The notes: generated from the sequence alone by a model not told the origin. A stretch of 57,517 nucleotides of DNA from Acidobacteriota bacterium (GCA_016935015.1 JAFGRT010000070.1:1-57517); one strand, 5' to 3'. Counted from the stretch's first letter, positions 1-57,517 are shown. Numbers and translations are program-made.

Positions 1-55
1 CCGCGCAGTCTTGTCAAGCGTTCTTCGTTCCTGCCTTTCCGTCAGCCAAATCAGT

Positions 56-84
56 TTGACAAATTTTACCCGGGCGGATAAAAT
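56..84 (+). promoter_or_regulatory. sigma70-type promoter for the ferredoxin-AOR operon
   Basis: A perfect -35 TTGACA (56-61) and a -10 TAAAAT (79-84) are separated by exactly 17 bases. Transcription would begin near 91, leaving a leader of about 30 bases with GGAGG at 104-108 before the ATG at 121. This is a sequence match only, but it is the best housekeeping promoter in the window. Confidence 0.75.
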
Positions 85-120
85 GCAGTTTTACTATAAC
101 CGAGGAGGTCCTGCCGCCCC

Positions 121-519
121 ATGAAGTACCTGAAAACCCATGACGAGAAATGCATCGGCTGCAACCGCTGCATGAGCGTTTGTTCCATGACCTTTTTCAA
201 GGAAGACAATTTCGCGAAATCGGCGATCCAGGTCAGGCCCAAGGAAGAGGGCGGTTACCAGTTGATCGTTTGCAACCAAAGCTATCGAAATTGCGTGGCC
301 GAATGCCCAACTCAGGCGATTTCCATCAACAAGCTCGGCGTCGTTCTCATCAACAAAAAACTCTGCATCAACTGCCTGAGCTGTGTAGCGGCCTGTCCCA
401 TCAACGCCATGATGCATTTTCCGGGCGGACTGTACCCTTTCAAATGCGTCGCTTGCGGCGCCTGTGTGAAAGAGTGTCCCACCCAGGCTCTAGAAATTGT
501 CCAGGAGGAATCAGCATGA
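121..519 (+). CDS. poly-[4Fe-4S] ferredoxin subunit of AOR-type enzyme
   Basis: A 132-residue iron-sulfur protein with four cysteine clusters in a row: CIGCNRCMSVC near residues 13-23, a C...CVAECP group near 57-71, CINCLSCVAACP near 87-98 and CVACGACVKECP near 109-120. It could carry up to four [4Fe-4S] clusters and act as an electron wire. Its stop overlaps the start of the AOR-family gene (ATGA at 516-519), so the two are translationally coupled and very likely form one enzyme. Small ferredoxin-like partners of this type accompany several AOR-family enzymes (Aromatoleum-type AOR, WOR5, and BamC next to BamB). Which electron acceptor it serves cannot be told from the sequence. Confidence 0.9.
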   Translation: MKYLKTHDEKCIGCNRCMSVCSMTFFKEDNFAKSAIQVRPKEEGGYQLIVCNQSYRNCVAECPTQAISINKLGVVLINKKLCINCLSCVAACPINAMMHFPGGLYPFKCVACGACVKECPTQALEIVQEESA

Positions 520-2690
520 ACGATCACATTCACCCGACCCCGGCCGAGATGAAGGCCCAACATCGGCTGGTGGCGGAATACACATACGAATTGCGGCCCG
601 TGGAGAAGGGATACAACCATCGCACCCTCTACGTGAATGTGGGCACCGGCGAAATTCGCGAAAAACCCGTCAGCGAGGAAATGCGAAAGAAATTTACCGG
701 TGGCAAGGGTTTCGGACTTAAGTTGCTGTGGGAGGCCATCCAGGACAACACCGCCTGGAATGATCCTGAAAACGAGATCAACATCGGCATCGGTCCCATC
801 GGCGGCAACACCAATTATCCCGGATCCGGCAAATCGCTGGTCGTCAGCATCTCGCCGTTGACCGGTATCCCCATTGACAGTAATGTCGGCGGGTATTTCG
901 GGCCGTACCTGAAATTCTCCGGGTTCGATGCGCTGGAGGTCCAGGGTAAGGCATCCGAGGAGACCATTGTTTATATCGACGGCGATAAGGGCACGGTCCA
1001 GATCCTGACAGCTCCTGCCGAGGCCATCGACAGCCATGTGCTGGCCGAGCAACTTATCGAGATGTTCGCCGACAGTGAGGCCGGCCGGCGCCACGTGGCC
1101 ACCGTTTCGGCCGGTCGCGGCTCCGATCACACCTATATCGGTTGCCTGAACTTCTCTTTCTGGGATGTCCGCCGCAAGGTGGCCCGCCTCAAGCAGGCCG
1201 GCCGTGGCGGCATCGGCACCGTCCTGCGCGACAAGAAGATCAAGGCGCTGGTGGTGAAATTTTCCGGGCTTACCGGCAAGTCCAACAATCCCGCGGACCT
1301 GGAAACAATCCAGAAAACCGGTCTGAAGCTGCACAAAGAGATCATCGCCCACGATGCCAGCCAGTGCCGGATGCGCGAGATCGGCACCGCCCATCTCGTT
1401 GAAATCATGGACGAATACGATCTCCTGCCCACCAAGAATTTCAAGTACGGCCGACATGAGGATACGCCCAAGATCGATTCGCATAGTCTGGTGAAATTCA
1501 TCACCCAGGGATTGCCCGATGGTTGCTGGTTCGGTTGCACCATGGCCTGTGCCAAGGTGGCCGACGGCTTCACCCTCCGCACCGGCCCCTACCAGGGCCA
1601 TCAGGTTTCAGTGGACGGGCCGGAATACGAAACCGTGGGCGGGTGCGGGTCCAACTGCGCCATCTTCGATCCCGCCGCCGTCATCGAGATTAACTTTTAC
1701 TGCGATACGTACGGAATCGACACCATCTCTTTTGGTACCCTGGTGGCATTCATCATGGAATGCTGGGAAAACGGCATCCTGAACAAGGAACGGACCGGTG
1801 GATTGGACTTTACTTGGGGCAATTGGCAGAGTGCCCTGGAATTGATTCACCAGATGGCCCGCGGCGAAGGTTTCGGCCTGATCGCCGGCAGGGGCGTGCG
1901 GCAGATGAAAACCTACTTTGCCGAGCACTACGGGGCTGATCCGGCCTTCCTGCATGATATTGGTTGCGAATGCAAGGGTCTGGAGTACTCCCAGTATGTG
2001 TCCAAGGAATCCCTGGCCCAGCAGGGCGGCTACAGCATGGCGCTCAAGGGGCCGCAGCACGATGAGGCCTGGCTGATCTTCATGGACATGGTCAACAACC
2101 AGATCCCCACGTTCGAAGACAAGGCCGAAGCACTCTATTACTTCCCCTTGTTCCGGACCTGGTTCGGCCTGCAGGGTTTGTGCAAGCTGCCCTGGAACGA
2201 CATCGAGCCGCCCGACAACGCCGAAACCGACGAACCGGCCAAGGTGCCCGAGCATGTTCAGAATTACGTGGACATGTACAAGGCGGTAACGGGGGAGCCG
2301 TTCGACAAGCACGAACTGATCCGGCAATCCGAGCGGGTTTACAATTTCCAGAAAGTGTTCTCCCTGCGCCTGGGCAAGGGCAGCCGGGAGGGGGACAAGC
2401 CACCCTACCGGATGGTCGGTCCCGTCACCGTGGAGGAGTACGAGTCCCGCCAGGATCGGTACGATGCCCAGCTCCGGGAGAAATTGGGAGTGGATCCGAA
2501 CGGCATGGACACCTCCCAAAAGCTTCAGACACTTCGCACGTATCGGGAACAGCAGTACGAATATCTGTTGGACGCCGTCTACAAGCGCAAGGGCTGGACG
2601 CCGGAGGGCGTACCGACCGTGGAGCATCTGGAAAAGATCGGTATGGCCTTCCCGGATGTGGTGGAAGTGGTCCGGCGCTACCTGACATAA
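516..2690 (+). CDS. aldehyde:ferredoxin oxidoreductase family tungsten enzyme, catalytic subunit
   Basis: A 724-residue protein starting at the ATG overlapping the ferredoxin stop, with AGGAGG just upstream. Family hallmarks are visible in order: a fold-entry segment FTGGKGFGLKLLW near residue 60, a pterin-binding region with GGNTNYPGSGKSL and SPLTG near 100-120, GGYFGPYLKFSGFDALEVQGKA split around 130-150, AGRGGIGTVLRDKKIKALVV near 230, and a distal cysteine in QGLCKLPWN near 555. Known AOR enzymes bind a tungsten bis-pterin cofactor and one [4Fe-4S] cluster and oxidise aldehydes to acids, or run the reverse. BamB-type members reduce benzoyl-CoA. The protein is about 100 residues longer than classical AORs, with an N-terminal extension. 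The proximal cluster cysteines read CxxxCxxxC near residue 332 instead of the usual CxxCxxxC. The substrate is unknown; aldehyde oxidation is the default guess. Confidence 0.88.
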   Translation: MNDHIHPTPAEMKAQHRLVAEYTYELRPVEKGYNHRTLYVNVGTGEIREKPVSEEMRKKFTGGKGFGLKLLWEAIQDNTAWNDPENEINIGIGPIGGNTNYPGSGKSLVVSISPLTGIPIDSNVGGYFGPYLKFSGFDALEVQGKASEETIVYIDGDKGTVQILTAPAEAIDSHVLAEQLIEMFADSEAGRRHVATVSAGRGSDHTYIGCLNFSFWDVRRKVARLKQAGRGGIGTVLRDKKIKALVVKFSGLTGKSNNPADLETIQKTGLKLHKEIIAHDASQCRMREIGTAHLVEIMDEYDLLPTKNFKYGRHEDTPKIDSHSLVKFITQGLPDGCWFGCTMACAKVADGFTLRTGPYQGHQVSVDGPEYETVGGCGSNCAIFDPAAVIEINFYCDTYGIDTISFGTLVAFIMECWENGILNKERTGGLDFTWGNWQSALELIHQMARGEGFGLIAGRGVRQMKTYFAEHYGADPAFLHDIGCECKGLEYSQYVSKESLAQQGGYSMALKGPQHDEAWLIFMDMVNNQIPTFEDKAEALYYFPLFRTWFGLQGLCKLPWNDIEPPDNAETDEPAKVPEHVQNYVDMYKAVTGEPFDKHELIRQSERVYNFQKVFSLRLGKGSREGDKPPYRMVGPVTVEEYESRQDRYDAQLREKLGVDPNGMDTSQKLQTLRTYREQQYEYLLDAVYKRKGWTPEGVPTVEHLEKIGMAFPDVVEVVRRYLT

Positions 2691-2716
2691 CCAGTCAAGG
2701 GAATGAATGGAACGAG

Positions 2717-2741
2717 AGGGCGGCCGGAAGCCGCCCTTTTT
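2717..2741 (+). terminator. rho-independent terminator after the AOR gene
   Basis: An 8-bp stem AGGGCGGC / GCCGCCCT with a CGGAA loop is followed directly by a T tract (2737-2741). It closes the ferredoxin-AOR operon 26 bases after the stop codon and separates it from the convergent NRPS operon. Confidence 0.85.
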
Positions 2742-2812
2742 CGTATTGCACCGAGGATCGGCCTTGATACGGCTCGCTCATATCCCGGAGCAAACATGAA
2801 CGAAAAGGCGCA

Positions 2813-5800
2813 TCAGGTCTCCGTGACGGTCGTCAGGGACTGTTCCAGGGCGGCGGGCAGTCGGCGGGCCAGGTCGCTGACGGCCGGTTCCTGAAGGACG
2901 GCGGCATGACGGCCCTGGATGTGATGGACCGTCACCCCGCGGCGGGCGAATCTTCCCCAGCCGAGGTCCGTGGTCTGCGGATGCAGCAGGCCGCGGGAGC
3001 GGGAGCGGAACACATGCACGTGCAGGTCGCCCCGCGGGGGGGTATACCGCTGCAGGACCTCCAGGTGACGGAAGGCGAATTCCTTGCGCTCATCCCGCAC
3101 ATCGCGCATCCAGTCATACCGGTCGTGGCCCATGACCCGACGGACCCGGTCACGCACCGGTGGTTTCGTATCCTGGCCCTCCTTCGGGGATTGCCGCAGC
3201 AGATCCAGTATCCAGAACGGGATACTCTTGACGAAGTTCCACCACATGTTGGGCGTAAGCAGACGGTTCGGCCGCAGGTCCGGCCGCAGCATGCAGGTAT
3301 CCAGCAGGCCGATGAAAGGGACGGTCTTACCCCGGGTGATCAGCTGCCGCGCCATTTCGAAGGCAATGATGCCGCCCGAGGAATAGCCGGCCAGCAGGTA
3401 CGGCCCTTCCGAGAAGTGACGGCACAGCTCGTCAATATAGAATCCGGCCAACTCTTCCAGGGTGCCGAAATGAACAAAACCCTCACCCGACTGGGGGGGC
3501 CGGACACCCCAGACCGGCTGCTCCGGCGGCAGCAGCTCCGCCAGGCGGCGGTAGTTGATGACATAGCCGCCGTAGCTGTGAACGCAGAAGAGAGGCGGCC
3601 GGGAGCCTTCCGGTTTGATCGCCACCAGGACCGATCGCCCGGCGGGCCGGCTCGACCGATTTTCCAGGTACCGGGCCTGGCGGGCGATGGTCGGGGCTTC
3701 GAAGAGCATGGAGACAGGCAGATCCAGACCCAGCCGTTTCTCCAGGTGTCGGATGAGCACCACGGCCAGCAGGGAATGGCCACCCAGGTCGAAGAAATTT
3801 TGATCGGCCGAGTCAACGGGCGAGCCCAGCACGTCCGCCCAGATTTCGGCGATGGTGTGTTCCATGGGTGACAGGGATTCGGAGAGGGGCGGAGCGGCCG
3901 GCAGCGGCCGGCCCGGTGTCTTCACCAGTGCCCGCCGGTCCACTTTTCCGCTGGCAGTCCGTGGCATTCGGGTTAGGAGCTGGAATGACCCGGGGATCAT
4001 GTAATCGGGCAGGGCCGCCGCCAGCCATTCCCGCAAGTCGGGCGGTGACGGTTCATCATCGGCGCCGCCCACCAGGTAGGCCGCCAGGCTGGTATGGCCG
4101 CCTTCATCGGTTACGGAAACGACGGCACAATCGCCGACGGCGGGGTGCTCGCCCAGGCGCGCCTCGATTTCCCGGGGTTCGACGCGGAAGCCGCGAATCT
4201 TGACCTGACGGTCGGTCCGGCCCCGGAATTCAATGACGCCGTCTTCGCGCCAGACGGCCACATCGCCGGTGCGATACATTACGGCGCCGGGTGTGCCGGC
4301 GAAGGGATCCGGCACGAACGCCGCGCGGGTCAGATCGGGCCGGCCGTAATACCCTTGCGCCACTGGCTGGCCGCCAATGGCCAATTCGCCCGGGACGCCA
4401 ATGGGCACAGGCTGGAGAAGCGGATCGAGAACGTACAGGCGGGCGTTGGCAATGGGGCGTCCGATGGCCGGCAGCGCCGGCCAGTTGTCCGGCGCACCGG
4501 TCAGTGGGTACGACGACACCACGTGGGTTTCGGTGGGGCCATACTGGTTTTCCAGCCGGCATCCGGGCAGGCGGAGGAAAAAATCCCGAATGGCCGGGGT
4601 GATCCGCAACTGCTCGCCGGCCGTGATCACTTCCGACAAGCTTGACGGAAAAACCGCCCGGTGAACCGCGGAGTCGGCCAGGTGATGCAACATCACATAG
4701 GGCAGGAAAATTCGATGAATCTCTTGCGCAACGAGGAACGCCAGCAGTCGTTCGGGATCGCGCCGTTCAGCATCAGTGGGCATGACCAAGGCGCCGCCGG
4801 AGGCCCAGGTGGTGAAAAGCTCCTGAAAGGAGACATCGAAACTGGGCGAGGCGAACTGCAAGGTGCGCCGGCCGGAGTCAAATGCGGGTTGCCCGATCTG
4901 CCAACGGATAAGATTGAGCAGGGGGCGGTGCGGCATGGCCACACCCTTGGGGATGCCTGTCGATCCCGAGGTGAATAGAATATAGGCCAGGCGCTCCGGG
5001 TCGGGGTCCGGAGGTGGCAAGTCAGGTGGTGCGGTTGCCGCCGCCGTCGGCTGATCTTCCATGATGAGTAGCGGGCACGGCGCCGTCGACGGGTGGAATG
5101 GCGAAGCCTCGCCGCGTCCGACGAGGATCAGCCGCAGCCGGGCCTGGGCGGCCATAAAGTCCAGCCGCTGGGATGGATATTCCGGATCCAGGGGCACACA
5201 GGTCGCACCGGCCCGCAATACACCCAGGACAGACACGGGCAGGCGCCAGCCCCGGTGAAGGCAGAGTCCCACCCGGTCGCCCGGCTCGACACCCTCCCGT
5301 CTCAGCCGGGTGACCAGGTCATCCGCCGCCGCCAGCAGCTGGGCGTAGGTCAATCCACCATCCGCCGAGATGACGGCCGGATGATGGGGAATCCGGCCGG
5401 CGGTTTCGGTGACGAATCGGGTGATGTCACCGCCGGGCGGCGACTCCGTTCGCGTATCATTCCACTCGACCAGAACCTGCCGGCGCTCCGCCGGCGAGAG
5501 CAGGGGCAGCCGGCCGATAGATTGCGCCGGGTCGGCCGCAATCCCCTGCAGCAGCAACAAGTAGTGATCGCGGAGACGGCGCGCGGTCGCTGGAGTGAAA
5601 AGGTCGGTGTTGTACTCCAGGAAGCCGGTGATCTCCTCGCCACGAGTCTCCAGAAAACAGGACAGGTCGAAGAGAGCTGTGCCGCGGTGGAGCCATTGGG
5701 GCGTCACGTCCAGGCCCATCAGGCGCAGAGGCTGTGACGATGTATTCAGCAAAGCGAACATCATCTGGAATAGAGGATTGCGGCTGAGGTCCCGGGCGGG

Positions 5801-7027
5801 CTGCAGCTCGCGCACCAGTTTCTCGAAGGGGATTTCCTGATGATCGTAGGCGTCCAACGCCACCTCCCGAACCGCACCCAGGAAATCCAGGAAGGACTTG
5901 TCCGCCCGGAGATGACTCCGCAACATCAGGGTATTGACGAAAAAGCCGATGAGGGGCTCGATCTCTCGCCGGGTGCGATTGGCCACGGGAGTCCCGATGG
6001 TGATGTCGGCCTGGCCGGTATACCGAAACAGCAGGCTCTGGAAAGCCGCCAGCAGGGTCATGAACAGGGTCGCCCCCTCGCGGCGGCTGAGGGCCGTCAA
6101 TTCCGCTGTCAGCGCTGCCGGCAACGTCAGGTATTCGACGGCCCCGGCCGAGGTCTGGACGGCCTGCCGCGGGCGGGCCACCGGCAATTCCAGCGGCTCA
6201 GGAAGGGATCGGAAGTGTTCCCGCCAGTACGACAACTGCTGTTCCAGAATCGGACCCTGCAGCCGCTCCCGCTGCCAGATGGCGAAATCGGCATATTGCA
6301 CGGGCAGATCCGGCAAGGCCGGTGTGTTGTTCGATCGATGGGCCGCATAGAGAAGGGATAATTCGTTGTAGAGGATGCCCAGTGACCAACCATCGGAAGC
6401 GATATGATGGGTGATCAGCAACAACAGGTGATCCTGCGGCGCCAACCGGGCCAGGGCGGCACGCAGCATAACGTCCCGCCCCAGATCGAAGGAACGCCGG
6501 CTCTCCTCCCGCAACCGTTCCCTGGCGGCAGCCAGGCGGCCGGTGGCGGGCAGCAGCTGCAGGTCGATCTCCGTCAGCACCACCGGGCTGGCCGGGCGAA
6601 CCTGCTGGTAGGGCCTGGTTTCGCCGAGGGCATAGACGGTTCGTAAAACCTCGTGACGCTGGACAAGACCGTCCAGGGCTCCTTGGAGGGCGGCGATGTC
6701 GAGAGGTCCCAAGAGCCGGAAGGCCCGGGAGATGATATACGCCGGGCTGTCTCTATCCAGCTGGTCCAGGAACCAGAGCCGCTGCTGGGCAAAGGAAAGG
6801 GGTATCTGCGCCGGCCGCGGCTGTGGGATAAGGTCACCGGCAGTTTCTCCGGCCAGACGCTGACCGAGACGGGATCGCAGCAGCGCCAGCTGGGCGGGCG
6901 ACAGGCCGGCGACCTTTCGGGCCAGGTCCGGTGGCAGATCGGAGAGCGGGACGGCGGTGGAATCACTGGTTCCATCCGGCGGGTAGCCGTTTACGTACGG
7001 ATCGTAGTCTTCACTGTAATCAGTCAT
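2813..7027 (-). CDS. NRPS module C-A-PCP-TE (termination, proline-like A domain)
   Basis: A 1404-residue nonribosomal peptide synthetase. Domains in order: condensation (about 70-500, catalytic HHIASDG), adenylation (about 530-1040; FTSGSTGIPKG, NQYGPTETH, YRTGD, GRTDRQVKIRGFRVE), peptidyl carrier (about 1055-1125; LGGHSL with the phosphopantetheine serine) and a type I thioesterase (about 1150-1390; GYSSGG nucleophile, a downstream Asp in LLDTC and a His in GRHAAV). Aligning the A domain by eye to GrsA gives the pocket code D-V-Q-F-I-A-Q-V-V-K, which matches the known proline code DVQLIAHVVK at eight of ten positions. The ETHVV and FDVSFQELF stretches are also typical of proline domains. The gene is the last of the three-gene operon, 30 bases behind the previous NRPS, with GGAG before its ATG. 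The TE should release the finished acyl-dipeptide as an acid or ester. Confidence 0.93.
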   Translation of the reverse strand: MTDYSEDYDPYVNGYPPDGTSDSTAVPLSDLPPDLARKVAGLSPAQLALLRSRLGQRLAGETAGDLIPQPRPAQIPLSFAQQRLWFLDQLDRDSPAYIISRAFRLLGPLDIAALQGALDGLVQRHEVLRTVYALGETRPYQQVRPASPVVLTEIDLQLLPATGRLAAARERLREESRRSFDLGRDVMLRAALARLAPQDHLLLLITHHIASDGWSLGILYNELSLLYAAHRSNNTPALPDLPVQYADFAIWQRERLQGPILEQQLSYWREHFRSLPEPLELPVARPRQAVQTSAGAVEYLTLPAALTAELTALSRREGATLFMTLLAAFQSLLFRYTGQADITIGTPVANRTRREIEPLIGFFVNTLMLRSHLRADKSFLDFLGAVREVALDAYDHQEIPFEKLVRELQPARDLSRNPLFQMMFALLNTSSQPLRLMGLDVTPQWLHRGTALFDLSCFLETRGEEITGFLEYNTDLFTPATARRLRDHYLLLLQGIAADPAQSIGRLPLLSPAERRQVLVEWNDTRTESPPGGDITRFVTETAGRIPHHPAVISADGGLTYAQLLAAADDLVTRLRREGVEPGDRVGLCLHRGWRLPVSVLGVLRAGATCVPLDPEYPSQRLDFMAAQARLRLILVGRGEASPFHPSTAPCPLLIMEDQPTAAATAPPDLPPPDPDPERLAYILFTSGSTGIPKGVAMPHRPLLNLIRWQIGQPAFDSGRRTLQFASPSFDVSFQELFTTWASGGALVMPTDAERRDPERLLAFLVAQEIHRIFLPYVMLHHLADSAVHRAVFPSSLSEVITAGEQLRITPAIRDFFLRLPGCRLENQYGPTETHVVSSYPLTGAPDNWPALPAIGRPIANARLYVLDPLLQPVPIGVPGELAIGGQPVAQGYYGRPDLTRAAFVPDPFAGTPGAVMYRTGDVAVWREDGVIEFRGRTDRQVKIRGFRVEPREIEARLGEHPAVGDCAVVSVTDEGGHTSLAAYLVGGADDEPSPPDLREWLAAALPDYMIPGSFQLLTRMPRTASGKVDRRALVKTPGRPLPAAPPLSESLSPMEHTIAEIWADVLGSPVDSADQNFFDLGGHSLLAVVLIRHLEKRLGLDLPVSMLFEAPTIARQARYLENRSSRPAGRSVLVAIKPEGSRPPLFCVHSYGGYVINYRRLAELLPPEQPVWGVRPPQSGEGFVHFGTLEELAGFYIDELCRHFSEGPYLLAGYSSGGIIAFEMARQLITRGKTVPFIGLLDTCMLRPDLRPNRLLTPNMWWNFVKSIPFWILDLLRQSPKEGQDTKPPVRDRVRRVMGHDRYDWMRDVRDERKEFAFRHLEVLQRYTPPRGDLHVHVFRSRSRGLLHPQTTDLGWGRFARRGVTVHHIQGRHAAVLQEPAVSDLARRLPAALEQSLTTVTET

Positions 7028-7057
7028 TCGTACTCCATGCGTCCATGTCCGGCCGGC

Positions 7058-10000
7058 TCAGGCTGATTGGTCCGGCCGCCGGGATTCCATGATTTCATCC
7101 ACCAAGGACTCCACTTCGGGCTCCGGGATGGACAATTGTCTGTCGATCCACTCGGCCAGCTCATCCAGCCTGGGCCGGTCGAACACTACCCTTAGCGGAA
7201 CCGCCAGGCCCAGCGCCTTCTCCAGCCGCACCACCAGCCGGGTGGCTAGCAGCGAATGTCCGCCCGAGTGGAAGAAATGCTGCCGGCGGGAGATGCTTTC
7301 CAGTTCAAGGATTTCCCGCCAGATGTCGGCCAGGTGCTTTTCCTGAACGGTCCGGGGCGGGGACGGGTCGTCGTCCATGACACTCGGGACGGAACATGTG
7401 GGCAACCGCCCATAGTCGACTTTGCCGCTGGGGAGGACCGGCAATTCGGTCACGCACTCCATCCGCGCCGGAATCATATAATACGGCAGCTTGCGCGCAA
7501 GGAAGCGCCGGAGTTGCGGAATCGATATGGTGGAATGTCCGGCTATGGGGGCAACGTAAGCCGCCAGCTGATCGCCCGATGATTTGCTTGGCTGCAGGAT
7601 GACGGCTGCCTGACCGACCTGGGGATGGGACCGCAGGCTGTTTTCGATCTCGCCCGGTTCGATGCGGAAGCCGCGCAGCTTGATCTGCCGGTCGCGGCGA
7701 CCCATGAATTCGATGTTCCCGTCGGCCAGATATCGCCCCCAGTCGCCGCTGCGGAACATCCTTTCCGTGCCACCCGGGCGGAAAGGATCGGGCAAAAAGC
7801 ATTCGGCGGTCAGTTCGGGACGCCGGTGGTAGCCCTGGGCCACGTTGATCCCGCCGATGTATATTTCGCCGGCCACTCCCGGCGGGACGGGCCGTTGGTG
7901 CCGGTCCAGGATGTAGACCCAACAGTCGCGGATCGGGCGGCCGATAGGCAGAGTGGCGGCTTCATAATCCTTTGTACACGGCCACATGGTGGCGAAGATG
8001 CATGTTTCCGTGGGACCGTACCCGTTGTAGACCGCGACTCCCTTTCGCATGAATGCTCGGGCCAGATCGGGCGGACAGATCTCGCCTCCGGCGACGATGC
8101 GGGTCACAGACGGACAATGGAAAATACCGCCGTGGTCGGCCAGCAGGCGCAACCAGCCGGGGACGCCTTGCAGCAGGGTGATACCATGACGCCGGATCAA
8201 GTCCACCAGGTACGCAGAATCCCGCGATCCGTCGGGCGACGCAACCACCAGGCCGGCTCCGGCGATGAGTGCCGTAAATATTTCCGAGAAAGCGAAGTCG
8301 AAAGAAAAATTCGCCTGGTGCAACAGGACATCCCGCGGAGTGACCCGGAGGAAATCGGCCAGCCAGCCGATGCAGTTGTCCAGTGCCTGGCGGCGGACGG
8401 CCACACCCTTGGGGCGGCCGGTGGAACCGGAGGTGTAGATGAGATACGCCTCATCCGCGGAGTTGCTCACCGGCAGCAGGGACGGATCACTCCCGACCGG
8501 CTCCGCAGGAACGCTCAGCGTGGGCCAGGACTGTATCGGTACAGTTATTCCCCAGAAATCCTCGTCCGGAGATCGGGTGATGAGCAGGTCCGGCGCGGCG
8601 TCCTCAAGGATGAAGCGGCGGCGGTCACGCGGATCCTCCGGGGCAAGAGGCACGAAAGCCGCGCCGCAGCGCAGGACGGCGAGCACGGCCAGCACGAGTT
8701 CCGATGACCGCGGCAGAAGGATGCCCACCCGACGGCCGGGGCCCATACCTTGAGCGGCCAGGCGGCGGGCCGCCCGGCGGGTGAGGGTTATCAGCTCGCC
8801 ATAGGTGACGACAGTTTCGTCAAAAACCAGGGCCGGCCGGTCCGGTCCTTGGGTGGCCTGCTGTTCGATGCGAGTCATCAGGGGGATGGGGGTCGAGGGT
8901 TGCAACGGGCCGCTGGACAAAACCAGAAGGCTGCTCCGCTCCTGTTCCGTCATCAGATCGATGCGCGACACCGGTTCATCAGGGCGGGACAGCAGTTGTT
9001 GCATCACGTGCTCATAATGCCGGATCATTCGCCGAATCGTCTCCGCCGCGAACAGGTCGGTGTTGTATTCGATGTGGCCACGCAGAAGATCGCCGATCGG
9101 CTCCATATCCAGCGTCAGCTCGAATCGGGCGATGCCGAAATCCACCGGCACCAGTTCCAGGATGAGGTCTCCGGCCGGCGGTGGAGGCACAGGGAAATTT
9201 CGAAAGTTGAACATCATTTGGAAGAGCGGGGACCGGCTGAGATCCCGCGGCGGTTGCAGCTCCTCCACAACCCGCGCAAAGGATAAATCCTGGTATTGGC
9301 CCATCGCCAGTATATCCTGACGGATGGCGGCCAGTAGCTGCCGGGCGGTGGGATCGGCGGCCAGATCAGCCCGATACACCTGGCTGTTCATCAGGCAGCC
9401 GATCATGTTTTCCAATGCCGGGTGAGGGCGGCCGGCCACGGGGATGCCGATGGCGAAATCGTCCTGGGAGGCATACCGTTGCAACAGGATGGCCCAGCCG
9501 GCCAGCAGGATCATAAACGGAGTAAGCCTGTTCTCGTGACCGAATTCCCGCATGGCCGACATCAGTTCCGCGTCCAGCGTCACCGGGCACCACGCGCCGC
9601 GGAATGATTCCATCGCGGGTCGGGGATAATCCGTGGGCAGTTGGAGGGGAGGACAGGAATGCAGCTTGCCGCGCCAGTAATCCAAGGCGGGTTGGACATC
9701 CGCCACGGCGGCTTGTCGCTGCTCCCAGCAGGCGAAGTCGCCGAACTGCAAGCCGGGCGCGGCATCCGCGGGTCGGTTGTGGAGGATATCCTCACAGGCG
9801 GCGGCCAGCTCACGTCGAAACAGAAGTTTGGACCAACCGTCGAAAATCAGGTGGTGGGTCAGGACCAGCAGCGCATGTTCATCCTGTCGGACCCGCAGCA
9901 GAACATATCGGGTCAACGGTCCCTTTTCGAAATCCAAAGGCATCCGGCTCAACCGGCGGAGCAGCTCCACTGTCGAGGCATCCGGTGGAGTGAAAGAGAG

Positions 10001-10393
10001 TCCAGGCTCTTCCATGACCTGTAGCCGAGGTTGTGACTCCGGCTGAACGATCTGCCGGGCTCCTTTATCCGTGAAGAAAACGGTGGTGCGCAGGATTTCG
10101 TGCCGTTGGTGCAAACGCTGCAAAGCCGCCGGCAGGATGTCCGCCCGCAGGGGTCCCCGGATGTGGATGAGAAAGGGATTTCGATAGGCGCCGGCGGCGG
10201 CTAGCTGATCCAGCAACCAGAAGCGCTGTTGCGCGAAGGACAGAGGGATCCCCGCACCTTCCTCCCGGGCGGGTATCTCCGGCATGACGGCAGTGGGCGT
10301 TCCAAGGCGACGGCCCCATTTTATCTCCATCAGCCGCCGCTTGTCCGGCGAGAGATTATTCCATCGATGCTGCCAGTCAGATTGGTTCATCAC
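7058..10393 (-). CDS. NRPS module C-A-PCP (first elongation module)
   Basis: A 1111-residue synthetase. Domains: condensation (about 45-470, catalytic HHLIFDG), adenylation (about 490-1000; YTSGSTGRPKG, NGYGPTET, FRSGDWGRY, GRRDRQIKLRGFRIE) and a carrier domain (about 1020-1090) whose serine motif is HSGGHSL rather than LGGHSL. There is no epimerase, methyltransferase or thioesterase. The A-domain pocket read against GrsA is roughly D-F-S-Q-V-G-G-I-F-K, which I do not recognise, so the amino acid is undetermined. Because the upstream gene ends in a carrier domain loaded by an acyl ligase, this C domain probably accepts an acyl starter and N-acylates the first amino acid. The start is a GTG at 10393, or the ATG directly after it at 10390. 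It lies 45 bases downstream of the ligase gene and ends 30 bases before the terminal module. Confidence 0.92.
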   Translation of the reverse strand: MMNQSDWQHRWNNLSPDKRRLMEIKWGRRLGTPTAVMPEIPAREEGAGIPLSFAQQRFWLLDQLAAAGAYRNPFLIHIRGPLRADILPAALQRLHQRHEILRTTVFFTDKGARQIVQPESQPRLQVMEEPGLSFTPPDASTVELLRRLSRMPLDFEKGPLTRYVLLRVRQDEHALLVLTHHLIFDGWSKLLFRRELAAACEDILHNRPADAAPGLQFGDFACWEQRQAAVADVQPALDYWRGKLHSCPPLQLPTDYPRPAMESFRGAWCPVTLDAELMSAMREFGHENRLTPFMILLAGWAILLQRYASQDDFAIGIPVAGRPHPALENMIGCLMNSQVYRADLAADPTARQLLAAIRQDILAMGQYQDLSFARVVEELQPPRDLSRSPLFQMMFNFRNFPVPPPPAGDLILELVPVDFGIARFELTLDMEPIGDLLRGHIEYNTDLFAAETIRRMIRHYEHVMQQLLSRPDEPVSRIDLMTEQERSSLLVLSSGPLQPSTPIPLMTRIEQQATQGPDRPALVFDETVVTYGELITLTRRAARRLAAQGMGPGRRVGILLPRSSELVLAVLAVLRCGAAFVPLAPEDPRDRRRFILEDAAPDLLITRSPDEDFWGITVPIQSWPTLSVPAEPVGSDPSLLPVSNSADEAYLIYTSGSTGRPKGVAVRRQALDNCIGWLADFLRVTPRDVLLHQANFSFDFAFSEIFTALIAGAGLVVASPDGSRDSAYLVDLIRRHGITLLQGVPGWLRLLADHGGIFHCPSVTRIVAGGEICPPDLARAFMRKGVAVYNGYGPTETCIFATMWPCTKDYEAATLPIGRPIRDCWVYILDRHQRPVPPGVAGEIYIGGINVAQGYHRRPELTAECFLPDPFRPGGTERMFRSGDWGRYLADGNIEFMGRRDRQIKLRGFRIEPGEIENSLRSHPQVGQAAVILQPSKSSGDQLAAYVAPIAGHSTISIPQLRRFLARKLPYYMIPARMECVTELPVLPSGKVDYGRLPTCSVPSVMDDDPSPPRTVQEKHLADIWREILELESISRRQHFFHSGGHSLLATRLVVRLEKALGLAVPLRVVFDRPRLDELAEWIDRQLSIPEPEVESLVDEIMESRRPDQSA

Positions 10394-10438
10394 GGTTGAT
10401 TCATTCCTGGCGATCGGCGGCGGCCCAACCGATGCAGC

Positions 10439-12322
10439 CTAGCGGTTCGCGTCGATTTCGCCGTCGGCGTCTTTCAGCAACTGCCGGACGTCATCCTCGG
10501 ACATATTCTCGATCTCACCCAACAGATCCACCAGTTCGTCGGCTGGAGGCTGGTCGCCCAATCGGGCCGCCAAACGTGACAATGTAGGATTCTCAAAGAT
10601 ATCTGCGCTCTCCACCCGGATGCCCAGCTCACGACTGAGGCGGACGGCGATGCGGGCCGCCAGCAGGGAATCACCGCCCAGGGCGAAGAAATTGTCCTGG
10701 CGGCCGATGGCGTCTTCGTGGGCCAGTACGTCCCTCCAGACGGCCGCCACCCGGATCTCCCGGTCACCCGCGGGCGGTTCATAGGGTTGCTGCAGGATTC
10801 CGGCCAGCTTGTCCGCCAGGCCGACGCGCTGCAGCTTGCCGGATGGTCCCTTGGGAATAGAATCCACAAAGACGATTTGCTGCGGTACCTTGTAGGGCGC
10901 CAGTTTGCGGGCCAGATAGCGGCGCAGCTCGGACTCGGCCGGCTTCGGTCCCGGTTCGGTCACCACCGCCGCGGCAATCCCTTCACCCAGCCGGGGATGC
11001 GGCACGGCAAACACCACCGCCTGCCGGACGGCGGGATGCGCCACCAGGGCTTCGTCGATCTCTCGTGGCGAGATCTTCTGCCCGCCCCGGTTGATCAGTT
11101 CCTTGAGCCGGCCGGTGATGAACAAATAGCCGTCGGAGTCCAGGTAGCCCTGGTCGCCGGTGCGGAACCAGCCGTCGAAGAAGGCGGAGCGGTTGGCCTC
11201 GGTCTGACCGGCATAGGCACCGATAATGTTCGGTCCCCGGACGACGATTTCACCCGTTGTGTCCGGCGGCAGCAGGCGGCCGTCTTCGCTGCTGATGGCG
11301 ATCTCCGGACCGGCGGCCGGGCCCACCGAGCCCGGTTTGCGCAGGCGGGGCGGCAGCGGATTGCTGGCGATCTGGTGGGCGGCCTCCGTCATACCGTACG
11401 CCTCGATCACCGGCACACCCAGTCGCTGCTCCAGATCGGCCAGGAGGGAAGGGGGCAATGCCGCTGAAGAGGAGCGGGCCAGGCGCAGGGTGGAGCGGAT
11501 CGGCGCCGGCCGGTCGGCCAGAACCTGTAAGACACTCTGGTGAATGGTGGGTACGGCTGTGTACCAGGTCGGGGCGAAATCGTCCAGCCAACCGGGGAAG
11601 TGTTCCGCAGCGAACCCGGATGTGCAGATCACGCCACCGCCAGAAACCAGCGAGGCCAGCAGCGCGGCGATGAGTCCGTGAATATGGAAGAGCGGCATGA
11701 CGTTCAGGCAGCGGTCGACGGGGCCCAGTTGCAAGCTGTGAGCCACGTTGGCCGCCGAACGGAAGATGCGGCCGTGGGTGAGCGGCACGATCTTGGGATG
11801 GGAAGTGGTGCCCGAGGTGTGGAGGACAAGGGCCACTTGTTCGGGTCGGACGGAGGGGGTCTCCGTTGGGTCTTCAGCCGGACCGGGCGACAGGGTGAAA
11901 TAGCCGGCTCCTGCGGCCCGCTCCGGCTGGATGGCGATGATGGATCTCCCGGTGGTCCGGGCGGCGGCTTCGGCCGCCGGAGTGGCGCCCGGCTGCAGCA
12001 GGACGGCTTTGACCGCCAGGTCCTGAAAATAATACTGAAATTCCGCTTGACGATAGGCGGGGTTCAAGGGGGCGGCGGTGGTCACCGCGGCGACCGACAG
12101 AAAGGCGACCGCCATTTCCGGACCGTTGGGCAGCACGATGGCGCAACCGTCTGCCGGGCCGACGCCGTGCGACCTGAGCGCAATGGCTGTCTGCGAGGCG
12201 ACTTCCCTCAATCGCCGGGCTGTCAGCGGTGGTCCTCCCGGAGCGTACAGGATGGCGCGTTCCGGGCTTGTCCGGAATTGTTCCAACAGGTCTGCCATGC
12301 AGGACAGGTGGTGATGAGGCAT
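10439..12322 (-). CDS. acyl-AMP/CoA ligase fused to carrier protein (NRPS loading module)
   Basis: A 627-residue protein. Residues 1-500 form an ANL-family acid ligase (HTSGTTSHPKIVPLTH, EAYGMTEAAHQ, WFRTGDQGYL, GRLKELINRGGQKISP and the C-terminal lysine in PKGPSGKLQR). About 525-590 is a carrier domain with LGGDSLLAARI. The last 35 residues hold an acidic helix (EIENMSEDDVRQLL) of the kind found at the ends of PKS/NRPS proteins, probably for docking. The start chosen is the ATG at 12322, with AAGGAG 9 bases upstream. An upstream in-frame ATG at 12364 has no such site and would add 14 unlikely residues. As first gene of the operon and lacking a C domain, it most likely activates a carboxylic acid and loads it as the starter. 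The ligase resembles coumarate/oxalate-CoA-ligase types more than long-chain FAAL; the acid itself cannot be read. Confidence 0.88.
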   Translation of the reverse strand: MPHHHLSCMADLLEQFRTSPERAILYAPGGPPLTARRLREVASQTAIALRSHGVGPADGCAIVLPNGPEMAVAFLSVAAVTTAAPLNPAYRQAEFQYYFQDLAVKAVLLQPGATPAAEAAARTTGRSIIAIQPERAAGAGYFTLSPGPAEDPTETPSVRPEQVALVLHTSGTTSHPKIVPLTHGRIFRSAANVAHSLQLGPVDRCLNVMPLFHIHGLIAALLASLVSGGGVICTSGFAAEHFPGWLDDFAPTWYTAVPTIHQSVLQVLADRPAPIRSTLRLARSSSAALPPSLLADLEQRLGVPVIEAYGMTEAAHQIASNPLPPRLRKPGSVGPAAGPEIAISSEDGRLLPPDTTGEIVVRGPNIIGAYAGQTEANRSAFFDGWFRTGDQGYLDSDGYLFITGRLKELINRGGQKISPREIDEALVAHPAVRQAVVFAVPHPRLGEGIAAAVVTEPGPKPAESELRRYLARKLAPYKVPQQIVFVDSIPKGPSGKLQRVGLADKLAGILQQPYEPPAGDREIRVAAVWRDVLAHEDAIGRQDNFFALGGDSLLAARIAVRLSRELGIRVESADIFENPTLSRLAARLGDQPPADELVDLLGEIENMSEDDVRQLLKDADGEIDANR

Positions 12323-13102
12323 GGTGGGATACTCCTTTTCAGGCGGATAAACCACGAATTTCATCGGGCAGATCGTATCGACGGAATTCCGTTCCTGGCC
12401 ATACGGCGTCTCATCCCATGCGGTGAAAGAGCCGTGGAGGATTCCCGCCGATGACCGTGAACAGCAAGTGATGCTGTGAAGCAGCGGCTCTCCATGATCA
12501 TCGGTTGCAGACAGCGGAATCCTATATCCATCGTGTGGAAACCGATTACCGTCGACTCGATGGGAAAGCAGCCATCGCCGTTAACTGTGCCGGAAAGCAT
12601 TTCTGTTACCGCCGCGACCGCCCCGCCGGTTTATGACAAACACCACTCGACTGATCGAACGTCTGCCGGCCAGAAGAGGGGCCGATCCACTCGCGTGTGT
12701 TGCCCGTAAAAGAGAAAATGCCCTTCTCCTGCCGCCCATTGCCAAAGCTGAATCGGGTGTGTGTCTTCCGGCAACAGCGAGAATCCATTGTAGCAAATCG
12801 GATTTCCCCAATCCAACCTGCTTTTTGATGACTTTCCCACCTCAGGATAGGCGGATAGCGCCGGGGAACGTCCGGCGCGGAATCCGGGGGTTCCTCGCCG
12901 GGTTCCGAGGAGACCATTGAATCAGGCGGCGCCCACGGTTGCCTGATCCTTCGGGTGGTACGGAAATGAGGGATACATCATTGATGAGATCCAATACAGT
13001 CCTCGCCGGAAATCGCCTGGGGGACCTATCCACCCGTCTACTTTGCCGGAACATTCGACTTCATTTGAAAAGAGATTGAATTTCCGAAAAGTTGGTTATA
13101 GG
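12323..13102. other. intergenic region between NRPS operon and radical SAM operon
   Basis: About 780 bases between divergent operons with no convincing gene; the open frames here are short, on both strands, and lack ribosome sites. It should hold the promoters of both operons, but I see no clear -35/-10 pair for the NRPS side. A perfect 7-bp inverted repeat (ATCAGGC at 12921-12927, GCCTGAT at 12941-12947, 13-base spacer) lies in the middle and could be an operator or a small hairpin. No tRNA-like fold was recognised. Confidence 0.5.
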
Positions 13103-13387
13103 ATGACGGCTGTTAGGATCATAACTGACGATACGGGGTGTCCTGGGCCGGATATGGGATGGATCATGGCCATCACGGACCTGGAACCGCGGGACGTCCG
13201 TGCGGATGTTGTCGATCGAGCCAAAAAACGGTCGGGGGCAGATTTCTGCATGCGGATCATCCAACCCATCATTGGTGGCGACCCAATTCGGGTCGCCACG
13301 GACGCGTCGAGACACACGACGGTTCCCGTCGACATGCATCTCGCAACGACGCCTGTTTGTGCGATTGCAACGAGGATGCGGAGATGA
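13103..13387 (+). CDS. small ORF translationally coupled to the radical SAM gene (unknown)
   Basis: A possible 94-residue protein beginning MTAVRIITDDTGC and ending in an arginine-rich ATRMRR. I do not recognise its family. Its TGA stop overlaps the ATG of the radical SAM gene (ATGA at 13384-13387), a common sign of coupling and the main reason to list it. It contains three cysteines, one near the C-terminus in TPVCAIATR. The ribosome site is weak (ATAGG directly before ATG), third-position GC is only moderate, and a perfect hairpin lies inside the frame. It could be a leader or precursor peptide for the radical SAM enzyme, or non-coding leader DNA that happens to stay open. Confidence 0.35.
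   Translation: MTAVRIITDDTGCPGPDMGWIMAITDLEPRDVRADVVDRAKKRSGADFCMRIIQPIIGGDPIRVATDASRHTTVPVDMHLATTPVCAIATRMRR
13275..13299. repeat. perfect 10-bp inverted repeat upstream of the radical SAM gene
   Basis: GTGGCGACCC (13275-13284) and GGGTCGCCAC (13290-13299) are exact reverse complements around a five-base AATTC loop. There is no T tract, so it is not a standard terminator. It lies 85 bases before the radical SAM start and could control its expression as an mRNA hairpin or an operator. Confidence 0.7.
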
Positions 13388-15048
13388 AAGTGGAACAACC
13401 GGCAGTCAACGGCTGCAACCTCGTGAGAACTTCTTTGCCATCGCCGCCGCAAAGCGCGGGGGCTCAACGTTTTTTTGTCACCGTGGGCGAAGATCGGTTT
13501 CTCATTTACGCTCCGCTGAAAGGTCTGGCCTTTATCGGCAACGGGCCATTGGTGCGGGCGATCCAACGACAGCAGCAATTCCATGATGCTGAATTGCCCG
13601 ACCGGGAAGACGGCCATCGCCAACGCCGGACAGCCGCGGCGGATCCCCGGCTGGATTTTCTGGAACAGCTCGATTTTTTCACGGCGGATCCGGAGCCGGC
13701 CATGCCCCAATTGGGCAACGAACCGGAATATGAATCCGTGGTGCTCTTTCTCACCAACCGCTGCAATTTGCGCTGCGTGTATTGTTACGCCGGATCCGGG
13801 GATGGACCATCATGCGATATGAGCTGGCCAATGGCCCAGGCGGCGGTGGATCACGTGCTGGAGCTGGCCCGGCGCCGACCGAACCCCGCGCTGCTGGTGG
13901 GATTTCATGGTGGCGGTGAGCCTGTTCTAAACTGGGACGTATTCCGGCGGACTGTTGAATATGCCCGCCGGATCAGCCGGTTGCAACATGTGGAGGTTTT
14001 CCTCAGTTGTGCCTCCAATGGGATCTGGACCGCGGATCAGACCCGGTTCATCGTGGAACATCTGGACCAGGTGAACATCTCCTTCGACGGCCTGCCCATG
14101 GTTCAGAATCAGCAACGTCCCGCGGGCGATGGTCACCCCACCGCCGGGGCCGTCTGCCGGACCATCCGGTCGCTGGATGAGGCGAAAGCGGACTACGCCA
14201 TCCGCCTGACGGTGACCCGCGACAGCGTGACGTCCCTGGCCGAGAGCGTCCGGTTTATCTGTGACCGGTTTCGACCGTCGACTCTCCAGGTGGAACCGGT
14301 CTACGCCCTGGGTCGCGGTGCACGATTGCCCTCGGCCATTGCCGATCCGGTGCTGTTCATTGAACAGTTCATACAGGCCGACCGGATCGCCGAAGCGGCC
14401 GGCGTGCGTTTTTTTTACAGCGGCGCTCGACCCGATACCATCACGAACCGCTTCTGCATGGCCCCGCTCCAGGCGCTGGTGGTGACGCCCCAGGGGTACG
14501 TGACCACCTGTTTTGAAGCGTTGGATCCGGAATGCCCCCGGCAGGGTCACTTCATCGTGGGTGCGTATGAGTCCGCGGCGGGATTTCATCTGGACCTGGC
14601 CCGCTGGCGGGACATCGCCGCTGACACGGCCCATCTGCCGCCCCAATGCACCACCTGTTTCTGTCGCTGGCATTGTGCCGGGGATTGCCGGGGCGTCCGG
14701 ATGTGGGAACATTCAACGACGGCGGAAACCGACCGTTGCCGGATCAACAAGGAGTTGACCAAATATCTGATTCTAAAAAAAATCAATGAATCCGGCGGCT
14801 GGATCTGGCGACGGGGCGGCATCCCCGTTGAGGAGGTAATGCCGGAGGCATCCCCCCCCTCAGCGGCAAAGAAAGGGAGCAGGCATCACCTGTACGTAAG
14901 GAGAGATCGCGGATGGGTGAAAATCAACACAATACATCGTGCTTCATCCTGCAACGACAATACGAAGACGGGGCGGAATCCCCCCCTGAAATCTATCCGG
15001 TCCATGATGTCGATCTGGAATGGAATACGGACCGGCGTGGTTTCCTGA
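13384..15048 (+). CDS. radical SAM/SPASM protein, putative peptide- or protein-modifying maturase
   Basis: A 554-residue protein. Residues 1-110 form an N-terminal region with FLIYAPLKGLAFIGNG that resembles the leader part of other SPASM maturases. The radical SAM core follows, with CNLRCVYC near 127-134 binding the [4Fe-4S]-SAM cluster, and GFHGGGEPVLNW near 180 as the SAM-binding GGE motif. The C-terminal SPASM region carries FCMAPLQALVV...TTCFEAL and the CTTCFC...C...CAGDC cysteines near 360-440, for auxiliary clusters. Such enzymes typically install thioether, C-C or similar crosslinks on peptides, or modify sulfatases. The last 45 codons run into the next gene: the frame overlaps the WD40 gene by 136 bases, and the residues beyond about 510 look unlike protein, so the true domain probably ends earlier. 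It is divergent from the NRPS operon. The likeliest target is the downstream WD40 protein or the small upstream ORF. Confidence 0.85.
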   Translation: MKVEQPAVNGCNLVRTSLPSPPQSAGAQRFFVTVGEDRFLIYAPLKGLAFIGNGPLVRAIQRQQQFHDAELPDREDGHRQRRTAAADPRLDFLEQLDFFTADPEPAMPQLGNEPEYESVVLFLTNRCNLRCVYCYAGSGDGPSCDMSWPMAQAAVDHVLELARRRPNPALLVGFHGGGEPVLNWDVFRRTVEYARRISRLQHVEVFLSCASNGIWTADQTRFIVEHLDQVNISFDGLPMVQNQQRPAGDGHPTAGAVCRTIRSLDEAKADYAIRLTVTRDSVTSLAESVRFICDRFRPSTLQVEPVYALGRGARLPSAIADPVLFIEQFIQADRIAEAAGVRFFYSGARPDTITNRFCMAPLQALVVTPQGYVTTCFEALDPECPRQGHFIVGAYESAAGFHLDLARWRDIAADTAHLPPQCTTCFCRWHCAGDCRGVRMWEHSTTAETDRCRINKELTKYLILKKINESGGWIWRRGGIPVEEVMPEASPPSAAKKGSRHHLYVRRDRGWVKINTIHRASSCNDNTKTGRNPPLKSIRSMMSIWNGIRTGVVS

Positions 15049-16373
15049 AAGCATCCGCCCTGGGGGCCGGTCTGTTGAGTTGTTGGCTGCGTCCGGATCA
15101 TCCGGTCATGGCCCAGGCGTTGACCAGTGTTCCGGCCATATCCAAAATTCAGGCCGGCGCTGAAGAAGTGACGAGAGTTGTCTTTTCCGCGGACGGGGAG
15201 TGTCTGGCCTCATGCGGAGAAGGCACCGACCTGAGGATCTGGGCGGTCTACAACGCCGGAAATCCCAAAATACACTCCTTCGAAAACGATATTCTGGCCC
15301 TTGCCTCTTCCCGGCGGGAGAGGAAGTTTTATATCTCCACGGCGGCCGGTCATTTGCAGTGCCTCGATTACGAGAGCAAGAAGGAGGAATGGGCGCTGCG
15401 GATGTCCGTCAACACCACGAGCCTGGCCGTCAGGCCGGATGACACACTGTTGGCCTGCGGCCTGGAAGAAGGCACCATCCAGCTGGTGGAAACCATCGCC
15501 GACAAGGCCCTGGGCCAGATCGCGGCCCATGATGACATGATCCTGGCCATGGACTTTTCACCCGACGGACAGTATTTGGTCTCCGTTTCCGCCGATGGAT
15601 CGCTGGGTGTGTGGCGCATGCCCGACGGTATCCCGCTGTGCGACCGCCGCCCTTTCGGCCGGGCCATTGGTGCGGTGGCCTTTGACGCATCCGGACAGCG
15701 TCTCGCCATCGGTCTGATCGATGGGTACGTGTGCGTCCTGAAATTCCCATCCTTGGAAAAGATCAGTGAATTCAAGTGCTTTCCCGACGCGATTATGGAT
15801 CTCTGTTTCGTGTATGACGGGAAATATCTGGCCACCGCCGGCAGCCGCCATCCGATCCGGATATGGTATCCGGCCACGGGTCAGAAAAGGACGGAGCTGT
15901 CCGGCCACAGCGCGGCGGTGAACTGTCTGGCCCGGTCGCCCCGTGGAGACATGCTGGCTTCCGGCTCGGATGATATGTCCATCCGCCTGTGGGAGCTGCC
16001 CTCCGGACGCCTCCTGACATGCTGCTTTGACCCCAGCGTCATGGAAAACACCAAAAAAGTAACCCAGTACCGGATCGTTTTGGACAATGGACGAACCATG
16101 GTAGCCAACGTACCCTCGGGGATACGGATGCCCACTGGCGCCACTTGCGTTTGCTATTCGGTGGCGGGTCTGGTCGACAAGACAATCACCATGCCCAACG
16201 GCATCCGTAAAGAGCGGCCCGGTCCACGTCAATGGTATCCGTCCGGCAGCAGCCCTGGTTATCCCCGTCGGCCGCGCAGCAGTTACACACCCAAACCGCG
16301 CAGTTCGATCGGAAACAGAAGTGAAATCTGCACCTGCAACCTGGTGTGTATCTGTATCCCTGTTCGACAGTAG
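14913..16373 (+). CDS. Tat-type exported WD40 beta-propeller with CxC-rich C-terminal tail
   Basis: A 486-residue protein; AAGGAGA 8 bases before the ATG fixes the start. The N-terminus has a twin-arginine-like signal (DRRGFLKASALGAGLLS near 40-56) after an unusually long 38-residue lead. Then come about seven WD40 blades (for example FSADGECLASC...DLRIW, FSPDGQYLVSVSADGSLGVW, SPRGDMLASGSDDMSIRLW), enough for one closed propeller, through about residue 370. The final 110 residues are not WD40. They hold a CVC pair (Cys412, Cys414), a stretch rich in Pro, Arg, Ser and Tyr, and a terminal segment with Cys473, 475, 479 and 481 (CTCNLVCICIPV). Cofactor-bound Tat substrates and radical-SAM-modified peptides both make sense of such a tail. 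It overlaps the 3' end of the radical SAM gene. Function otherwise unknown. Confidence 0.82.
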   Translation: MGENQHNTSCFILQRQYEDGAESPPEIYPVHDVDLEWNTDRRGFLKASALGAGLLSCWLRPDHPVMAQALTSVPAISKIQAGAEEVTRVVFSADGECLASCGEGTDLRIWAVYNAGNPKIHSFENDILALASSRRERKFYISTAAGHLQCLDYESKKEEWALRMSVNTTSLAVRPDDTLLACGLEEGTIQLVETIADKALGQIAAHDDMILAMDFSPDGQYLVSVSADGSLGVWRMPDGIPLCDRRPFGRAIGAVAFDASGQRLAIGLIDGYVCVLKFPSLEKISEFKCFPDAIMDLCFVYDGKYLATAGSRHPIRIWYPATGQKRTELSGHSAAVNCLARSPRGDMLASGSDDMSIRLWELPSGRLLTCCFDPSVMENTKKVTQYRIVLDNGRTMVANVPSGIRMPTGATCVCYSVAGLVDKTITMPNGIRKERPGPRQWYPSGSSPGYPRRPRSSYTPKPRSSIGNRSEICTCNLVCICIPVRQ

Positions 16374-16501
16374 TCGTATTTCGTTGTTGCGCATTCGGGA
16401 GGCCGCTTTCGGACAGGGACACCGGCCGGGATGCGGGGATCCTTCCAGTGTCCGTCACCTAAAAATCAAGGCAATGATTTATTTTCATTTATCATAGAAT
16501 A

Positions 16502-16538
16502 TGATATAATTCTTCTCTATTGTGAACGGTTTACCGTT
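16502..16538 (+). promoter_or_regulatory. extended -10 promoter with palindromic operator-like site
   Basis: In an AT-rich patch that stands out from the GC-rich surroundings, TGATATAAT (16502-16510) is an exact extended -10 element. A palindrome AACGGT-TT-ACCGTT (16525-16538) lies 15 bases downstream, at about +8 to +21 of the predicted transcript, where a repressor would block initiation. No good -35 is visible, as is normal for extended -10 promoters. It would drive the gene at 16579. Confidence 0.6.
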
Positions 16539-16578
16539 TATTTGAATCTGTAAGTTAAACTCTTGAGAGGAGTATGGT

Positions 16579-17319
16579 ATGAAGCGCACTGTTTTTTTCA
16601 TGCTGCTGGTGGGGGTCCTATTGATCGGCCTTCTGTTTGGGGCGAAATTCTATGAAAAGAAGCCGTATACCAATTGGAAAGAGAAAGAAGCCTTCAAGAT
16701 GCTGGAGGACTCGCCGTGGACCTATGAATTTTCCATCGGCACCATCGGTAATATCGGCGCCAATGTGGGCGGTCCAGGCGGCACGGTCCAGGATAATGAC
16801 GTTTTTACCGGTGCCCGCAGCGAGCGCGAATATGTGATCTACGTCCGGGTCAGCCTGTTTTCATCGCGACCCATCCGGCAGGCGTATGCCGTCATCGCCG
16901 CCAAGGGTGACCAGGCCAAGCTGGAAAGATTCGTCGATTTCGCCACCCGGCCCATTGAGGATGAGATCATCATCTCCTGGCAGATCGACTCCAAGCCGCG
17001 GGGTGTCTCCGCTCTGATGGAGCTGAACGCCCAATTGAACGAACTGACCCTGCCTGACCTCCAGAACGAGGCGTTTCTGGCCACCAATACCGGCAAAAAG
17101 GTCTTCATCAAGGACTATATCCGGCCAACACCTGACGGCACCGGCGCCAAATTCGTCTTTCCCCGAACCCTGGAGGACGGTTCCCCGCTGCTCACACCCG
17201 GGGACAAGACCCTGCGCTTCCAATTGGCCAAAAAGCTGAAAATGGGTGAGAATGTAACCGGTGTGGATGCCACGTTCAAGTTGGAAGACCTGGTGTTTGA
17301 CGGACAACTGGAATACTGA
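16579..17319 (+). CDS. membrane-anchored or secreted protein of unknown function
   Basis: A 246-residue protein starting MKRTVFFMLLVGVLLIGLL, a clear hydrophobic signal or anchor helix (residues 4-20), with GAGGAG before the ATG. The mature part opens with NWKEKEAFKMLEDSPW. This W...E...L.DSPW pattern I associate with acidobacterial envelope proteins, sometimes carrying a GWxTD domain, but that domain is not evident here. The rest is a mixed alpha/beta protein without cysteines or recognised catalytic motifs. It stands alone between its own promoter with operator and a strong terminator, so it is probably a regulated single-gene unit. Confidence 0.7.
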   Translation: MKRTVFFMLLVGVLLIGLLFGAKFYEKKPYTNWKEKEAFKMLEDSPWTYEFSIGTIGNIGANVGGPGGTVQDNDVFTGARSEREYVIYVRVSLFSSRPIRQAYAVIAAKGDQAKLERFVDFATRPIEDEIIISWQIDSKPRGVSALMELNAQLNELTLPDLQNEAFLATNTGKKVFIKDYIRPTPDGTGAKFVFPRTLEDGSPLLTPGDKTLRFQLAKKLKMGENVTGVDATFKLEDLVFDGQLEY

Positions 17320-17340
17320 TCGCTGAATCGATCATCGCCC

Positions 17341-17385
17341 GACAGCCCTGCTTTTCGCAACCGAAAGCAGGGCTGTCGTTTTTTC
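17341..17385 (+). terminator. rho-independent terminator
   Basis: A 14-bp perfect stem (GACAGCCCTGCTTT, 17341-17354, with its complement at 17364-17377) closes on a nine-base loop and is followed by GTTTTTT. It ends the gene at 16579-17319. Confidence 0.93.
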
Positions 17386-17463
17386 AATGGCATCATGATG
17401 GGTTACACGCCAGGTGAGGCTCAGCGTTTGGGTACCGGTCGGAAGATGACAGGGAGTGGAGTG

Positions 17464-18642
17464 ATGAAGAGGATTACAGTCAAAGACAGCGCTATCAAGA
17501 GATTGCGAAATTTCTATTTGTGGGTCTTCCGAGATGAGCTTCAACCGCCGGTCATGAGATGCTATCCGGGCGAAATAGTGACCGTCCAGTCGCGACAAGG
17601 CGAGGATGTGGGGACGGCTTTCTACCATCCGAGCGCCCGGGTGGCCCTGCGGATGATCAGTCGAGTGGCCATCCGGCCCGACGGCGATTTCTGGCGAGAC
17701 CGTCTGCAGGAGGCGCTCTGTCGGCGGCAACCGCTGCTGGCGGAAACGAATGCCCGGCGGCTGGTCCATGCCGAAGGCGATTACTTACCCGGACTGGTGG
17801 CCGATCACTTCGGTGATCATCTGGTGCTCCAGTTCCGGACGGCCGGCATGGATCACCTTCGCCCCCTGATCGTTTCGCTCTTTGCGGAACTGCTGGCGCC
17901 GGCCTCCATTTATGAGCGCAGTGACCTCGACCGGCGACGGGAAGAAGGATTGCCGCCGGTGGAAGGACAGCTGGCCGGAACGACACCGGAGCGGGTGGAG
18001 GTTCTGGAGAACGGTCTGCGTTTTGTTGTGGATATCCGGAGCGGCCAAAAAACGGGCTTCTATACCGACCAGCGGGACGCCCGGCGGCATTTCGCCGGAT
18101 TGGTCCGTGACGGCGATGAAGTTCTGGACGCCTTTTGTTACACCGGGGGATTTGCTGTCGCCGCCGCCCGGCAGGGTGCCCGGGTGATCGGCGTCGACAA
18201 GGACGAGGCAGCCTTGACACTGGCGGGGGAAAATGCCCGGCTGAACGGTGTGGAATCACGCGTCGTTCGGGAAAGAGCCGATGTCTTTCAGTGGCTCCCG
18301 GAACAGGCGGCGGCAGGCCGCCGATTCCAACTGATTGGCCTCGATCCGCCGGCCTTGATCAAGTATAAGAATCAGCAGGGGAAAGGGCGGGGCCTGCTGA
18401 TGGATTTGCTGCGACCCTGCTTGCAGATGCTGCCCGCCGGCGGACGGCTGCATTTGTCGACCTGTGCGTATCATCTGAATTCCGCCCTGGTGACGGAAGC
18501 TATTCGCATCGTAGCGGGGGAGCTTGGAAAACGGATCGTCCTGTTGGCGCGGACCATGCAGGCCGCTGACCATCCGGTGGTGCTGCAGATGCCGGAAACG
18601 TGGTATCTGCGTGGCTACACCTTACAGGTTCTGTCCGGATAG
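17464..18642 (+). CDS. rlmI: class I SAM-dependent rRNA methyltransferase, RlmI-like
   Basis: A 392-residue protein read from the ATG at 17464 (GGAGTGGAG upstream); an in-frame ATG 69 bases earlier lacks a ribosome site. Residues 1-75 form a PUA-like RNA-binding domain (ITVKDSAIKRLRNFYLWVF). Residues 75-180 are the family's linker domain with ERSD. The methyltransferase domain has the SAM motif DAFCYTGGFAVAAA near 224, GVDKDEAAL near 246, the active-site DPPALIK near 297 and the cysteine motif STCAYH near 337. The RlmI family methylates C5 of a 23S rRNA cytosine (C1962 in E. coli). QKTGFYTDQR is also typical of it. The target base is inferred from the family. The gene is convergent with the phosphatase gene, 13 bases apart. 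Confidence 0.9.
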   Translation: MKRITVKDSAIKRLRNFYLWVFRDELQPPVMRCYPGEIVTVQSRQGEDVGTAFYHPSARVALRMISRVAIRPDGDFWRDRLQEALCRRQPLLAETNARRLVHAEGDYLPGLVADHFGDHLVLQFRTAGMDHLRPLIVSLFAELLAPASIYERSDLDRRREEGLPPVEGQLAGTTPERVEVLENGLRFVVDIRSGQKTGFYTDQRDARRHFAGLVRDGDEVLDAFCYTGGFAVAAARQGARVIGVDKDEAALTLAGENARLNGVESRVVRERADVFQWLPEQAAAGRRFQLIGLDPPALIKYKNQQGKGRGLLMDLLRPCLQMLPAGGRLHLSTCAYHLNSALVTEAIRIVAGELGKRIVLLARTMQAADHPVVLQMPETWYLRGYTLQVLSG

Positions 18643-18655
18643 GGCGCGGTCCGGA

Positions 18656-19387
18656 TCAAGCGGAAATGACCATCTGTTCGGGGAGAAGGACGGCGCTGAG
18701 ATTCTTGCCGCGGCCGCCGGAGGTGTCCAGCAGGATGCGGCCGTTGCTGAAAACGACTTCCCGCTGCCGAACATGACCCGAAATCACGACATACGGGCAA
18801 TCGGGCGGCAGGGGCGCTGTGGCGAGACTCCGCTCACACAGCCATTCCGGCCGGTTGAGGGAGAAATCGCGGTGCCGCAGGACGTCCAGCTGTTCACGGA
18901 AGGGTTGGTCAGGGCGGAGGCCGGCATGAACGATGAAGTAACGGGGATGCTCCAGACACCAAGGCAGATCGGCCAGGAATTCCTGGTGCAATGGGGGGAT
19001 GGCGTTCTTGAGGGCAATGAGGTTGCCTGGAATGACACCGTAGGAGTGAAATGTCATCCGCGAGTGATAGTGGAAAATGTAACGGCTGGCCCAGTTGGCG
19101 CTTGCCGGTGCGGGCACAAGGTCCAGGGCGCCGGCGATGGCCAGATCGTGATTACCCATGACGGCGGTAGATTTGGGATGGCGTTGGAAGATGTCCATCA
19201 CCAGATCCAAGGCTTTCTTGGGATTGCGGCCTCGATCGAGAAAATCACCCATAAAGATCAGCCAGCGTTCGTCGAAATCTGGCCGGGCGGTCAGTTGATC
19301 CAGGATTTCCTGCAACAGCTCATGCTGGCCGTGCAGGTCGCCGATAACAGTTAACGGACCTTCTAAATGTGTTTCGAATGTTTTCAT
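18656..19387 (-). CDS. PPP-family metallophosphoesterase
   Basis: A 243-residue protein with the PPP-type phosphatase signature in order: GDLHGQ (near 17), GDFLDRG (near 47) and GNHD (near 80), followed by a metal-ligand His in IVHAGLRPDQPF (near 150) and a late GHVRQR (near 205). These bind two metal ions and hydrolyse phosphoester bonds. Bacterial members act on phosphoproteins or on dinucleotides such as Ap4A. Its ATG lies one base after the murF stop, so the two are co-transcribed and probably coupled. The substrate cannot be told from sequence. Confidence 0.9.
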   Translation of the reverse strand: MKTFETHLEGPLTVIGDLHGQHELLQEILDQLTARPDFDERWLIFMGDFLDRGRNPKKALDLVMDIFQRHPKSTAVMGNHDLAIAGALDLVPAPASANWASRYIFHYHSRMTFHSYGVIPGNLIALKNAIPPLHQEFLADLPWCLEHPRYFIVHAGLRPDQPFREQLDVLRHRDFSLNRPEWLCERSLATAPLPPDCPYVVISGHVRQREVVFSNGRILLDTSGGRGKNLSAVLLPEQMVISA

Positions 19388-19388
19388 G

Positions 19389-20798
19389 TCACTCGATCTG
19401 TGTGGCTGGATCCACGGATTCCAGCAGCATCCGCAACGCCTTTTCCAGGCCGATGCCGCGCGAGGCCTTGAAGATGTATATCCAACCCGGCTGGACCAGC
19501 CGCTGGAGTTCTTCACCGGCCGCCTGGGCCGACTCGCAACGTATGATCCTGTCGGCCGGATAACCGGCCTTCCTGGCTCCGTCGGCCAACCAGGCGGCTC
19601 GTCTACCCACCGTGATCAGCAGTGCATAATCGAGAGAAGAGAAGAGACGGCCGATGTCAAGGTGGTAGGTCTTTTCTTCGTCACCCAGCTCGAGCATGTC
19701 TCCCAGTACGGCAACCTTCGTCTGGGAGTAAGCGCCAGCTGCCCATGTTAGAAGCTTGCCGAGGGCTGCCGGATTCGAATTGTACGTTTCATCCACGGCC
19801 ACCAGTCCGCCCCGGCGGTGAATAGTGCCACGCCCGGCGGGCACCGCCAACGTATGAACTGCCTGGCGGATCTCGGACCAGGTCATGCCTCCGAATCGGG
19901 CAGCCAGGATCGCTGCGAAAAGATTTTCCACATGGGCATCACTGTGGACATCGCTGACGAAGTCATATTCCTCGGCGCCGTCCCGGATGACAAGACGGGT
20001 TCGGTCCGTCTCTCGCAAAACCTGCTGCAGCACAAACCGGTTGACGCCGGTCTCGCGCCCGAAATAGATGACGTGACGGTCATGTCCGGCGGTGAAGCGA
20101 TGCAGCCACTCGTTGTCCCCGTTCACCAGCGCGACACCGGTCTCCGCCAGATGCTGAAGAATCTCCAGTTTCGCCCGGGCGACATTCGCCACTGTTTTGA
20201 GGAATTCCAGATGAACCGGCAACGCATTGAGCACCACGGCAACATGGGGCTGCAGCAGGCGGGCGAGGAATTCGATTTCCCCGCGGCCGGGATCGCTCAT
20301 GGCCAGTTCGAATGCCGCCCGCTCCGTAGCCCCGTCCATCTTGAGCAGGGCGAACGGAACACCGATCCAGTTGTTCCAGTTGCCGGGTGCGCGATAGGCG
20401 CGGAATCGGTGAGCGAGAATCTGATAGGTGAATTCCTTGGTCGTGGTTTTACCGGCACTGCCGGTGATGCCGATGTAGCGAACTGTGTCCAGGCTGCGTC
20501 GGACATGACGGGCCAGCGTCAGATAGGCGGCCTCCGGATCGGTGACGCGGATCAGGGGCAGACCCAAATCGTCCACCACGGCATTCTGCTGGACCACTGC
20601 CGCGGTGTGACGAAAGCGGGCCACATCGGGCAGGTAGCGATGGCCGTCGTTCCGGGGGGTGCTCAGGGCGAAAAAGAGCGTGTGGTCGGTCACCTGACGG
20701 GAATCGAAGTGATAATCACGGAATACGGGTTTCTGCGGCGCTCCGTCCAGCCGGCCGTTCACAATTCGGGTGATTTCCTCGATGGCATATTCAGGCAT
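19389..20798 (-). CDS. murF: UDP-N-acetylmuramoyl-tripeptide--D-alanyl-D-alanine ligase (MurF)
   Basis: A 469-residue Mur ligase that adds D-Ala-D-Ala to the peptidoglycan precursor in the cytoplasm. Visible marks: an N-terminal substrate domain with YHFDSRQV (near 35), the P-loop GITGSAGKTTTKE (near 108), the ligase stretch LNALPVHLEF, then DETYNSNPAAL (near 342) and AVLGDMLELGDEE (near 370), both characteristic of MurF. The start chosen is the ATG at 20798 with AGGAAAG upstream; an in-frame start seven codons earlier is possible. It is unusual in lying away from other mur genes and being paired with a phosphatase. Confidence 0.9.
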   Translation of the reverse strand: MPEYAIEEITRIVNGRLDGAPQKPVFRDYHFDSRQVTDHTLFFALSTPRNDGHRYLPDVARFRHTAAVVQQNAVVDDLGLPLIRVTDPEAAYLTLARHVRRSLDTVRYIGITGSAGKTTTKEFTYQILAHRFRAYRAPGNWNNWIGVPFALLKMDGATERAAFELAMSDPGRGEIEFLARLLQPHVAVVLNALPVHLEFLKTVANVARAKLEILQHLAETGVALVNGDNEWLHRFTAGHDRHVIYFGRETGVNRFVLQQVLRETDRTRLVIRDGAEEYDFVSDVHSDAHVENLFAAILAARFGGMTWSEIRQAVHTLAVPAGRGTIHRRGGLVAVDETYNSNPAALGKLLTWAAGAYSQTKVAVLGDMLELGDEEKTYHLDIGRLFSSLDYALLITVGRRAAWLADGARKAGYPADRIIRCESAQAAGEELQRLVQPGWIYIFKASRGIGLEKALRMLLESVDPATQIE

Positions 20799-20848
20799 AT
20801 GTTCTTTCCTGGACCCCATCGGCGGGCCGGGTCATGCCATAAAAACTC

Positions 20849-20877
20849 ATCTTATTCAAAACCGGCTCTTGTCTCAA
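20849..20877 (-). promoter_or_regulatory. sigma70-type promoter for murF-phosphatase
   Basis: On the minus strand TTGAGA (20877-20872) and TAAGAT (20854-20849) are 17 bases apart. Transcription would start near 20842, about 44 bases before the murF ATG. Confidence 0.65.
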
Positions 20878-21085
20878 CAGAATTTTCAATTCAGACAATT
20901 TTCTCGTCGATCTCGCCCTCCATATTTCGTAATCCATTCATAAATTATGTAATTGCCTGGATGGAATGACGGCCGGCATCCACAAAAAAAGGTAGACGGG
21001 TTCTATGGACTGTGCTAGCATAAAAGCAATAATAAATTCTACAGTTTTATCATCACGCGCGGCTGGCTAAAAAAGGATTGGAACC

Positions 21086-21619
21086 ATGGCACGGTATCCC
21101 AAAAGTGTCCGACTTCGGGATGAGGGGGTGTTTTCTATTCGTCCCCTTCGCCTGGATGATTTCAATGCGTTTTTGATGTTTTCCCGGGATATACCTCCCG
21201 AGGACCGCCTGTTTCTCCGCCGGGATGTCTCCGACCCGGAAGTCGTTCAGAAGATGATCGCTGAGAGCCAGTCGGAGAGCGAAATCTGGCTGGTCACCCT
21301 GAAGGATCAGCGCATCGTCGCCCAGGGCAGTATTCAGCGGTCGCTTCACGGCTGGATGCGCCACGTTGGTGAAATGCGGCTGGTGGTCGCCCGTGATTTC
21401 CAGCGGCGGGGTCTGGGTTCGCTGCTGGCCCGGGAACTGTTCATTTGTGCCATTGGACTCAAAATCGAGAAAGTGATGGCCAAAATGGCCATCGAACAAC
21501 TGCCGTCAATTAAATGCCTTGAAAAGCTGGGCTTTCAAAAGGAAGTCGTTTTACACAATTATATCAAGGATCTCAATGGCCTTTATCATGATATGCTGAT
21601 CATGAGCCAGGAGATTTAA
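21086..21619 (+). CDS. GNAT-family N-acetyltransferase
   Basis: A 177-residue protein with a GNAT fold: a beta-strand MRLVVARDFQRRGLGSLL (near 97-114) carrying the acetyl-CoA-binding R/QxxGxG motif, and a C-terminal KCLEKLGFQKEV. It is closely similar in layout to the next gene, sharing the PPEDRLFLRRDV motif and GW.RHV.EMR. The acceptor substrate is unknown. The start has only a moderate ribosome site (AAAAGG 9 bases upstream). Confidence 0.85.
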   Translation: MARYPKSVRLRDEGVFSIRPLRLDDFNAFLMFSRDIPPEDRLFLRRDVSDPEVVQKMIAESQSESEIWLVTLKDQRIVAQGSIQRSLHGWMRHVGEMRLVVARDFQRRGLGSLLARELFICAIGLKIEKVMAKMAIEQLPSIKCLEKLGFQKEVVLHNYIKDLNGLYHDMLIMSQEI

Positions 21620-21635
21620 CCAGGGGGCTGAACCT

Positions 21636-22226
21636 ATGTCGGAATACCCCAAAACCGTGACTCTCAAGGATGGATTGAAAGTGCTCATGGATGTCAAACG
21701 CCAGGAGAACATCGAGCAATCGCGGATCTTTTTCACGAGCATGCCGCCTGAAGACCGCTTGTATCTTCGGCGTGACGTGACCAGCCAAAAGGTGCTCGAG
21801 GAGCGGGCCCGGGAACTGGCGGATGGACGGGCTTTCCGGCTGGCGACCTATGTCAATGACGAGATGATCGGTGAGGCGAATCTGGATCGGCCTCTCTACG
21901 GCTGGACCCGTCATGTCGCGGAGATGCGGGTGGTGGTCGCTCGCCAACACCAAGGCAAGGGCGTGGGCAAAGCGTTGATTCGGGAAATATTCTCTAACGC
22001 CGTCCGTCTGAAATACACCATCGTCGAGGCCAATGTCATTGAAGAGGACACCAAAGTCCTGGATTTGCTGGAGAGAATCGGGTTTCACCGGGAAGGTGTT
22101 CTACGAAACCAGGCCATGGATTTCTATGGCAAGAAGCACAACATCGTGGTGATGAGCTTCAACGTCGATGACATGTGGAAGGATTTGTCGGAGTATTATC
22201 ATAGTTTCGAAATCTACAAGACCTGA
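21636..22226 (+). CDS. GNAT-family N-acetyltransferase (tandem paralogue)
   Basis: A 196-residue GNAT paralogue of the upstream gene, 16 bases downstream of it. Shared landmarks are PPEDRLYLRRDV, GWTRHVAEMRVVVA and the CoA motif RQHQGKGVGKAL (near 107). The C-terminal LLERIGFHREGVLRN segment is typical of the fold. The two proteins probably arose by tandem duplication and may act together or on related targets. The substrate is unknown. Confidence 0.85.
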   Translation: MSEYPKTVTLKDGLKVLMDVKRQENIEQSRIFFTSMPPEDRLYLRRDVTSQKVLEERARELADGRAFRLATYVNDEMIGEANLDRPLYGWTRHVAEMRVVVARQHQGKGVGKALIREIFSNAVRLKYTIVEANVIEEDTKVLDLLERIGFHREGVLRNQAMDFYGKKHNIVVMSFNVDDMWKDLSEYYHSFEIYKT

Positions 22227-22377
22227 TTACTGCGCCGAGGGTGGCCAACGCTCATGACCAAGTCTGTTCGCCGAGTCCCACGAACGAATCCCCCCCGTCT
22301 TCATCATCCCTAGACAGACGGTCCCATCGGGTCCACCGGCGCGCCGTGCCGTCAAACCGGGCCTTAGGAGGATTACC

Positions 22378-22668
22378 TTGAAATTTTGGAGAACCCCACT
22401 GGATGTCGACAAACTGGTCGTACCTCATGGTGAGGTCCACATCATCTGGGAACGATGCAAAGGGTGCGGCTTTTGCGTAGAGTATTGCCCGCGCGATGTG
22501 TTGGAACTCTCCGAAGAGTTCAACAGCAAGGGGTATCACCCGCCGAAAGTCGTGAACGCCGACCGCTGCGTCAGCTGCAATCTGTGCGAATCCATCTGTC
22601 CCGAATTTGCCATTTACTGCGTCAACACGACCCAGCCGGAAGGAGGGAAAACCGATGGTACCGACTGA
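22378..22668 (+). CDS. korD: 2-oxoacid:ferredoxin oxidoreductase, ferredoxin (delta) subunit
   Basis: A 96-residue 2[4Fe-4S] ferredoxin with CKGCGFCVEYCP (near 26-37) and CVSCNLCESICP (near 63-74). It carries electrons from the thiamine-diphosphate subunit. The start is a TTG with a strong AGGAGG six bases upstream; no ATG fits. It opens the korDABC-hdr cluster and overlaps korA by 14 bases. About 150 bases before it hold no gene and no clear promoter. Confidence 0.9.
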   Translation: MKFWRTPLDVDKLVVPHGEVHIIWERCKGCGFCVEYCPRDVLELSEEFNSKGYHPPKVVNADRCVSCNLCESICPEFAIYCVNTTQPEGGKTDGTD

Positions 22669-23815
22669 TCCCCAAGGAGTGTTGACCGGCGCCCATTTTC
22701 TCGATGGAGATTATGCCTGTGCCGAAGGCGCCATGGCCGCCGGCTGCCGGTTTTTCGGTGGTTATCCCATCACACCGTCCACGGAGGTCGCGGAACGGAT
22801 CACCCAGCGTTTTCCCATGATGAACGGTATCTTCATCCAGATGGAAGACGAAATGGCCTCCATGAACGCGGTCCTGGGCGCGGCATGGGCGGGCAAGAAG
22901 TCCATGACCTGTACCTCCGGTCCGGGCTTTTCGCTGATGATGGAGAACCTGGGGTTGGGAGTCATGTTGGAAACCCCCTGCGTCGTGGTGAATGTTCAGC
23001 GGGGCGGTCCCTCCACGGGTCTGCCCACGCTGCCCGGCCAGGCGGACATGATGCAGGCCCGCTGGGGCTCCCACGGCGATTATGAGATCATCGCCCTGTC
23101 ACCCAATTCGCCGCAGGAATCGTTCGACCTGATGGTCGACTGTTTCAATCTGTCGGAGCGCTACCGGGTGCCGGTTCTCTTCATGATGGACGAATGCGTC
23201 GGCCATATGACCGAACGGGTGGTAATCCCCTCCGCCGAAAATATCTTGGTTGAAGAAAGACGTTACACCGCGGACCCGCCCGACAAGCATTTGCCGTACA
23301 AAGCCGATGAAAACCTGGTTCCACCCATGACACCCACCGGCAAGGGATACCGCTTCCACGTCACCGGCCTGACCCACGACGAGCGTGGCTACCCTGTCAT
23401 CAACGCCGATGCCCAGAACAAGATCGTGCGCCGCTTGGTGGAGAAGATCCGCAAGAACGCGGCCGACATCATCATGCTGGAAGAGGAACAGGTGGCGGGC
23501 GCCGACGTGGTGGTCCTGTCCTACGGCATCAGTTCGCGGGTGGTGATTCCCGCCGTGGAGAAGGCCCGCAGCCAGGGTGTCAAGGTCGGTACCATGCGCC
23601 TCATCACCGTTTGGCCTTTCCCTGAGGAACGGATTCGTGAAATCGCCGCCAATGTCAACAGCCTGGTCATGGTGGAGCTCAACCTGGGACAGGTATTTCT
23701 AGAAATGGATCGCTGTGCCCGTGGTCAATGCAAGACGTTTCTGGTGCCGCACTGCGGCGGCTGGGTGCATGATCCGGAAGATATTTACAACGTGCTCATG
23801 GAGGCGGCGAAATGA
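22655..23815 (+). CDS. korA: 2-oxoacid:ferredoxin oxidoreductase, alpha subunit
   Basis: A 386-residue alpha subunit (GGYPITPSTEVAE near 31, QMEDEMASMNAVLGAAWAG near 58, TSGPGFSLMMEN near 83, NVQRGGPSTGLPT near 108). It forms the 2-oxoacid- and CoA-binding half of KOR, which decarboxylates a 2-oxoacid to an acyl-CoA with reduction of ferredoxin. 2-Oxoglutarate is the usual substrate of the KorDABC architecture, but branched-chain oxoacids (Vor) cannot be excluded. GGAAGGAGG precedes its ATG inside the end of korD. Its stop overlaps korB (ATGA). Confidence 0.93.
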   Translation: MVPTDPQGVLTGAHFLDGDYACAEGAMAAGCRFFGGYPITPSTEVAERITQRFPMMNGIFIQMEDEMASMNAVLGAAWAGKKSMTCTSGPGFSLMMENLGLGVMLETPCVVVNVQRGGPSTGLPTLPGQADMMQARWGSHGDYEIIALSPNSPQESFDLMVDCFNLSERYRVPVLFMMDECVGHMTERVVIPSAENILVEERRYTADPPDKHLPYKADENLVPPMTPTGKGYRFHVTGLTHDERGYPVINADAQNKIVRRLVEKIRKNAADIIMLEEEQVAGADVVVLSYGISSRVVIPAVEKARSQGVKVGTMRLITVWPFPEERIREIAANVNSLVMVELNLGQVFLEMDRCARGQCKTFLVPHCGGWVHDPEDIYNVLMEAAK

Positions 23816-24690
23816 CCCAAACTGCCCAAGCGACCAACGAGCATCCCATGGCCGAATGGCTGCGGATGGATCGGATGCCTCACATCTGGTGCTCCACCTG
23901 CGGCATCGGCATCGTGGTGACCTGTTTCACCGAAGCCCTGAAAAAAAGCGGCATCGATCCGAATACCGTCGCCATCGTCTCCGGCATCGGCTGCACCGGA
24001 CGCATCGCCGGCTATATTCGTCTCGATTCGTTCCATACCACCCACGGCCGGGCCATTCCGTTCGCTACGGGTCTGAAACTGGGCAATCCGCGCCTGAAGG
24101 TGGTGGTGATGAGCGGCGACGGCGACCTGGTGGCTATCGGCGGCAATCACCTGATTCATGCCGCCCGCCGCAATATGGACATCACGGTGATCTGCGTCAA
24201 CAATTTTACCTACGCCATGACCGGTGGTCAGGTGGGCCCGACCACGCCCACCACGGCCTATGCCTCCACGACACCCTACGGTAATTACGAGAACCCGTTC
24301 AACTTGCCGAGACTGGCCGCTTCCAGCGGAGCGGTTTATGTGGCCCGTTGGACGGCACTCCATCTGCGGCGGCTGACGAAGTCCATCGGGGAAGCCCTTC
24401 ACAAAAAAGGCTTCTCCTTTATCGAAGTGGTGACGCCCTGTTCTACCCTCTACGCCCGCAAAAACCGGCTGGGCAGCGGTCTGGATCTCATGCGCTTTTA
24501 CCATGACAGCAGTGAAATCGAGCACCATGCCGAACTGGAGAAGATCAACATCGAATTCCAGAAGAAAATCGTCGTCGGCAAATTCGTGGATGAGGAACGG
24601 CCCACGTTTATCGACGGCTACAATGCCCGGATGAAGGAAGTTTTCGGCGACAAATTCAAGGAATACGGTGAGGAAAATGGCCAGAACTGA
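23812..24690 (+). CDS. korB: 2-oxoacid:ferredoxin oxidoreductase, beta (TPP) subunit
   Basis: A 292-residue thiamine-diphosphate-binding subunit. It shows WCSTCGIGIVV (near 26), GIGCTGR (near 59), the metal and TPP motif GDGDLVAIGGNH (near 98-109) and the NNFTYAMTGGQ loop (near 124), all standard in KOR/POR beta chains. It overlaps korA by 4 bases and korC by 14. It does the actual decarboxylation chemistry and passes electrons to the korD ferredoxin. Confidence 0.93.
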   Translation: MTQTAQATNEHPMAEWLRMDRMPHIWCSTCGIGIVVTCFTEALKKSGIDPNTVAIVSGIGCTGRIAGYIRLDSFHTTHGRAIPFATGLKLGNPRLKVVVMSGDGDLVAIGGNHLIHAARRNMDITVICVNNFTYAMTGGQVGPTTPTTAYASTTPYGNYENPFNLPRLAASSGAVYVARWTALHLRRLTKSIGEALHKKGFSFIEVVTPCSTLYARKNRLGSGLDLMRFYHDSSEIEHHAELEKINIEFQKKIVVGKFVDEERPTFIDGYNARMKEVFGDKFKEYGEENGQN

Positions 24691-25300
24691 AATCAGAATC
24701 TCCGGACTGGGCGGCCAGGGAGTGATTCTTAGCGGTTACATTATCGGCCGTGCCGCGGCGATTTTCGACACCAATTTCGCTACCATGACCCAGAGTTTCG
24801 GACCGGAGGCCAGGGGCAGCGCCTGCAGCTGTCAGGTGATACTGTCCGAGGAACGGGTGCTTTATCCCTACATCCGAAAACCGCAGATACTGGTGGTCAT
24901 GTCCCAGGAGGCCTACGACAAATTCGCACCGGAACTGGCGGACGATGGTATCCTTCTCATCGATTCCGATCTGGTGAAAATCAACGGGCGCCACGGCAGT
25001 GCGGTGACGTTCGGTATACCGGCCACCCGTTTCGCCGAAGAGCTGGGTCGCAAGATCGTGTTGAATATCATCATGATCGGCTTTTTTACCGCCATGACCG
25101 GCATCGTGAAAGAAGACGCCGCTCGCGAGGCAATCCTGCAGTCGATCCCCAAGGGCACGGAGGAACTGAACCTCAAGGCGTTCAAGCGGGGCCTGGAATA
25201 TGGCAAGGAATTGCGGGCCAAGGGCACGTCCAAAACCAAAGCCGCGTCGAAGCCATCCCGACCCGCCGCCAAGGGCAAGGCCGCCAAGGCCTCGCCGTGA
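24677..25300 (+). CDS. korC: 2-oxoacid:ferredoxin oxidoreductase, gamma subunit
   Basis: A 207-residue gamma chain starting RTEIRISGLGGQGV, with QSFGPEARGSAC (near 39) and a conserved region through SIPKGTEELN (near 160). The final 27 residues are a low-complexity Lys/Ala/Pro/Ser tail not seen in the second copy of this window. The ATG at 24677 is preceded by GAGG; a GTG three codons earlier is an alternative. It is followed after 16 bases by hdrC, so KOR and Hdr are one transcription unit. Confidence 0.9.
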   Translation: MARTEIRISGLGGQGVILSGYIIGRAAAIFDTNFATMTQSFGPEARGSACSCQVILSEERVLYPYIRKPQILVVMSQEAYDKFAPELADDGILLIDSDLVKINGRHGSAVTFGIPATRFAEELGRKIVLNIIMIGFFTAMTGIVKEDAAREAILQSIPKGTEELNLKAFKRGLEYGKELRAKGTSKTKAASKPSRPAAKGKAAKASP

Positions 25301-25316
25301 AGGGAGGGGATCGGCC

Positions 25317-25781
25317 ATGACTGAAAAAGGTCTGGAATCGGCGGAAAAAATCCGCAAGCTGGTCGGCGGCTCTTCGTACTCCTACTGCTACCAGTGCGGA
25401 GCCTGTGTGGGCGACTGCCCGGCCGCCCGGCACTCGGCGGAGTTCAGTCCCCGCAAGATCATCATGATGACCATGCTGGGACTGGAGGATGAATTGTTGA
25501 CGCCGGATTCCATCATCTGGGATTGCACCAATTGCTATAACTGCTACGAACGCTGCCCGCAGGACATTCACCCCATCGAGGTCATCATCGCTCTGAAGAA
25601 CCTGGCTACCCGTCGGGGGGCCGTCCCGGATTCCTATCAGCGCATGACCAAGGTGATTCACGAGCAAGCGGCGTCGACCAGCATGACGCCGACCATGGAA
25701 CGCCGTCGCAAAGAACTGGATCTACCCGATCTTTATCCGCCGCCGCTCCACGAGATCCGGCGGCTGCTGGAAGAGGTGTAA
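25317..25781 (+). CDS. hdrC: heterodisulfide reductase subunit C-like iron-sulfur protein
   Basis: A 154-residue protein with two [4Fe-4S] motifs, CYQCGACVGDCP (near 22-33) and CTNCYNCYERCP (near 65-76), spaced as in HdrC. HdrC links the HdrA flavin/iron-sulfur subunit to the HdrB active-site subunit. GGGAGGGG precedes the ATG. hdrB begins 3 bases after its stop. Confidence 0.93.
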   Translation: MTEKGLESAEKIRKLVGGSSYSYCYQCGACVGDCPAARHSAEFSPRKIIMMTMLGLEDELLTPDSIIWDCTNCYNCYERCPQDIHPIEVIIALKNLATRRGAVPDSYQRMTKVIHEQAASTSMTPTMERRRKELDLPDLYPPPLHEIRRLLEEV

Positions 25782-25784
25782 GCC

Positions 25785-26678
25785 ATGAGTGCCGAACTCC
25801 GCGTGACGCCGTTTTTTGGTTGCATGATCTCAATGAAACTGCCCCAGTTCGAGGCGGCGGTGCGCCGGACAGTGGACAAGCTGGGTGTCGAACTGGTGGA
25901 TCTGGAGGGCTTTGCCTGTTGTCCCGATCCGCTCTATTACAAGACCCGCGACAAGATGACCTGGCTGATTCTGGCCGCCCGCAATCTCTGTGTGGCCGAG
26001 GATGCGGGCCTGGATATCGTCACCTGCTGCAGCGGGTGCACCGCCACCCTCTCTGAAGCGCGGGCCATGCTCACCGAGGACGAGGCCCTGTGTGCCGAAG
26101 TCAACGGGAAACTGAAGGCCATCGGCCGCGAGTTCAAGGGGACGATCCAGGTGAAACACATCGCCACCCTGATCCGGGAGGAGATCGGACTGGAAAAGGT
26201 GCGCGATTCGGTCACCCATCCCCTCACGGATCTGAAGGTGGCCATCCATTACGGCTGTCACTTGCTGAAACCGAGTCATATCATGCAGGTAGACGACCCG
26301 GATCATCCCACCATCCTGGAGGAGCTGATCCGGGCCGTCGGGGCCACGCCCCTCAATCACGAGGAGAAACTGCTCTGCTGCGGCAAGGCCTGTAACGATC
26401 CGGACCTGCCGCCGAAGATGTTGCTGGAAGTCATGCGTTCCGTCAACAAGCTGGACGTCCATTGCATGGCCCTGATCTGTCCCACCTGTTTTGATTCCTT
26501 CGACTTCGGCCAGATCAAGTTAAAGCGAATGTTTGATGAAGAGTTCCATATCCCGGTGGTCTATTACTTCCAGCTGCTGGCTCTGGCTCAGGGCATCGCG
26601 CCGGCCGAGGTCGGCCTGCACTGGCACAAGATCAAGACCGACAATATTTTGGAAGTGGTAGGTGCGGAAAATGCCTGA
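25785..26678 (+). CDS. hdrB: heterodisulfide reductase subunit B-like protein (two CCG domains)
   Basis: A 297-residue protein with the two cysteine-rich CCG domains of HdrB: FACCP...CCSGC in the first half (near 43-85), and CHLLKP, CCGKACND and CPTCF in the second (near 152-230). In methanogens these bind two noncubane [4Fe-4S] clusters that reduce the CoM-S-S-CoB disulfide. In bacteria the acceptor is generally unknown. Its place between hdrC and a selenocysteine hdrA makes an HdrABC core complete. A 96-base gap follows before hdrA. Confidence 0.93.
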   Translation: MSAELRVTPFFGCMISMKLPQFEAAVRRTVDKLGVELVDLEGFACCPDPLYYKTRDKMTWLILAARNLCVAEDAGLDIVTCCSGCTATLSEARAMLTEDEALCAEVNGKLKAIGREFKGTIQVKHIATLIREEIGLEKVRDSVTHPLTDLKVAIHYGCHLLKPSHIMQVDDPDHPTILEELIRAVGATPLNHEEKLLCCGKACNDPDLPPKMLLEVMRSVNKLDVHCMALICPTCFDSFDFGQIKLKRMFDEEFHIPVVYYFQLLALAQGIAPAEVGLHWHKIKTDNILEVVGAENA

Positions 26679-26774
26679 GCGACGAATGGACACGCAACGG
26701 GTCCGCCTACGCCGGATAGGCTCCATGAAGGACGGCTGTCGGAGTCTCCGGATCATGAAACGGGAGCGAACCTT

Positions 26775-28079
26775 ATGAACGAAAATGCGGTTCTGGTCAT
26801 CGGCGGCGGCATCGCCGGGATTCAGGCGGCTCTGGACCTGGCCCATATGGGCATCCAGGTGTATCTGGTGGAGAAGTCACCCAGTATCGGCGGCAAAATG
26901 GCCCAGCTGGCCAAGGTCTTCCCCACCAACGACTGCGCCATCTGAATCCTTTCGCCCAAGATGATTGATGCCGGTCGGCATCCGCTTATCGAACTATTGA
27001 CCTGCAGCGAAGTCATCGGCCTGGATGGCGAAGCCGGTGATTTTACGGCCCGGGTATTGAAAAAGTCACGCTATATCAGTGAGAAAGATTGTACCGGCTG
27101 CGGCGAATGCGCCCCGGCGTGCCCGGTGATCGTGCCCAACGAATTCGAAGCGGGCATGGGCGCCCGCAAGGCGGTGTTCATTCCCTTCCAGCAGGCCATT
27201 CCCTTTGCTTACATGATCGACAAGGAAGCCTGTCTCAACGACAATTTCATCGTTTGCGAGCGATGCGCCAACGCCTGTGACAAGAAAGCCATCGATTACG
27301 ACATGCCCGACCAGGTGCTGGAGCTGCCGGTCAGCGCTGTGGTCGTCGCCACCGGCTTCGACGAAATGGATCCCACACCGCTGCGCAGTTTCGGTTACGG
27401 CCTTCACGAAAACGTTCTCTACAGCCTGGAATTCGAACGGCTCACCAATTCCACCGGCCCGACCCGGGGCAGGATCCTGCGACCGTCGGACCAACGGGCA
27501 GTGAGCAGCATCGGTTTCATCAATTGTGTCGGTTCGCGTGCCCTGCGCTATAATCCCTACTGCTCGTCCGTTTGCTGCATGTTCACCACCAAGCAGGCCA
27601 TGGTGGCTCGCGAAACCAGCCCTGAACTGCAGAGTCACATCTTTTTCATCGATTTGCGCGCTGCCGGGAAAGGCTTCCGTAACTATATGGATCATGCCGT
27701 CACGGATTACGGCATTCACTATATCCGCGGCCGACCATCAAAGGTCGTGGAAACGGAAAACCAGGACCTGGTGATTTACTACGAAGACACTTCTACCGGC
27801 CAGGTCAGCCGCCTGACGGTGGAAATGGTCGTGCTGGCCACCAGCCTGGTACCCAACCGCAGTATCGTGACGCTGTCCGAGGTGTTGGGCATGGAGCTGA
27901 ACGAGCATCATTTCGTGAAAACGGCTCCCTACTCGCCGGCCTGTTCCAGCCGGGAAGGGGTATACGTTTGCGGATTCTGCCAGGGACCGGTTGGCATTGC
28001 CGAATCGGTCACCATGGCTTCCAGCGCGGCCTCCCTGGCGGCCGAGCTGGCCCTGGCCCGCGTCGGGAAGGAGGCCTGA
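26775..28079 (+). CDS. hdrA: heterodisulfide reductase subunit A, selenocysteine-containing (Sec57, UGA recoded)
   Basis: Read through the in-frame TGA at 26943-26945, this is a 434-residue HdrA. The FAD site [15 protein letters not shown] starts at residue 7, the conserved ...TNDCAI-U-ILSPKM motif has selenocysteine at position 57 where other HdrA proteins have Cys, then there is an inserted ferredoxin ([12 protein letters not shown] near 104, [16 protein letters not shown] near 158), INCVGSR, and the C-terminal FAD contact [10 protein letters not shown]. Without readthrough the first 56 codons and the following 375 would be two fragments of one domain, which makes no sense. HdrA bifurcates electrons at its flavin. 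GGGAG lies 8 bases before the ATG. Its stop overlaps the next gene (TGATG). Sec at this site is known in some archaeal and bacterial HdrA. Confidence 0.9.
26943..26982 (+). promoter_or_regulatory. UGA-Sec codon with putative bacterial SECIS hairpin 1
   Basis: The UGA (26943-26945) is followed 21 bases later by GATGCC-GGTC-GGCATC (26967-26982), a 6-bp perfect stem with a GGTC tetraloop; the loop starts 27 bases after UGA. Bacterial SECIS loops usually sit some 15-40 bases downstream and expose a G and U for SelB. The second Sec gene has the same loop with a changed but still paired stem. Confidence 0.8.
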
Positions 28080-29791
28080 TGATTGCAGCCGGGAGTGGGG
28101 ATCGATGCCGGATCGGCGTGTTTGTGTGCCACTGCGGCCGCAATATCGCCGGCTACCTGGATACGGCGGCCGTGGCCGATTATGCACGCACCTTGCCGGG
28201 GGTAGTGTATGTGTCGGAGAATCATTACTCCTGCTCCGAACCGGGCATGAAGGAAATCGGTCGGGCCATCCGGGAAGAGGACCTGACCCGGGTGGTCGTG
28301 GCGGCGTGTACACCTCGAACCCACGAACCGCTGTTCCGCAAAACCTGCGCCGACGCGGACCTGAATCCATATCTCTTCGAATTTGTCAACATCCGCGAAC
28401 AGTGCTCATGGGTGCATTCCAAGGATCGGGCGGCGGCCACCTGCAAGGCCATGGATTTGGTGCGGATGGGCGTAGCCAAGGCGGCCCTGCTGGAACCGGC
28501 CGAGGCGATCCAGGTGGAGGTTACCCCCGCCGCCCTGATCATCGGTGGCGGTGTGGCCGGCATGACGGCGGCAGTCAGCCTTGCCCGGCGGGGATTTCCC
28601 GTCTGTCTGGTGGAAAGGAAGCAGGAGCTCGGCGGTCGCCTGCATGACCTGAATCTGGTGTATCCCGTGGCCGAGAAGGCGGATGACCTGCGGGACCGCC
28701 TGCAGAAGAATGTGGCGAAATACGAAAAGATAGAGGTTCTGACGGGTGCTGGTGTAACTGCGGTCAACGGCTTCATCGGCCATTTCGAGGTGGAAATCGA
28801 ACAAGGCAAGAAAAAGTTGAGCCGTACTGTCGGCACCATCATCGTCGCCACCGGGGCCGACGTCCTGGTTCCCGAGGGCATGTACGGCTACGACGGCCAT
28901 CAGGTGATCACCCAGCTGGAGCTGGAGGCACAGCTGCGGGCCGGTACGTTCGCCGGGGAGTCGGTGGCCATGATCCAGTGTGCCGGTGCCCGTAACCAAG
29001 AGCGGTCCTATTGCTCCAAGATCTGCTGTTTTACGGCTCTTAAAAATGCAATGCAACTAAAGACTGCCCGGCCTGAGATGCCGCTCTATATTCTGTATCG
29101 TGATTTGCAGACTCACGGTCTTAAATACGAGGCTTTTCTCAATGAAGCCCGGGAAAAGGGGATCCAGTTCGTGCGCTATTCGGCCGATGATCCGCCCCAG
29201 GTGGCCGGCGGAGTAATCCGGGTGCGTGATCTCAATTTGAACCGGGAACTGACTCTGGCCGTGGATATTGTCGTCCTCTCCACGCCGCTGGTACCACGAC
29301 ACGATACCCGTGAGCTTTCCCACCTGCTCCGCGTGCCGGTGGGCGAGAACGGATTTCTGCTGGAAGCCCATGCCCAGCTGCGTCCGGTGGAATTCGCCAC
29401 CGATGGCGTCTACATCTGCGGTGCCGCTCTTTGGCCGGCCGATATCAGCGAGAGCATTTTCCAGGCTCAGGCGGCGGCAGCCAAGGCGGCTATCCCCATG
29501 GGGCAGGGATTGGTGAGCGTCGAGCCCATTACCTGTCAGGTCCGGCCGGAGCTGTGTCGGGGCTGCGGCCTCTGCGAGCAGATCTGCGAATTTCATGCCC
29601 CGGGTCTGACCATCCTGCAGAACGGTACCCGGGTGGCGGCCATCAACGAAGTGCTTTGCAAAGGCTGTGGCACGTGTGCCGCCATGTGTCCGACCAATGC
29701 CATCGTCGCCCGGCAGTTTACGGATCGTCAATTGTTGAGTATGCTCACGACAGCTCTGCGAGACTGGCATGCACCGGCGGTGAAGGAGTAG
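28079..29791 (+). CDS. HdrA-like flavoprotein without the Cys/Sec motif
   Basis: A 570-residue HdrA paralogue. The N-terminal HdrA domain (RIGVFVCHCGRNIAG near 11, VVVAACTPRTHEP near 75, NIREQCSWVH near 105) is followed by a thioredoxin-reductase-like FAD domain (ALIIGGGVAGMTAAV near 158), CAGARN and CSKICC cysteines near 300, and two C-terminal [4Fe-4S] motifs (CRGCGLCEQIC near 498, CKGCGTCAAMCP near 530). Where HdrA normally has the D-C-A-x-C/Sec stretch, this protein reads LVYPVAEKADDLRD, with no cysteine, so it lost that cluster ligand. It also lacks the inserted ferredoxin of its Sec neighbours. The start is the ATG overlapping the hdrA stop, with AAGGAGG upstream. It may serve as a second, non-bifurcating electron carrier in the complex. 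Confidence 0.88.
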   Translation: MIAAGSGDRCRIGVFVCHCGRNIAGYLDTAAVADYARTLPGVVYVSENHYSCSEPGMKEIGRAIREEDLTRVVVAACTPRTHEPLFRKTCADADLNPYLFEFVNIREQCSWVHSKDRAAATCKAMDLVRMGVAKAALLEPAEAIQVEVTPAALIIGGGVAGMTAAVSLARRGFPVCLVERKQELGGRLHDLNLVYPVAEKADDLRDRLQKNVAKYEKIEVLTGAGVTAVNGFIGHFEVEIEQGKKKLSRTVGTIIVATGADVLVPEGMYGYDGHQVITQLELEAQLRAGTFAGESVAMIQCAGARNQERSYCSKICCFTALKNAMQLKTARPEMPLYILYRDLQTHGLKYEAFLNEAREKGIQFVRYSADDPPQVAGGVIRVRDLNLNRELTLAVDIVVLSTPLVPRHDTRELSHLLRVPVGENGFLLEAHAQLRPVEFATDGVYICGAALWPADISESIFQAQAAAAKAAIPMGQGLVSVEPITCQVRPELCRGCGLCEQICEFHAPGLTILQNGTRVAAINEVLCKGCGTCAAMCPTNAIVARQFTDRQLLSMLTTALRDWHAPAVKE

Positions 29792-29793
29792 CT

Positions 29794-30231
29794 ATGGCCC
29801 CCAAAAAGAAGGATAGCAATGGATTCCACCCGCGCATCGTCGTGTTCGCCTGCAACTGGTGTTCCTATGCCGGTGCCGACCTGGCCGGTGTCAGCCGGTT
29901 GCAGTATCCGGCGGACATCCGGGTCATCCGCACCATGTGCTCCGGCCGGGTGAATCCGGCGTTCATCCTGAAAGCGTTCAAAATGGGCGCGGACGGAGTG
30001 CTCTGGACAGGCTGCCATTTCGGTGACTGTCATTACATGTTTGGCAACTATCGGGCCGAGGAGAACTACCAGCGACTGGCCAAAATTCTGGATCTGCTGG
30101 GAATCGAAAAAGAACGATACGGTCTGGAATGGATCTCGGCGGCGGAAGGCCAGCGCTGGAGCCGGATCATCAACGAGTTTGTGGAGAATGTGCAAAAACT
30201 GGGGCCCAAGAAGCTGGGAGTGAAATCATGA
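29794..30231 (+). CDS. mvhD: MvhD-like [2Fe-2S] electron-transfer protein
   Basis: A 145-residue MvhD-family protein with FACNWCSYAGAD (near 19), RTMCSGRV (near 47), GCHFGDCHY (near 71) and EWISAAEG (near 108). The five conserved cysteines bind a [2Fe-2S] cluster. In methanogens MvhD joins hydrogenase to HdrA. No hydrogenase gene is present here, so it probably joins HdrA to another electron source or to the HdrD-like protein. AAGGAG precedes the ATG; it overlaps the next gene by ATGA. The same domain recurs at the end of the fusion protein at 31393. Confidence 0.92.
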   Translation: MAPKKKDSNGFHPRIVVFACNWCSYAGADLAGVSRLQYPADIRVIRTMCSGRVNPAFILKAFKMGADGVLWTGCHFGDCHYMFGNYRAEENYQRLAKILDLLGIEKERYGLEWISAAEGQRWSRIINEFVENVQKLGPKKLGVKS

Positions 30232-31388
30232 ACGCGTCGGTTCAGAAGGCCCTCAAGGATTCCCGATCCTTCTTGTGCCTGGAATGCGGTCGCTGTACGG
30301 CTGTTTGTCCCGTATCCGGCGTCAAGCAGGATTTTTCACCGCGACGTGTGTTGAGCAACCTGTTGACCCTCAATAACAGCGACCCCCTAAACAGCACGTC
30401 TGTCTGGGAATGCCTGACGTGTGGTTATTGTTCCCTGGTCTGTCCCACCCGCGTGGACTACACGGGGCTGATGCGGGCTGTCCGCATGGAGGCCGAGAAA
30501 CCAGCCCTGGAAGAACTCTGCAGCCATGGCGGCGTCATGCAGACCATCATGCAGATCATGGTCTCCGGCAATCTCGACCAGAAACGGATGGGGTGGATAC
30601 CGGAAGAGGCCAAGTACTCCAAAACCAAGGGTGAGGTCATCTATTTTACCGGCTGCCTACCGTACTTCGATGCGTTTTTTTCCTACATCGACGTGGATAC
30701 CCTCCAGACGGGCCGGCAGACTCTGCGCCTGCTCAATGCCCTGGGCGTCAAACCGGTGGTTCTGCCCAACGAGCGCTGCTGCGGGCATGATTTGCTGTGG
30801 AGCGGTGATCTCGATGGTTTCCGTCGCCTCAACGAAATCAACCTGGAGCTGTTTGCTGGAACCGGCGCGCGGATACTGGTGACCAGTTGCGCCGAGTGCT
30901 ATCACATTTTCAAATACGAGGTCCCGGAACTGGTCGGAGACCACGGACTGGAAGTCCTGCATATCAGCCAGTTCCTGTACCGACATAAATCAAGCCTGCA
31001 GTCGAAGTTGCGCCCGGGCGAAAAGCTGCGGCTGACCTATCAGGATCCCTGCCGCCTGGGCCGTCAGGGCGGCGTCTACGATGAACCGCGGGATGTCCTG
31101 ACCCTGCTTCCCGGCGTGGAGCTGGCGGAAATGCCGCGGCACGGGCCCCAGGCCCTCTGCTGCGGGACCAGCGCCTGGATGAACTGCACGTCCTATTCCA
31201 AACAGATCCAGGCCGAGCGGCTGGCGGAGGCGGCCGGTACGGGCGCCGGTGTGCTGGTGACGGCCTGTCCCAAATGCTATATCCACTTTACGTGCGCCCA
31301 ACATGATCAGCCGTCGTCATCTGAAAAACAGGTGACGGTTCGTGATATGACCGATGTTATTGCTTCATCCCTGGAGGAAAGGAGGTGA
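30228..31388 (+). CDS. HdrD-like protein (fused HdrC iron-sulfur and HdrB CCG domains)
   Basis: A 386-residue protein with an HdrC-like N-terminus (CLECGRCTAVCP near 17-28, CLTCGYCSLVCP near 63-74) and a CCG-type remainder (FTGCLPY near 142, NERCCGHD near 180, TSCAECY near 221; DPCRLGRQ near 272, CCGTSAWMNC near 309, TACPKCY near 346). This is the HdrD/GlpC-type arrangement, with two CCG domains to hold noncubane clusters. It offers a second disulfide-type active site next to HdrB. BamD of the class II benzoyl-CoA reductase complex is of the same type. It overlaps mvhD by four bases. Confidence 0.9.
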   Translation: MNASVQKALKDSRSFLCLECGRCTAVCPVSGVKQDFSPRRVLSNLLTLNNSDPLNSTSVWECLTCGYCSLVCPTRVDYTGLMRAVRMEAEKPALEELCSHGGVMQTIMQIMVSGNLDQKRMGWIPEEAKYSKTKGEVIYFTGCLPYFDAFFSYIDVDTLQTGRQTLRLLNALGVKPVVLPNERCCGHDLLWSGDLDGFRRLNEINLELFAGTGARILVTSCAECYHIFKYEVPELVGDHGLEVLHISQFLYRHKSSLQSKLRPGEKLRLTYQDPCRLGRQGGVYDEPRDVLTLLPGVELAEMPRHGPQALCCGTSAWMNCTSYSKQIQAERLAEAAGTGAGVLVTACPKCYIHFTCAQHDQPSSSEKQVTVRDMTDVIASSLEERR

Positions 31389-31395
31389 TCCGGTG
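31378..31395 (+). promoter_or_regulatory. near-complete anti-16S Shine-Dalgarno before a GTG start
   Basis: AAAGGAGGTGATCC (31378-31391) is complementary to essentially the entire standard 16S rRNA 3' end, with GGAGG seven bases before the GTG at 31393. It fixes the start of the second selenoprotein gene and predicts very strong initiation, which may offset losses at the UGA codon. Confidence 0.85.
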
Positions 31396-33795
31396 TCCGA
31401 GCAACTGCGAATCGGTGTCTTTGTATGTGAATGCGGCTTGAACATCGCCGGAACCGTGGATTGTGACGCGTTGAGCGAGGACGCCAAAACTCTGAAGGAT
31501 GTCGTTTGTGTGATCAAGAACAAGTACACGTGTGCCGATCCGGGGCAGAACGAGATCAAGAAGGCCATCGGCGAGTACAACCTGAACCGGGTGGTCGTCG
31601 CGTCCTGCACCCCCAAGATCCACGAGCCTACCTTTCGCCAGTGCGTGGCCGAGGCCGGTCTCAATCCCTATCTGTTCGAGATGGCCAACATCCGCGAGCA
31701 CTGCAGCTGGGTTCATCCCCACGACCGGGAGAAAGCGACGGAGAAAGCCCGGAGTCTGATCCGCAGCGCCGTGTCGCGGGCCCGCTATCTGCAAAGCCAG
31801 GAAGAGGCGACGGTGCCTGTCACCCAATCGGCGCTGGTCATCGGCGGCGGTGTGGCCGGAATGCAGGCCGCGCTGGAGATCGCCGATGCCGGCTTTCCCG
31901 TCTACCTGGTGGAAAAGCAGCCCAGTCTGGGCGGGATCATGGCGGCGCTGGACAAGACGTATCCGACCATGGACTGTTCCATATGAATTCTCGGTCCCAA
32001 AATGATGGATGTCGGTCGACATCCGAGAATCAATTTGATGACCTACAGCGAAGTGGAACAGATCGCCGGATACGTGGGTAATTTCAAGGCACGCATCCGG
32101 AAAAAGGCCCGGTATGTGAACGAGACGGAATGCACGGCCTGCCGTGCGTGTGCCGATATTTGTCCCGTGGCCGTCCCCGATGAGTACCAGCAAGGCTTTT
32201 CTTCGCGCAAGGCGATCTATATCCCTTTTCCTCAGGCCGTGCCGTCGGCCTATGTGCTGGATATGAACAACTGCCTTGGTAACAACCCCATCGCCTGCGG
32301 CAAATGCCAGGAAGCCTGCGAGAAGAAATGTATCGACTACGACATGAAAGACGTCATCATGGAAGTGGATGTCGGTACGGTGGTCGTCGCGACCGGGGTG
32401 GACGTCTTTGATCCGTCCGTCATCCCGGAGTTCGGTTACGGCAGGCACGCAAACGTGATCACCAGCATGGAGTTCGAACGCCTGATCTGTGCCGGTGGAC
32501 CCACCGACGGGCATTTCATCCGCCCCTCGGACCGACAGCGACCCAGGCGCATCGGCTTCGTGCAGTGCGTGGGCTCCCGTTCCCGGAACGGCGGCAATCC
32601 CTATTGCAGCAATATCTGCTGTATGAATACGGTCAAAGACACCCTTCTGCTCAAGGAACATTATCCTGACATCCAGAGCTCGGTCTACTACATGGACATC
32701 CGTGCCTTCGGCAAGGGTTTCGAGGATCTGTACATGCGGTCCAAGGAGAAAGGCGTCCGCTATATCCGCGGCATTCCAGGCCGGATCGATGAAGACCCAG
32801 ACACCAAAAATCTGCTGCTCACGGTGGAGAACACCACCGCCAACCGAATTGAGAAGCATGACCTGGACATGGTGGTGCTGTCGGTGGGCGTTATCCCCCA
32901 ACGGGATGCCAATGTGGTGCAGCAGTTGCTGACCCTGTCCAAAACCTCCGACGGTTTTTTCATGGAGTCTCACCCCAAACTCAAACCGGTGGACGCACCC
33001 ACCAAGGGCGTCTTTTTCGCCGGCTGCGCCGAGGCACCCAAGGATGTCAAGGACAGCGTCACCCAGGCCGGGGCGGCGGCGTCCCGCAGCAATATTCTGC
33101 TCAACGCAGGCAAGGTGAAGGTGGAAGCCATTACCTCCATGATCAACAAGAGCCAATGCACCATGTGCGGTATCTGCGCGCGGGTTTGTCCTTACAATGC
33201 CATTACGGCCCCGGACAAGAAGAAGGGGATCTACCCGGTAGTCATTGAGGCGGCTTGCACCGGTTGCGGCACCTGCTCGGCCGAATGTCCTTTCGATGCC
33301 ATCACCATGCGGCATTTCACCGATGAGCAGATCATGGCCCAGGTAGAAACCCTTTTGGCAGACAAGCCCATGCAGAAGATCCTGTGCTTCGCCTGTAACT
33401 GGTGCTCCTACGCCGGCGGCGACATGGCCGGCACATCCCGGTTGGAGTATCCGTCGAGCATTGTGCTGGTCCGGACCATGTGCAGTGGCCGGGTGGATCG
33501 GAAGTTCGTGCTGCACGCCTTCCGCTGCGGCGCGCCGTTGGTGATGGTGTCAGGCTGTCATTTCTCCGATTGCCACTACATCAGTGCCGTGACTTGGACC
33601 CAGCGGCGAGTGGAACGACTCTGGAACGACCTGGAGAAATGGGGCATCCGGCCTGAACGCCTACAGCTGGAATGGATCAGCGCCGCCGAGGGGCAAAAAT
33701 TTGCCCGGGTGATGCGTGAACTCGAGGAGCTGCGAGAACAGGTGACTGTTGAGGAAGTCGAGTTCACCAAGAAGGTCCTTCAGAACAAGAAGTGA
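31393..33795 (+). CDS. hdrA: HdrA-MvhD fusion, selenocysteine-containing (Sec198, UGA recoded)
   Basis: Read through the TGA at 31984-31986, this is an 800-residue protein. Domains: the HdrA N-terminal domain (RIGVFVCECGLNIAG near 6; NIREHCSWVH near 99), the FAD domain (ALVIGGGVAGMQAAL near 152), ...TMDCSI-U-ILGPKM with Sec198 at the conserved Cys position, an inserted ferredoxin (CTACRACADICP near 244; CGKCQEACEKKCIDYD near 300), FVQCVGSR and CSNICCMN near 395-410, two [4Fe-4S] motifs (CTMCGICARVCP near 584; CTGCGTCSAECP near 621), and a C-terminal MvhD domain (CFACNWCSYAGGD near 664; GCHFSDCHY near 718; EWISAAEGQKF near 758). The fusion holds flavin, several clusters and the [2Fe-2S] exit in one chain. 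The GTG start has an exceptional ribosome site. Without Sec it would stop at residue 197 in the middle of the FAD domain. Confidence 0.92.
31984..32030 (+). promoter_or_regulatory. UGA-Sec codon with putative bacterial SECIS hairpin 2
   Basis: UGA (31984-31986) is followed by GGATGTC-GGTC-GACATCC (32007-32024), a 7-bp stem with the same GGTC loop as SECIS 1; the loop starts 27 bases after UGA, exactly as in SECIS 1. A lower stem ATTCTCGG (31987-31994) pairs with CCGAGAAT (32023-32030) directly after the UGA. The C-G to T-A exchange between the two stems keeps pairing. Confidence 0.85.
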
Positions 33796-33814
33796 TCCCT
33801 CCGGAAGGTGCAAT

Positions 33815-33976
33815 ATGGCGTGTGTGGAGATGATTTTCCGCTGTCTGCGCTGTGGCCATGAATTCGAGGAGAAGGCCGATCCCAAGGATTTTCCGAAGGA
33901 GCTAACCTGTCCCAAATGCATGAGCAACAGCGTGCGACGAATCATCAAGGAGAGAGCGGAAGAAAAAAAAGAATGA
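33815..33976 (+). CDS. small zinc-ribbon protein (FmdB-like)
   Basis: A 53-residue protein with two CxxC knuckles, CLRCGHEF and CPKCMSN, spaced as in FmdB-type zinc ribbons, and a charged tail. It follows the HdrA-MvhD fusion by 19 bases and is probably co-transcribed as the last gene of the cluster. Its role is unknown; such proteins are often regulatory or assembly factors. Confidence 0.75.
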   Translation: MACVEMIFRCLRCGHEFEEKADPKDFPKELTCPKCMSNSVRRIIKERAEEKKE

Positions 33977-34136
33977 TTGATCCGCCGGGGTGGACGGTTG
34001 ACTTTTTTGCGCATGGCTTTTTGCAACCCCGGTTTTTCCGACAACCCGCGCCTGGTTCAGGCGATCCGGGCGGGTGTTGGATGGGGAGGCCGCCGCGGCA
34101 GGGAAGACAGATTTTCGGTGAGCGGCCGGAAGTGGG

Positions 34137-36338
34137 TTATTCCATCGGCAGCAGCGGCTGACGGTGTGAAGGCGTGGCTTCATCCAGCCGCCATGCGGCC
34201 AGCCACTGGTCTTCGTAAGCAGGGGACCACCCCAGAACTTCCAGCAAATAATGGTCGTTGCCATAGAACGGCACTACTACCCAGCCGAAGCCCAGCGTCC
34301 GCAGGAAGCGTCTGGTCTCGTCCGGTGGGCCGGCGGCGGTAGCCAGATTTGGATAGATGACGCAGAAGAATCCGACGGTCGTGTCGTTTACGGAGATATA
34401 GGGTTCGACCTGCACATTGTCTGCGCCGGTTGAATCGCCGCCGGCGGCCGGCAGCGGCAGCCCGTTCATCTCCATCCGGATGGCATCATCCGGTGACCGG
34501 TCTGCCCGGGTGCGCAGCCGGAGCAGGTGGCGACGACCGTCCAGCAAACACGTGCTCTCCCGTTGGCCTGGCGCCGACACCCGGACTCCGTCCAGCCACA
34601 ACTCGTGAGACCGGCCGGTGACGACGCGCAACTCACCGTGGCCGGTCAGATAACCCATGGCGACCAAGGTGACTCCGCTGGGACCAGGCGTCAAATCCGC
34701 CGTGATCAGTACCTGCTCCGGCCAGCCAGCGGCGGCCAGCGTGTATTCGTTTTCAGCGATCAGGTGGTGGATCACCGGTGTGCGCTCCAGAAAATCGCGC
34801 ACCGGCGCCGGTTCGCGGGCGATCATGCCCGGGCGGCCCATTAGCTTCCGGTGATGGACTGTCTGGAAATACAGGGCATCGGCGTAATAGTGCAGGTCGA
34901 TGAGAGCTCTGCCGGCAGGGGTGTCATCGGCGATCCTTTCATAAAAGGGGCTAACATTCTTGCCGGAGGTGGGGATGGGAACCGCCAGACACTCCACCAG
35001 CACAATCAGGGTCATGAGCGCAGTTTTCTGGACCGAGTGGTTCTTCTTTAGCCACTGGTCCAGAGCGGTGGCAAAGAGCAGACTGATGGCGAGGCCGGTC
35101 ATGACGTGAAACCGCACCGGCGCCCGCAGCAGGTCCATCCCGGGAAGTTGCCGGAGCCAGGCAAAGGGGAGGGGCAGGGAGGACACCATGGTGCCATCCA
35201 GAACCAGGAACGGCCCCAGGGAGAGCAGGGCGAAACAAACGATCATGCCGGCCAGCCAGCCACGGTGCTCGCGGCCGATGGATCGCCAACCCCATAGGGC
35301 GGCCAGCAGAACGATCCAGGGGATGAAATTTTCCGGTACCCGGGCGGCAGTGCTCCTGGCCGTGATGATGCGATAGGCGAAAGATCCCTCTCCCGGCCAA
35401 AAAAAGGCGGCCGCATCGGCGACGTGAAACGTATCTAATCCTTTGTCGGCCGGGAGTTCGGTGGCGGTCAGGGCCATTCCCACCAGCAGCGGCGATAACG
35501 GCAGCAGCGTCAGCCCGGTGACGATCAGAACGGCGCCGATCTGCCGGAGCCACGTGTCACGGCGCCGCACCAGGTCGGCCGTCAAGACGATGATCAGCCA
35601 TAGCAGGGCGAAGATCAGCTGGTACCAGGACGTCAGGGCCACCGCCAGCAGCCAGCCGGCGGAAAACACAATATTCCGTCGCGTCCAACCCTCGCGGCGG
35701 CCCCGTAATACAGCCAGGATAAAGAAGGGAATCCACTGGTAGCTGAGCAGGTTGAGATGACCGATACTCAAACGGCCGAAATGCAGGGGGCTAAAGGTGA
35801 AGGCCACACCGGCCAGCCAGGCGGCCGCCCGGCCCAGGCCCAGAAACCGGGCCAGCCGGAACATCCCCCAACCAGCCAGTACGAAGCTGGCCAGGGCCAG
35901 TAGGTTGTAAGCGGCAATGAGGGGCATGATCGATTGCAGGGGAATGGAGGCCAGCGTCAACAACAACGACCAGGGGTGGAGGAGATGGCAATAGGAAACC
36001 GGCGTGTATATGTAATCATTGCAAAGGGGGTGAATGAAATGGGTCAACGCGAAGCGCCACCACCACAGGTTCCAGGCGAATTGCCAGGCGTCGCTGTCGC
36101 CGGCGATCCGGCGGCCGAGGTGAGCGATAACGGGCCAGGTGGTCAGCAGGGTGAGGAAGGTGTAGCCGAGCAGGGTCAGGCTGTGCCCCGAACGACTCCA
36201 TCGGTTTGTCCATGACCTGATCTTCACGGGCGGCGCGATCCTTCCCTCCTCCTGAACGGACCGGTTTCGGTCCGTGGCGACCGATGCCGGCGTACCGATC
36301 CGGATTTCCGGCCCTCGGTCGACGACCGATTGTAGCAC
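34137..36338 (-). CDS. polytopic membrane protein, GT-C glycosyltransferase-like
   Basis: A 733-residue protein with about ten to twelve predicted membrane helices between residues 55 and 450 (for example LTLLGYTFLTLLTTWPVIAH, PLIAAYNLLALASFVLAGW) and a soluble C-terminal region of about 280 residues. The first periplasmic loop has RRIAGDSDAWQFAWNLWWW. An acidic motif in this loop is usual for lipid-phosphosugar-dependent GT-C enzymes, but the specific family is not clear. The start is uncertain: GTG at 36227, behind AGGAGGAGGGAAGG, would give 696 residues and remove a non-hydrophobic lead. It is convergent with the Hdr cluster. Confidence 0.75.
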   Translation of the reverse strand: MLQSVVDRGPEIRIGTPASVATDRNRSVQEEGRIAPPVKIRSWTNRWSRSGHSLTLLGYTFLTLLTTWPVIAHLGRRIAGDSDAWQFAWNLWWWRFALTHFIHPLCNDYIYTPVSYCHLLHPWSLLLTLASIPLQSIMPLIAAYNLLALASFVLAGWGMFRLARFLGLGRAAAWLAGVAFTFSPLHFGRLSIGHLNLLSYQWIPFFILAVLRGRREGWTRRNIVFSAGWLLAVALTSWYQLIFALLWLIIVLTADLVRRRDTWLRQIGAVLIVTGLTLLPLSPLLVGMALTATELPADKGLDTFHVADAAAFFWPGEGSFAYRIITARSTAARVPENFIPWIVLLAALWGWRSIGREHRGWLAGMIVCFALLSLGPFLVLDGTMVSSLPLPFAWLRQLPGMDLLRAPVRFHVMTGLAISLLFATALDQWLKKNHSVQKTALMTLIVLVECLAVPIPTSGKNVSPFYERIADDTPAGRALIDLHYYADALYFQTVHHRKLMGRPGMIAREPAPVRDFLERTPVIHHLIAENEYTLAAAGWPEQVLITADLTPGPSGVTLVAMGYLTGHGELRVVTGRSHELWLDGVRVSAPGQRESTCLLDGRRHLLRLRTRADRSPDDAIRMEMNGLPLPAAGGDSTGADNVQVEPYISVNDTTVGFFCVIYPNLATAAGPPDETRRFLRTLGFGWVVVPFYGNDHYLLEVLGWSPAYEDQWLAAWRLDEATPSHRQPLLPME

Positions 36339-36414
36339 TGATTTACACGAAATTGGCGCCGAATCAACGAGCAGATCCCGCTGGCCGACGAACGCCCTGA
36401 TCCCACCAAGAGGG

Positions 36415-36444
36415 TTGCTTTCGGCAAACCCGGCAGCTTACAAT
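36415..36444 (+). promoter_or_regulatory. promoter giving a leaderless mRNA
   Basis: TTGCTT (36415-36420) and TACAAT (36439-36444) are 18 bases apart. Transcription should start about 7 bases past the -10, at or next to the ATG at 36452, and no ribosome site precedes that ATG, so the message is probably leaderless. Confidence 0.5.
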
Positions 36445-36451
36445 GATCGGT

Positions 36452-38182
36452 ATGAGAACCGACATCGGCCACAACCTTCTGATCTGCCTGTTCGCTGTCC
36501 TTTTTTTATCACCGGGCCAGGCGGCGGCGCATCGCATCGTGATCGACGGCGAATTCGACGACTGGGCAAGCGTCGCCGACGCGTATGTGGATCCGACCGG
36601 CGACGCCGGTCACACCGGACTGGACATCACGACCATTCGCCTGGCCAACGATGCCGAATTTCTGTATTTATACATCGACTTTGGCCTGACCTTTAATCTC
36701 CAGGATGACCACGATTTCCTGCGCCTCTGTTTTGACACGGACAACAATCCGGCCAGCGGCTGGGCGGTCGCCGGGACCGGCGCAGAGCTGGTCTGGAAAT
36801 GCGGGCAACGGAAAGGATTTTTCGTTCACGAAGGGGTTTACTCCGATGTCTATTTCGATGATGTACGGCTGCGCGGCGGACCGACTTTCACCTCCCGTCG
36901 GTATGAGTTGGCCATCGGCCGCGACAGCCTGCCCGATGGTGTTCACCCGCTGTTCATACAGGCAGCATTCACCCTGGTCATCAAGGACGACAACTGGGCC
37001 CCGGGCACGCAGACGGCCGACGGCGACACGGCACCCGAGGCCGGCGAGACCATTCGTTACGTGTTCGACGATACACCGTTACGGGAATATCCGACCGTTG
37101 CCCTGGAGCGTAACAATCCTGAATTCGTGCGGGTCGTCACGTGGAACACCTTGCAGGATGGACTTTTCGATCCGCAGCGCCAACCTTCTTTCCGGCGGAT
37201 CCTGCAGGCCCTGCAGCCTGATATCATCTGTCTTCAGGAAATGTACGACCATGGGCCGGCGGAGGTTCTCGGCCTGGTCGCCCCATGGCTCCCGCTGGCT
37301 GAAGGAGCCTGGGTGGCCGATGGCCGACGGCTCCAGGATGAAGGGGACATGAGGGACCAGGTGACTCTCAGCCGCTTTCCCATCCGGCCTGACTGGGCCG
37401 CTGACTGTCCGCAACCAGATCCGGACCAGATCAAGTATACCGCCACCTGGGTGGAAGTGGCGCCGAATCAGCCGCTGGTAGTGTTCAACGCGCATCTGAA
37501 ATGCTGCAACGATCCGGACGACAACATCAAGCGGCAGAAAGAGGCCGACAGTTTCATTGCCTGCCTGCGGTTGAAAATGGCGGAAACCATGTTCCTGCCG
37601 GCGGGCACACCCTTCCTGCTGGCTGGGGATCTGAACCTGGTAGGCGATGTACGGCAATATGTTACCTTGTGGAGCGGGGATATTTTTTACGAAAGCCTCT
37701 ACGGCCTGGATCATTCCCCCGACTGGGACGGGAGCGGGCTCTGGCCCCTGATGCCGCGCCAGACGGAGCGGCGCATGGCCTATACATCGCGCGACGATAC
37801 CAGCTCATATTGGCCCGGCCGGCTGGATTATGTCATGTACAGCGACAGTGTCATGGTTGCCGACCGCCATTACCTGGTATACACCCCGGCCATGAACGGG
37901 GCGACCCTGGTGCGGTACGGCCTGCTGGCGGAAGATTCGGTGACCGCTTCGGATCATCTGCCGCTGGTGGCTGATTTCTGCCTGGACCCGTCAGGTCATC
38001 CGGTCGGTGATTTCGATTACGATAACCGGCCGGAAGTGGTCGATCTTATGTTGCTGCAGTTATTTCTGGTGAGTGATATTCCGCCGACGCCGCTGCAGCG
38101 GCTGCTGGCCGATCTGAACGCCGACGGATCCATGGACAGCGTGGATGCCGTCCTGCTCGGCCGGAAACTGGCCGATCGCTGA
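36452..38182 (+). CDS. secreted endonuclease/exonuclease/phosphatase-fold protein with dockerin-like C-terminus
   Basis: A 576-residue protein with a signal peptide (LLICLFAVLFLSPGQAAA near 8-25). Residues 28-190 form a beta-rich domain opening HRIVIDGEFDDW, like the carbohydrate-binding or DOMON-type domains that begin with a DG.F.DW motif. Residues 215-520 are an EEP hydrolase: VVTWNTLQDG (near 233), IICLQEMYD (near 260), NAHLKCC (near 350), LAGDLNLVGD (near 388) and the final ASDHLPLVADF (near 508). The last 60 residues resemble a dockerin type I repeat (GDFDYDNRPEVVDLMLL ... ADLNADGSMDSVDAVLLGR) with calcium-binding Asp/Asn positions. The family cleaves phosphodiesters in nucleic acids, sphingomyelin or inositol lipids; the substrate is open. 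The start is the ATG at 36452, leaderless, though an ATG at 36443 exists. Confidence 0.82.
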   Translation: MRTDIGHNLLICLFAVLFLSPGQAAAHRIVIDGEFDDWASVADAYVDPTGDAGHTGLDITTIRLANDAEFLYLYIDFGLTFNLQDDHDFLRLCFDTDNNPASGWAVAGTGAELVWKCGQRKGFFVHEGVYSDVYFDDVRLRGGPTFTSRRYELAIGRDSLPDGVHPLFIQAAFTLVIKDDNWAPGTQTADGDTAPEAGETIRYVFDDTPLREYPTVALERNNPEFVRVVTWNTLQDGLFDPQRQPSFRRILQALQPDIICLQEMYDHGPAEVLGLVAPWLPLAEGAWVADGRRLQDEGDMRDQVTLSRFPIRPDWAADCPQPDPDQIKYTATWVEVAPNQPLVVFNAHLKCCNDPDDNIKRQKEADSFIACLRLKMAETMFLPAGTPFLLAGDLNLVGDVRQYVTLWSGDIFYESLYGLDHSPDWDGSGLWPLMPRQTERRMAYTSRDDTSSYWPGRLDYVMYSDSVMVADRHYLVYTPAMNGATLVRYGLLAEDSVTASDHLPLVADFCLDPSGHPVGDFDYDNRPEVVDLMLLQLFLVSDIPPTPLQRLLADLNADGSMDSVDAVLLGRKLADR

Positions 38183-38243
38183 TGTCCTGCGGCCGCTCTT
38201 GTGGTAGTGGTAGGGGCGGTTCGTGTCGAAGGAGGAGTGGATC

Positions 38244-39392
38244 ATGGAACAGCTGCGATGGCTGATCTTGACAGGAATTGTTTCCGGCCTGCTTTGCGGG
38301 ACCGCCTGTTCCGCTGCCGAGGCGCCGGGTCCGGCTGAAACGAGACCGGAACTGCCCCTGCATCTGCTGAAAGTCCCGCCCGGCTTCCGCATCGATCTGT
38401 TCACCGCCGACGTGCCCAACGCCCGCTCCCTGACGCTGGGGGACAACGGCACGGTTTTCGTCGGTTCGTGGCGGGCCGGTAATGTGTATGCAGTGGTGGA
38501 CCAGGACCGTGACGGCAAGGCCGACCAGGTCCATACCATCATCCGGGAAATGACCGTCCCCAACGGCGTGGCCTTCCGGCAGGGAAGCCTCTACGTGGCC
38601 CAGATCCACCGGGTGTTGCGCCTGGACGACATCGAAAACCGACTGGCAAACCCGCCGGCGCCGATGGTGATCAATAACACGTTCCCCACCGAGCGGCACC
38701 ACGGCTGGAAATTCATCGCCTTCGGCCCCGACGGCAAGCTGTATGTTCCGGTAGGCGCGCCGTGCAACATCTGTGAGTCGGATGATCCCCGGTTCGCTTC
38801 CCTCTTGCGCATGAACCCCGACGGCTCGGAACTGGAAATTTTCGCTCACGGGGTCCGCAACACCGTGGGTTTCGACTGGCAGCCGGGTCGTGATGTGCTG
38901 TGGTTCACCGACAACGGTCGCGACATGATGGGCGATGATCTGCCGCCCGACGAACTGAACAGAGCCCCTATAAAAGGCCTCCACTTCGGCTATCCATACT
39001 GTCATGGAGGCGATATTTCCGATCCTGAATTCGGCGACAAGCGGCCCTGTGCCGACTTTGTGCCGCCGGCACGGAAACTGGATCCACATGTGGCGGCATT
39101 GGGGATGCGTTTTTATGACGGCGGCATGTTCCCGGCGAAGTATCGCCACCAGGTCTTCATCGCCGAGCACGGCTCCTGGAATCGCAGCCGCAAGATCGGC
39201 TATCGCGTCAGTCTGGTGGGGATCGACGGGGACAGGGCGGTGAGTTACGAGACGTTTGCCGAAGGATGGCTGCAGGGGGAGGCGGCCTGGGGCCGGCCCG
39301 TGGATGTGCTGGTGATGCCCGACGGCGCGCTGCTGGTATCCGACGACAGGGCCGGCGCCATCTATCGCATTTCCTGGATGGGCGCCAGGTAA
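38244..39392 (+). CDS. exported sorbosone dehydrogenase-like (PQQ sugar dehydrogenase fold) protein
   Basis: A 382-residue protein with a signal sequence (WLILTGIVSGLLCGTACSAAEA near 6-27) and a six-blade propeller of the sorbosone/glucose dehydrogenase type: LPPGF-like KVPPGFRIDLF near 44, ARSLTLGDNGTVFVGS near 59, a DRDGKAD calcium-like stretch near 90, HHGWKFIAFGPDGKLYVPVGAPCN near 153, VRNTVGFDWQPG near 205 and EHGSWNRS near 312. Related enzymes oxidise sugars with PQQ outside the membrane. PQQ synthesis genes are not in the window. AAGGAGG precedes the ATG at 38244; an earlier in-frame ATG lacks a site. It follows the EEP gene after 61 bases and may share its transcript. Confidence 0.82.
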   Translation: MEQLRWLILTGIVSGLLCGTACSAAEAPGPAETRPELPLHLLKVPPGFRIDLFTADVPNARSLTLGDNGTVFVGSWRAGNVYAVVDQDRDGKADQVHTIIREMTVPNGVAFRQGSLYVAQIHRVLRLDDIENRLANPPAPMVINNTFPTERHHGWKFIAFGPDGKLYVPVGAPCNICESDDPRFASLLRMNPDGSELEIFAHGVRNTVGFDWQPGRDVLWFTDNGRDMMGDDLPPDELNRAPIKGLHFGYPYCHGGDISDPEFGDKRPCADFVPPARKLDPHVAALGMRFYDGGMFPAKYRHQVFIAEHGSWNRSRKIGYRVSLVGIDGDRAVSYETFAEGWLQGEAAWGRPVDVLVMPDGALLVSDDRAGAIYRISWMGAR

Positions 39393-39455
39393 TCATCCCG
39401 GATTGTACCGGGGGCCGATGGTGACCACCGGCCGTGCCGGACATCCGCCACTGCC

Positions 39456-40070
39456 TTACCGCAGGGCCGTGACGCGCAGCTCCATGCGGTCGGCGGACCA
39501 GTCGGGCGGCACCGCCCGGGGATGCAGCACGAAACGTTTCTGTTCCCCGGGTGCCAGTGTGTGGGGCGAGCCGTCCGCGATGATGTCCATCTCCTCGCGG
39601 GATTCATGCCCTTCACCCGATACAAAGACCGATTCCAACCGCAGGTGGCGCAGCGTTTCGGAGCCGTTGTTAATCACTATACCGTGAATGAACGGTCGCT
39701 CGGTGGCGGCGCGCTCGGTGCAGCGAAAACGGATTTCCAGCGATTCATGGGCGAAGGTCCGATTGAAGTCACTCATGGAGCCTTCTTCACCGGGGATTGA
39801 TACCACCCCGGCCGCCCCAGCGGCGCGACCGGCGCTCCCCTTGTCCGCAGCGGCATTCATCCGGCGGGTTACTTCCTCCAGCTGACGGCTGAGCCGGTGT
39901 GTATCGTAAATCCGGTCTGTCTGGCGCTGAAACCAGGGCCAGGACAGGAGCAGGTAGACCAGCAATGGAATCACCACCAACCCGCACCCGAAGCCGATGA
40001 CGAAGCAACCGCAACCGGGCAGACAACCGCGGCGGGAAGGGGTTCCGGAACTGGGCGAATGGTAGGGCAT
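39456..40070 (-). CDS. membrane-anchored protein of unknown function
   Basis: A 204-residue protein with a Cys/Gly-rich N-terminus (GCLPGCGCF), one membrane helix (VIGFGCGLVVIPLLVYLLLSW near 24-44), a charged linker and a soluble C-terminal beta domain (IHGIVINNGSETLRHLRLES...LAPGEQKRFVL) that resembles FxLYD-type or similar extracytoplasmic domains. GGAGG lies 5 bases before its ATG. It is divergent from the spermidine-synthase-like gene and convergent with the dehydrogenase gene. I do not recognise a function. Confidence 0.72.
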   Translation of the reverse strand: MPYHSPSSGTPSRRGCLPGCGCFVIGFGCGLVVIPLLVYLLLSWPWFQRQTDRIYDTHRLSRQLEEVTRRMNAAADKGSAGRAAGAAGVVSIPGEEGSMSDFNRTFAHESLEIRFRCTERAATERPFIHGIVINNGSETLRHLRLESVFVSGEGHESREEMDIIADGSPHTLAPGEQKRFVLHPRAVPPDWSADRMELRVTALR

Positions 40071-40108
40071 GGCATCCTCCGTCGCGGCATTTTTCGGCTC
40101 TTGTTCTA

Positions 40109-40117
40109 TGGTACAAT
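40109..40117 (+). promoter_or_regulatory. extended -10 promoter, near-leaderless
   Basis: TGGTACAAT (40109-40117) matches an extended -10. The predicted start is about six bases before the ATG at 40130, which has no ribosome site. No good -35 is seen. Confidence 0.45.
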
Positions 40118-40129
40118 AGGCCGAAAGCC

Positions 40130-42442
40130 ATGAAAAGCGGATATTCCCTTCATCAGGTGTACGTCGCGGCCGGCCTGCTCGGTTTTTTCGCCATCTTGGG
40201 GCAGGTGGTGGCCATCCGGGAGTTCATGGCCGTCCTGTTCGGCAATGAGCTCTCCGTAGGCATGGTGTTCGGGGTTTGGTTCATGGGGATCGTCAGCGGG
40301 GCTTTGCTGGTCGGGTGGATAGGTCTGGACGGTCCGACCGCCCAACGTGGCGCCCTCATTGTGATCGGTTTTCTTCCGCTGCTGGGTATGGTCCAGGTGG
40401 CGGGGATCCGCTCGCTGCGAAGCTTGTGGGGTGTTGGGGCCGGCGAATTCATCAGTTTGGAGCAGGGCGCTGCAGGGTTTATTCTGCTGGTGTTCCCTTT
40501 TTCCCTGCTGGTGGGGATCGCTTTCCCCGCACTGGCCACGTGGGCGGGTGGACTTCCCTGGTGCGGCACTGGCAAATCGGCGGCCGGGTTGATTTACTGG
40601 CTGGAATCGGCCGGCAGCCTGATGGCCGGCATCCTGTTCACTTTTTTTCTGGCTGGTCATATCGATATGATCACGGTGTGGTGGGCCGGGGGTACTCTGT
40701 TTCTTCTTCTGTCGGTCCTGGCTGTCCGACGCGGCCGGTGGCGATGGAGTGTGGTCGTGGCCGTCGGAGGAATGCTGCTGTTGTGGCTGGCCGGCGTTCC
40801 CCACCGACTGGACCAATGGAGCATTCGACAACGCTGGCAGGCCATGGCCCCCGGCTACCGGTTGTTGGTAAACCAGGACACGCCATACCAGAATATCGCT
40901 GCCGGGGAGCGTGACGGCCAGATCGTCATCTTCCTCGATGGTCTGATCGCCGCCACCTTCCCGGACCCTGGCGTCGCCGCCCGGCGGGTGCATCTCATCA
41001 TGAATCAGGTACCCCAGCCGCGACGGGTACTTTTTCTGGGACACGGTCTGGCCGAGGACGTGCCTCACATGCTGGAATATCCCCTGACCCGGCTGACCAT
41101 CTGCTATCTGGATCCGGCGTTTGAAAAAGTGGTCGTCCCCTACCTGACTGCGGATCAGCAGAGCCGGCTCCGGGATGCCCGCCTGCGGCGCCGATATATG
41201 GATCCCCAGCATTTCCTGACGGCGCACCGGGAGTCATATGACCTGATCGTGCTGAGTCCGCCGCCGCCGGCCACGGCTTCCCTGAACCGCTACTACACCC
41301 GTTCATTTTTTGAGTTGTGCCGAAGTCACCTGGCTCCCGGCGGGGTGTTGTCCACCCGGCTGGAGGGCGCCGATAACTTCATCGGTGAAGATCTGTGGCG
41401 GTATTCCGGGACGTTGTACCGGACGCTGCGCACGGTTTTTCGGAACGTCATCGTCACACCGGGCCAGGAACAACTGTATTTTGCCTCGGATGGTGATCAC
41501 CTCACCCTGGCGGCGGATGTCCTTGCCGATCGGATGATGCACCACGATCAGGTGCGGCGTGACGGATTCGATCCGGCCTACTTCCCGTTGCTGCTGCCGC
41601 CGGACCGGGTGCAATGGCTAAACCGGAGGCTGGCGGATTCGCCCACGTCCTGGATCAATACCATCCGTCAACCCAGCCTCTATCTGCATCATCTGAAGCT
41701 GTGGGCCGATACCTCCGGCTCTCACGTTAGTGGCTTCCTGGCCTGGATTCAGGAGCGAGCCTATCCACACATTTGGATGATGGTGATTGCCGGCAGTATA
41801 GTGGCCGGCGCCTGGATGCTGCACCGGCGCCGGGACCCTGGCGAAGGCGCCCGGCGCCGCATCGACCTGGCGCATTACGGCATTTTTGTCTTCGGCCTGG
41901 CGGGGATGGGGATGGAGATCATTCTGCTGTACAATTTCCAGATCTTGTATGGGTACCTGTATTCCATGATCGGCTGGCTCATTGCCTGTTTTATGATGGG
42001 GCTGACGGCCGGGGCTTGGTGCAGTGACGGTCTGGCGACCCGGTCGGACGTGTGGGCGCTGTCTCTCCGAAAAATCTGGCTGCCGGCCGGCCTCATGGTG
42101 GTGGTCCTGACTGTTTTGGTCTCCTTCGGGCGACCGTTTATGGGCGCCCAGCAGGTGATCTTCCTGCAGATGCTGGCGTTGGGTGGTCTGACCGGGATGT
42201 ATTTCCCTCTGGCCTGTAACGCCCTGGCCGCCCGAAAAATGGACCATCTGACCACAGCGGCCCGCATGGATGCCCTGGATCACCTCGGCGCCATGATCGG
42301 GGCCGGCGTGACGGGCGTGATCCTGTTGCCGGCCCTGGGTGTCTCACGCACGGTTTTGCTGGTCCTTTACCTGATCCTGCTGGTGCCACTCTTTTCCCTC
42401 ATCATCGGGAAACGGCGGCATTATGGCGATATTCGCGCCTGA
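40130..42442 (+). CDS. membrane-bound spermidine-synthase-like fusion protein
   Basis: A 770-residue protein. N-terminal membrane helices (about 8-215, six or more) are followed by a soluble spermidine-synthase-like methyltransferase fold (about 245-460; TPYQNIAAGERDGQIVIFLDG near 249, FLGHGLAEDVPHML near 303, YDLIVLSPPPPATASLNRYYT near 373) and further membrane helices to the end (about 540-765). The standard synthase has an acidic active-site DPP-type stretch; here it is LSPPPP, with the catalytic Asp apparently replaced, so polyamine synthesis is doubtful. Membrane fusions of this kind are widespread but of unsettled function. It has no Shine-Dalgarno site. Confidence 0.8.
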   Translation: MKSGYSLHQVYVAAGLLGFFAILGQVVAIREFMAVLFGNELSVGMVFGVWFMGIVSGALLVGWIGLDGPTAQRGALIVIGFLPLLGMVQVAGIRSLRSLWGVGAGEFISLEQGAAGFILLVFPFSLLVGIAFPALATWAGGLPWCGTGKSAAGLIYWLESAGSLMAGILFTFFLAGHIDMITVWWAGGTLFLLLSVLAVRRGRWRWSVVVAVGGMLLLWLAGVPHRLDQWSIRQRWQAMAPGYRLLVNQDTPYQNIAAGERDGQIVIFLDGLIAATFPDPGVAARRVHLIMNQVPQPRRVLFLGHGLAEDVPHMLEYPLTRLTICYLDPAFEKVVVPYLTADQQSRLRDARLRRRYMDPQHFLTAHRESYDLIVLSPPPPATASLNRYYTRSFFELCRSHLAPGGVLSTRLEGADNFIGEDLWRYSGTLYRTLRTVFRNVIVTPGQEQLYFASDGDHLTLAADVLADRMMHHDQVRRDGFDPAYFPLLLPPDRVQWLNRRLADSPTSWINTIRQPSLYLHHLKLWADTSGSHVSGFLAWIQERAYPHIWMMVIAGSIVAGAWMLHRRRDPGEGARRRIDLAHYGIFVFGLAGMGMEIILLYNFQILYGYLYSMIGWLIACFMMGLTAGAWCSDGLATRSDVWALSLRKIWLPAGLMVVVLTVLVSFGRPFMGAQQVIFLQMLALGGLTGMYFPLACNALAARKMDHLTTAARMDALDHLGAMIGAGVTGVILLPALGVSRTVLLVLYLILLVPLFSLIIGKRRHYGDIRA

Positions 42443-42530
42443 GGAACTTCCTGATCGACCCTCCGTGCCGAAAAAATGCCCCGAAAATCCAGGGCGTCTT
42501 CGGTGAGAAAGGCTCGACCGAGAGCCGTCT

Positions 42531-43421
42531 TCATTTGACGCGACCGCCTTTCGCGCGGACGCCCATATCGGCCAGCAGCGCTTTTTGCATCTCCGGCGAC
42601 CCGCCGACGACTCCCAGCACCCTGGCGCCGCTGAACTCAAAGGCGATGTCGCCGATGTAACGGGCTTTGATGAAATAGATCGCGTCCGGGGTCGGCACAC
42701 CGGGCTGGTTGCCCAGTTTCAACAGACGGGCGGCAATCTGGCCGGCGTCGGCGGCATCTTTGAGGTCCAGGATGAACGCCTTGGCCGGCTGATTGTCGAT
42801 TGTGTATTCCGCAATGAAGGCCGAATGGAGGAAGCTGTGACCCAGGAAATTCTGGGCGATGTAGGCCCGGGAATGATCCTTCCGGTGCTTCTCCGGAAAC
42901 AGGGTCAGTGCGTCGGGCAGGGACGCCGGGTCGGGGATCTTGCCGCTGATGGCGTGGCCGAATTCCTTTAAAACCGGCAAACCGTCGGGATCGTTACCGA
43001 AATAGTTCATCTTGATATAGTACCGCCCCTGGACAAAGTTCAGTAGGATCGGTTCGCCGTAGCCCTCGGCGCCGACGTTGAGAAAATTGCCGCTTTGCGG
43101 TTTTTCCTGACTGTAAATGCCGAAGCCATCCCGGGGGGTGGCATGCTGGTAAATCTCGACACTCACGGAGTCTCCGCCCGGGTTCTCATAATTGGCCACG
43201 GCCAGTTGCCGGAAATTGTAGCTCAGATACGATTCCGCCGCGCCGTTGATGTACTGGTACAGCGAGCTGGAATCATACAGGGCGGGGGCCTCCGCCCGCT
43301 GCCAGCCCGACGGTTCGGGAAACAGCGTCTGGATATCGGACGTGCTGGAAAACAGGCCGGTCATCATCGCGGTCAAAAACAACAGCATGAGAATACAATG
43401 TGATTTTCGTGGGATATTCAT
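42531..43421 (-). CDS. exported DUF6599-like protein
   Basis: A 296-residue protein with a signal sequence (CILMLLFLTAMMTGLFSS near 9-26) and a body with LYQYINGAAESYLSYNFRQLAVANY and EIYQHATPRDGFGIYS separated by short linkers. These marks match what I know as DUF6599: exported proteins of unknown function, common in Acidobacteriota and Desulfobacterota. AAGGAGG lies 11 bases before the ATG. It is the last gene of a minus-strand run that starts with a transporter fusion and includes two histidine kinases. It has no catalytic motif that I can recognise. Confidence 0.72.
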   Translation of the reverse strand: MNIPRKSHCILMLLFLTAMMTGLFSSTSDIQTLFPEPSGWQRAEAPALYDSSSLYQYINGAAESYLSYNFRQLAVANYENPGGDSVSVEIYQHATPRDGFGIYSQEKPQSGNFLNVGAEGYGEPILLNFVQGRYYIKMNYFGNDPDGLPVLKEFGHAISGKIPDPASLPDALTLFPEKHRKDHSRAYIAQNFLGHSFLHSAFIAEYTIDNQPAKAFILDLKDAADAGQIAARLLKLGNQPGVPTPDAIYFIKARYIGDIAFEFSGARVLGVVGGSPEMQKALLADMGVRAKGGRVK

Positions 43422-43480
43422 GTGCTAACAAACCTCCTTGCTTGGGTGTGCGTTGCGTCCACATCTTGCGGCGGAACGCA

Positions 43481-45526
43481 TCAGATTGGATGATGATCTG
43501 CCGCCGTCGGTTCCTCGGCGGCATAGGTGTCCAGAATCTCGGCGGCCACGTTGATCGGCCCCTCCACCGGCAGGCACACATGGAACGATGTGCCGCTGCC
43601 CGACGACTCACAGCGAATCCGGCCGTTGTGCCGGACCACGATGTCCTTGACCAACGTCAAGCCCATCCCGGCATGATCCGGCTTGGTCGTGAACATGGGT
43701 TCGTAGATCTGTTCCCCAATTTCCGCCGCGATTCCCTCTCCCTGATCGCTGACCTGCAGACAGACTTCTTTTTCATACAGATTCGTGGAGATGGTGACGG
43801 TGCCCCCCTTGGGCGAGGCTTCGATGGCATTGACAATCAGATTCATCGTCAATTGATTGATTTCCTGAGGATTGCATTTGAGACGAGGCAAAGGACTCAA
43901 CTGGCTCTCAATTCTCACCCGGCGCAGGATTTTGGGTTGCAGCAGGAGAACTACGTTCTCGATACTGGTGTTCAGATCGGCAAAAGCGACCCGGGCCCGA
44001 TCGAGACGGGAAAAATTCTTCAGGGCCCGAACCACGGAATTGATCCGTTCGATGGCCGAAGTGATAATGGACAGCGACGAGTCAATGATTTGGATTATTT
44101 TCCGGATGTCATCCGGTGAAGCGCAGCCGTTCTTCTTTAACCGGTTGTTGGATTTGGCTACCAGGTCGACGGAAGCCTGCAAAGCACCCAGTGGATTGTT
44201 GATGTCGTGGGTGATGCCGGCGGCCAGACTGGCGATCTGGGCGCTTCGTTCCAGGGCGAGGATTCGGCCCTGAGTTTCCTTGAGCTCCCGGTGGGCTTTT
44301 TCCAGCTGGGCGAAGGCCTCATGGCGCTGCGCCCGGGCCTTGTGCAACAGGATGGATGTACCGAAGGTGTTGACGAACAGGTTCAGCAGAAAAAGATCGT
44401 AGTTTTCCTCTGAAAATACGAAGGTGATGGCGGCGTACACCCGTCGCTTGCCCATTTGCGTGACAAAAGGAAGGGAGACGAAGATGTCGGCCTCCAGGGC
44501 GGATTGTAGCGCGGCGGCATGCTCCGGGGAAAACTGGCCCTCACTGTAATTGGCCATTCCCCGGGCGATATAGGCGTGACCTCCTTCGAAGGCCTGATAC
44601 CGCCGCCGGCAGTCGGCCGGTTGGGTTGAAAATTTGCCGGACGTAAAACCGACTTCCTGGGCCAGTCGGCAGAATTCAGGTTCCGGATCAAGATGCAGGA
44701 CTTCGCAGCCGGTGGTGTCGCCTTCGGGAATGAGGTACATCCACAGATGGTGTGCCCCGGTGACGGATTTGGCGATCAGGCCGACCTTATTGAGGGTTTC
44801 CTGGAAATCCGCTTCCTCCATGAAAAGCTCATTGATTCGGACGATGGCTTCCATCACCACCGAGCGATGATGGGCCATGCGCAGATTTTGGGCTTCCAAA
44901 GATTTGCGCTCACGGGCATGCCGGCGATCCACTACCTTCATGACGATCAGGGCCGATAAACCCAGCAGAAAAACCAGCCGGTACTCGAACAGCGCCGAGT
45001 AGGGTTGGTCGGCGAAGAACTGCCAGATCATCACCAGGCCGCTGGACAGGGACAGCAGCACGGCATGAATAATCACCCGGCCGAGGGGTAGACGGATAAT
45101 CATGACAAAAAACAGCAGCAGGTAGTAATAATGGTAAAAGGGATTCTGCGGCCCCGCCTTCATCTGGATCAGGAAAAGAGTCAGGGTGACGATGGCCAGG
45201 AGCACGAAGGCATCGAAAATCCAGAGGCAATGGCGGCGACCGACGGGGGTGAAAAGAAGCCCCCACAAGAAAATCCCCAGAACGAAAGCCGCCTGGTAGA
45301 AAAATCCCGTGCGGATGAGTTCCGGGGGTGACACCACCAGGAGGATGACATCAGCCAGCACCGAGAGGCCAATGATGATTTTCATCAGCAGCAGGTTGTA
45401 ACTGATGCAATCGGTACACCTCGCACCGCCGTGAATGCCCGGGTGTGCGCCGTCGGGCCCGAGGAGCGCGCCGCATTCGGGACAAAAACTGTATTCAGGG
45501 TAAGTGGTTGCTAAAGTTTCAGACAC
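43481..45526 (-). CDS. membrane histidine kinase with N-terminal zinc ribbon and GAF-like domain
   Basis: A 681-residue sensor kinase. Residues 14-40 form a zinc-ribbon-like pair (CPECGALLG...CTDC). About six membrane helices follow (47-200), then a GAF-like domain (about 225-390), a coiled-coil linker, HisKA with the phospho-His in LAAGITHDINNPLGAL (near 432) and an HATPase domain (NLIVNAIEASPKGG near 564, DQGEGIAAEIGEQIYEPMF near 595, GMGLTLVKDIVVRHNG near 620). The start is a GTG with GGAG seven bases upstream. It sits directly behind another kinase and a response regulator and likely works in the same circuit. The signal is unknown. Confidence 0.88.
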   Translation of the reverse strand: MSETLATTYPEYSFCPECGALLGPDGAHPGIHGGARCTDCISYNLLLMKIIIGLSVLADVILLVVSPPELIRTGFFYQAAFVLGIFLWGLLFTPVGRRHCLWIFDAFVLLAIVTLTLFLIQMKAGPQNPFYHYYYLLLFFVMIIRLPLGRVIIHAVLLSLSSGLVMIWQFFADQPYSALFEYRLVFLLGLSALIVMKVVDRRHARERKSLEAQNLRMAHHRSVVMEAIVRINELFMEEADFQETLNKVGLIAKSVTGAHHLWMYLIPEGDTTGCEVLHLDPEPEFCRLAQEVGFTSGKFSTQPADCRRRYQAFEGGHAYIARGMANYSEGQFSPEHAAALQSALEADIFVSLPFVTQMGKRRVYAAITFVFSEENYDLFLLNLFVNTFGTSILLHKARAQRHEAFAQLEKAHRELKETQGRILALERSAQIASLAAGITHDINNPLGALQASVDLVAKSNNRLKKNGCASPDDIRKIIQIIDSSLSIITSAIERINSVVRALKNFSRLDRARVAFADLNTSIENVVLLLQPKILRRVRIESQLSPLPRLKCNPQEINQLTMNLIVNAIEASPKGGTVTISTNLYEKEVCLQVSDQGEGIAAEIGEQIYEPMFTTKPDHAGMGLTLVKDIVVRHNGRIRCESSGSGTSFHVCLPVEGPINVAAEILDTYAAEEPTAADHHPI

Positions 45527-45561
45527 AATAAATCTCCGCCAGTTTCGGAAAGATCCGACGG

Positions 45562-46719
45562 CTATATTTTTGCATGTTGATCCGTGTCACCCGTGAGCGG
45601 GAACCGCAGACTGAAGGTGGAACCTTGACCGGGCCGCGATTCCACCTCGATGCTGCCCCCGTGATCCTTCATGATGTTCAAACTGATGGCCAGTCCAAGT
45701 CCCGTGCCCATGCCACGCCGTTTGGTGGTGAAGCCCTTGCTGAAAATGCGTTCCAGATTTTCCGGCGGGATCCCCTCGCCGGTGTCTTTTATCCTGACGA
45801 TAACCGCACTTTTGTTCGCCAGGGTGGCGAGCGTTAACCGGCCCTGCCCGGGCATGGCCTGGATGGCGTTGGTGACCAAATTCAGCAGCACCTGGCCGAG
45901 CTTTCCCGGTGAGCCGGGCACGCGGGGAATGGGCTGATAATCGCGGACCACGGCGATCCGATTTTTGGTTAGATGATGTGTCAACACCAGTACCTGTTCC
46001 AGAATTTCCTGCAGGTCGATTTCGGAAAATTCCTCCTCATCGAAGCGTAGGAAATGCTTCAGGGAATTGACCTGATGGAGAAGCTGTTGACTGGCCACTT
46101 CGTTGATATGCATGGCGTTGGATATGAGCTTGAGATGTTTGTCGAACAATTGACGGATCCCCTCCGGTATCGCTAACGCTTCTTCATCCGTCAATGCCTT
46201 TTTCATTTTGGTCAGGCACCGTTGGATGACATCGGTGTTGGAGACAATGGATCCCAGGGGCGTTTTGATTTCATGCGCCAGGCCGGCCATCAGGTTGCCC
46301 AGGGCCATCATCTTCTCGGTGCGGCGAAGGCTTTCGTTGACTTCCGATATGGAGATGCTCTCCTCGGACACCAGTTCAAACACCACGCCGACGCAATTTT
46401 GATGACCCTGAAACTCCTTGATGGGCACAATCTGCTGCAGGCGGCTGATGGCGGAACCCCTCACCCGAAACGGGCAGGTAAGAGATATCTGCGGCGACGG
46501 CCGGCCGGTGGCAGCCACTTTCCGGATCGAGTTCTCCAGGGCCAGGGCCTCTTCACCCTGCAGGGGGATCGCCTCCCGGAAAAACCGGCCGTTGCATGTG
46601 GACTGTTCTATGCCCGTCAGATCACAAAAAAGCCGGTTGCAATAGAGGATCACCCCGCCGGAGTCGAGGATCAGAATGCTCACATTGGTATGGTCGAAGA
46701 GCCCAAGGATGTCGTCCAT
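45562..46719 (-). CDS. soluble PAS-domain histidine kinase
   Basis: A 385-residue kinase. A PAS domain (about 8-120; VSILILDSGGVILYCNRLFCDLTG) precedes HisKA (LMAGLAHEIKTPLGSI near 144, phospho-His) and an HATPase domain (NLVTNAIQAMPGQG near 280, DTGEGIPPENLERIF near 312, GTGLGLAISLNIMKDHGG near 337). No membrane helix is present, so it senses something in the cytoplasm. Its ATG is six bases after the response-regulator stop, with no own ribosome site, so translation is probably coupled. Confidence 0.9.
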   Translation of the reverse strand: MDDILGLFDHTNVSILILDSGGVILYCNRLFCDLTGIEQSTCNGRFFREAIPLQGEEALALENSIRKVAATGRPSPQISLTCPFRVRGSAISRLQQIVPIKEFQGHQNCVGVVFELVSEESISISEVNESLRRTEKMMALGNLMAGLAHEIKTPLGSIVSNTDVIQRCLTKMKKALTDEEALAIPEGIRQLFDKHLKLISNAMHINEVASQQLLHQVNSLKHFLRFDEEEFSEIDLQEILEQVLVLTHHLTKNRIAVVRDYQPIPRVPGSPGKLGQVLLNLVTNAIQAMPGQGRLTLATLANKSAVIVRIKDTGEGIPPENLERIFSKGFTTKRRGMGTGLGLAISLNIMKDHGGSIEVESRPGQGSTFSLRFPLTGDTDQHAKI

Positions 46720-46725
46720 GATGGC

Positions 46726-47205
46726 TTACATGAATGCTTGAAATATTTTCGAGCGGATATCCCGCAGATCGGTGATGGCGATTTCCAGTTCGCCGATTTT
46801 TTCTTTCAAACTCTTGATCAGTTTGCGCTTTTCGAGTCCGTTCCGGATGATCAGCAGCAGGTCATCGTTGTTCCATGGCTTTTCGATATACTGGTACAGA
46901 CCGACGGTATTGATGGCCTTGATGGCGTTTTCTTTATCGGCGTAGCCGGTGAGCAGGATACGGATAGTGTCGGGATGGATTTTCTTGGCCGCGGAAAGAA
47001 ACTCGAGACCATCCAGGTCGGGCATCATGTAATCGGAAATGACCAGGTCTACGTCCATGTTCTTCATCTCTTCCAACGCCCGGCGGGGGGCAGTGAACGT
47101 CCGGATGTCATAGTCCGTCTCCAGTTCCAAGATGTTTTTTATGGAGGAAAGAACCATGTCCTCATCATCGACGATGAATACGACCATTCCTTTTAAATCC
47201 GACAT
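46726..47205 (-). CDS. single-domain response regulator with C-terminal helix
   Basis: A 159-residue receiver: acidic pocket DDED (near 13), phospho-acceptor Asp in LVISDYMMPDLDG (near 58), LLTGYAD (near 84) and the KPW lysine (near 108). The last 35 residues form a coiled-coil-like helix but no DNA-binding or enzymatic domain. This PilH/RpfG-receiver-like type usually acts by protein contact. The two kinases downstream are its probable partners. GAAGGAG precedes the ATG. Confidence 0.9.
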   Translation of the reverse strand: MSDLKGMVVFIVDDEDMVLSSIKNILELETDYDIRTFTAPRRALEEMKNMDVDLVISDYMMPDLDGLEFLSAAKKIHPDTIRILLTGYADKENAIKAINTVGLYQYIEKPWNNDDLLLIIRNGLEKRKLIKSLKEKIGELEIAITDLRDIRSKIFQAFM

Positions 47206-47292
47206 GCCTGCTCCTTCTGACTAGATGTTGGATGGTGAAAAGAAAGCGATGGATTTTTCCCGGCGGCTGACGGGCCCAGCCTCTATCTTGCC

Positions 47293-50200
47293 TCATTTGA
47301 TCAGAGTTTTCAACCGCCCAACGATGGATTGGAAAATCTTTTGGGTGATATCAAACTGCTCGGACAGGAGCTCGAAAAAATCCTCGCGATCCAGCCGCAG
47401 CAGCTTGACCTGTTCGTTGGCGACGGCGGTGGCGATGCGTGGCTCCTCATCGAAAAGGGACCAGACACCGAAGGCCTGGTGCTGTTGAAGGGTGGCGACC
47501 GGTTCACCATCCTTTTCCATTCTCACGGATCCGGACAGAATCACATACAGCGCCTCATTGGGATCCCCCTCGTTGAAGACCGTCTGATTCTGTTCAAAGT
47601 CCAGTTCTTCGGCAATGGCAGCGATTTCAGCGAGTTCATGGGTGCTGCACCGGTTAAAAAAGTCGACCCGCTGCAATATCATGACTTTTTCGATGATGGT
47701 ATACATGATCAATTCCTTTTCGTCCAGTTGACGTCCCCGGGATTGCAGGTAACGTACCGCCGCTTCCCGCTCGATGCGAAGGGGAGAATAGCGAAGTTCT
47801 TCGGCCCGGGCTTCGAGACCGTCCTGGCCGGTGGCGGCCGCGGCGTGAAACAGAGCGGCTTTGGCCACATGAGCCGCGCTGTCGAGAATATAGCCCTGCA
47901 GGGCCGCTGGATCCTCGCCCGCATAGGCCGGCAGGGTTTCGGACAACCGTTGCCGTTTGTCGGCCGGCAGGTCGTCCACCAGCAGAATGACCAGCTCCCG
48001 AGTCTCCCGGTCCAGGATGTTGTCGAGAAACTCGAGGGCGCTGGAACGCTTGCGACGCTCCCCACTCATGATCCCCCAATAGGCCGAAACCATATCTTGG
48101 GGTGGATATTTCAGGCCCAACAGGCGGAACACAAATTCAACGGAAAAGAAGATCCGCTCGGCGAGGGTATTTTCAAGCACCCGGGACTCGCCGCACGTCT
48201 CATCGAACGAAAGCACCTGCCGGGCGGATTCGAAGTTCAGAAAACAGGCGGTTTCACGCCGCAACAATTCACCCTGTCGCTCCTCGGAAATGAGCGGCCG
48301 GGCGGATCGCTTGCGGATCCGGTTGAGAGATTTGAGCACGCGGTAACGCAACAGGTCCACCTGCACATCGAGGGCCTGGTCTAGAATAGTCACCGCGCCC
48401 GGATAGCCTTCCGTCTCCAGCACCCTGGGGATGGCCAGCCGCAAGGAGAGTTCTTCCCGGGGATCCAGCAGGTAATCCCGCAGGGTGCCCTCGATGCGTT
48501 GCCCGAATGCCCGCAGGGCGTCCAGGGCGGCGCGTTTGGTACCGCGACGCTGCAGGGCGGCAAACATGTCCGGCAGAAATTCACGCCGGCTGGATCGCCC
48601 CAGGGCCTGGACCAGGGCGCGCTGGATGTCTGGAGAATCGGTGGTTTGAAAGCGTTGCTTGTATTCATTCAGAAGCTGGACATCATCCAGCAGTCCCAGC
48701 AGATGGATGCCGCTGAGACGCGTGTCGTGCGCCTCGGATTCCAGAAGCGGCTGGACGATGTCCGGTGTGATCATGAAGCGAAATTGATCGGCTTCGGAAC
48801 AATTCAGGACATAGCGGGACGCCCACAACTTTCGCCGGCCATCCCCCTGCCGGATCTCCTCACCCAGGAAGGAACGACAGGTCGGATCGTCCAACGCCCT
48901 CAGATAATTGAGACCCTGGCGGTAGACGTCATACTCCGTCTCTTCCGTCAGCAGGGCCGGAGTCTGATCCACCAGAACCGGCGAAGCCAGGCGTGCGGCC
49001 AGGGCATAGACCTTCTCCCGAACCCGTGGTGATGCATGCGTCACCAGCACGGGCAGATGGGACGTGACGTCGGTATGGTTGGACGCGGCCAGCAGTTCCA
49101 GGGACAAGGCGATCTGGGCCGGATCGTCGGACTGCAGGTTGTTTTCCAGCAGGCGGATGCTCGAGCTCTCGTTGATCTGCAGCCGGATCTGCTCCGGATC
49201 GAGGGTCCGTCGGGCTAGGGATTGACGGAAGGTGTTGACGTATTCCAGCCGGATGCGAAAGATCAGGAAGATCCAGATACCGATTACGCCCAGGGCGATG
49301 AGGCTGATCTGGGGCACCTCCAGCTGAAAAACGGCCGTGGCCAGGATCAGGATGATGCCGCTCAGGCCGCGGCCGGCCCGGTCCACGAACATGTCGATGA
49401 ACGTCTTGGTACGATCCTTTAATCCGGTGGGAATCGGCAGATAAAGCAGTTCCATGCCGGATTTGTTGAGGGAGTAGCGAAAGGCGCCGTCGGAGACCTT
49501 GAGAATGGTCGCCGTGTAGATGGTCGGGATGAGCAGGATACCCAGGTTGCCCAGGGCCAAACCGATGGGCAGGACGGAAATGGCCACGGTCAAACCGAAC
49601 CGGCGGAGAAGATGTTGGGCCAGCAGGAACTGGATGATCAGGCTGATGACGCTCAGGTTGGAATTCCAAAAACCCAGGAACGCCGTCAGGTCGTTTTCGT
49701 CGGGAAATGTGGCGCTGGCAATGGCGTTGAACTGATAGTCGGCCAGCTGTACCACGACGACCGTGGTGGCGATGACCGCCATCAGCAGGCGCAGGTGGCG
49801 GATTTCCAGCAAATCCTGCAGAATGCGCAGGGAGGAATCCTTGGCCGGGGAAACGCCGGAGCGCGGGCGAGGCACGGAAGGCGCACGGAGGGATAACCGG
49901 CTGCGCCGCCAGATGAGGAGTACCAGGCCGGCGAGCAGGCACTGCCCGATGATGTTGGCGAGAATCATGTTCTGGCTGCCGAAAACATGAACCGTCAGGC
50001 GCACGAAATAGCCGCCGGTGATACCGCCGGCGATGGCCATTCCGGCCAGCTGACCGAACAGGCGCTTGGCTTCACGGGGATCGTAGACATGATTGGCCAG
50101 CAACCAGAATTGGGAGGGGACCAGCACCCCGAAAATACTCATCCAGATGTAGAAGGTGTAGAACAGCCAGGGGGTTTTGACGCCCAGGGTGAAGAACAGC

Positions 50201-50535
50201 CAGAAGGCCACCATGTTGCTGAGAATGAAAGCATGAGTGAACAGGATCAGGCGCCGCAGCGGGACTTTTTTACTGAAACGGCCGTAAATGGAGGCAATAA
50301 AGCCGACGATGATGGCCACCAGGATATAGACGTAGGGCAACTGGTCGCTGCCGACCTTGTTCAGGAACATGGCCCGGCCGACGGACTTGATGATGAGGTA
50401 GGAGGAGATCGTGATGTAAATGTAAAGGGACATCAGGAAAAAGATCGTCAGCTCGCCGGGACGAACGGCGAAAGTACGAAAGAGAACGCGCTGCAGAATT
50501 CCGGAAGGATGATGGGAGTCAGCAGTCATATTCAC
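47293..50535 (-). CDS. transporter-like fusion: ATP/ADP-carrier-type membrane domain, HEAT repeats, cyclic-nucleotide-binding domain
   Basis: A 1080-residue protein. Residues 20-430 carry about twelve membrane helices resembling the NTT-type nucleotide transporters or MFS proteins (LTIFFLMSLYIYITISSYLI near 28; FSKKVPLRRLILFTHAFI near 87; YSLNKSGMELLYLPIPT near 350). Residues 440-900 are HEAT-like helical repeats. The last 130 residues form a cyclic-nucleotide-binding domain (FNEGDPNEALYVILSGSVRM near 985). Such three-part proteins occur in several anaerobic and deep-branching bacteria; transport may not be their real task. The start is GTG at 50535, or ATG two codons later. It heads the minus-strand run that ends with the DUF6599-like gene. 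Confidence 0.8.
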   Translation of the reverse strand: MNMTADSHHPSGILQRVLFRTFAVRPGELTIFFLMSLYIYITISSYLIIKSVGRAMFLNKVGSDQLPYVYILVAIIVGFIASIYGRFSKKVPLRRLILFTHAFILSNMVAFWLFFTLGVKTPWLFYTFYIWMSIFGVLVPSQFWLLANHVYDPREAKRLFGQLAGMAIAGGITGGYFVRLTVHVFGSQNMILANIIGQCLLAGLVLLIWRRSRLSLRAPSVPRPRSGVSPAKDSSLRILQDLLEIRHLRLLMAVIATTVVVVQLADYQFNAIASATFPDENDLTAFLGFWNSNLSVISLIIQFLLAQHLLRRFGLTVAISVLPIGLALGNLGILLIPTIYTATILKVSDGAFRYSLNKSGMELLYLPIPTGLKDRTKTFIDMFVDRAGRGLSGIILILATAVFQLEVPQISLIALGVIGIWIFLIFRIRLEYVNTFRQSLARRTLDPEQIRLQINESSSIRLLENNLQSDDPAQIALSLELLAASNHTDVTSHLPVLVTHASPRVREKVYALAARLASPVLVDQTPALLTEETEYDVYRQGLNYLRALDDPTCRSFLGEEIRQGDGRRKLWASRYVLNCSEADQFRFMITPDIVQPLLESEAHDTRLSGIHLLGLLDDVQLLNEYKQRFQTTDSPDIQRALVQALGRSSRREFLPDMFAALQRRGTKRAALDALRAFGQRIEGTLRDYLLDPREELSLRLAIPRVLETEGYPGAVTILDQALDVQVDLLRYRVLKSLNRIRKRSARPLISEERQGELLRRETACFLNFESARQVLSFDETCGESRVLENTLAERIFFSVEFVFRLLGLKYPPQDMVSAYWGIMSGERRKRSSALEFLDNILDRETRELVILLVDDLPADKRQRLSETLPAYAGEDPAALQGYILDSAAHVAKAALFHAAAATGQDGLEARAEELRYSPLRIEREAAVRYLQSRGRQLDEKELIMYTIIEKVMILQRVDFFNRCSTHELAEIAAIAEELDFEQNQTVFNEGDPNEALYVILSGSVRMEKDGEPVATLQQHQAFGVWSLFDEEPRIATAVANEQVKLLRLDREDFFELLSEQFDITQKIFQSIVGRLKTLIK

Positions 50536-50691
50536 CTGGCAGGGTCGACCTAAACGGACGCGGCGACGTCACCAAAATCAATGGAATCATATCGTAATGC
50601 CGGATGCCTTGCAACGGGAAAATTCGCCGCGCCAGCGGTCCAAACGCCCGTATAGCGCTCGCCCGGTAACGGCACCGGTCGCCGTCGCTCG

Positions 50692-50737
50692 AAAAAAAAA
50701 GAAAAAAAGGGGCACCTCCGGCCCGGCGGTGCCCCTT
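50692..50737 (-). terminator. rho-independent terminator of hflKC
   Basis: A 10-bp stem AAGGGGCACC (50707-50716) / GGTGCCCCTT (50728-50737) reads on the minus strand into a long T tract (complement of the A runs at 50692-50708). It lies 27 bases downstream of hflC. Confidence 0.9.
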
Positions 50738-50763
50738 GTCCGCAGACGCTGAACAACGGATGG

Positions 50764-51726
50764 CTAACGACCGTTTTCCCGCTTGAGATAGGAAAAAAAG
50801 TCACCTTCCGTGCTCAGGACCAGCCAATCATCAGCCGTCAAGCTGGTCTTGTAGGTCTCCATGGTTTTCAAAAAACGGTAGAAATCGCGGGATTGCTGAT
50901 TCTGGTCATAGGCTTTGGCATAGATGGTAGTGGCTTCGGCATCGGCCTTGCCAATAATCTCCTGGGCTGTTTTGTAGGCTTCGGAGCGAATCCGCCTTAG
51001 CTCCCGTTCCTTCTCACCGAGAATCCTGGAGGCCTCGCCGCGCCCCTCGGAACGGTAGCGTTCGGCAATCCGTTTGCGTTCGGTGATCATCCGTTCGTAG
51101 ATCCGGCGCTGGACTTCCTCCACGTAGTTGATGCGCTTGAAGCGCAGGTCCAACAGCTCGATACCCAGCTCTTCAAGAACAGGTGAACTGGCCGCGATAA
51201 TTTGATGGGTCAAATTGTCTCGGCCGACTTCAATGATATCCAGCACGCCGCTGTCTTCCTGTTCGTTGATGTTATCGGTGACCACGTTTGCGCGGTCAAT
51301 TTCACGGTTGGAGGACCGGATCAGCTCCACCAAATCATGGTTGGCGATGGCGTTACGGGTTTCACCATCCAGGATGTCGTCCAGGCGGGTCTGGGCCCGG
51401 GTTTCATCCCGCAACCGCTGGAAAAACAGGAGAGGATCCTTGATCCGCCAGCGGGCATAGGTGTCGACCCAGATGAAACGCTTGTCTTTGGTGGTTACTT
51501 CTTCCGGCGCACCGTCCCATTCCAGGAAACGCTTGTCGAAGAAGTTTGCTTTCTGGATGAGGGGCAGCTTGAAATGGATACCCGGCTCGGTGATGGGATC
51601 ACCCACCGGATCTCCGAACTGGGTGATGACCACCTGTTCCGTTTCGTTGACGATGAAAGCGAACGAGCTGAGGATCAGCAACATGGCAAAGGCCAGTATG
51701 GCAATCAGAATGGTTTTGGCTTTCAT
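50764..51726 (-). CDS. hflC: HflC, membrane protease modulator (SPFH/band 7)
   Basis: A 320-residue protein with one N-terminal membrane helix (TILIAILAFAMLLILSSFAFIV near 5-26), a band-7 domain (TEQVVITQFGDPVGDPITEPG near 29) and a long helical stretch rich in Arg/Glu (RRIYERMITERKRIAERYRSEG). With HflK it forms a large periplasmic cage around FtsH and restrains its proteolysis. Its ATG overlaps the hflK stop (ATGA), with AAGGAGG upstream. Confidence 0.95.
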   Translation of the reverse strand: MKAKTILIAILAFAMLLILSSFAFIVNETEQVVITQFGDPVGDPITEPGIHFKLPLIQKANFFDKRFLEWDGAPEEVTTKDKRFIWVDTYARWRIKDPLLFFQRLRDETRAQTRLDDILDGETRNAIANHDLVELIRSSNREIDRANVVTDNINEQEDSGVLDIIEVGRDNLTHQIIAASSPVLEELGIELLDLRFKRINYVEEVQRRIYERMITERKRIAERYRSEGRGEASRILGEKERELRRIRSEAYKTAQEIIGKADAEATTIYAKAYDQNQQSRDFYRFLKTMETYKTSLTADDWLVLSTEGDFFSYLKRENGR

Positions 51727-52703
51727 TTCTTCCCCTCCTTGTCCAGCTGAAAGAGCGGCAGGATGCCGGCGGCATTGTCATCCGTGATCAGCTTCCGGCC
51801 GACGTTATTCATGACCACGTTCATGGTCTCCAGGTACATCCGGCGGCGGGTCACTTCGGGCGCCTTGCTGTATTCTCGATACAGCTGGTTGAATCTCTCC
51901 GCTTCACCCATGGCGCGGTTGACCCGTTCCAGCGCGTAGCCCTGTGCTTCCTCAATGGTCTGCTCCGCTTCACCCCGGGCATTGGGGATAATCCGGTTGT
52001 ATTCGGAACGCGCTTCGTTGATGAGTTTTTCCCGCTCCTGCTGGGACTCGTTGACCTCGTTGAAGGCCGGTTTGACCGGGTCGGGCGGATTGACATCCTG
52101 CAGGACGACCTGCTCAACACGAATCCCGGTTTCATATTGACGGCACATTTCCTGAAGTTTGTCCTGAATGTTATTGGCGATTTCCACGCGACCCACCGTC
52201 AGGACTTCGTTCACGGTGCGGTCGCCCACCACTTCCCGGGTAACGGCCTCGCTCATGGCGCGGAAGGTTTCCTGGGTGTTGCGCACGCGGAACAGGAACT
52301 TTTCGGGATCAGCGATCCGGTACTGGACGATCCATTCCACGTCGGCGGCATTGAGATCGCCGGTCAACATGATGGATTCCTGCTCATAGCCGGAGCTGGC
52401 GTACTCGCTGCGCACACCGGGCCGTACTGTGCGGAAACCGAATTCCATTTTCAGCTGGCTCTCCACAGGGACCTTGTACACCTCCTCCAGCCCCAGCGGG
52501 AGCTTGAAATTCAGGCCGGGATCCACCGTGCGATTGTACTTGCCGAAGCGCAGAATCACGCCCACTTCTTCGGTTTCCACGGTGAAGGCCGATGAATAGA
52601 TGAGAATCAGGCCGAGGATGATCAGGATGATCCAGCGAATATGCCCGGCCTTCAGGTGGGGCGGCTTGAATTTCTCCAGATCAATGGTAAAATTCTGGGA
52701 CAT
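51723..52703 (-). CDS. hflK: HflK, membrane protease modulator (SPFH/band 7)
   Basis: A 326-residue protein with one membrane helix (IRWIILIILGLILIYSSAF near 22-40), then TEEVGVILRFGKYNRTVDPG (near 45), and the HflK pattern NAADVEWIVQYRI near 117 and VVLQDVNPPDPVKPAFNEV near 198. The N-terminal glycine-rich region of E. coli HflK is absent. GAGGAGG lies close before its ATG. A palindrome GGATGG/CCATCC (52729-52751) in its leader may be a small hairpin or operator. Confidence 0.95.
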   Translation of the reverse strand: MSQNFTIDLEKFKPPHLKAGHIRWIILIILGLILIYSSAFTVETEEVGVILRFGKYNRTVDPGLNFKLPLGLEEVYKVPVESQLKMEFGFRTVRPGVRSEYASSGYEQESIMLTGDLNAADVEWIVQYRIADPEKFLFRVRNTQETFRAMSEAVTREVVGDRTVNEVLTVGRVEIANNIQDKLQEMCRQYETGIRVEQVVLQDVNPPDPVKPAFNEVNESQQEREKLINEARSEYNRIIPNARGEAEQTIEEAQGYALERVNRAMGEAERFNQLYREYSKAPEVTRRRMYLETMNVVMNNVGRKLITDDNAAGILPLFQLDKEGKK

Positions 52704-53141
52704 TTATCCTCCTCACTCCAATCGTTTGGGATGGTATGTATCGTTCCATCCTATCACATATTTCTGTGCAAGGGCGGCATTGAATCGTACCGTTTCGGCG
52801 GGCGACGATCGATAACCGGCCGGTTTCAACAAGTGCCAGTATCCATCAAAGACCCACAGTTCGATTTGGACCAGGCACTGTCGCCGCCTGACGGCTGTTC
52901 TCAGCCGTGCATAAAAACGGCTATGTTTCTCGGTGAAGCCACGATTCCGCTGCAGATAGGGATGCAGGAACGGCCGCCAACGGTTCGCCTGCTGTGGGAT
53001 CCGTCCCCTCGGCAGGCGTCGGCGTCGACCAGGATTCTGATCCCGATGGCTGATTTCTGGGTTTTCGAGGGAAGATCCCCGATGGTTTGAAGGAATACGT
53101 CCGACCCTGTCTCTCTCTGTGCACCGGAAAACAGCGGACGC
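52704..53141. other. intergenic region upstream of hflK
   Basis: About 440 bases without a credible gene; frames here are short and lack ribosome sites. Visible are the hflK leader palindrome (52729-52751) and a perfect hairpin ACGGCTG-TTCT-CAGCCGT (52891-52908). No terminator with a T tract for the HEAT gene and no tRNA were found. Confidence 0.5.
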
Positions 53142-53888
53142 TCAGACCTCCCCCTGCTGTTTGATGTAGCCCTTCTTGTCCAGATAATAGGGGTCGGTGA
53201 TCACTTCTTCCACCCGTTTGCGGTAGCCGGCCACCCGCCAGCGCAAATCTTTGAGGATCTCCAAAACGTGGCGCTTGACCCGGGGTTTTTCTTCCTCATC
53301 CAGCAGCAGTTCGATGAAGGCCACTCGGATTTCATCTTCACTTTCCGGGTGTCCGGCGAGGGTGTCGATGGCTGCCAGCACGACGTCGTCCTGCGGATCG
53401 TTGAGGAACGGGAGCAGTACCTGAATGATTTGGGGATCTTTGTATTCCCCCAAGGCCTGGATGATGTCGATTTTTTTTTCCGGCACCCGGTCGTATTCGG
53501 GCGTGAAATCGCTCAGGATTTCCAGCAGAATGTCGCGCGTCCGCTCGGCGCCGGCGATCTCCTTGAGAAGCCGCAGCGGGAAGGCCAGATTCTCCCGCTC
53601 GTTGATGTGGCGGAGCAGGGGACCGATGGCGGCCTCGCCTGTGGCCCGTATCCTGTCATACACAAATTTTTTCTCTTCCTCATCCTCGATAATTTGCGGC
53701 GTCTGGACATTGAAACGTTGCAGCAGGCCATAGATAGCCGCAGGTGTGTCATGGGCGGCCAGTTCTTCGGCCGCCGCCAACCGTTCCCCACTCTGGCTGT
53801 ATCTCTCGCACAGTCGTCGGGTCAGTCGTTCGATACGGCGCTCCTCTTTTTTCTCACGCTGATTGTCGAGAAAATCCTTGATGCCCAC
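53142..53888 (-). CDS. HEAT-repeat protein of unknown function
   Basis: A 248-residue, all-helical, charged protein. Several HEAT-like pairs are visible (ERLAAAEELAAHDTPAAIYGLL near 35; GEAAIGPLLRHINERENLAFPL near 85; DDVVLAAIDTLAGHPE near 165). It is probably a scaffold or binding protein in the cytoplasm. The start is a GTG at 53888, with GGAG seven bases upstream inside the end of ndk; it lies 3 bases after ndk and closes the sucD-kor-ndk operon. Confidence 0.78.
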   Translation of the reverse strand: MGIKDFLDNQREKKEERRIERLTRRLCERYSQSGERLAAAEELAAHDTPAAIYGLLQRFNVQTPQIIEDEEEKKFVYDRIRATGEAAIGPLLRHINERENLAFPLRLLKEIAGAERTRDILLEILSDFTPEYDRVPEKKIDIIQALGEYKDPQIIQVLLPFLNDPQDDVVLAAIDTLAGHPESEDEIRVAFIELLLDEEEKPRVKRHVLEILKDLRWRVAGYRKRVEEVITDPYYLDKKGYIKQQGEV

Positions 53889-53891
53889 GTT

Positions 53892-54317
53892 TTACTCCGG
53901 GTACATTTCAAGGTTGTTGAAAAAATAGGGGATTTCCTGGGCGGCGGATTCGGGGGAATCCGAACCATGCACCGCGTTCCGTTCAATAGTGGTGCCGAAA
54001 GCCGCCCGGATGGTTCCGGCCTCGGCCTGGGCAGGGTTGGTCGGTCCCATAAGCGCCCGCCAGCGGGCGATGGCGTCCGTGGCCTCGATGACCATCACCA
54101 CGATGGGACTCTCGGACATGAAACTCGTCAAATCGTTGAAAAAGGTGCGTTCCCGGTGGACATGATAGAATCCTTCGGCTTCCCATTTGGTCAGATGCAG
54201 CATTTTCATCGCCCGGATGGCCAGACCGGATTCGTAGATCATGGTGATGATCGGGCCGATTTTGCCGGCCCGGACAGCGTCGGGTTTTATGATGGCGAGA
54301 GTTTTTTCTGTATTCAT
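53892..54317 (-). CDS. ndk: nucleoside diphosphate kinase
   Basis: A 141-residue NDK that moves the gamma phosphate between NTPs and NDPs. It has the family start [10 protein letters not shown] (near 6), [18 protein letters not shown] (near 90) and the active-site histidine in RNAVHGSDS (near 113-121). Length and motifs are complete. Its ATG overlaps the korC stop (ATGA). Lying in one operon with succinyl-CoA synthetase, it probably balances GTP and ATP made by that step. Confidence 0.97.
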
Positions 54318-54865
54318 TCTTCCTTGAATTCCTTGGCGGCTTCGCGGCCGAGTTTGAGCGCCCGGGTGTTGATGTCTTCGGTCCCCTTGGGAACGCGGCG
54401 CAGGACGGCTTTTTCCAGCGATTCATAATTGACGATCTGGGTCAATTCCTGGATGATGCCCAGCGAAATCATGTTGACGACGACTTCACGGCCGATCTTT
54501 TTCCGGGCCAGATCGATAATGGGAATGGCGACCAAGCGGAAATCGGTGGAAGCAGGCGGTTTGACCGAATCCGCTTCGATGATGACCAGTCCGTTCTTCT
54601 TGGTGTCGCCGGCATATTTGTCATAGGACTGCTGATTGAGGGCCAGCAGCAAATCGGGCTGGGTAGCTTTGGGATAGCTGATCGGCTCGGTTCCGATGAC
54701 CACCTCGGCCTTGCTGGCGCCGCCGCGCGCTTCAGGGCCGTACGACTGGGTCTGGACGGCATAAAAATCATCAAAAATTGCTGCCGCTTCCGACAGAATC
54801 ACGCCGGCCAGGACCAGGCCCTGTCCCCCGGCACCCGAGAGTCGGATTTCATATCTTTCCACCAC
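54314..54865 (-). CDS. korC: 2-oxoacid:ferredoxin oxidoreductase, gamma subunit (second copy)
   Basis: A 183-residue gamma chain: [18 protein letters not shown] near the start, [17 protein letters not shown] near 41, and [15 protein letters not shown] near 157. It lacks the Lys/Ala/Pro tail of the copy at 24677. The start chosen is GTG at 54865, five bases after GGAGG; a second GTG at 54862 fits equally well and a TTG at 54877 less well. It is separated from korB by a GC-rich hairpin and coupled to ndk. Confidence 0.9.
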
Positions 54866-54920
54866 AAGTACCTCCAAATACCTTTATGATCGGCGTGAAA
54901 TCGGTTTGAGGTCTGGCTCA

Positions 54921-54960
54921 CGGCCGGCCGGCGTTTGTCAGCCCGGGGCTGGCCGGCCGG
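54921..54960. repeat. GC-rich inverted repeat between korB and korC
   Basis: CGGCCGGCC (54921-54929) and GGCCGGCCG (54951-54959) can pair as a strong stem around a 21-base loop. No T tract follows on either strand. In a minus-strand operon it may stabilise the upstream mRNA or lower expression of downstream genes. Confidence 0.6.
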
Positions 54961-54968
54961 AACCGGCA

Positions 54969-55811
54969 TTATATTTCCTCGGATTCGGGCAGTCCCCGGA
55001 CCTGCTCGATCAGTTCGTCGTATAAATGCGTGTATTCAGGCCGCGATGTATTCACCAGTTCGCCGGTGAGGATCTTTCCGGACAGTTCCTCCGCGGACAT
55101 ATTCTTGGATTTGGCTACGGAAACGGTGCTGTCTTTCTGCCACATCAGGTTGTCAATGGGAGTTCGCAGCCGGTTCTTGCGACCGTAATAGGTCGGGCAC
55201 TGGCTGAGAGCTTCGATGACCGAAAAGCCGGGATTCTGAATCCCCTTTTCGATGAATTTATCCAGCTGGGTGGCGTGAAAGGCGGTGCTGCGGGCGACAT
55301 AGGTAGCGCCGGCGGCCGCGGCCAAATTGCAGATGTCAAAGGGCGGCTCCACATTGCCGTAGGGCGCAGTGGTGGCGAATGAATGCTGCGGCGTGGTGGG
55401 CGAGTATTGACCACCGGTCATGCCGTAGATGTAATTGTTGAAAACGATGAGGGTCATGTCGATATTGCGACGGCAGGCATGAATGAAATGGTTGCCGCCG
55501 ATGGCGGTGGCATCGCCGTCACCGCTGACCAGGATCACGTGCATATCCGGCCGGGTCAGCTTTATACCCGTGGCGAAGGCCAGGGCGCGGCCGTGGGTGG
55601 TGTGTAAAGTGTTGAAGTCCACATAGCCCACGGCTCGGGAAGAACAGCCGATGCCGGAAACGAAAGCGATTTTGTTCTTGTCCAGTTGCAGCCGCTCGAT
55701 GGCCCGCAGGATGGCTTTCAGGACAATCCCATGACCGCAGCCGGGGCACCAGATATGGGGGATATATTGGATCCGCAGATATTCGGCGTAATTGTAAACT
55801 TTGGATGGCAT
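54969..55811 (-). CDS. korB: 2-oxoacid:ferredoxin oxidoreductase, beta (TPP) subunit (second copy)
   Basis: A 280-residue TPP-binding chain: WCPGCGHGIVLKAI near 21, GIGCSSR near 52, GDGDATAIGGNH near 96 and NNYIYGMTGGQYSPTTP near 122. GGAGGT precedes the ATG. With sucD in the same operon, 2-oxoglutarate is the likeliest substrate, giving succinyl-CoA. It is clearly related to, but distinct from, the beta chain at 23812. Confidence 0.94.
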   Translation of the reverse strand: MPSKVYNYAEYLRIQYIPHIWCPGCGHGIVLKAILRAIERLQLDKNKIAFVSGIGCSSRAVGYVDFNTLHTTHGRALAFATGIKLTRPDMHVILVSGDGDATAIGGNHFIHACRRNIDMTLIVFNNYIYGMTGGQYSPTTPQHSFATTAPYGNVEPPFDICNLAAAAGATYVARSTAFHATQLDKFIEKGIQNPGFSVIEALSQCPTYYGRKNRLRTPIDNLMWQKDSTVSVAKSKNMSAEELSGKILTGELVNTSRPEYTHLYDELIEQVRGLPESEEI

Positions 55812-55841
55812 AGACGACCTCCGTATATTCGGCGCCGGGCG

Positions 55842-56975
55842 TCAGCGTCCCTGAACCGCGGCGATGATCTGGTCGGGCGTAATGGGATCACCGTCCGTCC
55901 GGTTGACTTGGATGATGGGAATATCGCGGCCCAAGATCCGCCGTAGCACCAGTACGTATTGGCCCAGATTCATTTCGGGCACCACGATCAGCTTCTTGCC
56001 GGCCGCCGCTCTCAGGATGTCTTCCTCGGGCGTGGGGAAAAGGGTCAACGGCCGAAAAAGCCCGACCTTGCGACCTTCCTTGCGCAGGATATCCGCCGCC
56101 CGTCTGGCCGAACGGGCGGTGGAGCCGTAGGCGATGATGAGGCTCTCTGCGTCATCCACCATATAGGCCTCGTTCTTGAGAATAAGCGGCCGGTTATCTT
56201 CAATCTTGGCAATGAGGGCATGATGCAGTGCCTGACGAATTTTGGGATCACCCGTCGGAAACCCGGTGAGACCATGATCCAGGCCCGTGACATGAAAACG
56301 GCTGCCGGTCCCGAAGTTGGGTATCAGCGGCACGCCTTCCTCGTTTCTCTCGTAGGGGCGTTCCCAGTTCTTGTCGACGGGCGGCTTGGGCCGATGCCAC
56401 AGCTCGATCTCCGCGGGATCACACAGTTCGATTTTTTCGCGCATGTGACCGTTGATTTCGTCCAGCAACAAAACCACGGGATTGCGGAATCGTTCGGCCA
56501 GGTTGAAGGCACGGATGCTCTCATGGTAGATTTCCTGAACCGTTGTCGGTGCGGTGACGATGATGGGGTGGTCTCCGTGGGTTCCCCAGCGGGCCTGGAG
56601 GACGTCGGCCTGAGCCGGCGACGTCGGCGCGCCGGTGGATGGACCGCCGCGCATCACATTCACGATGACGCAGGGCACCTCGGCCATGCAGGCCATACCC
56701 AGGTTTTCCTGTTTCAGGGAGAAGCCGGGTCCACTGGTCGCGGTCATGGACTTGGCGCCGGCCAGGGCGGCGCCGATCACGGCGCCCATTGCCCCGATCT
56801 CATCCTCCATCTGGATGAATTTGCCCTCGTGGCGTGGCAGAAGCGCCGAGAGTTGCTCAGCGATTTCCGAGGACGGCGAGATGGGGTAGCCACCGAAAAA
56901 GTTGCACCCGGCATCGATGGCGCCCAGGGCACAGGCTTCGTTTCCCTGAACAAATCGGACTCGTTTAGTATTCAT
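55842..56975 (-). CDS. korA: 2-oxoacid:ferredoxin oxidoreductase, alpha subunit (second copy)
   Basis: A 377-residue alpha chain: GGYPISPSSEIAEQL near 30, QMEDEIGAMGAVIGAALAG near 54, TSGPGFSLKQEN near 80, NVMRGGPSTGAPTSPAQ near 105 and RWGTHGDHPI near 128. The ATG at 56975 is used; a TTG two codons earlier also fits. The ribosome site is weak. It lies between korD and korB of the second KOR set. Confidence 0.94.
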   Translation of the reverse strand: MNTKRVRFVQGNEACALGAIDAGCNFFGGYPISPSSEIAEQLSALLPRHEGKFIQMEDEIGAMGAVIGAALAGAKSMTATSGPGFSLKQENLGMACMAEVPCVIVNVMRGGPSTGAPTSPAQADVLQARWGTHGDHPIIVTAPTTVQEIYHESIRAFNLAERFRNPVVLLLDEINGHMREKIELCDPAEIELWHRPKPPVDKNWERPYERNEEGVPLIPNFGTGSRFHVTGLDHGLTGFPTGDPKIRQALHHALIAKIEDNRPLILKNEAYMVDDAESLIIAYGSTARSARRAADILRKEGRKVGLFRPLTLFPTPEEDILRAAAGKKLIVVPEMNLGQYVLVLRRILGRDIPIIQVNRTDGDPITPDQIIAAVQGR

Positions 56976-57038
56976 GATCAAATCTCACAGAATGAATTTC
57001 GCTAATTTTTCGATGAGAGCTCCCAGGGATGGCCTTGT

Positions 57039-57290
57039 CTAAGGCTTATTTTTTTTGCGGAGATTCTCGGCGTATTCGTTATCAACGGCGATGGCGAAAT
57101 CCGGACAACGGAGATCGCACATCTGGCAGCCGATGCATTTTTCCGGGTACAGTACGACGACTTTGCCCTTTTTTAGGCCCAGGGTATGGGTGGGACAAAG
57201 TTCGACGCAAATGCCGCAACCCTTGCAATTTTCAATGATGATGGTGATGTTGTGTTCTTTCTCTTTTGGCATGATGGACGTTTCTGGCAT
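57039..57290 (-). CDS. korD: 2-oxoacid:ferredoxin oxidoreductase, ferredoxin (delta) subunit (second copy)
   Basis: An 83-residue 2[4Fe-4S] ferredoxin with CKGCGICVELCP (near 23-34) and CIGCQMCDLRCP (near 52-63). GAGGAAG precedes the ATG at 57290, only 16 bases behind the sucD stop. It passes electrons from the second KOR. Confidence 0.93.
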   Translation of the reverse strand: MPETSIMPKEKEHNITIIIENCKGCGICVELCPTHTLGLKKGKVVVLYPEKCIGCQMCDLRCPDFAIAVDNEYAENLRKKNKP

Positions 57291-57306
57291 GGGTGTCTTC
57301 CTCGAT

Positions 57307-57517
57307 TTATTTCATCACGGAGTGGGCCGTGGCTCCGATGTCGGCCGGGCTTTCCACCACGGCGATACCGGCCTCCCGCAGGGCGGCCATCTTGTCGGCG
57401 GCGGTGCCCTTGCCCCCGCTGATGATGGCCCCGGCATGGCCCATGCGGCGTCCCGGCGGGGCTGTGCGGCCGGCGATGAAGCTGACTACCGGCTTGGGAA
57501 AATTCTGCCGGATCCAG
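57307..57517 (-). CDS. sucD: succinyl-CoA synthetase alpha subunit, C-terminal part
   Basis: The window edge cuts this gene; the last 69 residues are present. They read [20 protein letters not shown], then [15 protein letters not shown] and VVESPADIG, ending in the stop at 57307-57309. These are the standard end of SucD, including the family stretch [17 protein letters not shown]. It makes succinate and NTP from succinyl-CoA. Its operon partners korDABC supply that substrate. Confidence 0.95.

Follow-up and report, generated by a model that had tools for sequence, protein, structure and literature searches.

Is the cysteine-rich tail of an exported protein the substrate of the radical SAM enzyme encoded immediately before it? 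This question is raised by two overlapping genes of an Acidobacteriota bacterium (GCA_016935015.1), located on a stretch of 57,517 nucleotides (JAFGRT010000070.1:1-57517) that was analysed as a whole and is referred to here as the window. To our knowledge, the described radical SAM peptide maturases act mostly on small peptides, and QhpC is a rare protein-sized substrate. Analysis of the window and of related loci makes it likely that the second gene encodes a leader-guided, protein-sized radical SAM substrate that undergoes C-terminal modification and is exported by the Tat system, its chemistry and role being inferred, and that the window contains the minimal form of a widespread and apparently undescribed protein-maturation system.

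The maturase gene and the overlapping WD40 gene

The maturase gene (13384..15048; all features given here are on the + strand) encodes a radical SAM/SPASM enzyme of 554 aa, designated C-type, if translation begins at the ATG at 13384; an in-frame GTG at 13138 is a possible alternative start. Residues 123-267 match PF04055 above its cut-off, and ten cysteines, namely those of the CxxxCxxC motif of the radical SAM cluster (C127, C131 and C134; residues 127-134, 13762..13785) and the seven of the SPASM domain (C358, C376, C422, C425, C431, C435 and C452; 14455..14739), which have the canonical pattern when their spacing is read from the sequence, show no variation among 50 homologues; on these criteria the enzyme is a member of the radical SAM/SPASM family. 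The N-terminal segment at residues 30-95 (13471..13668) has a beta-beta-beta-helix secondary structure in the AlphaFold2 model (pLDDT about 95 for residues 31-60) and resembles the RRE domain by which RiPP leaders are recognized; its identity as an RRE domain and its binding of a leader are inferred from the model. At the other end, residues 480-554 (14821..15045) form an extension that is predicted to be disordered (pLDDT <50) and overlaps the start of the WD40 gene. Since most homologues stop at 440-490 aa, and the last ~75 residues of the window's enzyme thus extend past most of them, the gene overlap is probably incidental.

The WD40 gene (14913..16373) encodes the proposed substrate, a Tat-exported protein of 486 aa recognized by TIGR01409, Pfam WD40 models and AlphaFold2. 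It begins inside the maturase open reading frame in another frame, with 136 nt shared, and its start is fixed by a leader motif (see below) and an AAGGAG ribosome-binding site (14898..14903) located 9 nt 5' of the ATG. Each gene stands independently, which rules out the overlap as a reading-frame artefact. The Tat signal (TDRRGFLKASALGAGLL..., with the twin arginine at residues 41-42; 15027..15119) exceeds the TIGR01409 cut-off (18.0 versus 16.7 bits) and includes a helix at residues 41-58 in the AlphaFold2 model; with a twin arginine, a hydrophobic stretch and a TatC encoded in the same genome (E 1.8e-66), the protein meets the criteria for a Tat substrate. Its passenger domain is a confidently predicted seven-bladed WD40 propeller (residues 80-372; 15150..16028) that matches PDB 5yzv with an rmsd of 1.9, the closest solved structures being ordinary WD40 domains, and is followed in the model by a beta hairpin at residues 383-417 and a disordered tail. 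Six cysteines are present in the final 114 residues, every one in a CxC pair: C412-C414 (16146..16154), C473-C475 (16329..16337) and C479-C481 (16347..16355), the last within the motif ICTCNLVCICIPV. When the tail was shuffled, at least three CxC pairs arose in 0.08% of shuffles. The original prediction of a complete SPASM maturase gene overlapping that of an exported propeller, with a non-WD40 tail bearing three CxC pairs, is therefore confirmed. Other neighbours in the window are NRPS genes and a gene for a 246-aa protein without an assigned family.

Recurrence of the enzyme and the tail across phyla

The proposed pairing of enzyme and tail would have been refuted if WD40 homologues with a retained radical SAM neighbour lacked the tail, or if the pair did not occur elsewhere; neither was the case. 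In a search of 396 genomes of the phylum, nine genomes (the window's included) possess a homologue of the maturase at E 1e-50 or better, and all nine of these genomes with a close C-type homologue encode a CxC tail or a CxC peptide. The enzyme is adjacent to a Tat-WD40 protein with a CxC tail in seven of them (the window's genome, G001, G010, G025, G120, G234 and G290), so that WD40 homologues keeping the neighbour keep the tail, and a small Cys-rich peptide (L027) adjoins it in place of the Tat-WD40 protein in G063. The ninth genome, G040, encodes its tail protein on a different contig from the maturase and was rejected on that account as an instance of a maturase without a substrate.

The GTDB species genomes were also scanned with the tail alone, seeded with its conserved PCGSPIP and GAVCTCNC stretches, and the best 80 of 84 relatives were kept, corresponding to 79 loci; because of these seeds, divergent tails such as that of the window are under-counted. 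The loci are distributed over at least 12 phyla (Chloroflexota, Acidobacteriota, Pseudomonadota, Bacteroidota, Verrucomicrobiota, Thermodesulfobacteriota, Nitrospirota, Armatimonadota, Planctomycetota, Nitrospinota, Gemmatimonadota and Actinomycetota, with further loci in an Aminicenantes MAG and an unassigned MAG). No relative was found among the IMG/VR viral contigs, and a phage-borne system was rejected for this reason. A radical SAM homologue is located within 300 bp of the tail gene at 57 of the 79 loci, invariably on the same strand and overlapping it in 31, and within 4 kb at 11 further loci. With only six maturase homologues in the 4.75 Mb of the window's own genome, adjacency by chance is estimated at well under 1%, and it was rejected as an explanation because the linkage is found from both the enzyme side and the tail side. 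Paralogy of WD40 proteins as the source of the signal was likewise rejected, since the genome contains no second WD40 homologue at E 1e-8 and the tail also occurs on passengers other than WD40.

No radical SAM gene is visible at eleven of the tail loci, an observation that counts against the reading we prefer. Contig ends explain four of them (L055, L064, L076 and L097), and the MAGs of another four have such a gene on another contig (L047, L086, L095 and L106); L100, L105 and L108 remain without explanation.

A leader within the Tat signal and a tail on diverse passengers

A P-x-[IVL]-[YVF] motif precedes the twin arginine in 54 of the 66 tail proteins that have a recognizable signal, at a spacing of 16 residues in 49 cases and 17 in 5, and occurs in 0.14% of control windows derived from passengers. 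The window's protein conforms in both motif and spacing (P25-E-I-Y, R41, 16 residues) within the leader FILQRQYEDG...PEIYPV (residues 11-30; 14943..15002). Two forms of the leader segment can be distinguished, PxFELxRVYxDGTxExPEIVPV...RRGFLGA and EEPEVYAIxR...GWKLSRRDFL. As judged from sequence, the leader is situated in the n-region of the Tat signal. A conserved N-terminal leader on substrates with different bodies is a mark of leader-guided maturation, and tail proteins meet this RiPP-type criterion with passengers that are mostly WD40 propellers, and otherwise bacterial SH3 (PF08239), ConA-like (PF17851), Ig-like (PF16158) or unassigned domains. A lipobox is present in 25 of the 66 signals, indicating that many of these proteins are probably Tat-exported lipoproteins.

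The tail consists of a conserved beta-hairpin adaptor carrying the first CxC pair (residues 383-417 in the window's protein, 16059..16163; delimited by alignments A1, A2 and A4 and by AlphaFold2), for which the family consensus is TYTLPCGSPIPPGAVCTCNCVPG, followed by at least one CTCNxVCTC unit. CxC pairs account for 699 of the 802 cysteines in the tails; T, S, N or V occupies the middle position in 88% of 390 pairs, and the commonest distances between pairs are 6, 2 or 8 residues, the distance of 2 being that of the CxCNC site. The window's own tail is divergent, which weighs against our preferred reading: its copy of the adaptor, a profile hit in its own genome at E 7e-5, is degenerate, PCG has lost its Cys and CNC its final Cys, and the last unit, ICTCNLVCICIPV, is kept.

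The resemblance of the enzymes and the Cys-rich core to ranthipeptide/SCIFF pathways raises the possibility that cleavage of the modified tail yields a free peptide natural product, with the propeller as a carrier or display domain, and L027 may be cited in support, being a small, precursor-like peptide with a similar start (NNFRLQREDAGDLKPEI) and neither a Tat signal nor a passenger. However, no group of proteases or transporters is found in as many as five of the neighbourhoods of the 79 tail loci, which led us to reject a secreted peptide with its own protease or exporter; the core is followed by an S74-type chaperone domain in L024 and by further sequence in L034, L037 and L082; and Tat carries folded proteins. 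Release of a peptide is accordingly considered unlikely, and retention of the tail in the mature protein is inferred.

Larger loci and the YWxPN end

The system is larger than the original prediction supposed. Clustering of the neighbours of the tail genes yielded five groups of radical SAM enzymes: C, the window's type (56 loci), A (30), B (28), D (26) and E (25), the last of these related to ChuW/HutW at scores far under the cut-off of that family. A PqqD-like partner (P) is encoded at 23 loci, and L031 encodes a fusion of D and E. YWxPN or a close variant forms the end of the tail at 40 of 40 loci that possess A, B, D or E, versus 1 of 28 loci with C only, the exception (L032) being at a contig end. 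The Fisher p of 4e-18 for this association ignores kinship and is unreliable. On the tree of C enzymes, the enzyme set and the tail motif each change three times and agree in 3 of 3 independent pairs, a number too small to reach significance (sign test, p 0.25); that the association amounts to three evolutionary changes only is a point against the reading we favour. Among genomes checked afterwards, G001, G040 and G120 encode A and B and have YWxP[NT] ends; the window's genome, G010, G025, G234 and G290 have neither, except for a weak match to B in G025 (E 3e-17) that looks non-orthologous; and in G063, B is present and the end of the peptide is Tyr-rich. The A, B, D and E enzymes of the larger loci probably modify the YWxPN end.

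The proposal that the tail is the substrate of the maturase, still an inference, is thus supported both by the occurrence of the same leader and tail around unrelated passengers and by the C-terminal motif, which tracks the set of radical SAM enzymes in the later-checked genomes as well. An objection is that the tail may be nothing more than a segment that binds metal or is rich in disulfides, with the radical SAM enzyme acting elsewhere: CxC motifs are common in metal-binding proteins, and no modification has been measured. This would leave unaccounted for the very high linkage from both sides, the common leader and the tail motifs that follow the enzyme set, and we regard it as very improbable.

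Relationship to known maturation systems

The closest solved structure to the window's maturase, by sequence and by fold, is CteB (5wgg/5why), a thioether-forming maturase. The closest NCBIfam models are those of rSAM_nif11, PapB, SCIFF and QhpD, and all 50 C-type enzymes match the PapB, QhpD, nif11 and SCIFF models, at scores for the window's enzyme that are far under the cut-offs: 101.6 of 340 bits for PapB (NF047865), 87.7 of 425 for the SCIFF maturase (TIGR03974) and 73.6 of 453 for QhpD (TIGR03906), with 60 of 350 for the CXXX-repeat model TIGR04115 and 59 of 600 for CefB (NF038107). On the strength of CteB and these model matches, thioether formation is the likeliest chemistry, although it has not been demonstrated. 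The ranthipeptide/SCIFF maturases CteB and PapB share with the present system the closest fold (CteB), near profiles and a Cys-rich core, but here the substrate is large and exported and the core is a CxC repeat. TIGR04115 and NF038107 (Cys at every fifth position) similarly describe a radical SAM/SPASM maturase beside a substrate with repeated cysteines, whereas the spacing here is different, with CxC pairs mostly every 6 or 8 residues.

Functionally, QhpD/QhpC is the nearest precedent: there too, a radical SAM/SPASM enzyme acts on a protein rather than a small peptide. QhpD introduces three Cys-to-Asp/Glu thioethers into QhpC; the 28-residue leader of QhpC is needed for interaction with QhpD, and QhpE removes it prior to export through the ABC transporter QhpF (PMC7876137). 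In the window's protein, by comparison, the leader motif is inside a Tat signal, a folded passenger stands between leader and core, the carrier differs in size, and Tat takes the place of an ABC exporter; no QhpC-type subunit, subtilisin-like protease or ABC transporter recurs in the 79 related loci. The precedent suggests that the modified tail could serve in electron transfer or as a redox cofactor derived from the protein, on the model of quinohemoprotein amine dehydrogenase, a reading to which the place of QhpD among the closest families of all 50 C-type enzymes, the nature of QhpC as a leader-bearing protein substrate with thioethers and the conserved Trp that ends many tails lend some weight. 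We nevertheless consider it improbable: a conserved Trp is absent from the tails of loci with C only, among them the window's, flavin monooxygenases and dehydrogenase subunits are not recurrent neighbours at the loci, and the unrelated passengers do not point to a single enzyme activity.

NCBIfam contains no match for the tails, the leader proteins or the PqqD-like partner, and all enzyme scores that we saw were below the cut-offs, so that a known curated family was rejected. The open-licence literature yielded no description of the tail motif, of WD40 or Tat together with radical SAM enzymes, or of large precursors of this kind.

Proposed maturation and its implications

The reading that we prefer, maturation of a Tat-exported protein by a leader-guided radical SAM enzyme, rests for its architecture, linkage, conserved leader and motif covariation on comparison of sequences. 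The protein plan would be leader, Tat signal, folded passenger and Cys-x-Cys core. The maturase would recognize the leader at P-E-I-Y (16 residues N-terminal to the twin arginine), probably through its RRE-like N-terminal domain, and would modify the C-terminal core, which is hundreds of residues distant, most likely by forming sulfur-to-carbon thioether cross-links such as those made by its nearest characterized relatives. No modification has been observed, and the ~370 residues between leader and core are a long distance for a leader-guided maturase; both observations count against our reading. The finished protein would then be exported folded through Tat, in many relatives to become a lipoprotein, and in larger loci up to four more radical SAM enzymes would act, probably on the YWxPN end. 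The position of the recognition motif in the n-region of the Tat signal suggests that leader binding by the maturase could delay export until the tail is finished. TorD/DmsD-type Tat-proofreading chaperones bind the Tat signal region of their substrates until maturation; unlike these dedicated chaperones, the modifying enzyme itself may bind the n-region here, a proofreading role that is inferred. A more specific proposal can be offered only tentatively: that these proteins form a new modular exported class with a RiPP-type leader set in a fixed register within the Tat signal, whose maturase binds the n-region, cross-links the distant core and withholds export until this is done, and that, in larger loci, up to five radical SAM enzymes act as a relay that modifies the aromatic YWxPN end as well.

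Two loci come from records that bear the name of an isolate or strain, Flexilinea flocculi TC1 (L050) and Ereboglobus sp. PH5-10 (L049), which makes the system open to experiment. The loci supply a large set of unnamed enzymes, and the portable cassette of leader, passenger and core could serve to introduce cross-links into proteins of choice. Whole families of exported proteins in at least twelve phyla appear to receive a C-terminal structure made by radical SAM enzymes, with the recognition leader placed in the export signal, an arrangement that would connect radical SAM chemistry with Tat quality control.

Other proteins of the larger loci

A PqqD-like protein of 150-175 amino acids (for example L093:4514-4990) is encoded in 23 loci, which belong to the larger ones with radical SAM enzymes beyond the window-type maturase. 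It has its own RR-x-F-F-like motif close to the N-terminus, and its C-terminal domain ends in RxxFLxLVxxxVCxP; the members scanned had no Pfam or NCBIfam matches. Two further radical SAM groups, one PapB-like (D) and the other ChuW/HutW-like (E), are encoded by separate adjoining genes in other loci, whereas in L031 (9388-12156) the two domains are joined in a single fused protein of 922 amino acids.

Tails and enzymes with no partner gene alongside

Very long CxC tails, with GCGCVSDSG as repeat unit, are encoded in L108 (7978-9459) and L100 (1684-3330), and no radical SAM gene is present in the fetched stretch around either. In genome G040 (L016:1221-7136), a window-type enzyme and a gene resembling those of the PqqD-like cluster are adjoined by a run of three genes whose products begin with Tat signals that resemble one another (for example, MDSKKGKTRRGFIKEVSAGA); none of the three products has a CxC tail.

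Other genes of the window

Three NRPS-type genes (condensation, adenylation, carrier and thioesterase; 2813-12364, reverse strand) lie approximately 1 kb ahead of the maturase gene on the opposite strand, with nothing pointing to their membership in the maturase/tail system. A 1080-amino-acid protein (47296-50535, reverse strand) joins a TLC ATP/ADP-transporter-like domain (PF03219) to a C-terminal cyclic-nucleotide-binding domain.

Distant relatives

More distant radical SAM homologues adjoin a Tat-signalled, DUF1344-like protein with CxC motifs directly after the signal on a plasmid of Caballeronia sp. NK8 (L029:7230-7829), and a Cys-rich protein of 128 amino acids on a plasmid of Methylocystis iwaonis (L030:7305-7691). 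Thus, the wider family of such proposed substrates is larger than the count made in this analysis.
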